Source: Rippkaea orientalis PCC 8801 (lineage in GTDB: Bacteria; Cyanobacteriota; Cyanobacteriia; Cyanobacteriales; Microcystaceae). Taken from it: a stretch of DNA of 64,000 nucleotides. A program made the position numbers and the translations under genes. The DNA is taken from contig NC_011726.1 of the NCBI RefSeq assembly GCF_000021805.1, positions 3,008,097 through 3,072,096 on the forward strand, read 5' to 3'. The notes under the pieces are model-generated. The model had not been told where the DNA came from and made no database searches. It saw only the letters and a program-made list of their open reading frames with translations. Of the stretch, positions 1 to 64,000 are shown one piece after another (position 1 is the stretch's first letter; every line of letters starts with the position of its first letter).

Positions 1-373
1 ATGCCCAAAAAACGAGAGTTAAAGTCTTAAAATTTGAAGTTACGACGATTTGTTAAATAGCCACATATAATGAGTGAGCGTACAGATGAACCCCAAAATT
101 ATAGTGTCATGTCCCCCATTTGATTAACAGTTTGTTATGATGTTAGGGAAATACAGAGGAACATTGTTGGCTAAATTATCGTCCCCTATTCCGGTAAGGT
201 GTAAGATAACCAATGCTACAATACCCTAAACTTAATGGACTTAAAGTGCCTAGACTGTCTATAATAAATGGGTTTTACCTAAAATTAATCCGTAATCTTC
301 TCTTACAAACTTCTCAGAGAAGAATAAAACCAATATACATTAAAATTAAACCCTAAGTTTGAGGTTAGCTCCT
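1..373. other. Left-edge region without a clear gene
   Basis: No convincing coding sequence is visible. The first 30 bases form an open frame ending in TAA at 28-30, possibly the 3' tail of a gene cut by the window edge, but nine codons cannot be assigned. A TATAAT box lies at 260-265, about 110 bases before the first Tic22-like start, without a good -35 element. It is at best a candidate promoter for that gene. Confidence 0.4.
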
Positions 374-1135
374 ATGAAATCATTGCTCCGTTGGACAACA
401 ACCCTAGGATTAGTGGGCAGTACCCTACTCCTTTCTTGGTTAAGTCAACCCCTAAAAGTATTAGCCTTACCTGAAGCTGATGTTGTTAAAGTTTTAGAAC
501 AAGTTCCAGTTTTTGCGATTACGGATAAACAAGGTAGTTTGCTAGTGCAAACGGGAAAAAATAATCAGAAAATAACCGGGATTTTTATTAGTCCATCAGA
601 TGCTCAAAAAGTTTTTGAGAATATCAAGAAAAATCAACCCGATCTCGCTAATAATTTAACCATACAAGTTGTTCCTCTGAGCGAAGTTTATAAGTTAGAT
701 AATGCTAATGCCGATAAACCCGATAGACTCAACTTTGCCTATGTTCCTACCCAAATTGAAGTAGAAGCCGCTAAAAAATTACTGACGACCAATGGAGAAG
801 AGTATAAAGGCGGTGTTCCTCTGTATGTTGTGCGCGGAGGAAAAGAACAAGGGTTTCTAACGAGCTCACTAAACAATGAGCAGATTATTCCCTTTTTCTT
901 TGACAAGAAAGAAGTTCAAGGAAGTATTGATCAACTTAAGAAAGACAACCCTGAACTCGGTTCAACCGTCAAGATTGAAGTCGTTCCTTTAGAAATTTTG
1001 ATGGCAACATTAAAACAAAAAGATGATGAAATGTTTAAAAAGATTCGCATCTTTCCTTCCTTAGAAGCGATTGAGTTTATTCAAAAAAATAACTCTACAC
1101 AACCCCAATCTCAACCCAGTCAACCCCCAAAATAA
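374..1135 (+). CDS. Tic22-like family protein (copy 1)
   Basis: This protein of about 254 residues belongs to the Tic22-like family. In cyanobacteria such proteins are exported to the periplasm or lumen and linked to outer-membrane biogenesis; in plastids they act in protein import (family knowledge). The N-terminus is a signal peptide: KSLLRW, a hydrophobic stretch, then cleavage near VLALPEA. The body contains two similar halves, each with an FxI/YxV strand and a Q/K-V-E-V-V-P-L element (VVPLSEVY and VVPLEIL). The ATG at 374 is preferred over an in-frame TTG at 359 because it directly precedes the basic signal-peptide start. A paralogue follows 136 bases downstream. The C-terminus is a Q/P/S-rich tail. 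Family assignment is confident; the exact role is inferred. Confidence 0.8.
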   Translation: MKSLLRWTTTLGLVGSTLLLSWLSQPLKVLALPEADVVKVLEQVPVFAITDKQGSLLVQTGKNNQKITGIFISPSDAQKVFENIKKNQPDLANNLTIQVVPLSEVYKLDNANADKPDRLNFAYVPTQIEVEAAKKLLTTNGEEYKGGVPLYVVRGGKEQGFLTSSLNNEQIIPFFFDKKEVQGSIDQLKKDNPELGSTVKIEVVPLEILMATLKQKDDEMFKKIRIFPSLEAIEFIQKNNSTQPQSQPSQPPK

Positions 1136-1271
1136 TGACTGAGAATAGGAGAGGAAAATCCTTCACTGAATTAGAGTGTAAGTTCATTATTAGGCAATCT
1201 TGATTTAAGCCAGGATTGTCCTAATTTTTAAGAATTGAAAGACCTATAGCCATCAAGATTAGAAAAACAGT

Positions 1272-2018
1272 ATGAAGACCTTAATACGTTGGAGTGTCAC
1301 CCTCGGTTTAGTTGCTAGTACCCTCTTTTCTACTGGGTTAAGTCAACTTCGTCCAGTACTTGCCTTATCAAAAGAAGAGGTGATCAAAGTCCTAAATGCC
1401 ATTCCTGCTTTTATATTAATTGATGACAAAAACTTTCCTCTAGCGGGCAAGATAGACGATAAAACTATCTTCACCAATGTCTTTATGAGTCAGCAAGGGG
1501 CTCAACAATTCTTGGCAAGTTTACAAAAAGAAAAACCCGATCTAGCGAGTAAATATAAAGTCGAGTTAATATCGTTGGGGGGTATCTATCAATTGGCCCA
1601 ACAAAACTCCAATCAATCTCAACGCTATCTCCTACAATATATTCCCAATCAAGCGGAAGTTGAAGCGGCTAAACCTATTTTAAGTGCTAGTGGAAAGCAA
1701 TATGAAGGGGGCGTTCCTTTATATCTAGCCAGAGGGGGACAGCAGCAATCCTATCTAACCATGGAACAAAATGGAGAAACCATTACTCCCGTATTTTTTG
1801 AGAAAAAGACGATACAAGCCATGGTTGATAATGTTACAAAACAGGAACCAAATTTGGCTCCAACTGTTAAAATAGAGGTCGTTCTTTTGGATAATTTAAT
1901 TACCACTTTAGAAGAAAAGAATGACACTTTTATCAAAAGTATTCGCCTATGGCCATCGGAAGAAATGATGGGAATTATTCGCTCAAATCAGTCAAATCAA
2001 GGGAATAAACCTCAATAA
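1272..2018 (+). CDS. Tic22-like family protein (copy 2)
   Basis: This 248-residue protein is a tandem paralogue of the preceding gene. It shares the start pattern MKTLIRW, a signal peptide with cleavage near VLALSKEE, and the same internal landmarks: EVEAAKP, YEGGVPLYLARGG, KIEVVLLDNL. The copies have diverged substantially, so the duplication is old. Like copy 1 it should be exported and act in the periplasm or thylakoid lumen. It ends 23 bases before the prmC start and may be co-transcribed with it. No specialised role for the second copy can be read from the sequence. Confidence 0.8.
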   Translation: MKTLIRWSVTLGLVASTLFSTGLSQLRPVLALSKEEVIKVLNAIPAFILIDDKNFPLAGKIDDKTIFTNVFMSQQGAQQFLASLQKEKPDLASKYKVELISLGGIYQLAQQNSNQSQRYLLQYIPNQAEVEAAKPILSASGKQYEGGVPLYLARGGQQQSYLTMEQNGETITPVFFEKKTIQAMVDNVTKQEPNLAPTVKIEVVLLDNLITTLEEKNDTFIKSIRLWPSEEMMGIIRSNQSNQGNKPQ

Positions 2019-2041
2019 CCTGAGTTAATTCAAAAAATTAG

Positions 2042-2944
2042 ATGGGAATTGTCAATGTATCAGGTCAAGAACTAGCTAAGTGGCGAAATTGGGCAAAAAC
2101 AGAAGCAGTCAACTATCACGTTCCTTCTCAAGAAGTTGACTGGTTATTGCAAGACGTAGCTCAACTAGATGCCCTTTCTTTGCGCTTAGAATCGTTTAAA
2201 GGGCGATCGCCAATTCCTCTGAAATTCTCCCTTTCTGACTTAACCCAATTGTGGGAAAATCGCTTAAAAGATCGCGTCCCGGTGCAATATTTAGTGGGAG
2301 TTACCCCTTGGCGTAATTTTTCCTTGAAAGTTTCGCCTTCAGTCCTCATTCCTCGTCCTGAAACAGAACTGATCATTGATTTTGCCGTCAAAGCGGTAAA
2401 AGACAGTCCAAGAAATGACTTAGCATTAGGCCATTGGGTAGATCTAGGGACGGGCAGTGGTGCGATCGCCTGTGGACTCGCTCAGGCCTTTCCCAAAGCC
2501 ATCATCCATGCGGTAGACTCTAGTGAGGCAGCTTTAGCCATTGCTCAAGAAAATGCTAATAACTTAGGGTTTTCCTCAAGAATTAATTTCTATCAGGGAT
2601 CCTGGTGGACTCCTCTAGAAAGTTTAAAAGGAAAAATTAGTGGAGTCCTGTCTAACCCTCCCTATATTCCCACAAAAATGTTGTCTGCATTAGCTCCAGA
2701 AGTTAGGGATCATGAGCCCTATTTAGCTTTAGATGGAGGAGAAGATGGTTTAGATTCTCTGCGTTATTTGATCAATAGTTCCCCTGATTATCTCTATTCT
2801 GGCGGTATTTGGTTAGTAGAAATGATGGCAGGACAAGGGGAAAAAGTAGCTCAATTATTAACTGATTCTACTGCTTATAAAGACATCAAAATATTATCTG
2901 ATTTAGCAGGAATTGATCGCTTTGCTTTAGCTTATTGTAACTAA
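2042..2944 (+). CDS. prmC: Release factor glutamine methyltransferase PrmC (HemK)
   Basis: PrmC methylates the glutamine of the GGQ motif in peptide-chain release factors RF1 and RF2, using S-adenosylmethionine, in the cytosol. At 300 residues it has normal length. The N-terminal helical domain recognises the release factor. The SAM-binding motif DLGTGSGAIACGLA lies near residues 136-149 and the catalytic signature NPPYIP near residue 205. FSLKVSPSVLIPRPETE, upstream of the SAM fold, is also typical of the family. The gene lies 23 bases downstream of the second Tic22-like gene. Assignment is firm. Confidence 0.95.
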   Translation: MGIVNVSGQELAKWRNWAKTEAVNYHVPSQEVDWLLQDVAQLDALSLRLESFKGRSPIPLKFSLSDLTQLWENRLKDRVPVQYLVGVTPWRNFSLKVSPSVLIPRPETELIIDFAVKAVKDSPRNDLALGHWVDLGTGSGAIACGLAQAFPKAIIHAVDSSEAALAIAQENANNLGFSSRINFYQGSWWTPLESLKGKISGVLSNPPYIPTKMLSALAPEVRDHEPYLALDGGEDGLDSLRYLINSSPDYLYSGGIWLVEMMAGQGEKVAQLLTDSTAYKDIKILSDLAGIDRFALAYCN

Positions 2945-3163
2945 TATTACTAAATAAACAATATCTCAAGTGGGCAATGTTCAACCGACTGTTTTTAGTT
3001 CATTATCAAATATGAACTTTTGAGTAAAAGTAAAGAGAAATTAATATTTTATTGCCATTTCTAAGATCCTGCTTTATGATGAAATCATTTACAGACTCTT
3101 AAAGTTAGGAATTAGGTGGGCAGAAATTGAGATAAATTTTTTGTAAAATGCAGGTGAGTTATA

Positions 3164-3511
3164 ATGACCCAAGAAGCATTAATAAAATTAGCGTTGATTA
3201 CTTTATTAGTGGGTATTGGAATTGGGGTTTTATTTGTTATATTAATTAAACTACAACGACGCAATACAGTAATTAATAGTTTAGTCAATCCGCAAAATAT
3301 TGTCGGTTTAATGGGAACTGTTGACCTTCCTTTTAACCAGAATAGTAAGGGTAAAGTCAGGGTGATTCATCAAGGATCGACGCTCATATTTACCGCTTTA
3401 AGTCACTTTTCCCATGAATTTAAAGTCGGAGAAAAAGTTTTAATTATCGAAATTCAAGGAACAAAAGTCTGGGTGATTCCCGAAACTGAACTGAAACATT
3501 TTAACGATTAA
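3164..3511 (+). CDS. NfeD-like small membrane protein
   Basis: This 115-residue protein has one N-terminal transmembrane helix (about residues 5-30, LALITLLVGIGIGVLF) followed by a compact beta-rich domain of the NfeD OB-fold type: VGLMGTVDLPF, GKVRVIHQG, FKVGEKVLIIEIQGTKVWV. NfeD-domain proteins accompany flotillins and are thought to assist membrane microdomain assembly. Here the gene sits 18 bases upstream of a flotillin-like gene, followed by a second one, which supports the call. Membrane-anchored with the OB fold probably cytosolic. Similarity is limited by the small size, so family confidence is moderate to good. Confidence 0.7.
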   Translation: MTQEALIKLALITLLVGIGIGVLFVILIKLQRRNTVINSLVNPQNIVGLMGTVDLPFNQNSKGKVRVIHQGSTLIFTALSHFSHEFKVGEKVLIIEIQGTKVWVIPETELKHFND

Positions 3512-3529
3512 TTGTCAGGAGAACTAACC

Positions 3530-4882
3530 ATGAAATCTCAACTATCCCCAAACAATCAGCAATTCATCGCTCAAATTCCTGCCAACAATACTTATCCATC
3601 GGTAGATACTAATAAATCCACAGAATCTCCGCTAGGGGTGATTGCTCTCCCCCTATCTTTATTAATTTTTGGGTCAATTTTATCGGTGTGGTTTATTAAA
3701 TCCTTCTTATGTATTTGTAAACCCAATGAAGTCGTTATTTTATGTGGACGAAAACGAAAAACTAAAAGCGGACAAGAAATTGGTTATAGAGTTTTAACAG
3801 GAGGAAGAGCCATTCGTATTCCTATTATTGAAACCGTCAAGCGCATTGATGTAACAACAACTCCTATTAGAGTTGAGATAAAACAAGCCTATTCTAAGGG
3901 AGGAACACCCTTAAATATCCAGGCGATCGCTAATGTTAAAGTCTCTAGTAATTCCGATATTGTGGGTAATGCCATTGAACGATTTTTAGACCGCGATCGC
4001 TCAGAAATTATCCGAGTCTCTAAAGAAACCCTAGAAGGAAATTTACGCGCCGTTGTTGCCACTTTAACCCCCGAACAAGTCAACGAAGATCGCCTTAAAT
4101 TTGCCGAAGGAATTGCTTCAGATATTGCCAGAGACTTTATGAAATTGGGGCTAGAAATTGATACCCTAAAAATTCAAAATGTCTCAGATAATGTTGATTA
4201 TTTAAACTCCTTAAGTCGAGAACAGATTGCCTTAATTATTCGAGATGCAGAGATTGCTGAATCCGATGCACTGAGTGAAGCAGAATTAATTGAAGCGGAA
4301 TGTGAAGAACAAGCAAAAGTTGCACAAACCCAGGATCAAATTATTGTTTTAGAGCAAGAAAATGACTTAAGGAAAATCAAAGCAAAACTCGAACAAACGG
4401 CAAAATCAGAAGAAGAAATTACCCTAGCAGCCGCTAAAGAGAAACAGGCTCAATTACAACATAAATTACAAGAAGTCAGAGCAGAGTTAGAACGTCTACG
4501 CCTTCAAGCGGATCAAGTTTTACCCGCGCAAGCACAACGGGAAGCCTCCTATTTAAAAGCCAGAGGAGAAGCTGCTATTTATGAAGAAAATGCCAAAGCA
4601 GCAGCGATTGTTAATGATATGTTATCAAAAGTCTGGGAAGAAACGGGAACAGATGCTGCCGAGTTTTTCTTAATTGAACAACTCGAACAAGTGTTAACTG
4701 AAGCAGTGAAAATTCCCACTAAACTCCAATTAAAGCAAGTTAATATCATTGATAACGGTGATGGAAAATCCATCTCCACCTTACTCAATGTTTACCTAGA
4801 AATTATTGGACAATTTCTAGAAACGGTTTCTCATACTATTGGGATTGATGTGGTAGGAACATTAACTCATAAAGCTAAGTAA
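3530..4882 (+). CDS. Flotillin-like SPFH domain protein (copy 1)
   Basis: This is a flotillin-type membrane scaffold of about 450 residues. After a hydrophilic N-terminus there is one membrane segment (LPLSLLIFGSILSVWF), then an SPFH/Band-7 domain beginning CKPNEVVILCGRKRK. A long charged coiled coil rich in A, E, K and Q covers roughly residues 240-370, ending in the flotillin-type KARGEAAIYEENAKAAAI stretch. ATG 3530 is chosen over an upstream in-frame TTG because AGGAG at 3517-3521 sits at proper spacing. Flotillins oligomerise on the inner face of membranes and organise lipid microdomains (family knowledge). It is the middle gene of an NfeD-flotillin-flotillin operon. Confidence 0.85.
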   Translation: MKSQLSPNNQQFIAQIPANNTYPSVDTNKSTESPLGVIALPLSLLIFGSILSVWFIKSFLCICKPNEVVILCGRKRKTKSGQEIGYRVLTGGRAIRIPIIETVKRIDVTTTPIRVEIKQAYSKGGTPLNIQAIANVKVSSNSDIVGNAIERFLDRDRSEIIRVSKETLEGNLRAVVATLTPEQVNEDRLKFAEGIASDIARDFMKLGLEIDTLKIQNVSDNVDYLNSLSREQIALIIRDAEIAESDALSEAELIEAECEEQAKVAQTQDQIIVLEQENDLRKIKAKLEQTAKSEEEITLAAAKEKQAQLQHKLQEVRAELERLRLQADQVLPAQAQREASYLKARGEAAIYEENAKAAAIVNDMLSKVWEETGTDAAEFFLIEQLEQVLTEAVKIPTKLQLKQVNIIDNGDGKSISTLLNVYLEIIGQFLETVSHTIGIDVVGTLTHKAK

Positions 4883-4921
4883 TCTTGATCTCAATCAATA
4901 GGCAATAACTAGGAGAAAAAA

Positions 4922-6187
4922 ATGGAACTTTTAGCGTTTTTACTCGGAATTTTTGGATTAGGAACGGGTGCGAGTTTATTAGTCATACGCAATCATTACT
5001 ATATCTGTCAACCCAGTGAAGTTTTAATTTTTGCCGGAAGTCAACAAAAAAAATCAACAGGAGAAATGGCGGGATATCGGTTAGTTAAAGGCGGCAGTAG
5101 TATTCGACTTCCTTTAATAGAAGAAGTCTTCCGAATGGACTTAACTAATATGATCATTGATCTGAAGGTTGTTAATGCCTATGCTAAAGGAGGCGTTCCT
5201 TTAACCGTTGCCGGAGTTGCTAACATTAAAATAGCGGGAGAAGAACCTATTATTCACAATGCTATTGAGCGTTTATTGGGTAAAAAAAGAACCGAAATCG
5301 AAGAATTAGCCAAAGAAACCTTAGAAGGGAATTTACGGGGGGTTCTCTCTAGTCTAACGCCAGAACAAGCTAATGCTGATCAACTTGCCTTTGCTAAAAC
5401 ATTATTAGAAGAAGCCGAAGATGATTTAGAAAAATTAGGATTGGTATTAGATAGCCTTCAGATTCAAACCATATCAGATAATGTATGCTATTTAGATTCC
5501 ATTGGACGTAAGCAACAAGCTGAACTATTTAGGGATGCGAGAATTGCTGAAGCAAAAGCCAAGGCTGAGTCAATAATTAAAAATTCAGCTAATATGAGAA
5601 CCACCGCTTTACGACGTATTCAAAGAGATTTAGAAATTGCCAAAGCTGATGCCGAAAAACGGGTAAGAGATACCCAAACAAAAAGAACTGCCATGATCGC
5701 TGAAGTTGAATCCGTCGTCATGGCAGAATTAGCTAAATTCCAGGCGGAAGTTGGCGTTCAAACTGCCAGAATTAAACAAGTTGAACAACAATTACAAGCT
5801 GAAGTTATTGCCCCTGCTGAAGCAGAATGTCAAGAAAAAATTGCTCAAGCTAAAGGAGAATCTGCTAAAATAATCGAGGATGGAAAAGCTCAAGCAGAAG
5901 GAGCAAAACAGTTAGCTTTATCGTGGAAAACTGCTGGCATTAATGCTAAAGAAATATTTTTGTTTCAAAAACTTGAGGTACTTCTGCAATTAATAGCCGA
6001 AAGTGTGCCAGAAATTGCCATAGAAAATGTAACAGTGATTGATAGCAAACAAGGATCAAGTATTCCTAAATTAGCAGCATTTATGGAACAATTAAAACAA
6101 ACAACAGGGGTAGACGTTGCTAAAATTGCTGGAAAATTAGGATTAGAAAAAACAATAGACTATGACCAATTAGATGAAAATAAATAG
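4922..6187 (+). CDS. Flotillin-like SPFH domain protein (copy 2)
   Basis: This 421-residue paralogue of the preceding gene starts 39 bases after it, behind an AGGAG site. The membrane anchor is at the extreme N-terminus (FLLGIFGLGTGASLLVI), followed by CQPSEVLIFAGSQQKK, an SPFH domain and an alanine/glutamate-rich coiled coil (residues about 210-340). Shared landmarks with copy 1 are KETLEGNLR, LTPEQ and DSLQIQTISDNVCYLDS. The pair may form hetero-oligomers, as eukaryotic flotillin-1/2 do; this is inference. An imperfect terminator-like hairpin follows at 6251-6283. Confidence 0.85.
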   Translation: MELLAFLLGIFGLGTGASLLVIRNHYYICQPSEVLIFAGSQQKKSTGEMAGYRLVKGGSSIRLPLIEEVFRMDLTNMIIDLKVVNAYAKGGVPLTVAGVANIKIAGEEPIIHNAIERLLGKKRTEIEELAKETLEGNLRGVLSSLTPEQANADQLAFAKTLLEEAEDDLEKLGLVLDSLQIQTISDNVCYLDSIGRKQQAELFRDARIAEAKAKAESIIKNSANMRTTALRRIQRDLEIAKADAEKRVRDTQTKRTAMIAEVESVVMAELAKFQAEVGVQTARIKQVEQQLQAEVIAPAEAECQEKIAQAKGESAKIIEDGKAQAEGAKQLALSWKTAGINAKEIFLFQKLEVLLQLIAESVPEIAIENVTVIDSKQGSSIPKLAAFMEQLKQTTGVDVAKIAGKLGLEKTIDYDQLDENK

Positions 6188-6250
6188 ATTTGACCTTCAA
6201 ACCCTAATTAACGTAATTTCAGGAGAAGTACCCAACTATAAATTTAACTT

Positions 6251-6283
6251 CAGTAGGGGTTTAATACTATTAAGCCCCTGCTG
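6251..6283. terminator. Hairpin between convergent flotillin and hydrolase genes
   Basis: An imperfect inverted repeat (CAGTAGGGGTTTAAT with ATTAAGCCCCTGCTG) lies between the ends of the flotillin gene and the convergent hydrolase gene. It is positioned to serve both strands. No long T-run is attached, so termination is inferred. Confidence 0.5.
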
Positions 6284-6297
6284 ACTTCTGACTTCAT

Positions 6298-7146
6298 TCA
6301 ACTCCCTAAAAAATCTCGAACAGTTGCTAAATAAGTGGATTCATCTTCTAACATGGGAAAATGAGCAGTTTTAGGAATCGATACATAATTAATATTCTTA
6401 TTTAATTCGGCGGCAATACGTCCCATTTCTGCGGGAATAATAATATCTTTCTCCCCAGAAATAAGTAAAGTTGGCACAGCAATCTCAGCAAATTTTTGGG
6501 GCATAGTTTCTACCGCTTTTTTGCTAACGGATGTATAAATTGTTCCTAACGCGGCTTCATAATCAGCGATAATAAAATCTTCTAAAAAGGCGACTCTGTC
6601 TATTTTACTAATGGGACGATGGAGAAACCTCGCCATAAATAATTGATCCGCAAACGGAACCTTTAAAAACCAAGGATAGCGAAACTTCACCACATAGCCA
6701 CCAAAACGATGAAAAGCAGTAAAAGCCCTCTCATCATACTCAAAAATCCCATTACAAGTCAAAATCACCCGTTCTACCCGTTCAGGATACATTGTCGTAA
6801 ATAAGGTCGCAACAGAAGCCCCCATGGAGTGACTCTGAATATACGTCCTCTCAATGTTTAAAGCGTCCAGAAGCCCCCTCAAATCCTCGGCATATTCTTC
6901 AAGGTCATAACTCAAATTCACAGGAATTTCGGGCAATTTAGAGCGACCAAACCCGCGCAAATCATATAACAAACAATTATACCTATCCGACAACGCTTGG
7001 GCTGTTTTTCGCCAATAACGGGTTGAGCCTGCCCAACCATGGATAAATACCATGATCGGTTTACTTTCCTTTTCCCTTGGTTGCCCTATCCATTCGTAAT
7101 AATGTTCAACACCACGAACGTTGATTTTCCCAGACGTTTGAGCCAT
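6298..7146 (-). CDS. Alpha/beta-fold hydrolase
   Basis: This 282-residue alpha/beta hydrolase has an oxyanion motif FIHGWAGSTRYW near residue 34 and the nucleophile elbow QSHSMGAS. A candidate acid is in ISGEKDIIIP and the catalytic histidine in KTAHFPMLED near the C-terminus. The nucleophile elbow reads S-H-S-M-G rather than the usual G-x-S-x-G. Substrate cannot be deduced. The ATG at 7146 is followed by MAQTSGKINVRG, typical of cyanobacterial members. It lies 52 bases downstream of clpX on the same strand and could be read through from it. Confidence 0.85.
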   Translation of the reverse strand: MAQTSGKINVRGVEHYYEWIGQPREKESKPIMVFIHGWAGSTRYWRKTAQALSDRYNCLLYDLRGFGRSKLPEIPVNLSYDLEEYAEDLRGLLDALNIERTYIQSHSMGASVATLFTTMYPERVERVILTCNGIFEYDERAFTAFHRFGGYVVKFRYPWFLKVPFADQLFMARFLHRPISKIDRVAFLEDFIIADYEAALGTIYTSVSKKAVETMPQKFAEIAVPTLLISGEKDIIIPAEMGRIAAELNKNINYVSIPKTAHFPMLEDESTYLATVRDFLGS

Positions 7147-7198
7147 CAGATAAAGTTCATTATAAAGGTTGAATTTTTATTTCTCTAATGTGTCCCGA

Positions 7199-8545
7199 TT
7201 AAGCTGACTCTGGAGTGGGTAAAGAAGACGGATGAACCAATAAATCGGCCGTCGATCGCTGTTCTACCATTTCCTTAGTAATTAAGCAACGCTGTACATC
7301 TTTACGCGAGGGTAATTCATACATGACATCTAACATCAATTCTTCTACAATGCCCCGCAACGCCCTCGCCCCAGTCTTACGACGATAAGCTTCTTGTGCG
7401 ATCGCCCTTACAGCATCTTTATTAAACTCTAATTGAACATTGTCCATTTTTAAGAGTTTTTGATATTGTTTCACCAAAGCGTTACGCGGTTGGGTCAAAA
7501 TGGCAATCAATGTCTCTTCATCCAAGGGTTCTAAGGAGGCCATAACAGGAATCCGTCCGACAAATTCGGGAATCATGCCAAATTTGACTAGATCGTCTGG
7601 CTCTGCCTGTTGCATCAAATCAGCAGCCCGTTTTTCTTTAGATTGGTTTGTATCTCCAGGACGAATAAAGCCCATCGACTTTTTACCCCGTCGTTGTTCA
7701 ATCACCTTATCTAAGCCGACAAACGCCCCACCACAAATAAACAGAATATTACTCGTATCGATTTGAATACAATCTTGATAGGGGTGTTTGCGTCCACCTT
7801 GGGGGGGAACATTGGCAATAGTCCCCTCTAACATCTTCAATAAAGCTTGTTGTACCCCTTCCCCAGATACATCCCGGGTAATGGAGGGATTTTCGCTTTT
7901 ACGCGCAATTTTATCGATTTCGTCGATGTAAATAATCCCCCGTTGTGCCTCTTCTACATCTAAGTCCGCTACTTGTAACAGCCGTAAGAGAATATTCTCT
8001 ACGTCCTCTCCGACATACCCCGCTTCTGTTAGGGTTGTGGCATCGGCTACCGCAAAGGGAACATCCAGAATTTGGGCTAGAGTTTGCGCTAATAGGGTTT
8101 TTCCTGACCCCGTGGGACCCATGAGCAGAATATTGGATTTTTGCAGTTCAATATGGTCTTCTGAGGTTTCTTCCCCTGGTTTAGAAGCAAGACTGAGGCG
8201 TTTGTAATGATTATAAACCGCAACGGAGAGGACTTTTTTGGCCTCGTCTTGACCGATGACATATTCATCGAGGTACTTTTTAATTTCCCTTGGTTTGGGA
8301 ATTTGATTAAAGGATAGTCGTTCTCGACTTGGACGGCGTTTAGGACGACTATCGTCGGGTTTAGGCGAACCTCCTCCGGCTACGGCGGCTGCCGGAGCAT
8401 CCATCAGTTCTTCATCTAAAATCTCGTTACAGAGCTCAACACATTCATCGCAGATGTAGACTCCTGGACCAGCGATTAATTTTCGCACCTGCTCCTGGGA
8501 TTTGCCGCAAAATGAACATTTTAGGTGGGAGTCGTATTTAGACAT
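7199..8545 (-). CDS. clpX: ClpX, ATP-dependent unfoldase of ClpXP
   Basis: This 448-residue AAA+ unfoldase feeds substrates to ClpP. The N-terminal zinc-binding domain shows CSFCGK followed by CDECVELC. Walker A is GPTGSGKT and Walker [11 protein letters not shown]. The sensor/arginine region and the ClpP-contacting loop precede a C-terminal domain with [14 protein letters not shown] proline/glycine/alanine-rich linker follows the zinc domain. The gene follows clpP by 12 bases, in the order tig-clpP-clpX that is conserved in cyanobacteria. Full length, no anomalies. Confidence 0.98.
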
Positions 8546-8557
8546 AAGCGCTTAGGT

Positions 8558-9184
8558 TTAGTTGAGTGAGGTAACTGGGACGGTGGAATCAGACAAATGA
8601 GGTCGGGAAATAACTTTATCAATTAAACCGTATTCTTTGGCTTCTTGGGCTGACATAAAAAAGTCTCGCTCCGTATCCTCGGCAATGGTGTCAAAAGGCT
8701 GTCCTGTATGACTGGCTAACATTTCATTTAACCGCCGCTTGATATAGAGGATTTCTTTGGCTTGAATTTCAATTTCTACGGCTTGTCCTTGGGCTCCACC
8801 GAGGGGTTGGTGAATCATAATGCGCGAACTCGGTAAGGCCATCCGTTTGCCGGGGGCTCCCCCGCACAATAGAAAGGCTCCCATACTCGCAGCTAAGCCA
8901 AAACAGATAGTTGCCACGTCAGGGCGAATTTGCTGCATGGTATCGTAGATGGCTAGGCCAGCGTAAACCGAGCCTCCTGGGGAGTTAATGTAGAGTTGAA
9001 TGTCTTTTTCTGGGTCTTCCGCGTCGAGAAAGAGTAATTGGGCAACAATAGAATCCGCAACTTGATCGTCAACGGGGGTTCCTAAAAAGACAATCCGCTC
9101 CCGTAGCAGTCTCGAATAGATATCAAATGCTCTTTCTCCTACCCCAGACTGTTCTACCACCATGGGGACAACATTTTGACTCAT
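8558..9184 (-). CDS. clpP: ClpP, proteolytic subunit of ATP-dependent Clp protease
   Basis: This serine peptidase forms the tetradecameric Clp chamber. The catalytic serine lies in [11 protein letters not shown], the histidine in [10 protein letters not shown] and the aspartate around TERDFFMSA. The start at 9184 ([12 protein letters not shown]) gives about 208 residues and fits the family. An in-frame upstream ATG at 9247 would add 21 residues unlike known ClpP N-termini. Cyanobacteria carry several clpP paralogues; this one is coupled to clpX, so it is probably the ClpX partner subunit. Confidence 0.95.
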
Positions 9185-9435
9185 GGAGTAAATCTCGGAT
9201 GAGCGTTGGTTGTAAATAGAATAATCGAGCGATCGCGATTCAATCATAGCCTTTTTGAATTGTTAGGGGATAATTTTTCAGATAATGACTTATTAGAGTT
9301 TTTGAGTGCATCTATTTGTAGCTTACCCAGCATTGAGCAACCTATTCATATCCTCTGTCCTTATTATGCCTCAACTCTGGAAAAAGTGGAGAATTGGAGC
9401 TACCACAGAAGAATCCTAGGGACGGGTTTGGTGGG

Positions 9436-9525
9436 TCGGGAGTCAGAAGTCAGAAGTCAGAAGTGAAAATTATCTCCCCCCCACTCCCACTCCCCCACTC
9501 CCCCCACTCCCACTCCCCCACTCCC
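9436..9525. repeat. Heptameric and C-rich low-complexity repeats
   Basis: Between clpP and tig lies a run of the heptamer AGAAGTC (9436-9463) followed by a C-rich CCCCCACTCC tract (9477-9525). Similar tracts occur at 27160-27226 and 30695-30785. Such heptameric repeats are common in cyanobacterial intergenic DNA. No function can be assigned. Confidence 0.75.
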
Positions 9526-10892
9526 TATTCCTCTTGGGACTCCGCTTCTTGATCTTCTGCGGGTTTTAAGGTTCCTTCGGGTACTAATTCTACCGTGGCT
9601 TTTTCCTGTAACCAATTGAGGATGGCTTCCATGGTTAGCTCTTCTGTTACCATTTGCTCTAACTTGTCGAAGTCAACGTCGCGTTCTGAGAGTTGTTCTT
9701 TAATTTTGTTTATTCTCTCTTCAACAAGGCTTGCTTCGGGTGTAATGGATTCTACCTTAGCAATTTCTTGGAGAATTAAGGATTGTTTTAGGCGACTAAT
9801 GGCATCTGGTCGGGCATTTTCCCGTAATTTTGGGATATTCTCTTTGACAAACAGTTGCCGAATATCGATTCCCATCTGTTCCATCTGCATTGCCGTTTGG
9901 GTCAACACTTGAGTCACTTCGTCTTCAATGAGGGTATTGGGCAAATCAACCGGACAGATTTCTAGTAATTGGGTAATCATCGCATCGTGAATGCTCTTTT
10001 TAGTCGCTTCTTGAGCTTCTTCGGTAAATTGCTTTTCTAGGGATTCCCGTAACTCGGCAATTGTTGCAAATTCGCTGACTTCTTCGGCAAAATCATCATC
10101 TAATTCTGGTAATTCTTTGGCTTTAAGCTCTTTGACGGTGATCTTGAAAATGGCCACTTGTCCGGCTAGGTCTTCTCTAGGGTAGTCTGAGGGAAAGGTT
10201 ACGGTTATTTCTTGGGTTTCTTCTGGCTGCATTCCCACGATTCCTTCAACCATCCCCTGAATAAAGCGTCCTTCAGTCAGATCTACTCGAAAATCTTGAC
10301 CTTGAACCCCAGGAATCGGTTTTCTTTCCGTTTCTTCTCCTTCTTCTGGGGCAAAATAGCCTTCATAATCGACGATCGCCACATCTCCCATTTCAGCCTT
10401 ACGATCTTCTACTGGGACAAGGGTAGCTTGTTGTTCTTGACGTTCTTTGAACCAATTTTCTAATTTTTCAGGATTGTAGACTGTTTCTTCGGCTTTAACG
10501 CTTAAACTCTGGTAATCTCCCAAGGTAACTGTGGGAGGCACATCGATCGCCGCCGAAAACGTTAACGGTTCTCCTGGCTTAAATTGTTGGACTAATTCGT
10601 CAAATTTAGACTTGAGTTCAAAATCTCCGATGGATTCTAAGGATTCTTGTTTGATAGCAGCTTTTAAGCTGTCTTCAATCAATTCTTGCAGCGTCGTCGC
10701 CTTGATATACTCGGTTCCGATACGCTGTAATAAAATTTGGCGGGGGACTTTCCCCTTGCGAAACCCAGGAATATTAGCAGTACGCGCTAGGGTATTAACC
10801 TTTGTTTCATAGGCTTTTTTGGAGGCTTCAGCCGAAATTTCAATTTCTAAACCAATCTGACTGTCAGGGAGCTTTTCCTGGGTTACTTTCAT
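9525..10892 (-). CDS. tig: Trigger factor, ribosome-associated chaperone and prolyl isomerase
   Basis: Trigger factor binds the ribosome exit tunnel and holds nascent chains. The 455-residue protein has the usual three parts. The N-terminal ribosome-binding domain carries the signature loop IPGFRKGKVPRQIL near residue 40. The FKBP-type isomerase domain spans about residues 160-250 (GDVAIVDYEGYF, VEGIVGMQPEE, VTFPSDYP). A helical C-terminal chaperone domain follows. The acidic tail EDQEAESQEE is typical of cyanobacteria. It heads the tig-clpP-clpX block and is divergent from asd. Confidence 0.97.
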   Translation of the reverse strand: MKVTQEKLPDSQIGLEIEISAEASKKAYETKVNTLARTANIPGFRKGKVPRQILLQRIGTEYIKATTLQELIEDSLKAAIKQESLESIGDFELKSKFDELVQQFKPGEPLTFSAAIDVPPTVTLGDYQSLSVKAEETVYNPEKLENWFKERQEQQATLVPVEDRKAEMGDVAIVDYEGYFAPEEGEETERKPIPGVQGQDFRVDLTEGRFIQGMVEGIVGMQPEETQEITVTFPSDYPREDLAGQVAIFKITVKELKAKELPELDDDFAEEVSEFATIAELRESLEKQFTEEAQEATKKSIHDAMITQLLEICPVDLPNTLIEDEVTQVLTQTAMQMEQMGIDIRQLFVKENIPKLRENARPDAISRLKQSLILQEIAKVESITPEASLVEERINKIKEQLSERDVDFDKLEQMVTEELTMEAILNWLQEKATVELVPEGTLKPAEDQEAESQEE

Positions 10893-11365
10893 CGACGTTC
10901 TATCTCAAACAACTAAAATTAAGGGAAGTCAAGCATAATCATGAGTCTAAGATCTTGAACTTGATAGGTTACAATAACGGCGACTCGTGATATGTTAGGA
11001 AAATAACTCGTCAACGGCTAGGATCTCTCAATTGGATCTTCAATATCAATTCTCGCGTTGACAAGGTTAGGGTGCTTCCCTTTACTGATGATAGTACATT
11101 CAGGGTCATCCCAAAGACTCACTCTCCATAAATTTACTAAAATATAAATTATGCCTTAATAATTAACTATCGAGTAAAGCGAAGCTATAAGTGGTAAAAC
11201 AGGTCAATTTTAAGAATTAATCAGGATTAAGGTCTTTAAAGCAAATCAAAGGTTGAGCTTATACTATCTTGAAAAAATAAGAAAAATTGGGCGTTAATAA
11301 CCATTGAGATCATTAAAAGTGCTGAAAAGTGTATGTTTTTAATCATTTAGCGGAGGTCACAATCA
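10893..11365. promoter_or_regulatory. Divergent tig / asd promoter region
   Basis: This 473-base gap separates two divergent transcription units and must hold both promoters. A TATACT box at 11260-11265 is a possible -10 element for asd, though no clear -35 was found. CGGAGGT at 11351-11357 is the asd ribosome-binding site. No further gene or RNA could be recognised. Confidence 0.45.
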
Positions 11366-12412
11366 TTGTCTAACCCAGTCAGTATCGCTATTCTCGGCGC
11401 AACGGGAGCCGTTGGAACTGAGTTAATGGAACTGCTAGAAAGTCGAAATTTCCCCGTTTCCCGTCTAAAATTGTTAGCGTCTGAACGATCAGTCGGCAGT
11501 ACCCTGACCTTTAAAGGGGAAAAACTGCCCGTAGAAGCAGTTCAACCCAGTTCATTTAAAGGGATTGACCTAGTATTAGCCTCAGCCGGGGGGTCTACCT
11601 CCCAAGTTTGGGCAAAAACCATTGTGGACGCAGGAGCCGTCATGGTGGATAATTCTAGTGCGTTCCGTATGGAACCCGATGTACCCCTGATTGTTCCCGA
11701 AATTAACCCTGAAGCAGCAGCCCATCACCGAGGCATTATCGCTAATCCCAATTGTACGACGATCCTACTAGGGGTGGCTATCTATCCTCTCCATCGAGTC
11801 CAACCCATCAAACGCATCGTGGTTTCTACCTATCAGTCCGCCAGTGGAGCCGGAGCAAGGGCGATGGAAGAAGTTAAAGTCCAATCTCAAGCTATTTTAG
11901 ACGGAAAAGAACCAAACCCAGAGATTTTTCCCTATCCCCTAGCCTTTAATCTCTTTCCCCATAACTCCCCCTTGAATGCAGAGGGTTATTGTGGCGAAGA
12001 GATGAAAATGGTTAAGGAAACCCGTAAAATATTTAATGAGCCTGATCTGAAAATTACGGCGACTTGCGTGCGGGTTCCCGTACTACGCGCTCACTCAGAA
12101 GCAGTTAATCTAGAGTTTACTTCGCCGTTTGCCGTGACCAAAGCTAGAGAGATTTTGTCCGAAGCTCCCGGGGTTAAATTGGTGGAAGATTGGCAACAAA
12201 ATTACTTTCCCATGCCCATCGATGCTTCTGGCAAAGATGACGTTCTAGTGGGAAGGATTCGCCAAGACATTTCTCATCCCAATGGCTTAGAATTATGGCT
12301 ATGCGGAGATCAAATTCGCAAAGGGGCTGCTTTGAATGCGGTACAAATTGCTGAATTATTAATTGAAAAGAATTGGCTAAAATCGGCTGCTGCTATGGCC
12401 GCAGTTGGCTAA
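11366..12412 (+). CDS. asd: Aspartate-semialdehyde dehydrogenase
   Basis: Asd reduces aspartyl phosphate to aspartate semialdehyde with NADPH, the branch-point step to lysine/diaminopimelate, threonine and methionine. The 348-residue protein has the N-terminal nucleotide-binding motif [11 protein letters not shown] and the catalytic-cysteine motif [18 protein letters not shown] and a C-terminal substrate region also fit. The start codon is TTG at 11366; GGAGGT at 11352-11357 lies 8 bases upstream and no ATG fits. It precedes dapA, the next step of the same pathway. Confidence 0.95.
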
Positions 12413-12455
12413 TCAATCAACATTGAACCTAACCTTAACCTTAGAAAACGAAAGA

Positions 12456-13346
12456 ATGAGCGATCGCAATTTGGGACGAGTCATCACGGCTATGGTGACT
12501 CCCTTTGATGAAGAAGGTCAAGTGAATTACGCAGTAGCAGAAGCCTTAGCCGTCCATTTAGTGGAAAATGGGAGTGACGGATTAGTGATTTGTGGGACAA
12601 CGGGAGAATCTCCGACCCTAACTTGGCCAGAAGAACATGAGTTATTTGCGGTGATTAAAAAAGCCGTTGGAGGCAAAGCTAAAATTATCGCAGGAACGGG
12701 TTCAAATTCCACCCAAGAAGCCATAGAAGCTACCCAAAAAGCGTCTAAATTAGGGTTAGATGGGTCTTTGCAAGTGGTTCCCTATTACAATAAACCCCCC
12801 CAAGAAGGACTCTACCAACATTTTAAAACCATTGCAGAAAGTTCTCCGGATTTGGCTATAATGTTGTATAATATACCTGGGCGCACTGGTCAAAATCTTT
12901 TGCCAGAAACCGTCGCTAAACTAGCAGAAATTGACAATATTGTTGCGATTAAAGAAGCGAGTGGAAGTCTAGAACAAGCTTGTCAAATTCGCCGTCAGAC
13001 ACCGAACTCCTTCATGATTTATGCAGGAGATGATTTCTTAACTTTACCCCTATTAACCGTCGGAGGAATGGGCGTAGTTAGCGTTGCGAGTCATTTAGTA
13101 GGACAACAAATTCAAGAAATGATCCAAGGGTTTGAAAGTGGAAAAACGGCGTTAGCAAAGGAAATTCACTTGCAACTTTTCCCGTTATTTAAAGTCTTAT
13201 TTTGTACCACAAATCCCATCCCCATTAAAGCCGCTTTGAATTTAAAAGGCTGGAACGTAGGCAAGGTGAGACTTCCTCTAGTAGAAATCTCGACTAACTT
13301 AAAACAAGAAGTAGAGTCCGTCTTAAAAGAATTATCTTTGCTATGA
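12456..13346 (+). CDS. dapA: 4-hydroxy-tetrahydrodipicolinate synthase
   Basis: DapA condenses aspartate semialdehyde with pyruvate in lysine and diaminopimelate synthesis. The TIM-barrel signatures are GTTGESPTL near the N-terminus, [19 protein letters not shown] and the Schiff-base lysine in [12 protein letters not shown] 12456 gives 296 residues starting [13 protein letters not shown], which fits the family. An in-frame TTG at 12405 would overlap the end of asd and add 17 untypical residues. It is translated from the asd-dapA unit. Confidence 0.95.
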
Positions 13347-13553
13347 AAGAGACCCAAAGAGTCAATCTGATCAATTATGAAGAATTTAGACTTACTATGG
13401 ATGAGCGATTAACTAAAACTTGAAAAAAATCAAATACCAATTCAAGGAAAATAACAAGTCGTTAAAAGCTGAAAAACCTTTTAATTAAACTGTCAATTTT
13501 TTGCCAAACAAATCTAATTAACCTTACCACAACCTAACCTATTCAGGAGGCCA

Positions 13554-15320
13554 ATGAGTCAAAATCAAACCCAACCAACCCTCAAAATTATTCCCCTCGG
13601 TGGATTACATGAAATTGGAAAAAACACCTGTATTTTTGAATATGGCGACGAAATTATCCTGTTAGATGCGGGAATTGCCTTTCCCACCGAAGGAATGCAC
13701 GGGGTCAACATAGTCCTGCCTGACATGACCTATTTGCGAGAAAATCGCCATAAAATCCAGGGAATGATTGCTACCCACGGGCATGAGGATCATATTGGAG
13801 GCATTCCTTATCATCTGAAGCAATTTGATATTCCAATTATTTATGGACCGAAACTCGCCATCGCCCTGTTACGCGATAAATTAGAAGAAGCGGGGTTAAG
13901 CGATCGCACTACCCTAAAAACCGTCAGTCCACGGGAGATGGTACGGATTAGTGAGTCATTTTTAGTCGAATTTATCCGTAATACCCACTCCATTGCCGAT
14001 AGCTTTACCGTAGCCATTCATACGCCCCTAGGAGTCATCATTCATACCGGGGACTTTAAAATTGATCACACCCCCGTTGATGGAGAATACTTTGATCTCC
14101 AGAAATTAGCCGAACATGGCGAAAAAGGGGTACTGTGCCTCTTAAGCGACTCCACTAACGCAGAAGTCCCCGGAAGTACCCCCTCAGAACGCAGTGTCTA
14201 TCCGAATTTAGATCGCATTATCCATCAGGCCCCTGGACGGTTACTCATTACCACCTTTGCCTCTTCGGTGCATCGGGTCAATATGATCCTCCAATTAGCC
14301 CACAAACATCAGCGTAAAGTGGCTGTAGTGGGACGTTCCATGCTCAATGTCATCGCCCACGCGCGAGAATTGGGTTATATTAAATGTCCCGATGATGTCT
14401 TTATTTCCCTGAAAGCTGCGCGAAATTTACCCGATGAGAAGGTGTTGATCCTCACCACAGGGTCTCAAGGGGAACCCTTAGCCGCTTTAACCCGTATTTC
14501 CTGGGGAGCCCATCCTCACATCAAAATTCGCCCCGGAGATACGGTTGTCTTCTCCGCAAACCCCATTCCGGGTAACACCATCGCCGTTGTCAATACCATT
14601 GATCGACTGATGATCCAAGGTGCGGAAGTGATTTATGGCCGTCATCAAGGGATTCATGTTTCGGGTCACGGAGCGCAGGAAGAACATAAACTGATGTTAG
14701 CCTTGACTCGTCCTAAATTCTTCATTCCCGTCCATGGAGAACACCGAATGCTGGTAAAACACGCGCAAACAGCCCAAAGTATGGGGATTCCGGCGGAAAA
14801 TATGGTGATTATCGATAATGGCGATATTGTGCAGTTATCCCCCGACTCTATCGATGTGATCGGTAAAGTTCCTTCGGGTATTGAATTGGTGGATCAGGCA
14901 GGGATCGTACACGATCATGTGATGCAAGATCGACAACAATTGGCCGAACAAGGAGTCGTGACAGTCGCGGCCGCCGTCAGTTGGGAAGGGAAGTTGATGG
15001 CACAACCAGAGGTACATCTGCGGGGTGTGGTGACAAAAGTAGAGCGATCGCTGCTACAACAATTGATTATTCGCGCGATTGAACGACTGTTGAGCGATCG
15101 TTGGGATGAGTTTGCTCATACCAATGGCAATGGAACCCAGATAGACTGGTCTATGGTGCGTGATGAGGTAGAAAACACCTTACAACGCTTAATTCGTCGT
15201 GAATTACGCATAGAACCGATGGTAGTCTTCCTGCTGCAAATTCCTGAACAGGAAGTTTCAGACCGTCCTGTGACGAAAACCTATCGTCGTCGTCGTTCCA
15301 CTGCTTCGGTTGTGTCTTAG
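13554..15320 (+). CDS. rnj: Ribonuclease J
   Basis: RNase J is a metallo-beta-lactamase-fold endo- and 5'-exoribonuclease in mRNA decay and rRNA maturation. The 588-residue protein shows the zinc site THGHEDHIGG near residue 75, the beta-CASP region (STNAEVPG, TFASSVHRV) and the late histidine motif FIPVHGEHRM. The C-terminal extension ends in a basic run (TYRRRRST). The start has an AGGAGG site at 13544-13549. Its position behind asd-dapA is conserved in cyanobacteria. Confidence 0.95.
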   Translation: MSQNQTQPTLKIIPLGGLHEIGKNTCIFEYGDEIILLDAGIAFPTEGMHGVNIVLPDMTYLRENRHKIQGMIATHGHEDHIGGIPYHLKQFDIPIIYGPKLAIALLRDKLEEAGLSDRTTLKTVSPREMVRISESFLVEFIRNTHSIADSFTVAIHTPLGVIIHTGDFKIDHTPVDGEYFDLQKLAEHGEKGVLCLLSDSTNAEVPGSTPSERSVYPNLDRIIHQAPGRLLITTFASSVHRVNMILQLAHKHQRKVAVVGRSMLNVIAHARELGYIKCPDDVFISLKAARNLPDEKVLILTTGSQGEPLAALTRISWGAHPHIKIRPGDTVVFSANPIPGNTIAVVNTIDRLMIQGAEVIYGRHQGIHVSGHGAQEEHKLMLALTRPKFFIPVHGEHRMLVKHAQTAQSMGIPAENMVIIDNGDIVQLSPDSIDVIGKVPSGIELVDQAGIVHDHVMQDRQQLAEQGVVTVAAAVSWEGKLMAQPEVHLRGVVTKVERSLLQQLIIRAIERLLSDRWDEFAHTNGNGTQIDWSMVRDEVENTLQRLIRRELRIEPMVVFLLQIPEQEVSDRPVTKTYRRRRSTASVVS

Positions 15321-15328
15321 ATCTTGTC

Positions 15329-15353
15329 TGACCCCCCTGAATAAGGGGGGTCA
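15329..15353. terminator. Hairpin after rnj
   Basis: A perfect 9-bp stem (TGACCCCCC with GGGGGGTCA) closes a 7-base loop eight bases after the rnj stop. There is no T-run, so it may act as an RNA-stabilising hairpin or weak terminator. Confidence 0.55.
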
Positions 15354-15393
15354 GAGAATTATTAAAAACCCCAAGATAACCGAAAAAAAGATT

Positions 15394-15990
15394 ATGTTAA
15401 TCAATGCCCAACTTCCCCTAAATAGTGAGCAGCTTCAAAAACAAGACCAAACGCTGAGTTTAGCTGGAATGACTTGGACAGACTATGAAAAATTTAATGC
15501 AGAAGAATACCTAGGCTATAGAGTTTCTTATTTCAATGGAGTCATTACTTTAGTGTCCCCCAGCCTAAGTCATGAAAGAATTGCCCAAACCATTAGTATT
15601 TTAGTATGTGCTTATTGCCGAAAGTTCAATTTACCTTATTTCCCCATGGGTTCTACCCGATTATCTAATAAACCCCTCGCTGGAAAAGAACCTGATGTGA
15701 GTTTTGCCTTCAATACCGATAAAGATCTTCCTGATTTAGCTATTGAAGTCATGTTTTCTAGTGGGAGCATTGATGATCTCAACAAATATCACGCCCTAGG
15801 AATCAAAGAAGTTTGGTTCTGGAAAAATCAGAAAATTACTTTTTATCAACGACAAGCTCAAGAATATATCGAAATTACTCATAGTCAACTTTTATCTAAT
15901 TTGACATCTGACCTACTCGAAAATTTTACAAATCAAGCACTTACTAAAAGCCCCCTAATTATTGAAGCAGAATTTCTACAACAAATTTAA
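15394..15990 (+). CDS. Uma2 family (DUF820) restriction-endonuclease-fold protein
   Basis: This protein of about 198 residues belongs to the Uma2 family, which is greatly expanded in cyanobacteria and has a PD-(D/E)xK nuclease-like fold. Visible elements are GYRVSYFNGVITLVSPS, the acidic GKEPDVSF, DLAIEVMFSSGS with the E-x-x core, and GIKEVWFW. The biological role of the family is unknown. ATG 15394 is used; the upstream in-frame extension reads through the rnj hairpin and is unlikely. A second member lies at 35365-35931. Confidence 0.8.
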   Translation: MLINAQLPLNSEQLQKQDQTLSLAGMTWTDYEKFNAEEYLGYRVSYFNGVITLVSPSLSHERIAQTISILVCAYCRKFNLPYFPMGSTRLSNKPLAGKEPDVSFAFNTDKDLPDLAIEVMFSSGSIDDLNKYHALGIKEVWFWKNQKITFYQRQAQEYIEITHSQLLSNLTSDLLENFTNQALTKSPLIIEAEFLQQI

Positions 15991-16180
15991 GTATCAAAAA
16001 GTAAAAATGTTCCTAACCCTTGTCCTTGATATTTCAAATTAATTGCTAATCTTCCTAAAGTATTTGTGAATTGCTAATGCTCTTACCTAAAATATGAGGA
16101 TTTTTTGATAAAATTTCTAGGTAGGGTCTTCAGCCCGACATTTTCTGATAAAGACGAATACCTAATAAACAGAGATTGCT

Positions 16181-17158
16181 ATGACTCGCCGACGTTCTGT
16201 TCCTTGGATTTATCGCTGGTCGCGTCCCCTGATCGGTGCGATCGCCATAGCTGGAGCTATTTTAACCGCCTATCTAACTATCACGAAACTGGCAGGAGGA
16301 GAGGTAGCTTGTGGGGTCGATGCGGCCAAAAGTGCTGCTAGTGGCTGTAAAAGTGTCCTTGACAGCCCCTACGCTACGGTTTTTGGACTGCCGTTAAGTT
16401 TATTTGGATTCCTTGCCTATGGGAGTATGGCCACCTTTTCCTTGGGTCCATTGTTTGTCAGTCCCGAAAATAACAAACGTTTTAGAAAACAATTGGAAGA
16501 TTGGACATGGTTGCTTCTCCTGGCAGGGGGAACAGCGATGGCGGTTTTTAGTGCTTATTTAATGTATATTTTGGCAACAGAGCTGAAAAGCGTTTGTTAT
16601 TATTGTATCGGTTCGGCTGTTTTTTCGTTGAGTTTGATGGGCTTAAGTATTTTTGGTCGAGAATGGGAAGAAATTGGTCAGATTTTCTTTGTTCCCATTG
16701 TTGTTGCCATGATTACCCTCGTAGGAACGTTGGGGGTTTACGCTAATGTTAATGGGCCAACGGCTGATGGTCGTGTTCCCATTACCGTACCCGATACTCA
16801 ACCGACACCTCCTAATGGATGGGAAGTAACCATGACATCAGGGGAAGCAGAAATTGCTTTAGCAAAACATCTAACGGCCATTGGGGCTAAAATGTATGCG
16901 GCGTTTTGGTGTCCCCATTGTTTTGAACAAAAGCAATTATTCGGCAAAGAAGCTGCTAAAGAAATTACTGTCATTGAATGTGACCCCAGTGGCAAAAATC
17001 CTCAACCTCAAGCTTGTGCTGCTGCGGGTATTCAATCCTATCCAACTTGGGAAATTAAAGGACAAGTGTTGCGCGGGACTCAACTGCCTAGAAAGTTAGC
17101 AGAAATATCGGGATATCAAGGACCAACTAACTTTAAATATACCATGCCAGGTAGCTAA
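16181..17158 (+). CDS. Vitamin K epoxide reductase-thioredoxin fusion (VKOR/LTO1 type)
   Basis: This 325-residue integral membrane protein drives disulphide-bond formation on the lumenal/periplasmic side. The VKOR part has about five membrane helices, a first cysteine pair (ACGVD...SGCKS), SPYATVFGLP and the quinone-side CxxC in SVCYYCIG. After a proline/threonine linker at about residue 205 comes a thioredoxin-like domain with FWCPHCFEQK and a following cysteine pair (ECD...QACAAAG). The fusion matches cyanobacterial VKOR and plant LTO1, in which electrons pass from substrate to thioredoxin domain to VKOR to quinone. Confidence 0.93.
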   Translation: MTRRRSVPWIYRWSRPLIGAIAIAGAILTAYLTITKLAGGEVACGVDAAKSAASGCKSVLDSPYATVFGLPLSLFGFLAYGSMATFSLGPLFVSPENNKRFRKQLEDWTWLLLLAGGTAMAVFSAYLMYILATELKSVCYYCIGSAVFSLSLMGLSIFGREWEEIGQIFFVPIVVAMITLVGTLGVYANVNGPTADGRVPITVPDTQPTPPNGWEVTMTSGEAEIALAKHLTAIGAKMYAAFWCPHCFEQKQLFGKEAAKEITVIECDPSGKNPQPQACAAAGIQSYPTWEIKGQVLRGTQLPRKLAEISGYQGPTNFKYTMPGS

Positions 17159-17181
17159 TTGTGAGTTTGGGCTTTGATGGC

Positions 17182-17204
17182 GGGACTTAATATTATTAAG
17201 TCCC
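17182..17204. terminator. Bidirectional hairpin between VKOR and J-domain genes
   Basis: GGGACTTAA pairs perfectly with TTAAGTCCC around a 5-base loop, midway between the VKOR stop (17158) and the end of the convergent gene (17211). It is suited to terminate both. Confidence 0.7.
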
Positions 17205-17210
17205 TTCTGT

Positions 17211-18284
17211 TCATTTAAGTCCCAAGAGATTTTCTAGCAACATTTCAAACATTTCCTCCTCTTCTTCAGCAGTTGCCTTTCTCATTAAACTAGGTCCTTT
17301 TAGGAACTGCTGAATAGTGATTTTCTTATCTAGAAAATCTCGGACAAAATCTCGAATATTTTCTATTAGTTCAAGTTGTCCTTTCATTTCTGATAGTATT
17401 TCTTCTATAGGATCAATTCCCTCTTTTTGACAAGCTCGATAATCTTTAACCATTTCTCCTTCAGGGGTATTGCGAGCTAGACGCAATTCTCGTTTAAGAT
17501 TTTCATATTGAGTTTTCAGGAGTTGGTTATCTTTTTCTCGACGGTTACAAGCTTTTTCAATGTCACTTTTGCTGGAATTATCGAAGTCAATCTCTTCTTG
17601 AAGATGGTGTTGTCGTTCAAGTTCTAGAAGCCTTGCGATATCCCCTTCTTGATAAGCTCGGTTAACCTCTTTCATAATTTCATTATGGCGCATTTGAGTT
17701 TCTTCATCGGTGACTTTATCCGGATGAAAAAGGGAGGCTAGTTTTAAGAAGGTTTGGCGAATTTGTTTAGATTCAGGTGATTTATAAGCAGATTCTGAAG
17801 TAAATTGCGATGACTCATTTTCTGGAGAATAATGAGCATTTTTATTAAAAAAGTTATCCTCAGAGGTATCATTAAACATTTCGTCAAGTTCTTCATCATC
17901 CTCATCTTCATCTTGATCAAACTTAGGGCTAATCATGCCCATAAACTGAAGATTGCGGTAAACTTTAGTAATATCTTGTTGACTTTTTTTACCTAGTTTT
18001 CTTGTTGTAAAGATTTGTTCAAATAGATCATGAATTTCAGTATCAAGCTCCATCAGTTTTTGATAAATAGGACTAGCTTGAGCAAACATTTCTGTGGCGA
18101 CTGAGCGTATTTCGTCAAGAAATTTTTTCAATTCTTTACGTTTGCGTTGAATTTGTTTAAGAAGCCATTCGTGTTCCTCTTCTAAAACTCGACGACGTTC
18201 ATGAAAGGCAGAAAGTCCTAAAGCGGTACTTTGAGAGGGAGAAGATGGTTGAGGTTGTTGTTTGATTTTTTTAGAAGGAGCCAT
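17211..18284 (-). CDS. J-domain (DnaJ-like) protein with flanking coiled coils
   Basis: This 357-residue protein has a J domain in its middle (about residues 175-225). KLASLFHPDKVTDEE contains the obligatory HPD that stimulates DnaK ATPase. The N-terminal third is a charged helical region (ERRRVLEEEHEWLLKQIQRK). A D/E-rich stretch precedes the J domain, and a further helical region follows. It lacks the Gly/Phe and zinc domains of classical DnaJ, so it is a specialised co-chaperone whose client is unknown. The gene stands alone, convergent with the VKOR gene. Confidence 0.75.
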   Translation of the reverse strand: MAPSKKIKQQPQPSSPSQSTALGLSAFHERRRVLEEEHEWLLKQIQRKRKELKKFLDEIRSVATEMFAQASPIYQKLMELDTEIHDLFEQIFTTRKLGKKSQQDITKVYRNLQFMGMISPKFDQDEDEDDEELDEMFNDTSEDNFFNKNAHYSPENESSQFTSESAYKSPESKQIRQTFLKLASLFHPDKVTDEETQMRHNEIMKEVNRAYQEGDIARLLELERQHHLQEEIDFDNSSKSDIEKACNRREKDNQLLKTQYENLKRELRLARNTPEGEMVKDYRACQKEGIDPIEEILSEMKGQLELIENIRDFVRDFLDKKITIQQFLKGPSLMRKATAEEEEEMFEMLLENLLGLK

Positions 18285-18398
18285 AAGAACATGATAGTAA
18301 TTGCCAACTCTTCTTTATTATAATTATATTCATATACAAGTCCGTCACTATCAACAAACTTTAGGTGGGTAATACTTACCCACGACTATTTAGAGATT

Positions 18399-19727
18399 TT
18401 ACATCAATCTAGAAGAACCTAACCTATTTAAAAAAGTTCGGGCAAGTTGACGAATGGCTGATTTAGTAGTAGATAAGCTGGCATTTTTTTCTTCTAAATC
18501 ATCAATAAGTTTTAATAGATCTTGATTTTGTTGGGTTAGTTGATTGACCTTTTCTGCTAAGGTAGTTTCTTGTTGTCTGTAGCTTTGTTCCTGTCTAAAC
18601 GCTTGCCAAATTAATGTTGATCGAGACGGGGGCTTATTGCGATATTCAAAGGCAGTTTTTTGCAAAATATCAGCTATTATATCAGCCATTTTTTCCCAAG
18701 AAAATTGTTTAGCTTGCTCTAATCCTAGTTCTATGAGTTGATGACGAATTTCTGGTTTTTGAATCAATTGTAATACTTCGATCGCTTGTTCTACATTATT
18801 TTCTTCAACATATAAAGCAGCTTTTCCAGCTACTTCAGGAATAGAAGAATTGTGACAGGTAATGACTGGACAACCACAGGCCATCGCTTCAACAATTGGT
18901 AAGCCAAAACCTTCATATTTTGAAGGATAAACTAGGGCAATTGCACCTCCATAAGCTAACCGTAATTCAGCATCTTCAAGGGTTAATAAATGAACTTCTA
19001 TGTCTTGACTTAAATTAGCTAATTCTGTTTCTAGTTGGGGTTCTCCTCCTATACAAACTATAGCCATTTCTTGACGGTTGTCTAATTGGGAAATAGCTTT
19101 AAATAAAAGGATAGCATTTTTATATCCTTTGAGGCTCAGTCGAGAACCGACTAACAAAAAATAAGGCTTATTAAAGTTATATTGACGCTTAAATTTGGCG
19201 ACTTCCTCGGTTGAGGGAGGTGTAAAGGAAGCGTTGACCCCACAATAGGCAACTGTGACTAACTCTGGGGAAATTTGCGGAAAAAAATGGGTTAAGTCTT
19301 TAGCCGTATTCTCAGAAATGGCTAAATATCGACTTGAATAAAGGATTCCACGGTGTTTTTCTTGCCAACAGAGTTCATTTAAGTCAAATTGCATTACTTC
19401 TGGAACCATATCATAGGCCATAAAGACCGTAGGAGTAGAAAGGGGAGTGGTATAGTAGGATGAAATAAAAATATCTGCCCCCATTTGATCGCAAACCCCT
19501 TGCAAGATAGTACAATCTAGCGCACTATAGCGATAATCATAGGGTTGAATCTGTTTATAGGTGATACCGGAAACTTTTGGAGCAGTGTTGCTTCTATCTA
19601 ATACAAGGAGGTTGTCTCCAAACTCAGTATTAGCCCATTCTTCTAAGAGGGAACGCCAAACGCGGGCGATTCCTGTTTGATTAAATTGGAAAAATACTCC
19701 ATCAATAACAACGGTACACTGTTTCAT
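18399..19727 (-). CDS. Glycosyltransferase family 4 protein
   Basis: This 442-residue GT-B glycosyltransferase (GT4 type) has the donor-sugar motif YEGFGLPIVEAMACGCPVI near residue 270, preceded by LLVGSRLSLKGYKNA and followed by SIPEVAGKAALYV. A glutamine-rich coiled-coil tail (TLAEKVNQLTQQNQDLLK) lies near residues 385-420. It probably transfers a sugar from a nucleotide donor to a surface polysaccharide or lipopolysaccharide. It is divergent from the large glycosyltransferase gene at 19853, so the two define a surface-glycan locus. Acceptor and donor cannot be read. Confidence 0.85.
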   Translation of the reverse strand: MKQCTVVIDGVFFQFNQTGIARVWRSLLEEWANTEFGDNLLVLDRSNTAPKVSGITYKQIQPYDYRYSALDCTILQGVCDQMGADIFISSYYTTPLSTPTVFMAYDMVPEVMQFDLNELCWQEKHRGILYSSRYLAISENTAKDLTHFFPQISPELVTVAYCGVNASFTPPSTEEVAKFKRQYNFNKPYFLLVGSRLSLKGYKNAILLFKAISQLDNRQEMAIVCIGGEPQLETELANLSQDIEVHLLTLEDAELRLAYGGAIALVYPSKYEGFGLPIVEAMACGCPVITCHNSSIPEVAGKAALYVEENNVEQAIEVLQLIQKPEIRHQLIELGLEQAKQFSWEKMADIIADILQKTAFEYRNKPPSRSTLIWQAFRQEQSYRQQETTLAEKVNQLTQQNQDLLKLIDDLEEKNASLSTTKSAIRQLARTFLNRLGSSRLM

Positions 19728-19852
19728 TTTTAAAAAATGATTTATAATTTAGCTCATTTACTTTGTGTGTTACTGATGATAGCTTACTCATCAGAGAACA
19801 GCAATAACTTAATAACCATTGACCACTTAAATTGATTCAATAAATAACCATA

Positions 19853-22800
19853 ATGTTCCAAGAAACTGATTACATAATTCATGATAAATGTCCGTTTTGC
19901 CAATCGAGAGATCTTGATAAATATAAGCAAAGAGCCGATCAGTTATGGGTTTTACTTTGCCATAATTGCCGCTTAGGATTTGTGGAAAAGTATCCAAAAA
20001 ACTTGGCACAATGGTATGACTTAGAATACTATGAAAAGTCTACTGGGCAGGCAAATTCAGGCATTGGCTATGATAATTATCAAGACGTTGCTTATGATTA
20101 TTTTCTTTGGGCGATCGCATTAGTGGCTTTAACGAAAACCAAAGGATCTTTGTTTGATTTGGGCTGTAGTAATGGCTTATTTCTTGATTTAGCTAAAAGT
20201 TATGGGTGTACCGATCTTGGGGGTGTTGAGTTAACCCCTGAATATGCAGAAATTGCTCAGCAAAAAGGTTACTCTGTTTATAACCAAAGTTTCCTTGATA
20301 TTCAATTCGATGCTAATCAAAAATATGATATAGTAACAGCTTGGGCTGTCTTAGAACACATCCCTGAACTCAACGAAACCTTAGCAAAAATCAAATCGAT
20401 TCTCAAACCCGAAGGACTGTTATTTTTTGAGGTTCCTTGTATTGTATTCGATGAAAGGGATGATTATTGGCTCAATTCATCTTTAGAACATATTTATTAC
20501 TTTACTGAAGAAAGTTTTAAAACCATTCTGAAACGCCATTTCAATAACTGTTATATAGGGGGCGTTTTTTCCCTAGATGGGTATGGTGCAAGTCTAGCGG
20601 GGTTTGTCAGTAATTCTCCTGAGAAAACCATCGACTATCAACCGATTAATGATTACTTGAAGTCGATGACAAGAGTTGATTTATCGACTTTAAGCGAGGT
20701 CGAAATTATTTGTTATTTTATCATTCACTTCAGATATACGCAGAATATTGAAGCTTGCAAAACCATTGTTGATTACTTGAGTCAAAAAGAAACTAATAGT
20801 GATCAAGCAGTTAGTTTAAACCTATATTATTGGTCTTATCTTGCTTCTAATTTTCTGAAAGCTCATTTAGACAATCAGAACTATATCGAAGCAAAAGACT
20901 ACTTTTTAGAACAGATTAGTGGACTTGAATCTAACCTAGAAAACCATCAGTTATCCATTAAAACGTTACAACAACAATTAGCAGAAGAAGTAGCAGAAGA
21001 AGCCGCTAATTATCGTAAGCTTTATCAAGAACTGATTCGCAGTAATAACCAATTAGAACAAGTCAATCATGACTTAGCACAAACCCAAGAACAACTTCAT
21101 CAAACTCAAGGAGAACTTCATCACACCCAAGAACAACTCCATCACAAGCAAGGAGAACTGGTTCAAACCCAAGAACAACTCTATGAGAAGTATCATCAAA
21201 TTGATCAAATTACCCATGAAAGAAACTATTGGAAATCTCGTGTAGAAGCCATAGAAACAAGCAAGTTCTGGAAACTCAGAGATCAATGGTTTAAAGTCAG
21301 AAGTCTCGTAGGAGCTAGGAATGAAAATCTATCTTTCTTGCAGTCTTTAGTAACTCCATTACCCCCTGAACAAAGCAACAAACAAGAGTTATTGCTTGAT
21401 AATAATTTAGCTTTAGAAGAGAGTGAAAGTAGTCCCATTGAAGTGATGACTCAAGAAGAATTAGAACCCATTCAAGAAACTCCAGTTCAAAGGATGACTC
21501 AAGAAAAATGGGATCAAAATCTTCCCTTAGTGAGTGTAATTATTCCTTGTTATAATTATGGCCAATATCTAGAGGAAGCCATCGACTCAGTTTTGCAGCA
21601 GACTTTCCAAAATTTTGAGATTATTGTGGTTGATGATGGGTCAACCGATTCCAAAACCCAAGAGGTATTAGATAATCTCAATAAACCAAAAACTACCCTG
21701 ATTCGACAAAAGAATCAAGGCGTTGCGATCGCGCGAAATGAAGGCATTTTTCAGGCTAAAGGGAAATACATCTGTTGTCTAGACGCTGATGATAAACTCA
21801 AACCAGCCTATCTAGAGAAATGTTTGATTAAACTCGAAACCGAAAATTTAGATATTTGCTACACTTGGATTCAAGAATTTGAGGAAAGTGATCTTGTCTG
21901 GAAAACGGCTTCTTTTGAGTTAAGCAAATTACTCGAAGAAAACTGTCTTGAAGTATCGGCTGTTTTTCGCCGTGATATCTGGGAAAAAGTTGGCGGATAT
22001 GACCCCCAAATGGCTTACGAAGATTGGGATCTTTGGATTACAATGGCTAAGATGGGAGCCATTGGTGATGTTATCCCAGAACCCCTATTTTTGTATCGGA
22101 AACATGGGATATCCAAGCACGATCTTGACTTCAGTAACCATGAAGAAATCAAGCAAAAAATTGAGACTAAACACCAAAAATTATACCAAGAACCCGACCG
22201 TGTTCGTGCCATTGAACAAGCTAAACCTAAATATGGCGTTCAGGATGGCTATAAAAACCTCCTAATTCAGTCAGAAAATTCCCCTAATGAAAAACGCAAA
22301 ACCTTACTTTATGCCCTTCCCTTTACCGTTATGGGGGGTGTAGATACAGTATTGTTAACGTTGATGAAAAATTTCAAACAACAGGGGTTTGATATTTATG
22401 TTTTAACGACCCTAAGACCCCTAACTCCCAAAGAAGATACGACGGAAAGATACGAAGAAATTGTCGATGGAATTTATCACTTTCCCAACTTATTAACGGA
22501 GGATAAGTGGCCAGAACTGGTTAATTACTTGATTGAATCTAAGCAAATTGATCTGGTTTTAATGGCCGGTTCGAGTTACTTTTATTCCCTAATTCCAGAC
22601 CTGAAGGATCGCTATCCTAATCTGAAAATTGTCGATCAACTTTACAACGAATATGGTCACATTGCCAATAATCGGAAATACGCGGATTATATTGATCTCA
22701 ATATTGTCGAAAATGAACGGGTTAAAACTTGTTTATTAGATGAGTATGAGGAGAAACCTGAAAAAATTTCTCTGATTACTAACGGGGTCGATATTAACCA

Positions 22801-23386
22801 TTTCAATCCTGATTTCATTGAAGCTTCAAACTTACCCTCCTTAGTCATTCCTCCCGAAAAGTTTGTCATTTCCTATATTGGTCGTTTCTCAGAGGAGAAA
22901 TGTCCAGAGGTCTTTGTAGAAATCGTTAATCACTTTAAAAATGACCACAGACTGTGCTTTATTATGGCAGGGTACGGACCCATGGAAGACCAAATTAAAG
23001 ACCAGATTAAAACCTATGGGTTAGAGTTCCGGATTCACTTTCCGGGGATTGTGGAAACCAAACCCTATTTAGCTATCACTGACTTGATGATTCTGCCCTC
23101 AAAAATTGATGGCCGTCCTAATATTGTGCTAGAAAGTTTAGCGATGGGCATCCCTGTAATTGCCTCAGCCATTGGGGGACTACCCCAGATTATTCAAGAC
23201 GGTGACAATGGCTTTCTGTGTGATCCCGATAATACAGAGGAATTTATCGAGAAAATTGAAAAAATTACTTCAGATACCAACTTGTATCAACAAATGAAGC
23301 AAAACGCGAGAAAATATGCTGTTAAGTCCTTGGATATGGCAGTTATGAAAACCCAGTATCTGGAGTTGATTAATCGTCTTATTTAA
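19853..23386 (+). CDS. Multidomain methyltransferase / GT2 / GT4 glycan-assembly enzyme
   Basis: This 1177-residue protein has several catalytic modules. A small cysteine-pair module (CPFCQSRD...LCHNCRLGF, residues about 14-42) precedes a SAM methyltransferase (FDLGCSNGLFLDLA near residue 100). A glutamine-rich heptad coiled coil covers about residues 357-463. A GT2 domain begins near residue 557 (LPLVSVIIPCYNYG, VVDDGSTD, DADDKLKP). A GT4 domain covers about 814-1177 (YIGRFSEEKCPEVF, ILPSKIDGRPNIVLES). It can thus couple methylation and two sugar transfers on one growing glycan (inference). It is cytosolic and followed by another methyltransferase gene. Confidence 0.85.
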   Translation: MFQETDYIIHDKCPFCQSRDLDKYKQRADQLWVLLCHNCRLGFVEKYPKNLAQWYDLEYYEKSTGQANSGIGYDNYQDVAYDYFLWAIALVALTKTKGSLFDLGCSNGLFLDLAKSYGCTDLGGVELTPEYAEIAQQKGYSVYNQSFLDIQFDANQKYDIVTAWAVLEHIPELNETLAKIKSILKPEGLLFFEVPCIVFDERDDYWLNSSLEHIYYFTEESFKTILKRHFNNCYIGGVFSLDGYGASLAGFVSNSPEKTIDYQPINDYLKSMTRVDLSTLSEVEIICYFIIHFRYTQNIEACKTIVDYLSQKETNSDQAVSLNLYYWSYLASNFLKAHLDNQNYIEAKDYFLEQISGLESNLENHQLSIKTLQQQLAEEVAEEAANYRKLYQELIRSNNQLEQVNHDLAQTQEQLHQTQGELHHTQEQLHHKQGELVQTQEQLYEKYHQIDQITHERNYWKSRVEAIETSKFWKLRDQWFKVRSLVGARNENLSFLQSLVTPLPPEQSNKQELLLDNNLALEESESSPIEVMTQEELEPIQETPVQRMTQEKWDQNLPLVSVIIPCYNYGQYLEEAIDSVLQQTFQNFEIIVVDDGSTDSKTQEVLDNLNKPKTTLIRQKNQGVAIARNEGIFQAKGKYICCLDADDKLKPAYLEKCLIKLETENLDICYTWIQEFEESDLVWKTASFELSKLLEENCLEVSAVFRRDIWEKVGGYDPQMAYEDWDLWITMAKMGAIGDVIPEPLFLYRKHGISKHDLDFSNHEEIKQKIETKHQKLYQEPDRVRAIEQAKPKYGVQDGYKNLLIQSENSPNEKRKTLLYALPFTVMGGVDTVLLTLMKNFKQQGFDIYVLTTLRPLTPKEDTTERYEEIVDGIYHFPNLLTEDKWPELVNYLIESKQIDLVLMAGSSYFYSLIPDLKDRYPNLKIVDQLYNEYGHIANNRKYADYIDLNIVENERVKTCLLDEYEEKPEKISLITNGVDINHFNPDFIEASNLPSLVIPPEKFVISYIGRFSEEKCPEVFVEIVNHFKNDHRLCFIMAGYGPMEDQIKDQIKTYGLEFRIHFPGIVETKPYLAITDLMILPSKIDGRPNIVLESLAMGIPVIASAIGGLPQIIQDGDNGFLCDPDNTEEFIEKIEKITSDTNLYQQMKQNARKYAVKSLDMAVMKTQYLELINRLI

Positions 23387-23433
23387 GAGAGAATCCCTAA
23401 TTATCCGTTGTTTATCGCCCAAGGAAAAACCCC

Positions 23434-24342
23434 ATGAATAGTACTGATTTCTTAGCGTTTATTGAGTCACAAATCGAGGAACACCCTGAACTGGTGGAAA
23501 CCCTCAAGGTGGCCGCCCACAAAGCATCACCGGAAACCGTTGCGCTGTTGGATTATCCCATTATCTTAAAACGCAGATGGGATGGAAGTAACCCCCATCG
23601 ACAACTTCAAGATCTATTTAATCAACAACGAGATATTTATAAAGCGTACCTAGAGTCATTTTTACCCCTTGCCAGTTACTTTGCGGATATTGAAGATCAG
23701 CCGGCCGACTACTACACATCGCCTAAACCCTGTTGGCTAAATGGTTGGCTACCGTCTCTTGATGGTATCTCGCTGTATTGCTTAATTGCCAATACCAAAC
23801 CTAAACTCTACATGGAGGTCGGTTCGGGTAATTCCACCAAGTTTGCCCACAAAGCCATTGTCGATCATGGACTGGACACCAAAATTATCTCCATTGATCC
23901 CTATCCTCGCGCAGAAATTGATAAAATTTGTAACGAAATCATCAGACAGCCCGTAGAAGAGGTGAATCTCGATGTGTTTAAACAACTAGAGGCCAATGAT
24001 ATTCTGTTCATCGATAACTCCCACCGAGTTTTTATGAACTCCGATGTTACCACGGTTTTCTTAGAAGTGATTCCCCAATTAGCGTCAGGCGTTTTAGTGG
24101 AGATACACGATATTTGTCTCCCCTATGACTACCCGCAAGATTGGATCAGTCGCTATTATTCGGAACAGTATTTATTGGCAGCGTACATCTTAGCTAAAGG
24201 AGAATTGTTTGACATTATTCTTCCGAATATGTTTATTAGCCATGAGCCCGAATTAATTAATGTGCTTCAACCCCTGAGGGAAACAGCAAAAATTCAACAC
24301 CTTCCCCAACATGGCTGTTCATTTTGGGTAAAGATGAAATAG
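23434..24342 (+). CDS. Class I SAM methyltransferase-like protein of the glycan cluster
   Basis: This 302-residue protein has a Rossmann-type methyltransferase core. YMEVGSGNSTKFAHKAI is the SAM-binding loop, IISIDPYPR the acidic strand, and DILFIDNSHRVF a later strand with a possible metal or substrate site (DNSH). VLVEIHDICLPYDYP is a further family landmark. It follows the multidomain glycosyltransferase by 47 bases on the same strand and probably modifies a sugar of the same glycan. The substrate is unknown. Confidence 0.7.
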   Translation: MNSTDFLAFIESQIEEHPELVETLKVAAHKASPETVALLDYPIILKRRWDGSNPHRQLQDLFNQQRDIYKAYLESFLPLASYFADIEDQPADYYTSPKPCWLNGWLPSLDGISLYCLIANTKPKLYMEVGSGNSTKFAHKAIVDHGLDTKIISIDPYPRAEIDKICNEIIRQPVEEVNLDVFKQLEANDILFIDNSHRVFMNSDVTTVFLEVIPQLASGVLVEIHDICLPYDYPQDWISRYYSEQYLLAAYILAKGELFDIILPNMFISHEPELINVLQPLRETAKIQHLPQHGCSFWVKMK

Positions 24343-24691
24343 TTTTCTCTATTTTATTGTAACCAATTGACGAATTAATCAATACAAAGAGCGATCTGTT
24401 GTTTAAGATTTGCTTTACAGATTGCCTATGAGGTTGATGGAACATTAATGATTGTTTAACAAGAAGAACTTGTAACAAATAATTGCATTTTCGTCTAAAA
24501 CATTTTTAAAGATACTATCTTGAAAGTATATGGTATTCTTAGTCATGAATTATTGTCAAAATTTTAGAACTATGCTAAAAAATAAGACAAAGCCGACCGA
24601 GCGATCTAAGCAGAGGAGAACCTCATCTCGTCTGTCCTGCGCTCAAGGTGTGCCAAGTCAAGTTTTTTAGTGTAAGGAGTGAACGACTATT
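24343..24691. promoter_or_regulatory. Long leader region upstream of the repeat-propeller gene
   Basis: This 349-base non-coding stretch holds a GC-richer segment at about 24594-24660, different from the AT-rich surroundings. It may be a structured 5' leader. AAGGAG at 24674-24679 lies 12 bases before the ATG at 24692. No promoter was identified with confidence. Confidence 0.35.
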
Positions 24692-26941
24692 ATGGCATTT
24701 CCAAGTTTAACTTTTCTTCAGAATGAGGGATTTACCGTCAGTGATGGCTACACTAGCCAAGACTCAACCCCCCGTCTCCTAGCCGATATTAACGCAGATG
24801 GTCTTGACGATATCGTCGGTTTTAGTGAGGATGCCGTTTATGTTTCCTACCAACTAGCTGATGGACTCTTCACCCAATACCGTGAGCTCACGTTTGGACA
24901 AGTTTCCAACTTCACGGGTCTCCAAGGCTATACTGACAACACTTACGTCCGCACCTTTGGCGATGTAGATGGGGATGGGGATGATGATCTACTGGCATTT
25001 ACCCCTACGGGAATTCAACTCTCAATCAATGCCGGGACTGACCTTACCACTGACTATCGCAATGACTCGGCTGTTGGGTTTCAGACAGCAGCAGGCGTGA
25101 CGATTACTGCTGCTGTTGATGGTACTAACTTTACTGATCCAGCCCAATGGACTAATCAAGATGAAACCCCTCGTTACTTCACCGACATTGATGGTGATGG
25201 GGATGCTGACTTGATTGGATTCGGTCTGGATAATACTTATTATGCCCTTGGGAATGGTGATGGTACTTTTGCCAGTGGTGAGGCCAGTGGCTTTTGGGAT
25301 GGTGCTGCTGACCAACCATTTTTCTCTGTTGATCAAGGCTGGACGAGCGACAATTCAACGCCTCGTCTTCTAGGAGATCTCAACGGAGATGGATGGGCTG
25401 ATATTATTGGTTTTGCTCAAGAGGGGATTGATTTTACTGCTTTTGGTGGTACTGCTGATGAGGGAGGGGTATTTGTTGCCCTATCCGAGCTAGATGGGAC
25501 TTTTGGTACTCCAACCCAACTTACCATAGGAGGAACCACTGACTTTTTTGAAGATGTCTGGTCTAGCCAAGATGAGACTCCCTTTTATCTCGTTGATATT
25601 GATAATAGTGGTGATCTTGATATCGTTGGCTTTGGTCCATCGTCCATTTTTTATGCCCTGGGAGATGGAGCAGGTGGTTTCGCTGCTTTTGTTGAGCTTG
25701 AGAGTGATGCCTTCACTGCTGCCAGTGGCTTTGGCAGTAACAACGAGACTCCTCGCTTTTTCACCGATCTCAACGGTGATACAATTGCAGATATTCTTGG
25801 CTTTGGTCAAAGTACAGTTTCAAGCTCTGAAAATGTCTTTGCTACGGACCCAACAATCGGCTTTGATGAGTCGACCACTACTACAATCGGTGCTCCTAGT
25901 GCCTTCACCATTAACGATGGCGGCTGGACGAGTCAAACCGAAACTACTCGCTTCTTAACCGATGTAGACGGGGATGGAGACGATGATATCCTAGGCTTTG
26001 GTCTAAACAACGTCTATATTTCAGTTAATGAAGGTGGAAGCTTTGTAGAACCAGTCTCCGTGACCATTACTGGAGCAACCGGCTTTACCAGTAGCAATGG
26101 CGGTTGGAGTGACCAAAATTTAGCGACTCGCCTCATCGGAGATGTCAATAACGATGGTCGGGCTGATATTATCGGCTTTGGCGGTGGCGGAACCGTTTTC
26201 CGCGCCTTAGGAACCGGTACTGGATTTGGTACTTCGAGCACCATCAGCTTCACTGGTGACACCACCTTCACCACTACCAATGGTTGGACAAGTCAAGATG
26301 AGACTCCTCGTTTCCTTGTCGATTTGAATAATGACGGCTTTGATGACTTAATCGGCTTCGGTGGTACCAGTGTCTTTGTTTCGATGAACAATGCCGGTAT
26401 TTTTGGTGCAGTGGAGCAGATTGAGATTGGTGGTGCCACTGGCTTTACCATTAATAACGGCGGTTGGGCGAGCCAAACTCAAACCCCTCGCCTCTTAGGA
26501 GATATTACCGGTGATGGCTTCGCTGACATTGTTGGTTTCGGAGGTGCCTCGGTCTTCGTTGCTGAAGGGGTCGGAGATGGTACCTTTGGTGATGCCACAG
26601 CTATTACCTTTGACGGTGGAACCCAGTTTACCATTGCTCAAGGGTGGGCAGACAACAATGTAACCCCTCGTGAATTAACCGATATTGATGGCGACGGTGC
26701 TCTTGATATTGTTGGGTTTGGTGGCAACTTTGTCTTTGCTTCGCTCAATGATGGAAGTGGAAATTTTGGAGCCGTGCAACAGCTAGACTTTGACGGACTC
26801 AGCCAATTCAACATTAACAATGGTGGTTGGGCAAATCAAGACACCACCCCACGCTTCTTTGGCGAAATCGACGGATCAGCCGGTAGTGAACTACTTGCTT
26901 TCGGTGGCAACTATATCTTTGGTGCAGATGTCACTGCCTAG
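24692..26941 (+). CDS. FG-GAP / VCBS repeat beta-propeller protein, 12 repeats
   Basis: This 749-residue protein consists almost entirely of about 12 repeats of some 60 residues. Each has the core W-x-S-Q-D-E-T-P-R-F-x-x-D-(I/L)-(N/D)-x-D-G-x-x-D-(I/L)-(I/V)-G-F-G, followed by a strand such as SVFVSMNNAG. The D-x-D-x-D-G loops are calcium-binding in FG-GAP/VCBS propellers. The PRF...D...DIVGFG pattern recalls the PVL-type lectin propeller. There is no signal peptide, so export, if any, would use another route. Its place next to glycan genes suggests a surface or carbohydrate-binding role (inference). A strong hairpin and a terminator follow. Confidence 0.8.
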   Translation: MAFPSLTFLQNEGFTVSDGYTSQDSTPRLLADINADGLDDIVGFSEDAVYVSYQLADGLFTQYRELTFGQVSNFTGLQGYTDNTYVRTFGDVDGDGDDDLLAFTPTGIQLSINAGTDLTTDYRNDSAVGFQTAAGVTITAAVDGTNFTDPAQWTNQDETPRYFTDIDGDGDADLIGFGLDNTYYALGNGDGTFASGEASGFWDGAADQPFFSVDQGWTSDNSTPRLLGDLNGDGWADIIGFAQEGIDFTAFGGTADEGGVFVALSELDGTFGTPTQLTIGGTTDFFEDVWSSQDETPFYLVDIDNSGDLDIVGFGPSSIFYALGDGAGGFAAFVELESDAFTAASGFGSNNETPRFFTDLNGDTIADILGFGQSTVSSSENVFATDPTIGFDESTTTTIGAPSAFTINDGGWTSQTETTRFLTDVDGDGDDDILGFGLNNVYISVNEGGSFVEPVSVTITGATGFTSSNGGWSDQNLATRLIGDVNNDGRADIIGFGGGGTVFRALGTGTGFGTSSTISFTGDTTFTTTNGWTSQDETPRFLVDLNNDGFDDLIGFGGTSVFVSMNNAGIFGAVEQIEIGGATGFTINNGGWASQTQTPRLLGDITGDGFADIVGFGGASVFVAEGVGDGTFGDATAITFDGGTQFTIAQGWADNNVTPRELTDIDGDGALDIVGFGGNFVFASLNDGSGNFGAVQQLDFDGLSQFNINNGGWANQDTTPRFFGEIDGSAGSELLAFGGNYIFGADVTA

Positions 26942-26951
26942 TCATTGCAAC

Positions 26952-26973
26952 AGGAAACAGGGAACTGTTTCCT
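26952..26973. other. Perfect hairpin after the propeller gene
   Basis: AGGAAACAG pairs with CTGTTTCCT over a 4-base loop, 11 bases after the stop codon. It lies just ahead of the stronger terminator and may protect the 3' end of the mRNA. Confidence 0.5.
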
Positions 26974-26988
26974 ACTAAGATTAATCAT

Positions 26989-27027
26989 AAAGGGTGGAGT
27001 AACTTCCACCCTTTTTCTGTTTTTTTA
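26989..27027 (+). terminator. Rho-independent terminator
   Basis: AAAGGGTGGA pairs with TCCACCCTTT around a short loop and is followed by a T-rich tail (CTTTTTCTG then seven T). This is a classical intrinsic terminator for the propeller gene. Confidence 0.85.
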
Positions 27028-27038
27028 ACGTTTATTGG

Positions 27039-27114
27039 GTAGGTTGGGTTGAGGAACGAAACCCAACAGGGATAAGCGTTTTGTTGGGTTTCACTCTCGT
27101 TCAACCCAACCTAC
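27039..27114. repeat. Palindromic dispersed repeat (GTAGGTTGGGTT type)
   Basis: The block begins GTAGGTTGGGTTGA and ends TTCAACCCAACCTAC, with internal inverted arms CGAAACCCAAC and GTTGGGTTTC. This nested palindrome resembles small non-coding dispersed elements common in cyanobacterial intergenic DNA. No coding potential. Confidence 0.7.
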
Positions 27115-27159
27115 GCAGTCTCTCATTATTTTTGAAAAATGGGATGATTTACGCCAATA

Positions 27160-27226
27160 TAGCCCCCTGCCTTCTGCCTCCTGCCCCCTGTCTTCTGCCT
27201 CCTGCCCCCTGCCCCCTGCCCCCTGC
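27160..27226. repeat. CTGCCCC / CTGCCTC heptamer tract
   Basis: About nine imperfect heptamers of the type CTGCCCC or CTGCCTT/CTC form a tandem array just beyond the cobD stop codon. It is a typical cyanobacterial short tandem repeat. Confidence 0.8.
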
Positions 27227-28281
27227 TATATTTGCTCCAATGCCTCTAATAGTCTTTCATTTTCTGTATCAGTCCTAACCGCAATACGAAAATAGCGATC
27301 GCCTAATTCTGGAAAACTCAAACAGTCACGGATTAAAATTTGATGCTTTTGCAATAATTCTTGTTGTAATTGAAGACTAGAAATAGCTGTTTTAACTAAT
27401 AAAAAGTTGGCTGAACTTTTGAAGGGTTGCAGTCCTTGAAGATGAGATAATCCTTCAAATAAAGCGTTACGGGTAGGGGTTAACCATTGCCAGGTTTGTT
27501 GTTGAAATTCTTGGTCTTTAATCACGATCTCTCCGATTCTAGCCGCTAAACTATTGACTGACCAAGGATCGCGCCAACCTTGCCATTGTTCAAGACGAGA
27601 GGGATGGGCGATCGCATAGCCTAACCGTAGTCCAGGGATACTATAAAATTTCGTCAGCGATCGCAGAACCACCAAGTTAGGATAATCAGATACCAGAGCA
27701 ATTAAGCTTTGTTCCGCATCAGGGGCTAAAAAATCCATAAAAGCTTCATCTATCACCACCAGAGCGAATTTTTCCAACAACGGTAACAGGGTTTCTCTAG
27801 AAAAGAGTTTTCCCGTGGGATTATGGGGATTATTGATGATTATTCCGCTAGATTGGGGATTAATCGGGGTTAGGGTTAAAGTACCGGGATCGTCGTCCCA
27901 AGGAAAGGGATAGGATGTTACCTGTGCCCCGAAGCTGCGTAAAGCACGCCAGTAGTCCCTAAAAGCAGGAACAAGGAGATAGGTTGTCTGGTATTGCGCC
28001 AATTCCCGTCCAGCCCAAGTTAATAACTCTGCTGCACCATTTCCGGGGATAATCCAGTCAGGTGAGATGTGATGATAGTCAGCGAGCGATCGACGCAGTT
28101 GCCGATAGTCGGGGTCAGGATAGTGAGTAATTTGACTAATAGCATCGCTTAGGACTGCCATTACCCCTTGAGGAGGACCTAAAGGGTTAATACTGGCAGA
28201 AAAATCTAAAATAGACGAAATTGGACAGCTTACTTGACTTGCTGCCCAAACGATGTTGCCGCCATGGATGGGTTGTGTCAT
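27226..28281 (-). CDS. cobD: CobD-type threonine-phosphate decarboxylase (HisC-like PLP enzyme)
   Basis: This protein of about 351 residues is a fold-type I PLP enzyme. It decarboxylates L-threonine O-3-phosphate to the aminopropanol phosphate arm of cobalamin or pseudocobalamin. The start MTQPIHGGNIVWAA at 28281 is the family's usual N-terminus; a TTG 39 bases further up is in frame but untypical. The PLP lysine is in SLTKFYSIPGLRLGY. DFSASINPLGPP and NNPHNPTGK are further landmarks. HisC is the main alternative, but HGGN plus SASINPLG favours CobD. It starts 17 bases after the HU gene ends. Confidence 0.85.
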   Translation of the reverse strand: MTQPIHGGNIVWAASQVSCPISSILDFSASINPLGPPQGVMAVLSDAISQITHYPDPDYRQLRRSLADYHHISPDWIIPGNGAAELLTWAGRELAQYQTTYLLVPAFRDYWRALRSFGAQVTSYPFPWDDDPGTLTLTPINPQSSGIIINNPHNPTGKLFSRETLLPLLEKFALVVIDEAFMDFLAPDAEQSLIALVSDYPNLVVLRSLTKFYSIPGLRLGYAIAHPSRLEQWQGWRDPWSVNSLAARIGEIVIKDQEFQQQTWQWLTPTRNALFEGLSHLQGLQPFKSSANFLLVKTAISSLQLQQELLQKHQILIRDCLSFPELGDRYFRIAVRTDTENERLLEALEQI

Positions 28282-28297
28282 CCTAGACAGATAACGT

Positions 28298-28585
28298 CTA
28301 TTCCTCTCCTTTAGAGGCAACTTTGGTTTTAAATTGTTTTCCAGCAGAAAAGGCGGGAACTTTTGTCGCTGGAATCACCATTTTTTCGTTGGTTTTTGGG
28401 TTCCGACCTTCACGGGCTTTGCGATCGCGGGCTTCAAAAGAACCAAAACCGACTAAGGTAACTTTATCCTCTGAAGAGACAGCTTCCATAATGGTTTCAA
28501 TCGTCGCACTAATAACCGCTTCTGCCTGTTTTTTAGGAACTTGGGCTCTTTCGGCTACTGCATCAATTAATTCGCCTTTATTCAT
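28298..28585 (-). CDS. hup: HU family DNA-binding protein
   Basis: HU is a histone-like dimer that bends DNA and organises the nucleoid. At 95 residues it has the expected length. MNKGELIDAVAERAQ forms the helical body. GFGSFEARDRKAREGRNPKT carries the beta-arm start with the conserved GFGSF and RNP motifs. The arm ends in IPATKVPAFSAGK. AAGGAGAT lies just upstream of the ATG. It is followed by cobD on the same strand. Confidence 0.97.
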   Translation of the reverse strand: MNKGELIDAVAERAQVPKKQAEAVISATIETIMEAVSSEDKVTLVGFGSFEARDRKAREGRNPKTNEKMVIPATKVPAFSAGKQFKTKVASKGEE

Positions 28586-28979
28586 GCGATAATCTCCTTT
28601 TATGTTGAATTTGATGGGTTTTCAAGGATAATTTCTCCTGTGACACTCGTTCCAGGAAGAAATACTTAATGAACAACTCTGACGAAAGTGTTCTTGAGTC
28701 AGTCGTTCCAATCCTGATAGGCTAAATGTTTCACTGCATTATTTTAAGCCCAAATTGTTAATTTTGGGATCGCTGAAACCTTTAATTTCTCTAGATTTTG
28801 TCGCTTTTTTTGGGAGTTTGTTCCCTTGGGAAAGACTGGAAAGTGAGGAAAGTACAAAGCATGAGGAATCTGGGAGCAGTGAGGAGTACGGCTAGTTTAT
28901 AGGCCTTTTTAGGGTAATGTTGCTTTTATTTCATCAAAAATTGCTGCAAACTGAAGTTCACTGTAAAGTTCAAGTATCG
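28586..28979. promoter_or_regulatory. HU upstream region
   Basis: This 394-base gap lies between the HU start (minus strand) and the antiporter stop codon. It must contain the HU promoter, but no boxes stand out. No gene or strong hairpin was recognised. Confidence 0.35.
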
Positions 28980-30623
28980 CTAAATTTTCTGCAATAATCG
29001 TCTGGCTGCTTCTTTGGCGGCATCTCGAAAGGGTAATAGGATTAAATCTGCCCCCGCATCTTCCAAAATTTTTCTTTCTCGATAGGTATGGCTGGTTAAG
29101 GCGGTTTTTCCTGCAAAACGGCGATGTTGTAACGTATGGAGTAATAGTAAGCCAATGCGTGACCCGGGTAGGGTACTGACTATCCATTTGGCTTCATTTA
29201 AGGGTAAGGTTGCTGCAAATTCGGGATCTTCCACATCGCCATAAAAAGCTAAAATCCCCTTTTCTCGCCACTCCCGCACCAATTCTGGATTAAAATCTAC
29301 TCCTAAAACCTGTAATCCCTGTTCCTGTAAGTATTGAATCAAACTACCACCATAGCGTCCTAACCCGAATAAAATTATGTCTACGGGGGGAATATCTACC
29401 CTTTCTAAATCCCCTAATTTTCGGTGAGAATGAGGAATTAATCGATCTAAATAGGACAAAGCAGGGGTAAACCATTCATAGAGGGTATGGGAATCAATGA
29501 TCATATAGGTAGAGACTGCCATTGTCATAAGTCCTACTAAGGTAATTAAACCTAGAGTGTTGTCGGAAATATGCCCTAATTCCACACCTAAACTCGCTAA
29601 AATCAAGGAAAATTCGCTAATCTGTCCTAAGGAAAAACTGGTAATGGCACTGGTATACTTACGATGTCCCATCAGACTCATCAAAATCATAACCATCAAG
29701 GGTTTCCCCACTAAAACGAATAGGGAAAAAATGACGGCAGGAATGATGCCTGTGGTTAAATGGTTGAGATTAATATGAATGCCTAGGTTAATAAAGAAGA
29801 AAAGTAACAGAAAATCCCGTAAACTGACTAATCTTGCCCCTAAAGTCGCCCGATAATGGGTAGAGGCTAGGGATACCCCGGCAATAAAAGCCCCGACTTC
29901 TTTACTAAACCCTAATTCGTCTCCTATGGCGGCTAAGGCGATCGCCCAAGAAATGGCAAAGATGAGTAATAATTCGGTAGAATGGGCGAGGGAATGGAGT
30001 AACTTAGGCAAAACATAGCGAGTTAATAGGGTAACTAACCCTAAAAATCCCCCCCCTTTGAGTACAACCATCAAAATTTCTTGAGATAACGATTGCTGAG
30101 AACTTCCCTGAAAAGCCGTCAGGGCAATCATTACTATGACGACGACGATATCTTGAATAATTAGTATCCCTAGGGCAATTCGTCCGTGGAGAGCATCAAT
30201 TTCCCGTTTATCAGACAGTAATTTAACAATAATAATCGTACTGGAAAAGCTTAGAGCTGTGGCGATATAAAAAGCAGATAGTTGATTAATTCCGAGGGAA
30301 ATTGCGATTAAATAACCTAAAATTCCTGTGATGAGAATTTGTCCAACTGCTGTGATTAAAGCCACTAGACCAACGGACTCAATTTCGTGGGGGTCGAGTT
30401 TTAATCCTACGACAAATAAGAGTAAAGCAATGCCTAATTCTGCTAATAATTCGACTTGTTGAGTGGAAATAACGATTCCTAACCCCGCAGGACCGACTAG
30501 AATACCGACGATGATAAAAGCCATAATTAGGGGTTGACGTAGCCATAACGCTAACGCACCAACTCCCGTAGCAATAGCTAATATACAGGCAATTTCTGAA
30601 AAGACATTGCTGAAATTAATCAT
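28980..30623 (-). CDS. KefB-type cation:proton antiporter with TrkA-N domain
   Basis: This protein of about 547 residues belongs to the CPA2 monovalent cation:proton antiporter family. Roughly twelve membrane helices fill residues 5-385 (IVGILVGPAGLGIV, LSFSSTIIIVKLLSD, GFSKEVGAFIAGVSLAST). A cytosolic NAD-binding TrkA-N (RCK) domain follows near residue 420 (DIILFGLGRYGGSLIQYL, VLGVDFNPE). The start MINFSNVFSEIA at 30623 is taken in preference to an in-frame codon 45 bases upstream. Function is K+ or Na+ efflux and pH homeostasis; the specific ion is not predictable. Confidence 0.88.
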   Translation of the reverse strand: MINFSNVFSEIACILAIATGVGALALWLRQPLIMAFIIVGILVGPAGLGIVISTQQVELLAELGIALLLFVVGLKLDPHEIESVGLVALITAVGQILITGILGYLIAISLGINQLSAFYIATALSFSSTIIIVKLLSDKREIDALHGRIALGILIIQDIVVVIVMIALTAFQGSSQQSLSQEILMVVLKGGGFLGLVTLLTRYVLPKLLHSLAHSTELLLIFAISWAIALAAIGDELGFSKEVGAFIAGVSLASTHYRATLGARLVSLRDFLLLFFFINLGIHINLNHLTTGIIPAVIFSLFVLVGKPLMVMILMSLMGHRKYTSAITSFSLGQISEFSLILASLGVELGHISDNTLGLITLVGLMTMAVSTYMIIDSHTLYEWFTPALSYLDRLIPHSHRKLGDLERVDIPPVDIILFGLGRYGGSLIQYLQEQGLQVLGVDFNPELVREWREKGILAFYGDVEDPEFAATLPLNEAKWIVSTLPGSRIGLLLLHTLQHRRFAGKTALTSHTYRERKILEDAGADLILLPFRDAAKEAARRLLQKI

Positions 30624-30694
30624 GATAAGTCCTTGCTTAAAAATGTATTTATTCTGATAAGGAAGCAAAAGTCAAAATATCTTCCCTACTCTTT

Positions 30695-30785
30695 GAAGTC
30701 AGCAGTCAGCAGTCAGGAGGCAAAAGGCAGGAGTTAAAATTATCTCCCCTACTCCCCACCCTCCCCACACTTCCCACCCTTCCCA
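30695..30785. repeat. Heptameric repeat and C-rich tract
   Basis: Repeats of AGTCAGC/AGTCAGG followed by a CTCCCC / CCCACCCT tract, related in style to those at 9436-9525. They lie between the antiporter promoter region and the pentapeptide gene. No function is visible. Confidence 0.65.
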
Positions 30786-30872
30786 AAATAACCCAATTGG
30801 GTGAGGTTACTTAATCTAAATGGTCTTTACCCTAGTAATAGATAGAGTTAAGGTAATGAGGAGGAAAACAAG

Positions 30873-31310
30873 ATGAAACGGAACATTTTTGTAACGCTAG
30901 CGATCGCTACTCCCCTCATTTTAGCGAGTCCTGTTTTAGCGGGAAATCCTGCCCACGTTCAAAAATTACTCTCAACTGGGCAATGTATGGGTTGTGATCT
31001 TTCTGATGAAGATTTACGATATTCTCATTTAATTGGCGCAGATTTGCGCAATGCTGACCTCTCAGGGGCGAATTTGACTGAAGCTAACCTTGAAGGAGCC
31101 GACTTAGCAGGAGCTACCTTAAAAGGGGCTAATCTAACGGGGGCGATGGTAACCAATGCCACCTTTAATGATGCGAATTTAGATAATGTTAACTTCACCC
31201 AAGCAATGATTTATGATGCTGATGTTACTGGGGCATCGATGAATAATCTTGATTTAACGAATGCTCAAATCTATAATACGGGTATTGGAATTGGTGGAGA
31301 AGCTCCTTAG
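30873..31310 (+). CDS. Secreted pentapeptide-repeat protein
   Basis: This 145-residue protein has a signal peptide (MKRNIFVTLAIATPLILA, cleavage near SPVLAGNP) and a short CxxC-type motif (QCMGCDLSDEDL). About 15 pentapeptide repeats of the A(D/N)Lxx kind follow, from about residue 45 to 135, forming a right-handed quadrilateral beta helix. It is presumably located in the lumen or periplasm, as several cyanobacterial homologues are. A GAGGAGG ribosome-binding site precedes the ATG. Function unknown. Confidence 0.8.
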   Translation: MKRNIFVTLAIATPLILASPVLAGNPAHVQKLLSTGQCMGCDLSDEDLRYSHLIGADLRNADLSGANLTEANLEGADLAGATLKGANLTGAMVTNATFNDANLDNVNFTQAMIYDADVTGASMNNLDLTNAQIYNTGIGIGGEAP

Positions 31311-31463
31311 TTACATCCGTATCCGCATTAATTAAGTCAGCCAACAAAATTGATCGCAGAGTAGGGCGGGTTTACTTGACTTACTGATGACAATTATAAT
31401 TATTAGAAAAACCCTGTCCCTACCGATTTGTGAAATTAATTTTTTGTGCTTAACTTATCTATT

Positions 31464-31559
31464 ATGAAAAAAAACAAAAAATTGCAATTCTTGATCCTTG
31501 TTTTACTCATGTTAATCACTTGTGTTAGTTTGATTGGATGGCAAACTCAAGGATTATAA
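31464..31559 (+). CDS. Possible 31-residue single-helix membrane peptide
   Basis: A short open frame starts with MKKNKKLQ, continues with a strongly hydrophobic segment (FLILVLLMLITCVSLIGW) and ends QTQGL. The basic N-terminus plus one helix is what a small membrane protein, for example an accessory photosynthetic subunit, would look like, but it matches none I recognise. No clear ribosome-binding site is present. It may be real or fortuitous. Confidence 0.35.
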   Translation: MKKNKKLQFLILVLLMLITCVSLIGWQTQGL

Positions 31560-31600
31560 AATAACAATTAGAAATTGCCTAAAATTCTCCTAAATTCTGT

Positions 31601-32470
31601 TTAGCGAGGGTATTTTTCCATCAATTTTTGAACTTGTTCTGCGTGGTAGGAACTGCGGGTTAAGGGAGAAGAAACCACTTGTAAAAAGCCAATTTCTTCC
31701 CCAAATTTTCGCCATTCATCGAACTGGGAAGGGGGAATAAATCCTTTCACTTCTAAATGTTTAGGGGAAGGTTGTAGGTATTGTCCTAGGGTGAGAATAT
31801 CACAATCAACACCGCGCAAATCTTCCATCACTTGGCGAACTTCCTCATCGGTTTCCCCTAAACCGACCATAATACCCGATTTTGTGTAAATTTGAGGAGA
31901 TAATCCCTTTGCCTGTTGCAAAAGTTCGAGCGATCGCTGATAATCTCCTTGGGGACGGACTCGACGGTATAAACGGGGAACGGTTTCGGTATTATGGTTG
32001 AGCACTTCGGGGTTAGCGGATAAAATCACCTCTAAAGCTGTCCAATTACCGCATAAATCAGGAATTAAGACCTCAATCGTGGTTTTTAGGGAAACTTTAC
32101 GAATTTCTTGGATACACCGCACAAATTGAGACGCACCCCCATCGGGTAAGTCATCTCGGTTGACGGAGGTAATGACGACGTGGTTAAGCTTAAGACGACG
32201 GACAGCTTCAGCGAGGTTGAGGGGTTCGAGGGGGTCTAAGGCTTGGGGTTTTTTCTCAAAATCAATGTCACAATAGGGACAAGCACGGGTACAAGCAGGT
32301 CCCATGATTAAAAAGGTGGCTGTTCCCGCGTTGAAGCATTCGCCAATATTAGGACAAGATGCCTCTTCACAAACGGTATTGAGGTTTAAATCGCGTAAAA
32401 TCTCCTTAACGTTGCCCACTCTTTCCCATTGGGGGGCTTTTACCCGTAACCATTCCGGTTTAACCGCCAC
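31601..32470 (-). CDS. lipA: Lipoyl synthase
   Basis: LipA is a radical-SAM enzyme that inserts two sulphurs into octanoyl-carrier domains to make lipoate. The auxiliary cluster motif is [15 protein letters not shown]. The radical-SAM motif is [20 protein letters not shown] stands near the C-terminus. The 289-residue length is normal. The start codon is GTG at 32470. Cyanobacteria often have two LipA paralogues; only one is in this window. Confidence 0.95.
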
Positions 32471-32892
32471 GCTTGACCGACTCCTAAATTAATAGTAAAT
32501 ATTCCTAATTATAACACTATTGTCCCGATAAATTTGCGATAGAAGTTTTGTAGCGTGGGCAAAGTTTTTCACTTTACGGATAGTCCAGATCAATCTGTGA
32601 TTTGCCCACCCTACCGTCTAGATTTTATTCAAAAGAGGTTTCTTCAGAGGACTCTAATTCATATTAAAATACCAGTAAAGATTAGCAACATATTTCTGGA
32701 TAATATGACTATGGGGTATGTTATCGGTGAATATTTCTGGCTATCATCTGAAATTGTGCGGAAAGTTTCTGGATAATATTCTCTATAATGTGAATATCCC
32801 GAAATTTTCTGTTTTTTGCCCCATAGAAGTTGACTATCGAGAAAATGTCGGTATAATAAATAGTTGGACTCCAATTTTAACTAGGGTTATTT
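32471..32892. other. Non-coding region with dispersed palindrome and A/T-rich repeats
   Basis: This 422-base gap carries the palindromic repeat at 32550-32621. It also has a set of imperfect copies of ATATTTCTGGATAAT/CTATC at about 32690-32780. Short open frames here are repetitive and unconvincing. The promoter for the following small gene should lie near its end. Confidence 0.5.
32550..32621. repeat. Dispersed palindromic repeat, copy A
   Basis: The block starts GTAGCGTGGGCAAAGT and ends TTTGCCCACCCTACCGTCTAG, so its ends are inverted repeats. A second copy with high identity is at 59894-59964, and the short palindrome at 61179-61203 shares the arms. It looks like a small non-autonomous mobile element or MITE. 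Confidence 0.7.
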
Positions 32893-33174
32893 ATGAAAAA
32901 TGAAGAATTAAAAGAACGTCTTCAAGAATTTATTAGTTGTTTTGAGCTAGTATTTGATATTGATTGGGATTACACAAAAATTTCAATTTCAGATGAATAT
33001 CTGATTGATAATCATGGAACATTTCTAGATCCTTTTCCTGGAGAACACTATACTGGAGGAAAAGGAGATAACTGGGCTAATAGATCATCTTTTCTTGCTG
33101 CCTACCGAGAACTAAAAGCATTTGCTATCAGTGAGGGCTTATATAATCCAGATGAAGAACCGTGGAAGATGTAG
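32893..33174 (+). CDS. Small hypothetical protein
   Basis: This 93-residue acidic, aromatic-rich protein has no recognised domain. It has a helical start (MKNEELKERLQEFISCF), a strand-rich middle (DIDWDYTKISI) and the conserved-looking PGEHYTGGKGDNWANRSSFL. It ends in a helix and YNPDEEPWKM. Real coding is supported by regular composition and a complete, compact sequence. It lies alone, upstream of the hicB-hicA pair. Function unknown. Confidence 0.5.
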   Translation: MKNEELKERLQEFISCFELVFDIDWDYTKISISDEYLIDNHGTFLDPFPGEHYTGGKGDNWANRSSFLAAYRELKAFAISEGLYNPDEEPWKM

Positions 33175-33257
33175 CTTAGGTTTCGCTCTATCATACTTTG
33201 GAAGCACCTTTATCTGGGACTAGACGATTACTTTTAGTGTGATCGCTGATCTTGTAG

Positions 33258-33315
33258 GGTGCGTTCCCCACTTCAACTCCTAACTATCCCACCGATAATT
33301 TTTTGGGAACGCACC
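33258..33315. repeat. Inverted repeat GGTGCGTTCCC / GGGAACGCACC
   Basis: The two 11-base arms (33258-33268 and 33305-33315) are perfectly complementary, with a 36-base spacer. It lies in the 294-base gap before hicB. It may be a small mobile palindrome; no coding content. Confidence 0.6.
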
Positions 33316-33468
33316 ATTCTTATAAATTCTTGAAGCAAGAGATCGCAGTCTAACAACGCCCATGCACACCGACCGACGAAAGTGGCTCGGTATTGATGTA
33401 AAGGTTATCTGCGGCGGGTGATGGCAGAGTAAAATGGTGGAGTAAGCCTTTCGTTGAGGAGACAGGTT

Positions 33469-33675
33469 ATGAGGTTTAGCGTCACGCTTGATCGCGATGA
33501 GGATGGAGTTTGGGTTGTGGAGTGCCCCAGTATTCCAGGATGTGTGAGTCAAGGTCAGACGAAACAAGAAGCCCTCGAAAATATCAAAGATGCGATCGCT
33601 GCGTGTCTACAGGTTCGGGCAGAACGCGGGATGCCGCTGACTGTAGAAACCTATCAGGTCGAGGTTGTCGCCTGA
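33469..33675 (+). CDS. hicB: HicB-family antitoxin
   Basis: This protein of about 68 residues has the HicB partial RNase H-like fold: RFSVTLDRDEDGVWVVECP, SIPGCVSQGQTKQEALENI and DAIAACL. HicB neutralises the HicA mRNA interferase. ATG 33469 is used since GAGGA at 33455-33459 is its ribosome-binding site. The stop overlaps the following hicA start (TGATG). It lacks an obvious C-terminal DNA-binding domain. The order hicB then hicA is the reverse of the classical order. Confidence 0.85.
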   Translation: MRFSVTLDRDEDGVWVVECPSIPGCVSQGQTKQEALENIKDAIAACLQVRAERGMPLTVETYQVEVVA

Positions 33676-33899
33676 TGGGTTCTGCTTTACCTATCATGAG
33701 TGGCCGCGAAGTTGTGCGCGTCTTTGAATCGTTGGGTTGGGAAGCTGTGCGGCAGACGGGTAGCCACATCATCATGACGAAGGATGAAGAACTTGTCACG
33801 CTTTCGATTCCTGATCACCGTGAAGTGGCGAAAGGAACCTTGCGAAGTTTGATTCGCACTGCTGGATTAACGGTAGAGGAATTTGTTGCTGCCAAGTAG
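33675..33899 (+). CDS. hicA: HicA-family mRNA interferase toxin
   Basis: This 74-residue double-stranded RNA-binding-like toxin carries the HicA pattern SGREVVRVFESLGWEAVRQTG followed by the catalytic-histidine motif GSHIIM. A C-terminal IPDHREVAKGTLRSLIR completes the fold. The start ATG at 33675 overlaps the hicB stop; an internal ATG at 33696 (MSGREV) is an alternative start. It is translationally coupled to its antitoxin. Confidence 0.87.
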   Translation: MGSALPIMSGREVVRVFESLGWEAVRQTGSHIIMTKDEELVTLSIPDHREVAKGTLRSLIRTAGLTVEEFVAAK

Positions 33900-33919
33900 C
33901 TCCTAAATTACAGGCTAAT

Positions 33920-34363
33920 TTAATCAAGATACAAAACCTCATCAAAGGTAAAAGGACAATCTGGCGGAAAGTTATTAATAGATAACCCTGTGTCATCGGA
34001 TGCTAACCGTCTGCTATCTTGATAACATTTATCAAAAATTTCTTTCAAAAAAGGGATTAAACTAGGGCTAGTTTCTAAACTATCCCTAATTCTTTGACGA
34101 TGTTCTGTAATAGTATAACGCCAACTGTTGCTTCTTTTTTCAGGTTGATATTGATATTTAAGCAGGTGCATTAATAAAATTCTTAAATTACTTTTAATGG
34201 CATTTTTTTCGCTTCTACCCATACCTTCTAACTCTTCAATTAAATGATCATAATCAACCTCTAATAATTTTCCTTCTTTTAAAGAGTTAATTGTATTCTC
34301 TAACCATAAATTAAAGTCTTGATCATAAAAATTTGGTTTTGTTAGAGATAATTGATCGGTCAT
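33920..34363 (-). CDS. DUF29 family protein
   Basis: This 147-residue protein of the cyanobacteria-rich DUF29 family shows the usual elements: YDQDFNLWLENTINSLKEG, DHLIEELEGMGRSEK, LRILLMHLLKYQYQPE and the tryptophan in SNSWRYTITEHR. It is all-helical and probably cytosolic. The function of the family is unknown. It stands convergent with hicA and divergent from the HdrB-like gene. Confidence 0.8.
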   Translation of the reverse strand: MTDQLSLTKPNFYDQDFNLWLENTINSLKEGKLLEVDYDHLIEELEGMGRSEKNAIKSNLRILLMHLLKYQYQPEKRSNSWRYTITEHRQRIRDSLETSPSLIPFLKEIFDKCYQDSRRLASDDTGLSINNFPPDCPFTFDEVLYLD

Positions 34364-34465
34364 AGGTTAAGACTCCTATTCCTTACATTTTAGTTAATCT
34401 CAGTTTGATTCATTAATAACTATGATAGACTTATTATAGTGATCTTGTTTAATCATTAATAGTCA

Positions 34466-35359
34466 ATGCTGAAATACGCTTATTATCCAGGTTGTGTTGC
34501 CCAAGGGGCTTGTCGTGAACTTTATCTGTCTACTGCTGCCTTAACGAATGCTTTAGGAATAGAATTAATTGAACTGAAAAAAGCAGCCTGTTGTGGTTCA
34601 GGAACCTACAAAGAAGATTCCCAACTCTTGGAAGATACCGTTAATGCGCGTAATATTGCCCTCGCAGAGTCCCTTAATCTTCCGCTATTGACCCATTGTA
34701 GCACCTGTCAAGGCGTTATTGGCCATGTGGATGAACGGCTGAAAGAGGCTAAAATTAAAGATCCAGAGTATTTTGAACAGGTGAATGGATTCTTAAAAAA
34801 AGAGCATTGTTCCCCCTATCAAGGAACCAGTGAAGTTAAACATTTATTATGGGCATTAGTCGCAGATTATGGCTTAAAAAACCTTAAAGAAAAGGTAACA
34901 AAAAAGTTAAGCGGATTAAATTGCGCCGCTTTTTATGGCTGTTATTTATTGCGATCGCAAGACCATCTTCCCTATGACAATAAATTTGCCCCAGAGTCCT
35001 TAGAAAATGTCTTCCGTACCGTTGGAGCTAATCCAATTTACTATCAAGGACGGACTCAATGTTGTGGTTGGCCATTAGCCAGTTATGCCACAAAAGAGTC
35101 TTTTAAACTAGCAGGAAGTCATGTCTTAGAAGCAATGGAAGCAGGGGCAGATTGTTTAGTTACTCCTTGTCCTCTATGTCACCTCAATTTAGATTCTCGC
35201 CAACCAGAAGTTGCTAAAGTGATTAACCATAAATTAGGGTTGCCTGTGCTACATTTACCCCAATTAGTATCTCTAGCGTTAGGCATTAGTCCCGATAAAT
35301 TAGGCTTAGATCGTCATGTTGTTTCAACAAGACCTGTGTTAGAAAAGTTGGGATTTTAA
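34466..35359 (+). CDS. HdrB-like CCG-domain iron-sulphur protein
   Basis: This 297-residue protein resembles heterodisulphide reductase subunit B and related succinate dehydrogenase-type subunits. It contains two CCG modules with cysteines arranged as YYPGCVAQG, CCGSG, HCSTCQG and then YGCYLLR, QCCGWPL, PCPLCHLN. These would bind non-cubane Fe-S clusters or act as a redox switch. It is a stand-alone gene in cyanobacteria. The physiological partner is not evident from its neighbours. Confidence 0.85.
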   Translation: MLKYAYYPGCVAQGACRELYLSTAALTNALGIELIELKKAACCGSGTYKEDSQLLEDTVNARNIALAESLNLPLLTHCSTCQGVIGHVDERLKEAKIKDPEYFEQVNGFLKKEHCSPYQGTSEVKHLLWALVADYGLKNLKEKVTKKLSGLNCAAFYGCYLLRSQDHLPYDNKFAPESLENVFRTVGANPIYYQGRTQCCGWPLASYATKESFKLAGSHVLEAMEAGADCLVTPCPLCHLNLDSRQPEVAKVINHKLGLPVLHLPQLVSLALGISPDKLGLDRHVVSTRPVLEKLGF

Positions 35360-35364
35360 TCGAT

Positions 35365-35931
35365 CTAAAGCTTTAACCAATCAAAAATTTCTTGGCTGGT
35401 TAACTGCCAATCTGATAAAATATTTAGAGTAGGTAAAATATCTGCTCCTGAAATAATTTCGGGTAATTGATCTGGCTTAAAAATCATCACCGACTCATCT
35501 TCTGGATCAATTAACCATCCTAATTTTGTTTCCTGTTTCAAACAAAATAAAATCTTTTTAATGTCTTTATTGGTTGATTGTTCAGGGGATAAAATTTCAA
35601 TAATCCAATCAGGATAAATCTCAAACTTATTAGCAATTTTGCCTTGATGTGTTCTAGGGATTCTTGCCCAATTAAACACTACTAAATCAGGGACAATTGA
35701 ACGATTACTAAAACTACAACGTAACTCAGGAAAAGCATAAGCTAATTTTCGAGGTATGCTAAAATTATTAATAGCTGTTCCTAGCTGAATTTGTAAACTA
35801 CTGTGTTCTCCTTGTGGTATAGGCTTTTGTTCGATTATTCCCTCTAAATATTCACTAGCTGGTTTGGTTTCTGGCATTTCTAGAAATTCTTCAAGTGTTA
35901 AAATTGATTCAATAGTTTTAGCAATAAACAT
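35365..35931 (-). CDS. Uma2 family (DUF820) protein
   Basis: This 188-residue member of the cyanobacterial Uma2 family has a PD-(D/E)xK-like core: SIVPDLVVFNW, PDWIIEILSPEQSTN and a terminal hydrophobic region. LTLEEFLEMPETKPASEYLEG is the standard N-terminus. It ends 5 bases from the stop of the convergent HdrB-like gene. Function unknown. Confidence 0.85.
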   Translation of the reverse strand: MFIAKTIESILTLEEFLEMPETKPASEYLEGIIEQKPIPQGEHSSLQIQLGTAINNFSIPRKLAYAFPELRCSFSNRSIVPDLVVFNWARIPRTHQGKIANKFEIYPDWIIEILSPEQSTNKDIKKILFCLKQETKLGWLIDPEDESVMIFKPDQLPEIISGADILPTLNILSDWQLTSQEIFDWLKL

Positions 35932-35968
35932 AATAATCTCCCTAATCTGTTTACTAATAAGATAACCT

Positions 35969-36259
35969 ATGAATCAGACTAACATTATCGGTGTTAAGGT
36001 ATTAATTTTAGGCAAAGTCCAAGGGGTAGGATATCGCCAGTGGACAGTACGAAAAGCCAGAGAATTAGGACTGAAAGGATGGGTTAGAAATCTCAGTAAT
36101 GGTCATGTTGAAGCTACTTTTGAAGGAGAAAAAAACATCATTGAACAGATGATTAAATCTTGTCATACTGGACCGAGTAACGCGAGAGTAACAGAGGTTA
36201 TAGTGAAGACAAAAACCCCTGATTTTTTAGAAGGATTTGAAATTAAGTTTGATGGCTAG
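35969..36259 (+). CDS. acyP: Acylphosphatase
   Basis: This small enzyme hydrolyses acyl phosphates. The 96-residue sequence has the catalytic signature GKVQGVGYRQW, with the phosphate-binding arginine, and GWVRNLSNGHVEATFEG with the catalytic asparagine. It diverges from the Uma2 gene. Assignment is secure from the signatures. Confidence 0.93.
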   Translation: MNQTNIIGVKVLILGKVQGVGYRQWTVRKARELGLKGWVRNLSNGHVEATFEGEKNIIEQMIKSCHTGPSNARVTEVIVKTKTPDFLEGFEIKFDG

Positions 36260-36337
36260 GGAAGGCGGTTTGTAGAGACAGATTGAGCGAATTAGTCAGT
36301 TTGAAAACTATCAATTCAGCAAAACCTGCCTTTCCAT

Positions 36338-37087
36338 TTAGGGTAACTTTTCTAAAGTATTGAGTTGTTGTAAGGCGGTTTTAGAAGATTCATTATCTCC
36401 TTGTTGTTGCCAAATTTCAGCCGCTTTTTGAAAATCAGCGCGGGCTTTTTTGGTTTGTCCTAAATCCGAGAAAGCTAAACCTCGGTTAAAATACGCTTCT
36501 CCATATTGGGGATCAATAATAATCGCTTCACTAAAGTCTTTTTGGGCTAAATCTGCTTGTCCTAAATTCAAATAGGCTAACCCCAAATTATTATGAGCAA
36601 ACGCATCATTTGGGTTTAATTTTAGAGCCTCAAGATAATTAGCGATCGCTTCTTTATCATCTCCTAATTGTAAATAGACATTGCCTCGATTAACATAGGC
36701 TTCAACCATTTTTGGATCAAGGATAAGAGATTGACTAAAATCTGCCAAAGCTAAGTCAAATTTGCCTAAATTACTGTAAGCAAATCCCCGATTATAGTAA
36801 GCATTGATATCATTGGGGTTATTTTTCAGTGCTTCGGTAAAATCAGCGATCGCACCTTGATAATCGCCTTGACGACTTTTTTCGATCCCCTGTTCTACCA
36901 ATTCAAAGCTCTTAGTATTGACTAAATTAACCGAACTAGACTCAGAAGGGGTTAAAGAAGAATCTCTTTGACAAGCGATCATCGAACTCAGTACCAATAA
37001 ACACAACGCCAACAGAGGCAACCCCAAGCGAGGGGATAATTTGACCCAAGAAAAAAGGGAGCGGGGAGCAGTCAGAGGGTTAAACAT
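36338..37087 (-). CDS. TPR-repeat lipoprotein
   Basis: This 249-residue protein has an N-terminal signal of the lipoprotein type (LALCLLVLSSMIACQRD, lipobox MIAC). About five tetratricopeptide repeats follow between residues 60 and 235, for example AIADFTEALKNNPNDINAYYNRG. It is membrane-anchored, probably as a periplasmic scaffold. The partner is unknown. Confidence 0.82.
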   Translation of the reverse strand: MFNPLTAPRSLFSWVKLSPRLGLPLLALCLLVLSSMIACQRDSSLTPSESSSVNLVNTKSFELVEQGIEKSRQGDYQGAIADFTEALKNNPNDINAYYNRGFAYSNLGKFDLALADFSQSLILDPKMVEAYVNRGNVYLQLGDDKEAIANYLEALKLNPNDAFAHNNLGLAYLNLGQADLAQKDFSEAIIIDPQYGEAYFNRGLAFSDLGQTKKARADFQKAAEIWQQQGDNESSKTALQQLNTLEKLP

Positions 37088-37298
37088 TGATTTTTTTAGA
37101 AAATTACTCGCTCAAACATCAGGTAAAATTCGCTCTCTTCCAATAGGGAGCTAACCCTCATCAGTTAAGGCTTTTAGCTCAGGAATCTCCCTAGAAATGG
37201 CTTAAGGCGATCGCTGTCTTTGTTAACCGTTAACTAGACAAAGGCAAAAAGAGTAGGTATATTAGCCTAAGTGTGTTTTTCGTGAGGAGCGAACTTCA

Positions 37299-37625
37299 AT
37301 GAAAAAATTGTTTCTATCTACCTTGATGATAGCGTTGACAGCGACTCCTGGACAGGCTCAAACAGCAACTTATTATTCTTCTAGCTATCAGGGGTCAAAA
37401 ACGGCTTCAGGAGTCCGCTTTAGCAACTCTCAACCGATGGCAGCCCATCCTTCTTTACCCTTGGGAAGCAAAGTTAAAGTAACCAACCGCAATAATGGCA
37501 AGAGTGTGATTGTTCGCATCGTCGATCGTTGTCGCTGTAGTATTGATTTATCCCAAGCTGCTTTTCGACAAATTGGGTCCCTTAGCAAGGGAAGGATTCC
37601 AGTTAGTATCAAAGTTTTACGTTAA
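37299..37625 (+). CDS. RlpA-like double-psi beta-barrel protein
   Basis: This 108-residue secreted protein has a signal peptide (MKKLFLSTLMIALTATPGQA) and a single RlpA-like domain: TATYYSSSYQGSKTASG, MAAHPSLPLGSKVKVTN, VRIVDRCRCSIDLS and AAFRQIG. RlpA proteins cleave denuded septal peptidoglycan, although small forms without SPOR domains may only bind glycan. There is no SPOR domain here. A hairpin at 37641-37658 follows. Confidence 0.85.
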   Translation: MKKLFLSTLMIALTATPGQAQTATYYSSSYQGSKTASGVRFSNSQPMAAHPSLPLGSKVKVTNRNNGKSVIVRIVDRCRCSIDLSQAAFRQIGSLSKGRIPVSIKVLR

Positions 37626-37640
37626 CTTAGTCAACGCTAA

Positions 37641-37658
37641 GGGCGCAAGTTTGCGCCC
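37641..37658 (+). terminator. Hairpin after the RlpA-like gene
   Basis: GGGCGCAA pairs with TTGCGCCC over a 2-base loop, 15 bases after the stop. No clear T-run follows, so it is only a possible terminator. Confidence 0.45.
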
Positions 37659-37749
37659 ATCCCAGTTAGAGATTTTGTTCGTTCATAAAATTCTGGGAAA
37701 CTTCTACGAGAGAAATTTCCCAAAGAAATCGGACTCACAACCTCAAAAC

Positions 37750-39075
37750 CTAGTTAACTGGGGTTAATTCTTGAGCTTTTTCCGAAAGAACATCAACCCG
37801 ACGGAGGTTAGCCCCTAATTTCCGTAGTTTTCCTTCTAAGTTGTCGTAACCGCGATCTAAATGGTGTAATCCTTGTACTACCGTCTTACCTTGAGCGGCT
37901 AACCCGGCTAAAACTAAGGCCGCAGAAGCGCGTAAATCTGTCGCCATAACGGGAGCCCCAGAGAGGAAAGGAACACCCCGAACTAGGGCAATGTTGCCTT
38001 TAACGCGGATATCCGCACCCATCCGTTGTAATTCGGCTACATGACGCAGACGGTTCTCAAATACGGTTTCACTGACCACACTATTGCCTTCACTGAGAGT
38101 TAACAAGGCCATAAATTGCGCTTGCATATCGGTGGGAAACCCAGGAAAGGGCAAGGTTTCGATATCAGTTGCGCGTAGGGGAGCAGGAATAACTCGTAGG
38201 CGATCGCGATCTTCGATAATCACTTTAGGTCCAATGGCTTGTAATTTAGCAATGGCAGAGGCTAAATGCTCAGGCACAACTGGAGATAGACTAATTTCAG
38301 ATTGGGTAATGGCTCCGGCGATTAGAAAAGTTCCTGCTTCAATGCGATCGGGAATCACAGAGTAGTCTGTACTATGAAGCTTCTCAACCCCAGAAATAAT
38401 AATGGTATTGGTTCCCGCGCCTTGGATTTTCGCTCCCATCGAACAGCAAAAATCAGCTAGATCGGTGATTTCGGGTTCCTGTGCCGCGTTTTCGATGATG
38501 GTTTCCCCTTCTGCTAGGGTAGCTGCCATCATAATCGTTTCGGTGGCTCCCACGCTAGGATAGTCTAAGTAAATTTTGGCTCCTTGTAGGCGGTTACGGC
38601 TACCTTTAACACAAGCATGAACTTCTCCGTGTTCGATGCGAACATCTGCTCCCATCGCTTGTAATCCTCTGACATGGAGGTCAACGGGTCTAGCTCCAAT
38701 GGCACAGCCTCCAGGTAAGGGAACGCTGGTTTGTCCTAAACGGGCTAATAATGGACCAATGACAAAGAAGCTTGCCCGCAGTTGGGAGACTAGCTCATAG
38801 GGAGCTTGGGATCTACCAATGTCTTGAGCGTTGATGTCTAAAATATCGCCATTTCTTTCAAGGTTAACTCCCAAAGCTTCTAACACTTGGGTCATGCGGT
38901 TAATGTCTGCTAAAGACGGTAAATTTCTAAGGCGACAGTCTTCAGAACACAATAACGAACCGGCCATTAAGGCAAGGGCTGAATTTTTTGCCCCACTGAT
39001 AGTAACTTCTCCTTTAAGGGGGGTCTGTCCCCAAATTTCTAAAACGGATTGTTGTTCTTCGAGATGAGCGGCCAT
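37750..39075 (-). CDS. murA: UDP-N-acetylglucosamine 1-carboxyvinyltransferase
   Basis: MurA catalyses the first committed step of peptidoglycan synthesis, transferring enolpyruvate to UDP-GlcNAc. The protein has about 441 residues. The start motif is [30 protein letters not shown] contains the phosphoenolpyruvate-binding cysteine in the GGCAIG loop. [10 protein letters not shown] and [15 protein letters not shown] are further signatures. The ATG at 39075 (MAAHLEE) fits the family; an upstream in-frame ATG at 39117 adds 14 atypical residues. Confidence 0.95.
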
Positions 39076-39447
39076 AGGGTTTGATATATAAGAAGGTTTT
39101 ATGTTTAAAATCTCCAAAAACTATAAAGTCTTATAGTATTTAGGTTAAATTCGGTTAACAATGTAACTCGAATACTGAGAAAAGTCTAGGTTAAGCAAGG
39201 TCAAACTTTATTGAGACTTCAGAAAAATTGGGTTGAAAACCCTATTAAAACCTCTCCTGTCGGTTAAAAGGTTAGATTTTACTTTCATGTCGAAGGTAAC
39301 TTGATTTAGGTTCCCCCATCTTCCTCAATTTTCTTTGAATTGTGGTTGAATTTTCCCCAGATTGATGAGCGTTAGTTAACTTTTATGAAAACTGGGGTTG
39401 ACTAAGTTAAGAGAATAGGTAACAATAGTAAATTGGGCGTTTAACAA
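39076..39447. promoter_or_regulatory. murA and tRNA-Leu promoter region
   Basis: The 372-base divergent gap between murA and the tRNA holds both promoters. For the tRNA, TTGACT (39398-39403) and AACAAT (39421-39426) are spaced by 17 bases, a fair sigma-70-type pair 22 bases before the mature 5' end. Nothing else was recognised. Confidence 0.5.
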
Positions 39448-39531
39448 GCGGAACTGGCGGAATTGGTAGACGCGCTAGATTCAGGTTCTAGTGTCCGCAA
39501 GGACTTTCGGGTTCAAGTCCCGAGTTCCGCA
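39448..39531 (+). tRNA. tRNA-Leu (anticodon CAG)
   Basis: This 84-base class II tRNA has acceptor arms GCGGAAC / GTTCCGC with discriminator A. The anticodon stem CTAGA / TCTAG encloses the loop TTCAGGT, so the anticodon is CAG. The long variable arm includes GTCC / GGAC. The T-arm is TCGGG-TTCAAGT-CCCGA. CCA is not encoded. It lies about 0.9 kb upstream of a Tn7-like left end; tRNA genes are known homing sites of V-K type transposons. Confidence 0.97.
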
Positions 39532-39576
39532 TCAACTAGATTAGCAATAGGGGAATTACATTTTCCCTCTTTTTTG

Positions 39577-40359
39577 ATGATTACCAGTCTTAAGAACCCT
39601 TTAGTCAAACAGATTAGACAGTTACATCGTACTAAGGGACGGCGCGAACAAAATCTATTGCTTTTCGAGGGGACTCACTTGCTAGAGACGGCTTGTGAGG
39701 TCAATTGTTCCCTGGATTGTCTATGTTATACGGCGCAGTGGCAAAGTCGTTATCCTCAGTTGTGGGAATTAGCTACTCAAAAAGCGCAGAGAATTGAGTT
39801 AGTATCCCCTGAAGTTTTACAAGCCTTAGCAACAACAGTCAACCCTGATGGAGTAATTGCAACAGCAGTTAATCCTAAGATAAGTAAACCAACAATTGCC
39901 GATTTTAAAATCGGGTTGATTTTAGAAAGATTACAAGATCCTGGTAATTTGGGAACGATTATTCGGACGGCTGTTGCTACAGAAATTGACGGTATTTGGC
40001 TAAGTTCTGATAGTGTAGATATTGATAACCCAAAGGTGTTAAGAAGTTCGGCAGGTGCTTGGTTTCATGTTCCTTTAATAGTCAGTTGTGATCTATCAGC
40101 GACTATCAAACATTATCAAGCATCAGGAGTACAAGTTATCGCTACTTTACCGACAGCTACTAATACTTATTGGGACGTAGATTTAACTCAACCTAGTTTG
40201 ATTTTACTGGGAAATGAAGGAGCAGGGTTATCAGAAGAATTAGCCAGTTTAGCTGATCAAACGGTTAGTATTCCCTTGGGGAATACTATAGAGTCATTAA
40301 ATGTTGCGATCGCTTGTGCTTTATTATTATATGAACGACAAAGACAAATAAGGCAATAG
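39577..40359 (+). CDS. SpoU/TrmH-family RNA 2'-O-methyltransferase
   Basis: This 260-residue SPOUT methyltransferase carries the three SpoU motifs: ERLQDPGNLGTIIRTA, LLGNEGAGLS and VSIPLGNTIESLNVAIA. The N-terminal substrate-binding domain starts MITSLKNPLVKQIRQL. The ATG at 39577 is the first sensible start; an in-frame upstream extension would run into the tRNA gene. It may modify ribosomal RNA (RlmB-like) or tRNA; the exact target is not resolved. The Tn7-like remnant begins 53 bases after its stop. Confidence 0.85.
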   Translation: MITSLKNPLVKQIRQLHRTKGRREQNLLLFEGTHLLETACEVNCSLDCLCYTAQWQSRYPQLWELATQKAQRIELVSPEVLQALATTVNPDGVIATAVNPKISKPTIADFKIGLILERLQDPGNLGTIIRTAVATEIDGIWLSSDSVDIDNPKVLRSSAGAWFHVPLIVSCDLSATIKHYQASGVQVIATLPTATNTYWDVDLTQPSLILLGNEGAGLSEELASLADQTVSIPLGNTIESLNVAIACALLLYERQRQIRQ

Positions 40360-40412
40360 AATATAATTAATTTGTTATGATTCTATAAACGATAATAATT
40401 GCTCTAAAAAAA

Positions 40413-40440
40413 TGTATAGTGACATATTATTTGACATATA
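40413..40440. mobile_element. Left end of a degraded Tn7-like (V-K CAST type) element 1
   Basis: The terminus TGTATAGTGACATATTAT closely resembles the published ShCAST left end (TGTACAGTGACAAATTAT, from memory). It is preceded by seven A. It lies upstream of the tnsB remnant in the expected orientation. Repeats inside the end are eroded. The right end was not found. Confidence 0.6.
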
Positions 40441-40502
40441 GATATAATCTTTTGAATTTTTAAACGTTTTAATTTCTTCTACTAGCTAATTGTTTTTTGT
40501 AG

Positions 40503-40664
40503 AGTTTTGGTAAAGGATCAAGAGTTGTTCCTCAATATATTCTCGATACTGACCATATTTCCCTAATTTTTCGCAATCATCCCCAAGTTATTGCTAATGC
40601 GTCCGGTCATTCAATTAACGTTACAATCATTACTGTTCAGGAACTTTTCAACGGTTATCATTGA
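40503..40664 (+). pseudogene. VapC-like PIN toxin fragment
   Basis: An open stretch encodes YILDTDHISLIFRNHPQV, then VTIITVQELFNGY and a stop. This matches the N-terminal third of VapC PIN-domain ribonucleases, with the catalytic aspartate in LDTDH and the glutamate in VQE. No start codon is evident. The rest is missing: near 40645-40655 the frame runs into tnsB sequence. It marks a deletion or insertion junction. Confidence 0.6.
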
Positions 40665-41542
40665 TAGTTATTCGGGTTGTCTGATGGGTTATTATTTAGG
40701 CTTTGTAGCGGCGGATTCCCATCGCGTGGCTTTAGCTCTACGAAATGCAATTTTACCCAAGCAAGTCAAGGAAAAATATGGCTTACAAAATGAATGGGAA
40801 CAATTCGGTATCCCTGAATATTTAGTCACCGATAGAGCCAAAGAATTTAAAAGTCATGATGCTAAACTAATTGCCATGCAGTTAGGTTTTCAGATGAAAG
40901 AAGCCTAGATATTTGCTTATTAAAACAAGCTCATCGCAAGGTACAAAAATATGGAACGATTCAGTTTGAAACGATGATTTATATGGGAAATTGTTTGAAG
41001 GACTATATAGGAGAGGAGATTTCTTTAAGATATGATCCCGAAATATTGTCACTTTGTTAGCTTATACTGCACCGAAAAATGGTGAACCGAGTGAGTTTAT
41101 CGGGGTAATTAAAGCTCGACACTTTGAGTATGAACAAATGACCTTTGATGAGTTAAAGTGGATAGTACACAAATTGAGAAGTCAATCAAAAGATCCTGAG
41201 AATATCTCGATTCTCAATGAACGATATAATCATTTGAATTTCATTGCTAAAAAACGGACAGAAAAGCGAAGAAGAAGCAAAAAAGCTCAAGATAAACGAG
41301 ATCAAGTAACGAATCAATCAACCCTTACTGAAATCTTCCCCGAAAATGCTCTTCAACCTAATAATAATTCAGAAATAATATCAGAAGAAGCCACAAAAAC
41401 CGTTAAAATGGGACGCAAATCTAAAAAGCGAATTATGACTCAACCTTTACCCCCTGAAACTAATGCTAGAGTGCGAAGACGAAGTTCTGGAATTATGACC
41501 AATATTCAGGATTGGAACGAGTATAAGAAAAATAATTGGTAA
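40645..41542 (+). pseudogene. tnsB remnant (Tn7-like element 1)
   Basis: This is a DDE transposase fragment. From 40645 the frame reads STVIIDSYSGC, LALRNAILPK and YLVTDRAKEF, covering the first two catalytic aspartates. Around 40905 it jumps to LDICLLKQAHRKVQ, skipping the third catalytic acidic residue. A frameshift near 41040-41055 leads into the C-terminal frame (FIGVIKARHFEYEQ to DWNEYKKNNW). The N-terminal DNA-binding domains are absent. The same blocks are recognisable in TnsB at 45501-47211, so homology is clear. Inactive. Confidence 0.8.
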
Positions 41543-41548
41543 ATTATC

Positions 41549-42100
41549 ATGGCTAAGGGAAATTTAGAGCAACTCAAAGTCAGTGCTAAAACGCAGTCTG
41601 AGGAAGTTAATGGTCGTAGTGCAGCGCAAAAGGCAGAAATTGAGCGAATTGGTCAAGCTGATACCTATTGTCCTTTGAGTCGGGATGAGGAGTTATTTAC
41701 TTGGTTAAATGACCAACGAGATTTACGATTATGTGGCTATATTGTGGCAACAAGAGGGTCTGGATTACCGAAAGCTTGTCAATACTACCGCATGGCTCAT
41801 GTAAAACGGCGAGGCTCTTTATTTGAGATGCCAGCAACGGTATTTTATGTGGAGATGTTGCAGAAGGGAAAGGCAACGGATTTATATCGGGCTATATTAG
41901 GGGAATTTGGACATCCTTTGTCTAATGTAGGGACGCTAAGGCATTTACGCTCACGCACTTGGGATAATTTGAAGGGTTACAGGGTGAAGATTCTGATTAT
42001 CGGAAAAGCGGATTATTTGAAGTTGGAAGCGTTTAATGAGTTAATCGATCACGATTCAATGTCGCCTTTTTTCCTTGATATACTACAATCCTCTGCTTAA
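41549..42100 (+). pseudogene. TnsC/TniB-like ATPase with both Walker motifs substituted, truncated
   Basis: This 183-residue frame aligns by eye with CAST TnsC: ELFTWLNDQRD, the Walker A position and the Walker B position. Walker A reads ATRGSGLPKAC where functional copies have GESRTGKTVAC, so the lysine and threonine are lost. Walker B reads LIIGKADYLKLEAF instead of LIIDEADRLKPETF. The C-terminal half of TnsC is absent. It follows the tnsB remnant by 6 bases, as in an intact operon. The frame is otherwise uninterrupted, so it is either a young pseudogene or a non-ATPase derivative. Confidence 0.7.
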
Positions 42101-42175
42101 TAGCCCCTGAAGACGCACTACAATATTAATTAGCAATATGCTATAAGTTGAAAGTAGGAACTAAAGGATGTAATA

Positions 42176-43315
42176 ATGATGCAACAATTAGAACTACCTC
42201 AAATTAACGATGATGAAGATTTTGCAGAAAATAGTGAAGAATCAGAGTTTGAAACCGATAAATTAATTTATGATCCTGATAATATTAATATTGATACAAA
42301 AGAGCCAACAATTGAACAGTTACTAAGAAGAATTGATGAAGAAGCATTAGATTTAGCTCCTGATTTTCAACGTAATGCTAACCTTTGGAAAGATGAGGCT
42401 AAAAGTCGTTTAATTGAATCGATAATTATTCGGATTCCTTTACCTGCATTCTATATTGATGCAACCGATGACGATAGATGGATTGTCGTTGATGGAATTC
42501 AAAGATTATCTGCTCTTAAACAATTTGTAACTGATAAAAAATTAAGACTATCAGGATTAGAATATTTAAAGTCTTTAGAAGGAAAAAATTATGATGAAGT
42601 CGTAGAAGAAGAAAAAAGATACCAGCGTCGAATTTTAGAAACCCAAGTTACCGTTTACTTGATTAATAAAGGAACACCTCCCGAAGTTAAATATAATATT
42701 TTTAAGCGAATTAATACAGGAGGTTTACCCATGTCTCCTCAAGAAATTCGTCATGCACTCAATCCCGGGAAAGGAAATCGCTTCATTCTGAAACTTGCTG
42801 ACTCAGAAGAATTTAAAAAAGTTGTTCCATTAGGACAAAAGCGCATTATGCGAATGGATGATCGAGAATTTGTTTTAGCCTTTCTTGCTTTTATTTTAAC
42901 GAACTATCAAGAATATAAACATTATCCATCTCGCAATTTGTTTTTAACTAGAAATTTAGTTATTTTGAATAAAAAATCTCAAGAACAATTAGATGATTTG
43001 GAAAAGCTTTTTAATAAAATAATGAATACAGCATGGAATATTTTTGGCGATAATGCTTATCGAAAATTAATCAAAAATGCTTCTAGAAAACAACCCATTA
43101 ATCAAGCATTATTTGAAACTTGGTCATTTTGGTTAAGTCAACTCAGTGAGCAAGAGATTCAAATTTTAATATCAAGCAAAGAAATATTAAAACAGAATTT
43201 TATGCAGAAAATAGAAGATGATCCAGAATTTGTTACGTCAATTTCTCAAGCATCTGAAAAAGTAGAATATCGTTTTATAGAAATAGAAAAAATTATTAGA
43301 GAGGTTTTATCATGA
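42176..43315 (+). CDS. DUF262 domain protein (gene A of putative defence operon)
   Basis: This 379-residue protein has an N-terminal acidic leader, then a DUF262 (ParB/Srx-like) domain. The core motifs are LAPDFQRNANLWKDEAK, SRLIESIIIRIPLPAFYID, the nucleotide-handling DGIQRLSALKQF and FKRINTGGLPMSPQEIRHAL. It lacks the C-terminal DUF1524 HNH domain found in GmrSD-type enzymes. DUF262 proteins are frequent in anti-phage systems. It overlaps the next gene by 4 bases (ATGA), indicating translational coupling. It lies in the interval between two Tn7-like remnants. Specific role unknown. Confidence 0.75.
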   Translation: MMQQLELPQINDDEDFAENSEESEFETDKLIYDPDNINIDTKEPTIEQLLRRIDEEALDLAPDFQRNANLWKDEAKSRLIESIIIRIPLPAFYIDATDDDRWIVVDGIQRLSALKQFVTDKKLRLSGLEYLKSLEGKNYDEVVEEEKRYQRRILETQVTVYLINKGTPPEVKYNIFKRINTGGLPMSPQEIRHALNPGKGNRFILKLADSEEFKKVVPLGQKRIMRMDDREFVLAFLAFILTNYQEYKHYPSRNLFLTRNLVILNKKSQEQLDDLEKLFNKIMNTAWNIFGDNAYRKLIKNASRKQPINQALFETWSFWLSQLSEQEIQILISSKEILKQNFMQKIEDDPEFVTSISQASEKVEYRFIEIEKIIREVLS

Positions 43316-44448
43316 TTACCTACTTAAAAATAGAAAACTTTAAACCTTTTCAATCACAAGAATTTATCCTTAAACCGCTAACCTTGTTATCGGGGTTAAA
43401 TAGTACAGGGAAATCTTCAATGATTCAGGCTTTATTACTACTTAGACAATCTTATCAGCAAAAATTATTAATAGATAAAGGTTTATCTCTCAAAGGTAAT
43501 TTAGTTAATATTGGCACAGCTAAAAATGCTATGTTTGAAGGTGCATTAAAAGATGATTTAATGTCTTTTCAAATAATCTTAGAAAATCAAGAAACTTATC
43601 AATGGAGTTTTGATTATGATTTTGAGGAGAATGTAATCAGTTCCCATGCTAAAGTTTCCCAGACATCTCCTATATATCAGTCTAGTTTATTCAACCAAAA
43701 TTTTTATTATTTACAAGCAGAAAGAATTAGTCCACAAGTTTACTTTGAAATTTCAGATTATCATGTAAGGGATATGAGACAAATAGGAACAAAAGGAGAA
43801 TATACCGCTCATTTTATTTCAATTAATGAAAATGAAAAGATTATTGATGCTAAACTAAGCCATCCCAATGTAAAAAAGTTTGTCAGAGAATATGGAGAAG
43901 AACCTCAAAAAGATACTAATTTGAAGCATCAAATTGAAGCATGGATGGGTGATATTAGTCCAGATGTAGAATTAAACCTTGAATCTATTCGTGATCTTGA
44001 GTTGATGAATCTTCAATATAATTATGGGGATGAAAACTTATATCGTCCTACCAATGTCGGATTTGGAGTAACTTATGTTTTACCCATCATCACAGCCATT
44101 TTATCTGCTAAACCTGATACCCTAATTATCTTAGAAAATCCAGAAGCTCATCTTCATCCTAGAGGACAATCTCAAATCGGTCAATTAATTGCATTAGCGG
44201 CGAGTTGTGGTGTTCAAATTATTGTTGAAACTCATAGTGATCATATCTTAAATGGAATTCGTCGAATTGTTAAACAAAAAGAATTAAATGCTGAGGATGT
44301 CGTCATTTATTACTTTCAACGAGAAAAAAAAGAAGGAAAATTTCAGACAAAAGTTACTTCTCCTCAAATATATCAAAGTGGAGGAATTGATCAATGGCCA
44401 GATGGATTTTTTGATCAAGCAGAAATAGATTTAATGGAGTTGTTATAA
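43312..44448 (+). CDS. AAA ATPase of the AAA15/21-DUF3696 type (gene B)
   Basis: This 378-residue SMC/OLD-like ATPase begins ITYLKIENFKPFQSQEF. Walker A GLNSTGKSSMIQ is near residue 28 and the family-typical Walker B LIILENPEAHLHPRG near residue 278. A following H-loop is ETHSDHILNGI. The C-terminal DUF3696 region ends QWPDGFFDQAEIDLMELL. There is no TOPRIM nuclease domain. ATPases of this class power several anti-phage systems (family knowledge). The stop directly abuts the start of gene C. Confidence 0.82.
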   Translation: MITYLKIENFKPFQSQEFILKPLTLLSGLNSTGKSSMIQALLLLRQSYQQKLLIDKGLSLKGNLVNIGTAKNAMFEGALKDDLMSFQIILENQETYQWSFDYDFEENVISSHAKVSQTSPIYQSSLFNQNFYYLQAERISPQVYFEISDYHVRDMRQIGTKGEYTAHFISINENEKIIDAKLSHPNVKKFVREYGEEPQKDTNLKHQIEAWMGDISPDVELNLESIRDLELMNLQYNYGDENLYRPTNVGFGVTYVLPIITAILSAKPDTLIILENPEAHLHPRGQSQIGQLIALAASCGVQIIVETHSDHILNGIRRIVKQKELNAEDVVIYYFQREKKEGKFQTKVTSPQIYQSGGIDQWPDGFFDQAEIDLMELL

Positions 44449-45231
44449 ATGAAGTTTTTTATTAATGAGTTATCTTTTATTGGACAAGCAGACAGTGTTT
44501 TTACTGCAAATACTCTCATGAAAGAAATACTTTATATCTTCAAAGAAATTGATGCAATACGAGGCAAAAATAATCCTGTAAGGAAGCACAGTAACCTATC
44601 CAATTGTTATTTAACTTCTGAATTAACTTTATGTCAATGGTTTCATGATAAAGATAATTCACTAACTCATGACCAACGTAGTTTTTTACTTAGAATTTTA
44701 ACAAAATCTCCTTTTATTAATGAAGAAGAATCGATAAAAACCAAACTACAGAGTTGTAAATGTTTGCATAATCAACAAGATATTTCAGATAGTTCAATCC
44801 CAGTTACAGTTCATTTACAAGGGATTTTGATTAGTTTACAGAGTGCAGGGGAATTTTCAGAAGAAAATATTATTATTACTTTAATTATAGAGGCTCAAGA
44901 CAGTCAAAATAGGACAATTCATAATTTAACTCAAATTCATCAAGCAAGGAGAATTTGTCCTCGTTATAATCCTGATTATTCTAAACATGATTCGATGAGA
45001 AAATGGGAAAATGCAACTCCAATGGATTTAAGTGATGAAGACGCACAAAAAGCACTCAATCAAAGCATAGAATATAAAGATAGACAACGTTTTAGTTATT
45101 TTCAGGAAAAATTTTATAGATTTCACTTTGAAAATACTTATGATGATAAAGGGTATCCAACCTATCATGGATATCCCGTTAAAGATTCAGACGTTCCTAA
45201 TGACATTAAAAAACAATTGTACATTCACTAA
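44449..45231 (+). CDS. Unknown protein, gene C, 3' end replaced by transposon left end
   Basis: The frame encodes 260 residues without a recognised domain. N-terminal MKFFINELSFIGQADS, a cysteine pair in SCKCLHNQQD and a basic/aromatic C-terminal part (CPRYNPDYSKHDSMRKW, FYRFHFENTYDDKGY) are visible. It starts immediately after gene B, so it is part of the operon and may be the effector. The last four codons and the stop lie inside the transposon left end beginning at 45218. The native C-terminus is therefore missing or relocated. Function unknown. Confidence 0.6.
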   Translation: MKFFINELSFIGQADSVFTANTLMKEILYIFKEIDAIRGKNNPVRKHSNLSNCYLTSELTLCQWFHDKDNSLTHDQRSFLLRILTKSPFINEEESIKTKLQSCKCLHNQQDISDSSIPVTVHLQGILISLQSAGEFSEENIIITLIIEAQDSQNRTIHNLTQIHQARRICPRYNPDYSKHDSMRKWENATPMDLSDEDAQKALNQSIEYKDRQRFSYFQEKFYRFHFENTYDDKGYPTYHGYPVKDSDVPNDIKKQLYIH

Positions 45232-45450
45232 TTAAGTGTCGCAATTTGACAGATTAATGTGGCAAAATAAATAAGCTGTAAACCTTACACGACAAGCATT
45301 CTAGCATTTTTCAGGGACTGTATACAAAAATGCTTGATTTAACGGATAATCTGTCGTAAATTAGATTCTTAATGTTTTATCTGTCGTTTCTTGGATAGAT
45401 AGTCAAATTGCTGGTCAACATTTTTTCATACATTAATTGTCGTTTCTTGG
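45218..45450. mobile_element. Left end of type V-K CAST-like element 2 with TnsB-binding repeats
   Basis: The terminus TGTACATTCACTAATTAAG followed by TGTCG and TTTGACAGATTAATGT aligns nearly base for base with the ShCAST left end as I remember it. Further TnsB-site-like repeats are at 45348-45360 (AATCTGTCGTAAA), 45378-45394 (TTATCTGTCGTTTC) and 45434-45450 (TAATTGTCGTTTC). The 5 bases upstream, ACAAT (45213-45217), would be the target duplication. The right end is not in the window up to base 64000. Confidence 0.75.
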
Positions 45451-45500
45451 AAAAGAGTCTATACTATGGTTAGTTCGTTTGTTGGATTCTATGCTAACTC

Positions 45501-47211
45501 ATGTCTCTCTCTCTTTCGATTCCTGATGATAGTCCTCACTCCCATCGACTTCCTTCCGATGAGATGATCACTGATGAAGTCAAGGCAAAGATAGATATTA
45601 TTCAAAGTCTCATTGAACCGTGCGATCGCATTACTTATCGTCAACGCAAAGAACAAGCGGCCAAGCAATTAGGTGTAACTATTCGGAGTGTAGAACGATT
45701 GCTCAAGAAATATCGAGAGCAAGGACTGATAGCACTGATGAAAACTCGTTCAGATAAGGGAAAAACTCGCATTGATGATGAATGGAAGGAATTTATCCTG
45801 AATACTTATAAAGAGGGAAACAAGGGTAGTAAACGCATAACCCGACATCAAGTGTTTCTCAAAGTAAAAGGGAGAGCCAAACAACTTGGCTTAAACAAAG
45901 AAGAATTTCCCAGTCATCAAACCGTTTATCGGATTTTAGATAAATTCATTGAAGAAAATGAACGGAAGAAAAAAGCGCGAAGTCCTGGATATTCGGGTTC
46001 TCGCTTAACTCACATCACCCGTCACCCGTCATGGACGCGAATTAGAGGTAGAAGGGAGTAATGATGTTTGGCAATGTGACCATACTTGCTTAGATATTAG
46101 ATTGGTCGATGAGTTTGGTGTTTTAAGCCGTCCTTGGTTAACCATTATTATTGATTCCTATTCTCGTTGCGTGATGGGCTTTTTTCTAGGATTTTATGCG
46201 CCTAGTTCCCATATCGATGCGTTAGCGTTACGTCATGCGATTTTGCCCAAATCTTACAGTTCAGACTATCAGTTAAAAAATGAGTGGAATACTTATGGAA
46301 TTCCCACTTACTACTATACTGATGGGGGCAAAGATTTTAGATCAATTCATGTGACTGAACAAGTAGCGGTTTCTCTAGGATTTAATTGTTTTCTAAGAAG
46401 CCGACCTTCTGATGGGGGAATTGTTGAGCGTTTCTTCAAAACCTTGAATAATAGCGTCTTATGCGAATTGCCCGGATATACAGGGTCAAATGTGCAACAA
46501 AGACCTAAAAATGTTGATAAAGATGCTTGTTTAAGCCTAAAAGATTTAGAAAAGATTTTGGTGAAATACATTGTTGATGAGTATAACCAAAAGCCCGATG
46601 CGCGGATGAAAAATCAGAGTCGTATCACCCGTTGGGAAGCAGGTTTACTAACAGAACCTTATCTATATGATGAACGAGAATTGGATATTGCACTGATGAA
46701 AGAAGCTAAAAGAACGCTTCAAAAATCGGGAACCTTGCAATTTGAGAATTTAACCTATCGTTCTCCTTTATTAAAAGGTCGTGAAGGCGAAAGGGTTGCT
46801 ATTCGCTATGACCCTGATGATGTTACTACTATTCTCGTTTATGAGTATTTGGATGATGGCACAGAAGCCTTTTTAGATTATGCTCATGCTCAAAATTTAG
46901 AAACTGAAAAACTATCTTACAGAGAACTTAAAGCGATTAATAAACAACTCAATCAAGAGGAGGAAGCGATTAACAATGACAAAATCTTGGATGCCATGAT
47001 GGAGCGTATGGAAATGACTGAGGAGTTAGTGAAGAAAAATCGCCAACAACGTCAGCAAAATGCTCACGAAGCGGTGAATTCTCGTCCATCTGTTACCGAA
47101 AAACTCTCTATTTCTCAACCTGATGAAGAGGACTGGGAAGATGACTCAGAGGATGAACCTTTACCGACTTATAAAGTTCAATACATGGATGATTTATTTG
47201 AAGATGATTAG
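45501..47211 (+). pseudogene. tnsB: tnsB transposase of type V-K CAST, frameshifted
   Basis: This DDE transposase is split into two frames, 45501-46061 and the remainder through 47211. The first has HTH domains: QRKEQAAKQLGVTIRSVERL and SHQTVYRILDKF. The second keeps the catalytic core: TIIIDSYSRCVMGFF, YYYTDGGKDFR and a third acidic residue in GGIVERFFKTL. The C-terminal part PGYTGSNVQQRP, EARMKNQ-like and LETEKLSYRE matches ShCAST TnsB. The frame is lost at 46016-46029, where CACCCGT is duplicated in tandem. Removing one copy gives a continuous frame through WQCDHTCLD. It was recently active by the freshness of this lesion (inference). Confidence 0.9.
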
Positions 47212-47220
47212 GAGTAAATC

Positions 47221-47856
47221 ATGACTGATTCCTCAGTAATTGACAAGTTAGCAGCAGAATTTGGTGGCTTTGCTACACCTAGTCCAGAGATTCAAGCAGA
47301 GATTCAACGATTGAGTCGCCAGCCTTATTTAGAATATGAACAGGTCAAAAATTGTCATGGTTGGCTTTATGAATTGGTACTCTCTCGCATGACGGGATTA
47401 TTGGTAGGTGAATCTCGTTCAGGAAAGACTGTGACCTGTAAATCGTTTGAGAAAAGATACAATAAGATCAAGACAGGAAATAAAAAAAGAATTAAACCCA
47501 TTGTTTATATTCAAAGTCCACAGAATTGTGGTGCTAGAGAGTTTTTTACCAAGATTCTTAAAGCATTAAATAAACCCACTAATGGTAATGTTTCAGATTT
47601 ACGAGAACGAACTTTAGATGGGTTACAAATTCATGAATGTGATCAGAGAGGATGCGAAGTTCATGGTTTAGAGTTGTTATCGAGGTGTATTAACTGTAAA
47701 AGGCTGTTTCCCATTCCTTCTAAGTGGACAGAGGGAAAGTGTCAACGTTGTTATTTGCAGTTCGCTAAGATGTCGAGGCATCAGAAAGTAATTAGCACGA
47801 AAGGTAGCGTTACCTTTAATACGAAATCCAGCTATGATAGTAAAGTAAAAATATAG
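47221..47856 (+). pseudogene. tnsC-tniQ deletion fusion (type V-K CAST)
   Basis: This 211-residue open frame joins two genes. Residues 1 to about 135 are TnsC: VGESRSGKTVTCKSF is an intact Walker A, followed by CGAREFFTKILKALN and VSDLRERTLDGL. Near nucleotide 47622-47635 the frame switches to the zinc-ribbon C-terminus of TniQ: ECDQRGCEVHGLELLS, RCINCKRLFPIPSKW, CQRCYLQFAKMSRHQKV. Walker B and the rest of TnsC plus the TniQ N-terminus are lost, so an internal in-frame deletion is the simplest explanation. It starts 9 bases after tnsB. It cannot act as a normal AAA ATPase. Confidence 0.82.
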
Positions 47857-47967
47857 TCAAATTTCCCTTATTATCTAGGCTTGTTAATCTACTTTTTAAA
47901 GAGGATTTAATATTATTTCCTATTAAGAAATTCAATTTGAGGTCAAATATTCCTTGTCCTAATGAAT

Positions 47968-48651
47968 CTAAAGTGACTGTTCGAGTATCTGACCATAATC
48001 TTTTAGCCATTGCTTTGCCTTCTCCATACTTGCCACTTGTGACTTGATAATGTTCCAAAAGCGAGGGGTATGGTTCGGTTCGATAAGATGAGCTAACTCA
48101 TGCACTACCACATAATCAATCACGAACATAGGGGCTTTGATTAACCGCCAGTTAAAAGTCACATTGTCGTTTGGAGTGCAAGAACCCCATCGATATTTAC
48201 TATTAGTAATCTTAGCCTCATTGAAGGTTACACCCAGTCTTTTGGCATAGAGTTTGACGCGGGGGAGTATCTTCTCTTTTGCCTTCTGGATATACCAATC
48301 TTTAAAAACCTCCCCTCGTCTTTCTAATTGTGTTTTAGGAACTTCAAAGCGATTGTTGATAAACTTTATCTCTGTCTCATCATCAACCAGTTCTAACTTA
48401 TAATAACGCCCTAAGTACAGCAGTGACTCACCATTTACCAGTTCTTTGCCTGGGGGATGAAGGGGTAAGCAATACTTTTGATCGTGGTGGATTTTTTCAT
48501 AGAGCCATTGCTTTTTAGATTCTACTATTTGCCTAATTTTGTCAGGATCTGTGCCTGTGGGTGCTTTAACAACGATAGAGCGATCGCGTTCAACGGTAAT
48601 GGTTAAGGTCTTCCGTTGAGATGAATGAATTACCTGATAGTCAAGATTCAT
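47968..48651 (-). CDS. YgjP-like metallopeptidase of the type I RM locus
   Basis: This 227-residue protein of the YgjP/DUF45 group has the zinc motif VVHELAHLIEPNHTPRFW (HExxH plus downstream H). TITVERDRSIVVKAP and RWGSCTPNDNVTFNWRL are typical of the family. Such genes regularly sit downstream of hsdR in type I restriction-modification clusters. Here it follows the C-terminal hsdR fragment by 21 bases. Substrate and role are unknown. It appears intact. Confidence 0.85.
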   Translation of the reverse strand: MNLDYQVIHSSQRKTLTITVERDRSIVVKAPTGTDPDKIRQIVESKKQWLYEKIHHDQKYCLPLHPPGKELVNGESLLYLGRYYKLELVDDETEIKFINNRFEVPKTQLERRGEVFKDWYIQKAKEKILPRVKLYAKRLGVTFNEAKITNSKYRWGSCTPNDNVTFNWRLIKAPMFVIDYVVVHELAHLIEPNHTPRFWNIIKSQVASMEKAKQWLKDYGQILEQSL

Positions 48652-48672
48652 AGGGTTGTAAGCGGGATTCTT

Positions 48673-49486
48673 CTATTCAGCATACAAAATTCGGTCGTTA
48701 TTTTTCTCGGCTATTTCTATCACCCGTGAGATGATCGGCTTGCGATTGTTAACTAGATTGGATATTTTGATAAATTCGGGGGAAAGTAACACTTTTTGAA
48801 TCTCGGCCTCTAGTTTTTTCCTGGCTGGAATGCTCTCCCAAAACCCTGTTAATTGTAACTCTCTTTCTACTACTGTAAAAACTTCTTGGGTTAAGGCTAC
48901 TATTTGAGCGATCGCCTGATCATCTAACTCCATGTCTGCAAAACACTCCCGTTTGAACATCCGAAAGAAGGGCATTTGTTTTTTCTTATGGAGTCCGTAG
49001 GTAGGCTCATTTTGCGCTTCTCTTACCTTCTGACGGAGCTTTTCGAGTTCCTCATAAATTTTCTGCCAGTTGTCCCTAAACGCCTCTAGAATTGCTCTAA
49101 GGGCTTCTGAGAAGGAGGCTTGCAGTTCTGGATCATCGTCTAGCTCAATGTCAATATGGTGACGTAGGGCGTGTTCTATTTCAGCGGCCTTAGTTTTAAC
49201 ACGGTTGTGTTTTTGAACCTCATTGGCAAAGTTTTCGTCTAGGATAGAAATGGGTTTAATTTTTTCGTCAATTCCCCTTGATTTAAGGTATTCATCGGTT
49301 AAGGTTCGCAATTTAGCAGGAATACCTTTCATACTCAGACGTTCATCTCGGAAGTTCTTACCCGCTAATACATTCACTTCGGTGAGTGCTTGGTAGTCTT
49401 TGATGTAGGTTAAAGCTTCTTTTGCAGGAAACAGCAGGTTAAGGCTACGGGTTAGGTTTTTAAACTTTAACATGAACTCAACGAAT
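48673..49486 (-). pseudogene. hsdR: hsdR, C-terminal fragment
   Basis: This is the 3' end of the type I restriction R subunit: TFVEFMLKFKNLTRSLN, AKEALTYIKDYQALTE, the helical C-terminal domain and IEIAEKNNDRILYAE. An open frame continues up to 49572 only because the IS left end is open by chance. The junction with the IS is at 49486/49487. It joins in frame to the middle hsdR piece ending at 56057. It would code for the C-terminal helical domain needed for complex assembly. Confidence 0.88.
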
Positions 49487-49617
49487 GTGCTATCCCTCCC
49501 CACCCTCAGCGATAGCGGGGTGGGGAGGGATAGCAAGGCAATTTGAGGACTCGATGTCCGAAAAATTGCCAAACAGAGATTTTAATGCTAACATAGTATC
49601 ATCTTTTGATAACTGCC

Positions 49618-50688
49618 ATGCTTGAAAGCCAGCCCATAACAGTTGCTTGCAAACTCCAAGTCGCCAATACACTCGCCAAAGAAATTGACGAGACAATGAT
49701 GGTGTTTGCTTGTGCCTGTGATTGGGTTAACCAAAACACTCCTGAAAAAATGACTAACAAAACGGCTATGCAATCGTTGGTTTATCAGGATGTTAGGGTT
49801 AATTTTGGGTTATCTTCTAATTTGGCGATCCAGGCAATTAGAAGGGTATGTGCTAACAGAAAAACAGCCAAGCAAAAAGGCAAAAAGGTTAAAGAGTTTA
49901 AGCCAACTTCTATCAGCTATGATGCTCGGATATTTAGCTTTAGGGAGAGTGACTGGACTGTTAGCGTCAAGCTATTAAATAGTCGCCAAAGAATTAAGCT
50001 ATTAATTGGTAATTACCAAATTGGATTACTAAAAAGTAAAAATCCAACATCCGCTACATTGGTTAAACGGAAAAGTGGCAATTATTACATTCATATTACA
50101 TTGGATGAACCAACTCAACCAGAGGCTAAAACAGATAAAGTTTTAGGGGTTGATTTGGGTAGAACGGATATAGCAACTACATCAGAAGGAGAATCATGGT
50201 CAGGAAAACAGATTACGGCTAAACGAAATCATTATGCAAAACTGAGAACGACTATTCAGAAAAAAGCCTCGAAAGGCACTAGAAGTTCACGGCGTAGATG
50301 TCGTCAGCTACTAGCACGGTTGTCGGGGAAAGAAAGGCGTTTTCAGAAGCATATTAATCATGAAATATCCCGTCAATTGGTAAATAATGCCGTTACCAAC
50401 AAACAAGCTATTGCCATTGAAGACTTAACAGGTATAAGGGAACGTACTAATAGAAAACCTAGAAGCAAAAAAAGATAAGCGTTTGGGTAATAATTGGGCG
50501 TTCTATCAGTTAAGACAATTCTTGACCTACAAGTGCATTTTAGCGGGTGTAAAACTAATATTAGTTAACCCTGCTTATACCAGCTTGAGTTGTCATAAAT
50601 GTCTTGTTATTGGTGATAGAAAGGGAAAAGGATTTAGCTGTAATAACTGCGGTAATAAATGCGATGCAGATTATAACGGCGCACAAAA
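49618..50688 (+). pseudogene. tnpB: tnpB exon 1 (RNA-guided nuclease of IS605 type), with A-run frameshift
   Basis: This is the first exon of a TnpB nuclease of about 401 residues. The RuvC aspartate is in GVDLGRTDIATTS, the glutamate in AIAIEDLTG and the last aspartate in CDADYNGAQ. The zinc ribbon CHKC...CNNCGNKC is intact. A run of seven A at 50467-50473 shifts the frame after RKPRSKK. With six A the frame continues DKRLGNNWAFYQL. The exon ends at 50688 where the group II intron begins with GTGCG. ATG 49618 is chosen over a TTG at 49606. TnpB acts as a programmable RNA-guided nuclease that aids transposon maintenance (family knowledge). Confidence 0.87.
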
Positions 50689-53297
50689 GTGCGATTCGTT
50701 CAGTCTAAACCTGGAAACAGGGGGACGACTGGCTTCTGTTAAGTAACCCTCAAAGGTAGAGTTCGCACTTTAATCCTTAACAGATGACAACTTCATAATC
50801 TTGTAAGTGAGTGTAAGTATCCTAGAAAACACAAGTCTTACTCCCTCAGTACAAGGGTAAAAGCATATTCCCCAAGGTAGAGACTAGCCATCAATCCTTG
50901 AAGCGGGAATAAAAGCGGAAAGATACTACAAGCCTTAAAAAGTGGTATCCCGTGAGCAAGTTCCTATGGATAACGAAAGTGAAGATAGCGTCCGAACCAT
51001 CGTTACGCCGAACCAGTGAAATAAGGCTGACACACTGGGAGTCCCAAACGGGCATCAGTCAGGGTGATAAGAAAATTTTTGTCGGCTTATCTGTACTACC
51101 CTAAAACTCGGTGGAAAGCATCATCCTAAAGGAACAAACCAAAGATTATGAGGAACGAAGTAACCCGTCTACATACTCTCAAACTACGGTCGATAGAATG
51201 AGTAGTCAGCTAAGACGTAACCTCTACCGAAAGGTAGGTAGTAGATGAGAAAGATTGAGTCGGAAGCTAACACCTCGCCGTAATGAAGGGGACACGCTGA
51301 CGGACTCACGGTATAACGGATTGTAGAGGTACAAGTAGTAGTGAATAAGCCTAAAACAGATTCAAAACTGAAGACTGTGGGATGTAAACCGATAACTGAG
51401 TCGCCCGAAGATATCAACGCTCAACTAAATTGGATAATGATTGATTGGGATGACTTAGAAAAGCGTGTATATAAGCTACAAAAGCGCATTTACAAAGCGT
51501 CTCGTCGTGATGATGTCAAGACAGTTCGCAGACTCCAAAAAACCCTAACAAAATCCTGGGCGGCAAAATGCCTAGCGGTGCGTCGTGTTACCCAAGATAA
51601 TCAAGGTAAAAAGACGGCTGGTGTGGATGGTGTGAAATCACTGACCCCAAAGCAACGTCTAAACCTCATAGATAAACTAAAATTGGGTACGAAGGTCAAA
51701 CCCACTCGGAGAGTATGGATTCCGAAACCTGGGACTGAGGAGAAAAGACCTTTAGGAATACCGACCATGTATGACCGCGCATTGCAAGGGCTTGTCAAAC
51801 TGGCATTAGAACCAGAATGGGAAGCTAAATTTGAACCTAACAGTTATGGGTTCAGACCAGGACGCTCATGTCAAGATGCCATCGGAGCAATATTCCTAGC
51901 AATAAACAAAAAAGCCAAATATGTGCTTGATGCTGATATTGCCAAATGTTTCGACCGCATTGACCATGAACAACTCCTAAATAAATTAAATACCTATCCG
52001 ACCCTACGGAAACAAATCCGAGCTTGGCTAAAAGCTGGAGTCATGGATGGAAAAGAGTTGTTCCCAACATCTGAGGGTACGCCACAAGGAGGGGTTATAT
52101 CACCTCTACTAGCAAACATAGCCCTCCATGGGATGGAAAACGAAATCAATAAACTAGCTGAAACATTCGATATGAGAGGTCCCGACGGTAAACTACTAGG
52201 CAAGAGGGACAAAAGAAAATCAGTTAGTCTTATTCGTTACGCCGATGACTTCGTAATCCTCCACGAAGACATAACCATTGTCCAAAGATGTAAAGAGTTT
52301 ATCTCTGAATGGTTAAAAGACATGGGATTGGAATTGAAACCAAGTAAAACCCGATTAGCCCATACATTAGAGGAGTACAACAAAGAAAAACCTGGCTTTG
52401 ATTTCCTCGGATTTAACGTCCGTCAACACAAAGTAGGAAAGTTTAACTCTGGAAGGGTAAAAGGAAAGCTATTAGGTTTTAAGACCATTATAACTCCAAG
52501 CAAGGAAAGCCAGAAAAGACACTACAAAAAGATTGCAGAAACAATAGAAAAGCACAAAGGGAAAGCCCAGGCAATTCTAATAAGAAACCTTAACCCAATA
52601 ATCAGAGGATGGTGCAATTATTTCTCAACCGTAGTAAGTCAAAAAGTCTTCGAGAGACTATGGCATTTAACTGTCTGGAAACTAATCAAATGGGGTTTGA
52701 AACGCCATCGAAACAAAGGAAGGAAATTTATAGTTTCCAAATATTTCCAAAATATAGGTGGTAATAATTGGGCATTCGCAACCAGGCAAGAAGGTAAAAA
52801 CCCGATGCGGTTACTACAACATAGCGATACAACAATCACCCGCTATGTAAAAGTTAAAGACGATGCCAGTCCATACAACGGCGACCTAATTTATTGGAGT
52901 TCAAGAATGGGCAAACACCCTGAGATGTCAACGCGAACGGCATTACTGCTTAAAAAGCAAAAAGGGAAATGCGCTCACTGCGGATTGTTCTTTAAAGAGG
53001 GAGATGTAATTGAACTTGACCACATCATTCCTAAGTCAAAAGGCGGAAAGAATGAATATAAAAACTGGCAACTTCTCCATCGACATTGCCATGATGAAAA
53101 GACCAGAAATGATGGAAGTTTAGATAGGAAACTATCACATAAATCCATCAAATTCCCTAAGAATTATCGATGGGAAAACGATATTCTGGTGACGTGCTAA
53201 TGACAATAGCCGTTCTACTGAGGAGCCGTGTGATGGGAAACTATCAAGCACGGTTTTGGAGAGCAGTGGAGGGGGTGACTCCTTCACTGACTTTAAT
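50689..53297 (+). mobile_element. Group II intron, copy 1
   Basis: The 2609-base intron starts with the canonical GTGCG and ends ...CTTTAAT. The 5' 650 bases are non-coding ribozyme domains I-III. The maturase lies in domain IV. Domain V is visible at about 53223-53257 (GAGCCGTG ... CACGGTTTTG) and domain VI at about 53258-53297. It is inserted in tnpB right after the last catalytic aspartate. The next base, 53298, begins an identical intron, so there is no exon sequence between the copies. Confidence 0.92.
51341..53200 (+). CDS. ltrA: Group II intron reverse transcriptase/maturase (copy 1)
   Basis: This 619-residue intron-encoded protein starts at GTG 51341. It has RT domains with the catalytic LIRYADDFVIL near residue 297 and earlier motifs GVKSLTPKQR, GTPQGGVISPLLAN. 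A maturase (X) domain follows (about 360-490, GWCNYFSTVVSQKVF). A C-terminal HNH endonuclease (about 543-590) shows CAHCGLFF, ELDHIIPKSKGG and HRHCHDEKT. The protein promotes splicing and retrohoming of the intron RNA. All catalytic motifs are present. Confidence 0.95.
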   Translation: MNKPKTDSKLKTVGCKPITESPEDINAQLNWIMIDWDDLEKRVYKLQKRIYKASRRDDVKTVRRLQKTLTKSWAAKCLAVRRVTQDNQGKKTAGVDGVKSLTPKQRLNLIDKLKLGTKVKPTRRVWIPKPGTEEKRPLGIPTMYDRALQGLVKLALEPEWEAKFEPNSYGFRPGRSCQDAIGAIFLAINKKAKYVLDADIAKCFDRIDHEQLLNKLNTYPTLRKQIRAWLKAGVMDGKELFPTSEGTPQGGVISPLLANIALHGMENEINKLAETFDMRGPDGKLLGKRDKRKSVSLIRYADDFVILHEDITIVQRCKEFISEWLKDMGLELKPSKTRLAHTLEEYNKEKPGFDFLGFNVRQHKVGKFNSGRVKGKLLGFKTIITPSKESQKRHYKKIAETIEKHKGKAQAILIRNLNPIIRGWCNYFSTVVSQKVFERLWHLTVWKLIKWGLKRHRNKGRKFIVSKYFQNIGGNNWAFATRQEGKNPMRLLQHSDTTITRYVKVKDDASPYNGDLIYWSSRMGKHPEMSTRTALLLKKQKGKCAHCGLFFKEGDVIELDHIIPKSKGGKNEYKNWQLLHRHCHDEKTRNDGSLDRKLSHKSIKFPKNYRWENDILVTC

Positions 53298-55906
53298 GTG
53301 CGATTCGTTCAGTCTAAACCTGGAAACAGGGGGACGACTGGCTTCTGTTAAGTAACCCTCAAAGGTAGAGTTCGCACTTTAATCCTTAACAGATGACAAC
53401 TTCATAATCTTGTAAGTGAGTGTAAGTATCCTAGAAAACACAAGTCTTACTCCCTCAGTACAAGGGTAAAAGCATATTCCCCAAGGTAGAGACTAGCCAT
53501 CAATCCTTGAAGCGGGAATAAAAGCGGAAAGATACTACAAGCCTTAAAAAGTGGTATCCCGTGAGCAAGTTCCTATGGATAACGAAAGTGAAGATAGCGT
53601 CCGAACCATCGTTACGCCGAACCAGTGAAATAAGGCTGACACACTGGGAGTCCCAAACGGGCATCAGTCAGGGTGATAAGAAAATTTTTGTCGGCTTATC
53701 TGTACTACCCTAAAACTCGGTGGAAAGCATCATCCTAAAGGAACAAACCAAAGATTATGAGGAACGAAGTAACCCGTCTACATACTCTCAAACTACGGTC
53801 GATAGAATGAGTAGTCAGCTAAGACGTAACCTCTACCGAAAGGTAGGTAGTAGATGAGAAAGATTGAGTCGGAAGCTAACACCTCGCCGTAATGAAGGGG
53901 ACACGCTGACGGACTCACGGTATAACGGATTGTAGAGGTACAAGTAGTAGTGAATAAGCCTAAAACAGATTCAAAACTGAAGACTGTGGGATGTAAACCG
54001 ATAACTGAGTCGCCCGAAGATATCAACGCTCAACTAAATTGGATAATGATTGATTGGGATGACTTAGAAAAGCGTGTATATAAGCTACAAAAGCGCATTT
54101 ACAAAGCGTCTCGTCGTGATGATGTCAAGACAGTTCGCAGACTCCAAAAAACCCTAACAAAATCCTGGGCGGCAAAATGCCTAGCGGTGCGTCGTGTTAC
54201 CCAAGATAATCAAGGTAAAAAGACGGCTGGTGTGGATGGTGTGAAATCACTGACCCCAAAGCAACGTCTAAACCTCATAGATAAACTAAAATTGGGTACG
54301 AAGGTCAAACCCACTCGGAGAGTATGGATTCCGAAACCTGGGACTGAGGAGAAAAGACCTTTAGGAATACCGACCATGTATGACCGCGCATTGCAAGGGC
54401 TTGTCAAACTGGCATTAGAACCAGAATGGGAAGCTAAATTTGAACCTAACAGTTATGGGTTCAGACCAGGACGCTCATGTCAAGATGCCATCGGAGCAAT
54501 ATTCCTAGCAATAAACAAAAAAGCCAAATATGTGCTTGATGCTGATATTGCCAAATGTTTCGACCGCATTGACCATGAACAACTCCTAAATAAATTAAAT
54601 ACCTATCCGACCCTACGGAAACAAATCCGAGCTTGGCTAAAAGCTGGAGTCATGGATGGAAAAGAGTTGTTCCCAACATCTGAGGGTACGCCACAAGGAG
54701 GGGTTATATCACCTCTACTAGCAAACATAGCCCTCCATGGGATGGAAAACGAAATCAATAAACTAGCTGAAACATTCGATATGAGAGGTCCCGACGGTAA
54801 ACTACTAGGCAAGAGGGACAAAAGAAAATCAGTTAGTCTTATTCGTTACGCCGATGACTTCGTAATCCTCCACGAAGACATAACCATTGTCCAAAGATGT
54901 AAAGAGTTTATCTCTGAATGGTTAAAAGACATGGGATTGGAATTGAAACCAAGTAAAACCCGATTAGCCCATACATTAGAGGAGTACAACAAAGAAAAAC
55001 CTGGCTTTGATTTCCTCGGATTTAACGTCCGTCAACACAAAGTAGGAAAGTTTAACTCTGGAAGGGTAAAAGGAAAGCTATTAGGTTTTAAGACCATTAT
55101 AACTCCAAGCAAGGAAAGCCAGAAAAGACACTACAAAAAGATTGCAGAAACAATAGAAAAGCACAAAGGGAAAGCCCAGGCAATTCTAATAAGAAACCTT
55201 AACCCAATAATCAGAGGATGGTGCAATTATTTCTCAACCGTAGTAAGTCAAAAAGTCTTCGAGAGACTATGGCATTTAACTGTCTGGAAACTAATCAAAT
55301 GGGGTTTGAAACGCCATCGAAACAAAGGAAGGAAATTTATAGTTTCCAAATATTTCCAAAATATAGGTGGTAATAATTGGGCATTCGCAACCAGGCAAGA
55401 AGGTAAAAACCCGATGCGGTTACTACAACATAGCGATACAACAATCACCCGCTATGTAAAAGTTAAAGACGATGCCAGTCCATACAACGGCGACCTAATT
55501 TATTGGAGTTCAAGAATGGGCAAACACCCTGAGATGTCAACGCGAACGGCATTACTGCTTAAAAAGCAAAAAGGGAAATGCGCTCACTGCGGATTGTTCT
55601 TTAAAGAGGGAGATGTAATTGAACTTGACCACATCATTCCTAAGTCAAAAGGCGGAAAGAATGAATATAAAAACTGGCAACTTCTCCATCGACATTGCCA
55701 TGATGAAAAGACCAGAAATGATGGAAGTTTAGATAGGAAACTATCACATAAATCCATCAAATTCCCTAAGAATTATCGATGGGAAAACGATATTCTGGTG
55801 ACGTGCTAATGACAATAGCCGTTCTACTGAGGAGCCGTGTGATGGGAAACTATCAAGCACGGTTTTGGAGAGCAGTGGAGGGGGTGACTCCTTCACTGAC
55901 TTTAAT
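53298..55906 (+). mobile_element. Group II intron, copy 2, abutting copy 1
   Basis: This is a second 2609-base intron, identical to copy 1 wherever I compared them and encoding an identical protein. It begins with GTGCG at 53298 directly after the last base of copy 1. It ends at 55906, where tnpB exon 2 resumes. The simplest origin is reinsertion at the same exon-intron junction, or unequal exchange. Confidence 0.9.
53950..55809 (+). CDS. ltrA: Group II intron reverse transcriptase/maturase (copy 2)
   Basis: This 619-residue protein is identical to that at 51341-53200, with the same GTG start, YADD motif and HNH domain. Being identical, the duplicate is recent or is homogenised. Each copy may serve both introns in trans. 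Confidence 0.94.
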   Translation: MNKPKTDSKLKTVGCKPITESPEDINAQLNWIMIDWDDLEKRVYKLQKRIYKASRRDDVKTVRRLQKTLTKSWAAKCLAVRRVTQDNQGKKTAGVDGVKSLTPKQRLNLIDKLKLGTKVKPTRRVWIPKPGTEEKRPLGIPTMYDRALQGLVKLALEPEWEAKFEPNSYGFRPGRSCQDAIGAIFLAINKKAKYVLDADIAKCFDRIDHEQLLNKLNTYPTLRKQIRAWLKAGVMDGKELFPTSEGTPQGGVISPLLANIALHGMENEINKLAETFDMRGPDGKLLGKRDKRKSVSLIRYADDFVILHEDITIVQRCKEFISEWLKDMGLELKPSKTRLAHTLEEYNKEKPGFDFLGFNVRQHKVGKFNSGRVKGKLLGFKTIITPSKESQKRHYKKIAETIEKHKGKAQAILIRNLNPIIRGWCNYFSTVVSQKVFERLWHLTVWKLIKWGLKRHRNKGRKFIVSKYFQNIGGNNWAFATRQEGKNPMRLLQHSDTTITRYVKVKDDASPYNGDLIYWSSRMGKHPEMSTRTALLLKKQKGKCAHCGLFFKEGDVIELDHIIPKSKGGKNEYKNWQLLHRHCHDEKTRNDGSLDRKLSHKSIKFPKNYRWENDILVTC

Positions 55907-56042
55907 TATAAAGGCATTGGGGGCGATTATAAACCGCCCTGGAGGTTCAGGTCTTTCCTGTAAGCTAAAAACTAATGTGCAATACATTCAGCTTAGCTTA
56001 TTTGAAGGCTTAGGGCTACTGAAAACCTCGACCTCAGCGTAG
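55907..56042 (+). pseudogene. tnpB: tnpB exon 2 (C-terminus)
   Basis: After removal of both introns the frame reads ...NGAQ|NIKALGAIINRPGGSGLSC and ends at TAG 56040-56042. This is the usual TnpB tail (NI-x-x-LG), so the splice boundaries are confirmed by the protein. The region also overlaps the right end, where the guide (omega) RNA of such elements is normally encoded. Confidence 0.85.
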
Positions 56043-56056
56043 CGGGTCGAGGTAGT

Positions 56057-56210
56057 TTATAGCGAATATCTTCGTCATAAAACAGGTCAAAAAAGGCATT
56101 ATGATCCGTCAAGTCGGTCAGTCCGTATTCTGCTAAGAAGGTTAAAATAGTCCGATAATCATCTTCTAATTGGCGAATTTCTTCTTCTGGAAAGCTTAGA
56201 GCCTCTTTAA
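56057..56210 (-). pseudogene. hsdR: hsdR, middle fragment
   Basis: The minus strand reads EALSFPEEEIRQLEDDY, then TFLAEYGLTDLTDHNAFF and DLFYDEDIRYK, in phase with the fragments on both sides. It is bounded by the IS605-type element (49487-56056) and by the IS at 56211-57696. TTTAA at 56206-56210 is one copy of the 5-bp target duplication. Confidence 0.88.
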
Positions 56211-56347
56211 CTCACATCTTGCACCAAGAAAAGTTGATATGAGAAGCGATGCCTAAAATCCTCATCTGATGGGGGTTAACAAAAGTTCTCTTTTTAAAAG
56301 AGAGAACAACAATTAAGAACTAACAAAAACCCAACGCACTCTTTATT

Positions 56348-56749
56348 TTACTCCACCCTATGGCCAGGCTTTTCTTCATCAGGATATAAATCTAACCAAC
56401 TTTCATATAAATCTTCAATAGCCGAAGTTAACTGGTCAATTTTACTTCTTCTAATAACAGCGTTAACACCATCTATATGTGCTTGACTTCCGGCTTTTCC
56501 CAAATGTTTAAAACGGGAAAATTCCCCTTTTTTATTAGCTTTTGGAAAGACGGCTGATGATGCCTTAAGTTGATAATACCAATAACGATATTTCGCGCCT
56601 TTAGCTCGATACCTCGCTATATAACAATCACGAGGAGCTATCCATCCTGAAGCCTCAATTTCAGATATTTCCCGTTTTAAAGAGTCTATAGCTTCTCTAA
56701 TGCGGTCTGCTCGTTGAGTTTTTTCTAGTTCACTCTCAGTCCTTGGCAT
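56348..56749 (-). CDS. Passenger hypothetical protein inside the IS
   Basis: This 133-residue protein has a helical N-terminus (TQRADRIREAIDSLKREI), a middle core (IAPRDCYIARYR, KYRYWYYQLKASSAVFP) and KHLGKAGSQAHIDGVNA. It belongs to an uncharacterised family I recall as recurring in cyanobacteria. It is complete and oriented away from the transposase, within the inverted repeats. It could be a transposition accessory or a cargo gene. Function unknown. Confidence 0.6.
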   Translation of the reverse strand: MPRTESELEKTQRADRIREAIDSLKREISEIEASGWIAPRDCYIARYRAKGAKYRYWYYQLKASSAVFPKANKKGEFSRFKHLGKAGSQAHIDGVNAVIRRSKIDQLTSAIEDLYESWLDLYPDEEKPGHRVE

Positions 56750-56790
56750 TTTCCATTTCTATCTAAGGTAACTATGGTAATATAGTTCTC

Positions 56791-57695
56791 TTGTTTAATA
56801 AGATAACGATGTTTCCACAGACTATTTTACCTCAAGTTGCGGAGCGAACTGTTCCGAGGTCTCCTCGGAACCAGCACGCGCACCAAGCAGAGGAATTACT
56901 CTCCACTTTAAAAGAGTTAATGCCTACAATTTATCAAAAAGAAACCCTAGAATCTATTTTAGGATTATTGTTGGATGGACAAGGAAATGCAGTTCCTCAT
57001 CATTGTCAGACTAAATCAGAAAGTGCTATTAGTCGTTTTTTAAATCATTATAATTGGTCAACTCGTTCTCTAATAAAGACTATTCGTTCTTTTATTTTAA
57101 ATCTTATTTTATCCGAAAGAGGAAAAGGAAGAAAACCCATTTTACAAGTTATTCTAGATTTAACAACTCTTGAAAAAGTGGGTAAGTTTCCTCATCTGAA
57201 AGACTTGGTTAGGGTCTATAATCATAAGAAGGGTTTACACGCAAGATGTGAGTCTATCTACAGGGTTTAAATTTTCCAGTATTTGTCTCATGGGTATGGC
57301 TGAAACGTAATGGGAAACGAGTTAAACGATTTGTCATTTCAACGAAACCCATGAAGGAAAAAACTATCATTAGATGGGGAAAATATCGATGGCCAATAGA
57401 GGGTTTCTTTAAAACCGCAAAACATCAGTTTAGTCTTCACCGTTTTGGGCAAAAAACTTTATTAGGGGTTTATCGTTGGTTAATTCTTTCTTTCCTTTCT
57501 TATATGTTAGCCTACTGGGTCTATTTACACAATAGTAACTTTGATGATTTAGACTGGTATGATTCAGCCCAAAAAGCCTTAGTTTTGCTACTTCCTCACA
57601 TTTTACTCCTTTCTCTTCTCAAGAAGTTAAAGTTACTAAATCCCTGGTTTTATGAACACGGTTTGGAACTTTGTCTCGTCAGGTGCAAGATGTGA
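56791..57695 (+). pseudogene. Disrupted DDE transposase
   Basis: The N-terminal frame (to 57270) has SRFLNHYNWSTRSL and a DDE-type strand VILDLTTLEKVGKF. The C-terminal frame (from 57351) has RWGKYRWPIEGFFKTAKHQF with a catalytic-type glutamate, and QKTLLGVYRWL. The central catalytic section between them is missing and out of frame at about 57240-57350. A palindrome (56851-56871) near the start adds odd residues (TVPRSPRNQ). The transposase cannot be functional; the element would need help in trans. Confidence 0.8.
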
Positions 57696-57696
57696 G

Positions 57697-59867
57697 TTTA
57701 ATTTCTTTCTGCTCCCGTTCATCGTAATTATCAATGGCATCCTTGAGGTGGTGTCCGATACCGACATAATCCACCACAAAGCCCTTATCCTTATCTATTC
57801 CTCCGACTCGGTTGACACGGGCGATCGCTTGCAGAAGGTTATGGGACTGAATTACCTTATCTAAGTACATTACCTGCTCTACAGGGGCATCAAACCCTGT
57901 CAGCAGCATATTATTAACGATAACAATGCCCATGTCTCCCGTAATGCCTTCATCTTCTGCGTCAAAGGGCAGTTTAAAGCTTTTAATCGTGTTTTCGTGC
58001 TGTGTGGGGTTACTATGGGCTTTGAGGTGGGGTAAGTCGTTATGTCCCCCAGAAATGATCACATCGGTTTTCAGTTTCTTCAATACATCCAGGTTTAGCC
58101 CGTGGGGGTTGAACTGTTGCAGTTGGGTGATCGCTTCTACTAACGCTTCGTCTATATGTTGTTTGTACCGTACCGCAGCCTCGCGGGATGTAGCAACCAC
58201 TTGGGCTTTATAACCATTGGGAAAGATATGATCGAGATAATGCTGTACCATATCTTTTGCTTTGGCTGCAATGGTGGAATGGGCTTCTAGGTAGGCATCC
58301 CGTGAACCATAGCCTAAAATCTGTAATCGTTCTGATAGGTTATACTCGCTAAAAACGTCCTCAAAGGCGTTGTCCATCCCTTCCTTATCAGGGCTGCGTT
58401 GTGAGTTCGCCCTGTATAGACGATTTCTAGGGTCACTCCGTCCTCAATTGACTCACGCATGGTGTACTTATCGATATAGTCCCCGAAGACTTTTTCGGTT
58501 TTATCAATGGGGGTTCCTGTGTAGCCAATGCGAGAGGCGTAGGGGAGGGCTTTATCTAAGTTAGCCCCCAGTAAGGCATATTGTGATCGGTGTGCCTCAT
58601 CGGTCATGATCAAGATGTTACTACTGGGGTTTAACTCTGGGAAGGTTTCTTGCAAGTCTCGTTCTTGGAATTTGTGGATCATAGCCATGACGAGATCGGA
58701 GGAGTCACTGCGGAGGAGTCCCTTGAGTTTGGCGATACTATCGGCAGGTTTGACGGTAAAACCCACATTCTGCCCTGTTTCGGCGAGTTGCTGTTCTAGT
58801 TGGGTGCGATCGGTGATAAAGACGACTTTCCACTGGCAGAGGTTAGGATGACGGTACATGGCTCGTACCATAAACATCATAGTCAGGGACTTTCCTGAGC
58901 CTTGGGTATGCCAAATAATACCGCTTCGTTCCCTTGGTGTTTTCCCTTCTATAAGTCGTTCAACGGCTTTTTTAACTGCCCTAAACTGTTGGTAACGTCC
59001 CACGATTTTGATGGTTTTTCCCTTGTTGTTGACGGAGAATAGGGTAAAGTTGCGGATAATTTCTAATAGGTTCTCAGGGGCTAACATTCCCGCTACGAGT
59101 CGCTGCTGATCGTTGGGGGAACTGCTACCATGTTCTAAGTCGTCTAGGGTACGAGGATAGGGATCTGCCCAACGGTAAAAGTATTTTTCGGTGTGGGTGG
59201 TAATAGTCCCGAATTTTGCCTCATTGCGACAGGTTGCGACGATAAACTGGTTATAAAAGAATAGGGGTTGACTTCTTTCTCCTTTTGCCCCTCGTTGTTC
59301 ACTGTAGCGCAATAGTTGATCAATGGCTTCGGGGATGGGTTCTTTTACTTTAGGTGACTTACATTCGATGACGACGACGGGCAAACCGTTTAAAAAGAGG
59401 ACAATATCGGGGATGATGTGGTTTTCTGTGCCAAGAATGCGGACTTTAAACTGACAGACGGCAATAAAGCGGTTATTTTCTCGTTTTTCAAAGTCGATAA
59501 AGCGGACGGTGGGGCTTTTTTCTTCGGTGTTGCGGTTCTCGGAGACGCTGCTATTTTCTTGTAGGAGTTTAAAAATGTGGCGGTTATTTTCGAGTAAGTT
59601 GGTACTGGGGAAGTTAGCGGTGAGGTTTTTAACGGTTTCTTCTATTTGATCATCTTCTATCCAAGGGTTAATAACTTTAAGTTGTTCTCGTAATACTGGC
59701 AGCATCACTACTTCGGTAAAGCTTTCCCTAAAGGTTTGTTGAGGGGTTTGGGTTCTCTCTAAGTCTAATATTTCCCACCCTAAACCATACATTTGATCAA
59801 GCATCGGCTTTTCAACAGAGTTCCGTTCATCCATTTTGATAGGTTTAGGAGTTTTGTCGGTTTTCAT
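57697..59867 (-). pseudogene. hsdR: hsdR, N-terminal fragment with frameshift
   Basis: This is the R subunit of a type I restriction-modification system. The nuclease motif is PDIVLFLNGLPVVVIECKSP. SF2 helicase Walker A is WHTQGSGKSLTMM and the DEAH box ILIMTDEAHRSQY. Motif IV-VI follow, with LLQAIARVNRVGG. The frame breaks near 58388-58393: after GRTHNAAL the frame shifts, and reading continues DKEGMDNAFEDVFSEY in the other frame to 57697. ATG 59867 is the natural start. Total reassembled length over all fragments is about 1044 residues, as expected for HsdR. Confidence 0.92.
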
Positions 59868-60152
59868 GGGTTTAGCTTGCTAAAATGAAGGTTGTAGGGT
59901 GGGCAAAGTTTTTACTTTACAGGTAGTCTAGATAAATCTTTGATTTGCCCACCCTACCGTCTAGGACATAATATTATTATGTCCCTACAAATAAACCTTT
60001 GTAGGGATTTAACACTGTTAAATCCTCTTACCCATTGTCTCATAACTGAAATCTGATTGATATATAAACATTGAGTAATTCCCAAAATAATCATCGATTG
60101 CTTCTAATATAATAACTTTAACAGTTCCATCGTGTAGCGTTTTTTTGTTTGA
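59868..60152. other. Gap with repeat copy B and stacked hairpins
   Basis: Upstream of hsdR lie the palindromic repeat copy B (59894-59964), a hairpin with arms TCCCTACAAA / TTTGTAGGGA (59982-60007) and a second one GGATTTAACA / TGTTAAATCC at about 60005-60024. Together they look like small mobile palindromes. Any hsdR promoter would lie here. Confidence 0.55.
59894..59964. repeat. Dispersed palindromic repeat, copy B
   Basis: Near-identical to 32550-32621: starts GTAGGGTGGGCAAAGT and ends TTTGCCCACCCTACCGTCTAG, with a few substitutions and one gap. Both are intergenic. The 61179-61203 palindrome (GTAGGGTGGGCA / TGCCCACCTTAC) has the same arms with no spacer. Confidence 0.7.
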
Positions 60153-60494
60153 TTAAGTATTTAATGATTCTAGATGCTTTAAAATATGTTCTCTTAAATC
60201 ATCTAAATAATTTTCTACCACATCCCAAACCGTATTAAGGTCAATTCCTCCTAAATAATCGTGTACTAAGATATTCCTAAAACCCGAAATATTACGCCAG
60301 TCAACCTCTGGAATATTTGCCTTTAATTCTTCCGAAAGCCGTTGAGTTGATTCTGCTAAAGTTTGTAAACGTCTAATAATAGCATCGCTTATCATTGAAT
60401 TAGCTAAAAATTCCTCTTTGCCGCCTTGGGAATACTTCTTAATTTTATCAATACAGTCTAAAATGTATTCAAGATATACCCGATCTTCATTCAT
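60153..60494 (-). CDS. hepT: HepT-like toxin (DUF86), pair 1
   Basis: This 113-residue HEPN-domain RNase shows the catalytic motif RNILVHDYLGG (R-x4-H-x-Y). The N-terminal helix is EYILDCIDKIKKYSQGG. HepT is neutralised by MntA-catalysed AMPylation of the tyrosine in this motif (family knowledge). It overlaps the upstream mntA gene by 4 bases, so the two are coupled. Intact. Confidence 0.88.
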   Translation of the reverse strand: MNEDRVYLEYILDCIDKIKKYSQGGKEEFLANSMISDAIIRRLQTLAESTQRLSEELKANIPEVDWRNISGFRNILVHDYLGGIDLNTVWDVVENYLDDLREHILKHLESLNT

Positions 60495-60784
60495 AACTTA
60501 ATTGCCTCTTTTAAGACTCGCTCTTTAATTAGATGATTAAGGCTTTTTTCAGTGACTACATCCACTTTACACCCTAATAATTCCTCTAAATCAACTAATA
60601 ATCCACCAGGAAACCAAGGGGACGTTTTCGCTAAATCATAATCAATTAAAAAATCAATATCACTATTTTCATTTTCCTCACCTCTGGCAACAGACCCAAA
60701 TACACGCACATTAAAAGCACCATGTTTGGTAGCAATTTTTAGGATATCTTCTCGTTTGTTTTGTATTAGTTGTTTTAAGGTCAT
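60491..60784 (-). CDS. mntA: MntA-like nucleotidyltransferase antitoxin, pair 1
   Basis: This 97-residue minimal nucleotidyltransferase has GSVARGEENENSDIDFLID, the GSx10DxD signature, and a third acidic residue in CKVDVVTE. It AMPylates HepT. It is upstream of hepT on the same strand with a 4-base overlap. Intact motifs. Confidence 0.88.
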   Translation of the reverse strand: MTLKQLIQNKREDILKIATKHGAFNVRVFGSVARGEENENSDIDFLIDYDLAKTSPWFPGGLLVDLEELLGCKVDVVTEKSLNHLIKERVLKEAIKL

Positions 60785-60835
60785 AAAATAATATCTCTCC
60801 CGAAGGTTTTTAATAATTTAATTTAGGAAAAATAA

Positions 60836-61153
60836 TCATAGATAACCTTTTTGTTTTAAATGTTCAAGTTCAAGGTCTTCTTGAAATTCTGCGACATCAT
60901 AATGGACACAAATACCTCGCTGTGATAGTATTTTTTGCAGTTTAATCTGATTTATTCGTAATATTTCGCTTGCTTTTCCTAGACTAATTTCATCTTGCTC
61001 AAAAAGAGAAATAGTGGTTTCTAGCAATGTGTCAACGTTACTATCTTCTAACACAATAACTCGAATCGTTTTACCTTCCCATTCGTCAGAATATTCTGGG
61101 GGAATGGTAACAGTATTATTGTGAATAGTTGTTTTAAATTCAATGGCTTTCAT
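60836..61153 (-). CDS. UPF0175-like regulator/antitoxin with N-terminal extension
   Basis: This protein of about 105 residues starts at ATG 61153 (MKAIEFKTTIHNN). The N-terminal part NTVTIPPEYSDEWEGKTIRVIV resembles an AbrB-like or short beta hairpin fold. The C-terminal half (LFEQDEISLGKASEILRINQ, LQKILSQRGI) matches the UPF0175 helix-turn-helix type. Such proteins are typically antitoxins of PIN toxins. No toxin gene is adjacent downstream. Its first about 40 bases are repeated at 61869-61911. Confidence 0.6.
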   Translation of the reverse strand: MKAIEFKTTIHNNTVTIPPEYSDEWEGKTIRVIVLEDSNVDTLLETTISLFEQDEISLGKASEILRINQIKLQKILSQRGICVHYDVAEFQEDLELEHLKQKGYL

Positions 61154-61206
61154 GGCGTTACTTTTATAGGATAGTTTCGTAGGGTGGGCATTGCCCACCT
61201 TACAGT

Positions 61207-61611
61207 TTAATTAATGAGTTGGCTATTGATTTGTAACCATTTGGCTAGTTTTTGTATCTCCGTTTCTTGGGGGGTTTGGCTGGCTGCAAGTTCCCAAAAA
61301 TAAGCGGACGCATCCGTCTCTGAAGCTATTAATTCAATGCCATTGATAGCAAGAAAAGTATAAGCAGCAATCAGAGCAATTCTTTTGTTTCCATCAACAA
61401 AACAATGATTTTTTACTAATCCGTAACTATAAGCTGCCGCAAGTTCGTATAAGGTTGTCTTAGGACTATAATAATATAAATTTTTAGGCTTATTTAGGGT
61501 TGAGTCTAGTGCGCCTTCGTTGAGAATGCCAGGTTTACCCCCTGATTCTGCTAAAATTTCATTGTGAATTGCTACAATATCGCGTTTATCTAGCCAGTAA
61601 AGTTCATTCAT
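61207..61611 (-). CDS. doc: Doc/Fic-family death-on-curing toxin
   Basis: This 134-residue Fic-fold protein has the catalytic loop NHCFVDGNKRIALIA near residue 72. Doc toxins phosphorylate elongation factor EF-Tu; other Fic proteins AMPylate. YWLDKRDIVAIHNEI is the usual N-terminus. Translation is coupled to its upstream AbrB-type antitoxin (4-base overlap at 61608-61611). Active-site residues are intact. Confidence 0.9.
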   Translation of the reverse strand: MNELYWLDKRDIVAIHNEILAESGGKPGILNEGALDSTLNKPKNLYYYSPKTTLYELAAAYSYGLVKNHCFVDGNKRIALIAAYTFLAINGIELIASETDASAYFWELAASQTPQETEIQKLAKWLQINSQLIN

Positions 61612-61829
61612 TGTGCTAAATCAATCAAAGCATTACGATATTTTTTGATACCTTGTCTGGCGATTTGCATTTTTTTGGCAAACGCTGGATCAAAGACAGA
61701 AATTTCGTAACCATTGGGGGTTTTTGTAACATAAAGGGTGTCCCCATCATCAATATTTAGGTTATTTGCGATCTCTTCGGGAATGATGACGCTGAGGGAA
61801 TTGTTATGTTTTTTGACGTTAAGCTTCAT
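61608..61829 (-). CDS. AbrB/MazE-type antitoxin for the Doc toxin
   Basis: This 73-residue protein has a swapped-hairpin AbrB DNA-binding domain: VKKHNNSLSVIIPEEIANNL and IDDGDTLYVTKTPNGYEI. The C-terminal helix AKKMQIARQGIKKYRNALIDL would bind the toxin. It precedes doc with a 4-base overlap and autoregulates such operons (family knowledge). Confidence 0.85.
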   Translation of the reverse strand: MKLNVKKHNNSLSVIIPEEIANNLNIDDGDTLYVTKTPNGYEISVFDPAFAKKMQIARQGIKKYRNALIDLAQ

Positions 61830-61868
61830 GATAGTTTTTTAGTTCTATATTTCTATTTTACTGCTAAT

Positions 61869-61911
61869 AGTATTGTTGTGAATAGTTGTTTTAAATTCAA
61901 TGGCTTTCATT
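61869..61911. repeat. Partial duplicate of the UPF0175 gene start
   Basis: This stretch repeats 61111-61153, covering the first dozen codons of the UPF0175-like gene (TGTGAATAGTTGTTTTAAATT then CAATGGCTTTCAT), with few differences. It sits at the 3' end of the second hepT. It is a remnant of a former gene or of a recombination event. Confidence 0.65.
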
Positions 61912-62250
61912 AGGGTTTGAGTCCATTAGTAGGGGTTCAATTTGTCTTAGCAGTTGAGGAATTTCGTACTTAATTACATCCCAAACAATATCAAGATCAA
62001 CTTGATCGTATTCGTGGACAATTATATCGCGCATTCCTGCCAGACTTCGCCAAGGAATTTCTGGATGTTGTTGGCGAAATTCCATCGAAAGACGTTTCGT
62101 AGCTTCTCCAATAATTGTAATTTGATAGAGAATAGCTGCTAGTTTCTCATCGTTGGTAACTAGCTCAGTTTGCTCAATATCTCTCGAAAACCGAAGAATA
62201 CGGGCGGAAGCTCGTTCAATATCAATCAGGGATTCAATATCTCTTAGCAT
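61897..62250 (-). CDS. hepT: HepT-like toxin (DUF86), pair 2
   Basis: This 117-residue HEPN RNase carries the motif RDIIVHEYDQVD (R-x4-H-x-Y). DIERASARILRFSRDI and GEATKRLSMEFRQQ are family helices. It overlaps its mntA partner by 17 bases. Its 3' end runs into the duplicated UPF0175 start. It differs in sequence from pair 1, so the pairs were acquired separately or diverged long ago. Confidence 0.85.
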   Translation of the reverse strand: MLRDIESLIDIERASARILRFSRDIEQTELVTNDEKLAAILYQITIIGEATKRLSMEFRQQHPEIPWRSLAGMRDIIVHEYDQVDLDIVWDVIKYEIPQLLRQIEPLLMDSNPNESH

Positions 62251-62560
62251 AAATAATTTGGGCTGATTCTAGGATATTTTTACGACGCAACCAGTTTTCA
62301 CTGCGTTCTATGGCAGCTTTAACAATTAAGTCTATTTTACGCTCGAAAAGGGTTTGCAGTTCCTGACGCATTTGCAAGGTTTCAGTTAAACCACGCTTAA
62401 ATTTAGGGTCAAATGTAACTAATATATCAATATCACTATCAGGACGAAAATCATCCCGTAATACTGAACCAAATAGAGCAAATTCTGTAATATGCCAACG
62501 GCGACAAAAGTTCTCAATTTGTTCGGTTGATGGTTTGATTTTTGTTGTTGGTGTTTTCAT
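62234..62560 (-). CDS. mntA: MntA-like nucleotidyltransferase antitoxin, pair 2
   Basis: This 108-residue nucleotidyltransferase shows LFGSVLRDDFRPDSDIDILV (GSx10DxD), with a third acidic residue in ERKIDLIVK. An N-terminal segment IENFCRRWHITEF precedes it. It is the likely antitoxin of the adjoining hepT. Longer than pair 1's. Confidence 0.87.
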   Translation of the reverse strand: MKTPTTKIKPSTEQIENFCRRWHITEFALFGSVLRDDFRPDSDIDILVTFDPKFKRGLTETLQMRQELQTLFERKIDLIVKAAIERSENWLRRKNILESAQIIYAKRY

Positions 62561-62700
62561 GACAAACTCCAGTGATCTGATTCTAATCGGTTGAGGATAG
62601 TCTTAAATGCGATCGCTTCTATTTTAAGTTAAGATTAGGTTGAAAGAGCGATCGCTGTATCCCTTTTTCTGCCAATCTACATCTAGTAAGGTCTTAAATT

Positions 62701-62940
62701 ATGCAGATTAGCGAAGAAATTACCATTAAAGTTAGTTCCACGGTTGCTCAGGCTTATCAAAAGGCAACGGAACGTGAAAAGCAATCTCTGGCGACCCTTG
62801 TAAGCTTGTTTTTGGAACAGAATATTAACGAGGAATTGGATTTTTTGGGGCAACTGATGGATGAAATTAGTGATAGAGCCGTTTCTAGAGGGTTAACACC
62901 AGAAATTTTGGAGACAATTCTCAATGAAGAATCGGCCTAA
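62701..62940 (+). CDS. VapB-like antitoxin, probable
   Basis: This 79-residue acidic helical protein (EEITIKVSSTVAQAYQ, SLATLVSLFLEQN, DEISDRAVSRGLTPEILETIL) resembles antitoxins paired with PIN toxins in cyanobacteria. Its last 17 bases overlap the start of a vapC remnant. As no complete toxin remains, it is an orphan here. It is the only plus-strand gene in this cluster. Confidence 0.65.
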   Translation: MQISEEITIKVSSTVAQAYQKATEREKQSLATLVSLFLEQNINEELDFLGQLMDEISDRAVSRGLTPEILETILNEESA

Positions 62941-62980
62941 ATATGTATTAGATACAAATTCAATCTTTTTCTTTAAGTAA
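62924..62980 (+). pseudogene. vapC PIN-toxin remnant, 18 codons
   Basis: The frame encodes MKNRPKYVLDTNSIFFFK and then a stop. KYVLDTNSI is the classical N-terminus of PIN toxins. From about 62960 the sequence is the 3' end of hsdS on the other strand, so the toxin was cut there. It overlaps the antitoxin gene, as expected for a vapBC pair. Confidence 0.7.
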
Positions 62981-63676
62981 TTCTGTTACCCTAACTTTGC
63001 CAGTTAAAAGGTCTTGCATAAGGCCGATTTTTATGGATCTAAGTTTTGTTAGATTGGTCTGAGTTTTATGCAAAAAATTAGTACAAGATGATATCTTTTT
63101 AACTATTTTTTTCTGCTCAGTAATTTTTTTAGGAATAGCTAACAGAAGTCTACCTAAATTTGTAGGATTAACATTTGCCTGTTGAACTCCAATTGTCGCT
63201 AGTTGTTTAACACGAATTTGATTATTCTTATCATTTAACCAAAGATTCAAATACTCAGGATCTAACATTGCATTATCTGTAACAAGACGTACTAAATATG
63301 AAGCAAAAGAAACAACTTTATTAGAATCTCGATAAATAGCTGTTCTACCAACATAATCAACGCTGTTAGTCCGATTAAACAAAACATCACCCTTATTCAA
63401 TGTTAACTTTTTCGCATCATTACGTTCTGAGTATTTAATATCAGTAAAATCAACTTCACCATCTACTAAATTATTCATTCGCAAGACAGGAATTCCTTTG
63501 GGATCTTCACTTAAGCTAGTTGAAATACCATATCGCTTTTCAATGAGTAATTTATCAAGTAATTTAACCTCCCACTCAACAGGAATCCTACCTAAAACTG
63601 AATCCTTAAATTGATGGGTTTCTTCGCTGCGAATATTACCATTTTCATCAATACCTTTTGTTAGTAAATCCTGCAT
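62960..63676 (-). pseudogene. hsdS: hsdS, 3' half (specificity subunit, second TRD)
   Basis: This 238-residue piece starts in the central conserved region of HsdS (RLMQDLLTKGI, HQFKDSVLGRIPVEWEV). The second target-recognition domain follows (RYGISTSLSEDPKGIPVLRM, GDVLFNRTNS), then the distal conserved region (KKISSCTNFLHKTQTNL, GLMQDLLTGKVRV). The first TRD is missing because the ISL3-type element begins just upstream at about 63681. It could not define a normal bipartite recognition site by itself, although half-subunits can dimerise. Confidence 0.85.
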
Positions 63677-63680
63677 TAAT

Positions 63681-64000
63681 CGGTTCTACCGAACTTGTCA
63701 TGTAAAAATAAAAAATAAAACGTTAAACTTGCAACATAAAAATAAAATTTTTATGTTGTGTAACTGAAGACTGGAGTGCATTATAACACATTTTATGTTT
63801 AAATAGTAGTGAAATTAAAGACAATATTTAAACTGGAGTTATACTTATGCCATCAAATCCTCAACTAAATTTAATGACTAACCTGTTACAACTAGAAGGA
63901 GTGACAGTCATCAATTATCAGATAATAAAAGAGATAGGAATAGTTTTATCTGTAGAGAAAATAGAGCCAAATGCTACCTGTATTTACTGTGGTTCAAAAA
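63681..64000. mobile_element. ISL3-type insertion sequence, left part
   Basis: The hsdS frame stops at about 63681, where GGTTCTACCGAACTTGTCATG looks like an IS terminal repeat. A non-coding AT-rich stretch with GCAACATAAAAATAAAATTT and a transposase start at 63847 follow. The other end, the target duplication and hsdM lie beyond the window. Confidence 0.65.
63847..64000 (+). CDS. ISL3 family transposase, 5' part
   Basis: The visible 51 codons read MPSNPQLNLMTNLLQLEG, VTVINYQIIKEIGIVLSV, then NATCIYCGSK. This is typical of the ISL3 zinc-binding N-terminus (first CxxC present). The frame continues past the right edge. GGAG lies about 10 bases upstream of the ATG. Integrity cannot be judged. 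Confidence 0.75.
   Translation, partial: MPSNPQLNLMTNLLQLEGVTVINYQIIKEIGIVLSVEKIEPNATCIYCGSK

Follow-up and report, generated by a model that had tools for sequence, protein, structure and literature searches.

Bacterial twintrons are described as nested arrangements in the passages of PMC4649490, PMC2882425 and PMC4424553 that bear on them. According to the twintron sections of PMC4649490 and PMC2882425, those of Trichodesmium and Thermosynechococcus are, like the introns reported here, cyanobacterial group II introns with one inserted relative to another, and sequential removal was shown for the Trichodesmium twintron; there the inner intron splits the outer one, whereas the copies described below are complete and abut each other. 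Methanosarcina acetivorans has arrays, which part of PMC4424553 summarises, whose intron copies likewise served as repeated homing sites, but these arrays are nested, contain up to five introns and have no coding exons, in contrast to a dimer within a coding gene. Two introns likewise lie side by side at one site in fungal mitochondrial cox3, for which the relevant portion of PMC8393795 proposes ratchet-like or composite splicing; these are group I ribozymes of mitochondria, and ours are group II introns of a bacterium. Finally, IStrons likewise combine a self-splicing intron with a DNA transposon, although, in the account that PMC4227781 gives of their structure, the intron is of group I and forms part of the element, whereas here a group II intron is inserted in tnpB.

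No spacer-free group II intron dimer from bacteria was recognised in the open-access literature that we searched, mostly by listing, and the available portions of PMC8919778, PMC7923331 and PMC2828477 contain no tandem case. Here we analyse such a dimer in the window, by which we mean the whole stretch of 64,000 nucleotides of Rippkaea orientalis PCC 8801 given above. A dimer of this kind pulls apart the contacts of a group II intron with its exons: at the internal junction the 5' contact is missing, and probably the 3' contact too. It is thus a natural substrate for asking whether pairing between exon-binding (EBS) and intron-binding (IBS) sites sets the order of splicing, whether IBS3 has a role in splicing or in mobility only, and whether reverse transcriptases of this type jump between templates in cells.

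Two abutting copies of one intron in a tnpB gene

The preliminary description had reported two identical group II introns of 2609 bp lying head to tail with no exon between them, each starting with GTGCG and ending with CTTTAAT, and both statements hold. A scripted base-by-base comparison at an offset of 2609 gave zero mismatches across 50689-53297, and the match ends where A at 50688 faces T at 53297 on one side and G at 53298 faces T at 55907 on the other. Since the match stops at those edges, the repeat unit is the exact intron, from GTGCG to CTTTAAT, with zero exon bases between the copies (50689-53297 and 53298-55906), which are identical at every base; an exact repeat of 2609 bp cannot be of chance origin. 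Both copies display the terminal signature of group II introns, GUGYG at the 5' end and AY at the 3' end, as GTGCG...TTTAAT. A nested twintron was considered for this array and rejected, both copies being complete and abutting and neither being interrupted. The identity of the host gene as tnpB, a second dimer locus and an asymmetry in exon binding are added here to the preliminary description. The features of the element are the following:

49478..56060, + strand: IS200/605-type tnpB element carrying the tandem, its edges being the limits of identity with the second copy, except for a few differing bases at 49491-49496
49478..49540, + strand: left-end hairpin; hairpins like it occur at other places in the genome, in five cases next to a Y1 transposase match
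49606..50688, + strand: tnpB exon 1 (OrfB_IS605, Cas12f1-like_TNB)
50689..53297, + strand: intron copy 1, 2609 nt, GTGCG...TTTAAT
51341..53200, + strand: intron-encoded protein 1 (RVT_N, RVT_1, GIIM maturase, HNH; YADD present)
53221..53297, + strand: domains V-VI of copy 1 (RF00029), with a bulged A at 53290 and 7 nt after it
53297..53298, + strand: intron-intron junction TTTAAT/GTGCG, without any exon base (offset comparison)
53298..55906, + strand: intron copy 2, identical to copy 1 (offset comparison)
53950..55809, + strand: intron-encoded protein 2, identical to protein 1 (ORF translation)
55830..55906, + strand: domains V-VI of copy 2 (RF00029), with a bulged A at 55899
55907..56042, + strand: tnpB exon 2, whose first base, T, is the probable IBS3; exon joining completes the codon AA/T in D-Y-N-G-A-Q-N-I
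56016..56060, + strand: right-end hairpin of the element (comparison with the second copy, hairpin search)

Each intron copy has a catalytic domain V and, near its 3' end, a domain VI with a bulged A. The Rfam model RF00029 matches domains V-VI of both copies with 57.9 bits each (gathering threshold 40), and the minimum-energy fold of domain VI leaves the bulged A with 7 nt on its 3' side. For the first 657 nt, the minimum-energy fold does not clearly surpass those of 20 shuffled sequences (z -1.46), three of which folded equally well. The intron ORFs encode the same 619-aa protein in both copies, a complete reverse transcriptase/maturase/HNH protein of the kind found in mobile group II introns (RVT_1, GIIM, HNH), which scores 339.7 bits against TIGR04416 (curated cut-off 300). 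Its closest solved relative is the maturase of PDB 6me0 (residues 27-598, E 1.6e-107), which we take to be the TeI4h intron complex; this likeness is at the protein level only and has no bearing on the tandem arrangement.

The introns lie inside the codon AA/T of TnpB, within ...CDADYNGAQ-N-IKALG..., at a point of the C-terminal region that presumably neighbours the RuvC-III motif. In the second copy of the element the exons, joined exactly, give an open TnpB of 405 aa. The reading frame of exon 1 in the window is broken near 50467, where an A run has 7 residues instead of the 6 of the open second copy; this break may be real or may be a sequencing error. As the sequence stands, the broken frame means that splicing in the window would not give a full-length TnpB product.

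The tnpB gene and the hairpins at both ends place the element with the IS200/605 type. None of the 14 Y1_Tnp matches of the genome falls within it (C3:3057574-3064156); tnpB-only members of the IS200/605 family lack a Y1 transposase of their own. Seven further places in the genome share the left-end hairpin, one being the window hairpin on the opposite strand and five lying no more than about 100 bases from a Y1_Tnp match. The left-end hairpin of the window (49488-49535) forms a longer palindrome than its counterpart in the second copy, the two differing in a short patch of bases.

Exon recognition and predicted order of splicing

The sequences involved in exon recognition are found at these positions:

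50677..50681, + strand: IBS2 CGGCG, exon positions -12 to -8
50683..50688, + strand: IBS1 ACAAAA, exon positions -6 to -1
51006..51010, + strand: EBS2 CGCCG of copy 1 (copy 2: 53615-53619), intron nt 318-322
51077..51082, + strand: EBS1 TTTTGT of copy 1 (copy 2: 53686-53691), intron nt 389-394, between the arms GATAAG/CTTATC
51116, + strand: probable EBS3, A428 of copy 1 (copy 2: 53725), from an alignment column chosen post hoc

Exon 1 pairs with the intron as is typical of group II, at six of six positions for EBS1-IBS1 and five of five for EBS2-IBS2. These assignments were evaluated in a set of 16 introns, composed of that of the window and 15 non-redundant relatives with both intron ends found; L025, which is the same contig stretch as L006, and L001-L005, from the window's own genome, were left out. 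EBS1 paired with its own exon at 80 of 96 positions (mean of shuffled sets 67, with 0/5000 reaching 80) and EBS2 at 70 of 80 (shuffled mean 59.2, with 0/5000 reaching 70). For the pairing of EBS3 with the first base of exon 2, intron nucleotide 428 was the best column, chosen post hoc, with 12 Watson-Crick and 3 wobble pairs among the 16 introns and 7 of 5000 shuffles doing equally well. Since the column was taken as best after the fact and the permutation count is uncorrected for this choice, the placement of EBS3 is to be read as suggestive. With the same reservation the pair A428-T55907, which has a counterpart, wobble included, in 15/16 introns, would be in keeping with subgroup IIB, defined in part of PMC3123198 by EBS3-IBS3 pairing in the coordination loop. 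G is the first base of exon 2 in 0 of the 16 introns. A local fold forms the EBS1 stem, and the whole 657-nt fold pairs both EBS1 and EBS2 internally, so that the exposure of their loops rests on the comparison between introns.

The internal junction differs from the outer sites on both sides: TTTAAT pairs with EBS1 at three of six positions in register, and the probable EBS3, A428, faces G and forms no pair. An absent IBS1 for copy 2 and a mismatched EBS3 for copy 1 at this junction would leave two paths, namely splicing of copy 1 followed by copy 2, or use of the outer pair of sites. Copy 1, the sole copy with a matched 5' exon, would splice first and thereby join exon 1 to the first base of copy 2, generating an ordinary precursor of exon 1, copy 2 and exon 2; copy 2 would then splice in its turn and restore the tnpB message without loss of exon sequence. 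The predicted first step carries the EBS3 mismatch. In RmInt1, a IIB intron, splicing still reached 98% when IBS3 was changed to A, whereas homing is said to require IBS3, according to the sections of PMC3123198 on these experiments. The preliminary description had proposed that both introns could be removed singly, which would apply only in this order, for the 5' site of copy 2 itself, TTTAAT, fits EBS1 at 3/6 positions and copy 2 would gain a proper 5' site only once copy 1 has spliced. Judging from the pairings, the outer splice sites are the only fully matched pair, and excision of the composite in one step is possible; we regard such direct use of the outer sites as a side path. Removal of copy 1 before copy 2 is a prediction that we consider highly probable, as we do the homing of a single intron into tnpB as the initial event and the later copying of the element.

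The second dimer and the origin of the tandem

The genome (4 contigs, 4.79 Mb) carries the intron four times, with 100% identity among the copies, arranged as two spacer-free dimers, and no further copy was found in it. The second dimer is located at C3:1463534-1468751, 1.6 Mb from that of the window. A genome search with RF00029 recovered the four copies and one match below the cut-off (35.1 bits, C3:1719701).

The sequences flanking the two dimers belong to copies of the same element, with 99.4% identity by BLAST over 1211 bp upstream and full identity over 154 bp downstream, and no match was seen beyond the element edges in the 4 kb compared on each side. Only one other copy of the element was found, and it holds the second dimer; a DNA search with the 1211-bp upstream part detected no intron-free copy of the tnpB exon in the genome. 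The upstream cores of the two element copies differ by one substitution and one A-run length, the remaining differences clustering at the left edge; with so few differences, dating the introns against tnpB by divergence was dropped. A clean empty site for the second element copy was also sought, and none was found: the upstream gene is kept in 6/6 congeners, and the downstream flank has no match in the 3.4-kb loci.

Because both dimers lie inside copies of one element, the simplest history for the two loci is a single event that formed the tandem, with transposition of the whole element afterwards. The shared end hairpins beside Y1 matches and the 14 Y1_Tnp matches of the genome suggest that the element could move in trans.

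An assembly artefact or a miscount of copies, such as a one-plus-three distribution of the introns over the two loci, is improbable in our estimation. Identical copies can be placed only by reads at least as long as the 6.6-kb element, and the tnpB difference near 50467 sits in an A run, which is typical of long-read errors; the chromosome is nonetheless one contig of 4.68 Mb among four, which suggests long reads, and both loci show the same arrangement within different outer flanks. A second tandem in a second element copy makes a local artefact less likely.

Taken as a whole, the explanation that we favour, and hold to be rather likely, is that one mobile group IIB-like intron homed singly into tnpB, that the dimer formed there, that the element was copied and that splicing is ordered. 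The second intron copy would then have entered 5' of the first in an RNA-mediated step, reverse splicing into the exon 1-intron junction being the most likely route, and the whole element would later have been copied to the second locus by a Y1 transposase acting in trans. If this is true, tnpB elements would serve as vehicles for compound introns and for their spread.

The route by which the second copy was added is a separate matter, and for reverse splicing we put the chances at about even. It is favoured because it needs only one known reaction. The preliminary description had placed the insertion of the newer copy at 50688/50689, and this would be feasible, as IBS1 and IBS2 are intact there (6/6 and 5/5 pairs); the first base after the cut is G instead of T, in mismatch with the probable EBS3 at A428, and IBS3 is needed for the homing of RmInt1 in the part of PMC3123198 that treats it. 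On these pairings the EBS3 mismatch disfavours ordinary homing at the exon 1-intron junction. No near relative with a single intron that could polarise the history was found by a search of 98 relatives with the whole intron, in which 65 gave some match and the best full-length match was 75%.

Template jumping would produce the dimer in one insertion: in target-primed reverse transcription, the enzyme would read one intron RNA through to its 5' end and continue from the 3' end of another. It would need no second target site, would avoid the EBS3 mismatch and fits the finding that all intron copies are in dimers. After full reverse splicing, on the other side, the 5' end of the intron is attached to exon DNA rather than free, which counts against such a jump. 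LtrA in vitro switched from the 5' end of intron RNA to second and third intron RNAs, and its switches to exon 1 DNA were in many cases seamless, but some switch junctions carried extra nucleotides (all in the template-switching sections of PMC3280974), of which the window junction has none. We consider this route unlikely, though a serious competitor of reverse splicing, and equally unlikely the extended view that the dimer records end-to-end template jumping in a bacterium and was kept as a self-ordering unit whose copy 2 would be silent until copy 1 splices. A circular, head-to-tail intron RNA could also have given rise to the dimer, either through reverse transcription that went past one full turn or through recombination of its DNA with a single intron already in place. 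Head-to-tail circles are included among the models and products of Ll.LtrB in the part of PMC6248898 concerned, and homologous recombination of such a circle would yield an exact tandem; since the same part describes circles and not their reinsertion, we assign this route a small probability. Reverse splicing, template jumping and an intron circle are not separated by the sequence that they would leave.

The dimer could itself be mobile, with splicing at the outer sites freeing a composite of 5.2 kb, which would then home as one piece into further tnpB copies. This accords with the presence of dimers at both loci and of no monomer in the genome, and with the outer sites being the only fully matched pair. 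The flanking element is shared by both dimers, however, and its transposition takes fewer steps, so that we regard a mobile dimer as very improbable and retain copying of the element, after addition of the second intron copy, as the origin of the two loci.

Related introns and the neighbourhood of the element

No tandem junction was found elsewhere in 670 cyanobacterial genomes (G000-G669), IMG/VR or plasmids, which are weak negatives. A junction pattern ending in GTGCGAY occurred in 1/388 genomes of the order, that of the window, and the slightly wider pattern ending in GTGYG in 1/386 genomes of the phylum, again that of the window. As only 50 of 99 related loci contain the domain V core of this pattern, and short-read or draft assemblies collapse such tandems, this prevalence says little about the true frequency of dimers.

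A 300-nt junction query against plasmids returned 15 records, none covering 80% of the query, two of which match on both sides of the junction point. In the first, a Nostoc plasmid (H22; L150, 7892-8188), the 5' end of an intron is fused to domains V-VI by an internal deletion, and in the second, a Nodularia plasmid (H28), a single intron end is followed by other DNA; both were rejected. The deleted intron of L150 lies head to head with another, inverted intron start about 27 bp away. The one IMG/VR viral match (L107) was dismissed as chance, having neither an intron-protein nor an RF00029 match, and in L035 a GTGTG lies a few bases past the intron end and does not abut it. What looked like a partial tandem in a Chamaesiphon MAG (L030, 2462-5262) reads as two related group II introns, the one inserted into domain I of the other, a self-type twintron.

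Exons were translated for 14 relatives, in seven of which the intron was judged by eye to lie in tnpB. Pfam was run on the exons of those seven and of L047, that is, on 8/14: L014, L026, L027 and L036 passed the cut-off of a tnpB domain, L006 and L028 matched below it and L033 gave no match. In L047 (5361-7852), a Richelia MAG, a related intron interrupts dnaN.

On the - strand, parts resembling type I restriction HsdR flank the tnpB element of the window (C-terminal-like at 48673-49572, N-terminal and middle at 57679-59867), and an hsdR gene appears to have been split by this element and another IS. The transposase-bearing IS stretch at 56205-57300 has two matches of 100% (rounded) on another contig of the same genome and was for this reason probably mobile recently. 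Further upstream on the + strand, two sets of ORFs, each with TnsB-like (rve, Mu-transpos_C) and TniB/TnsC-like members and apparently incomplete, lie at 40591-42100 and 45501-47856, both downstream of a tRNA at 39448-39531; they are perhaps remnants of Tn7-like transposons. Between the two, at 42176-44448 (+ strand), a GmrSD_N protein is encoded beside an AAA_15/DUF3696 ATPase, a pair of possible defence genes.
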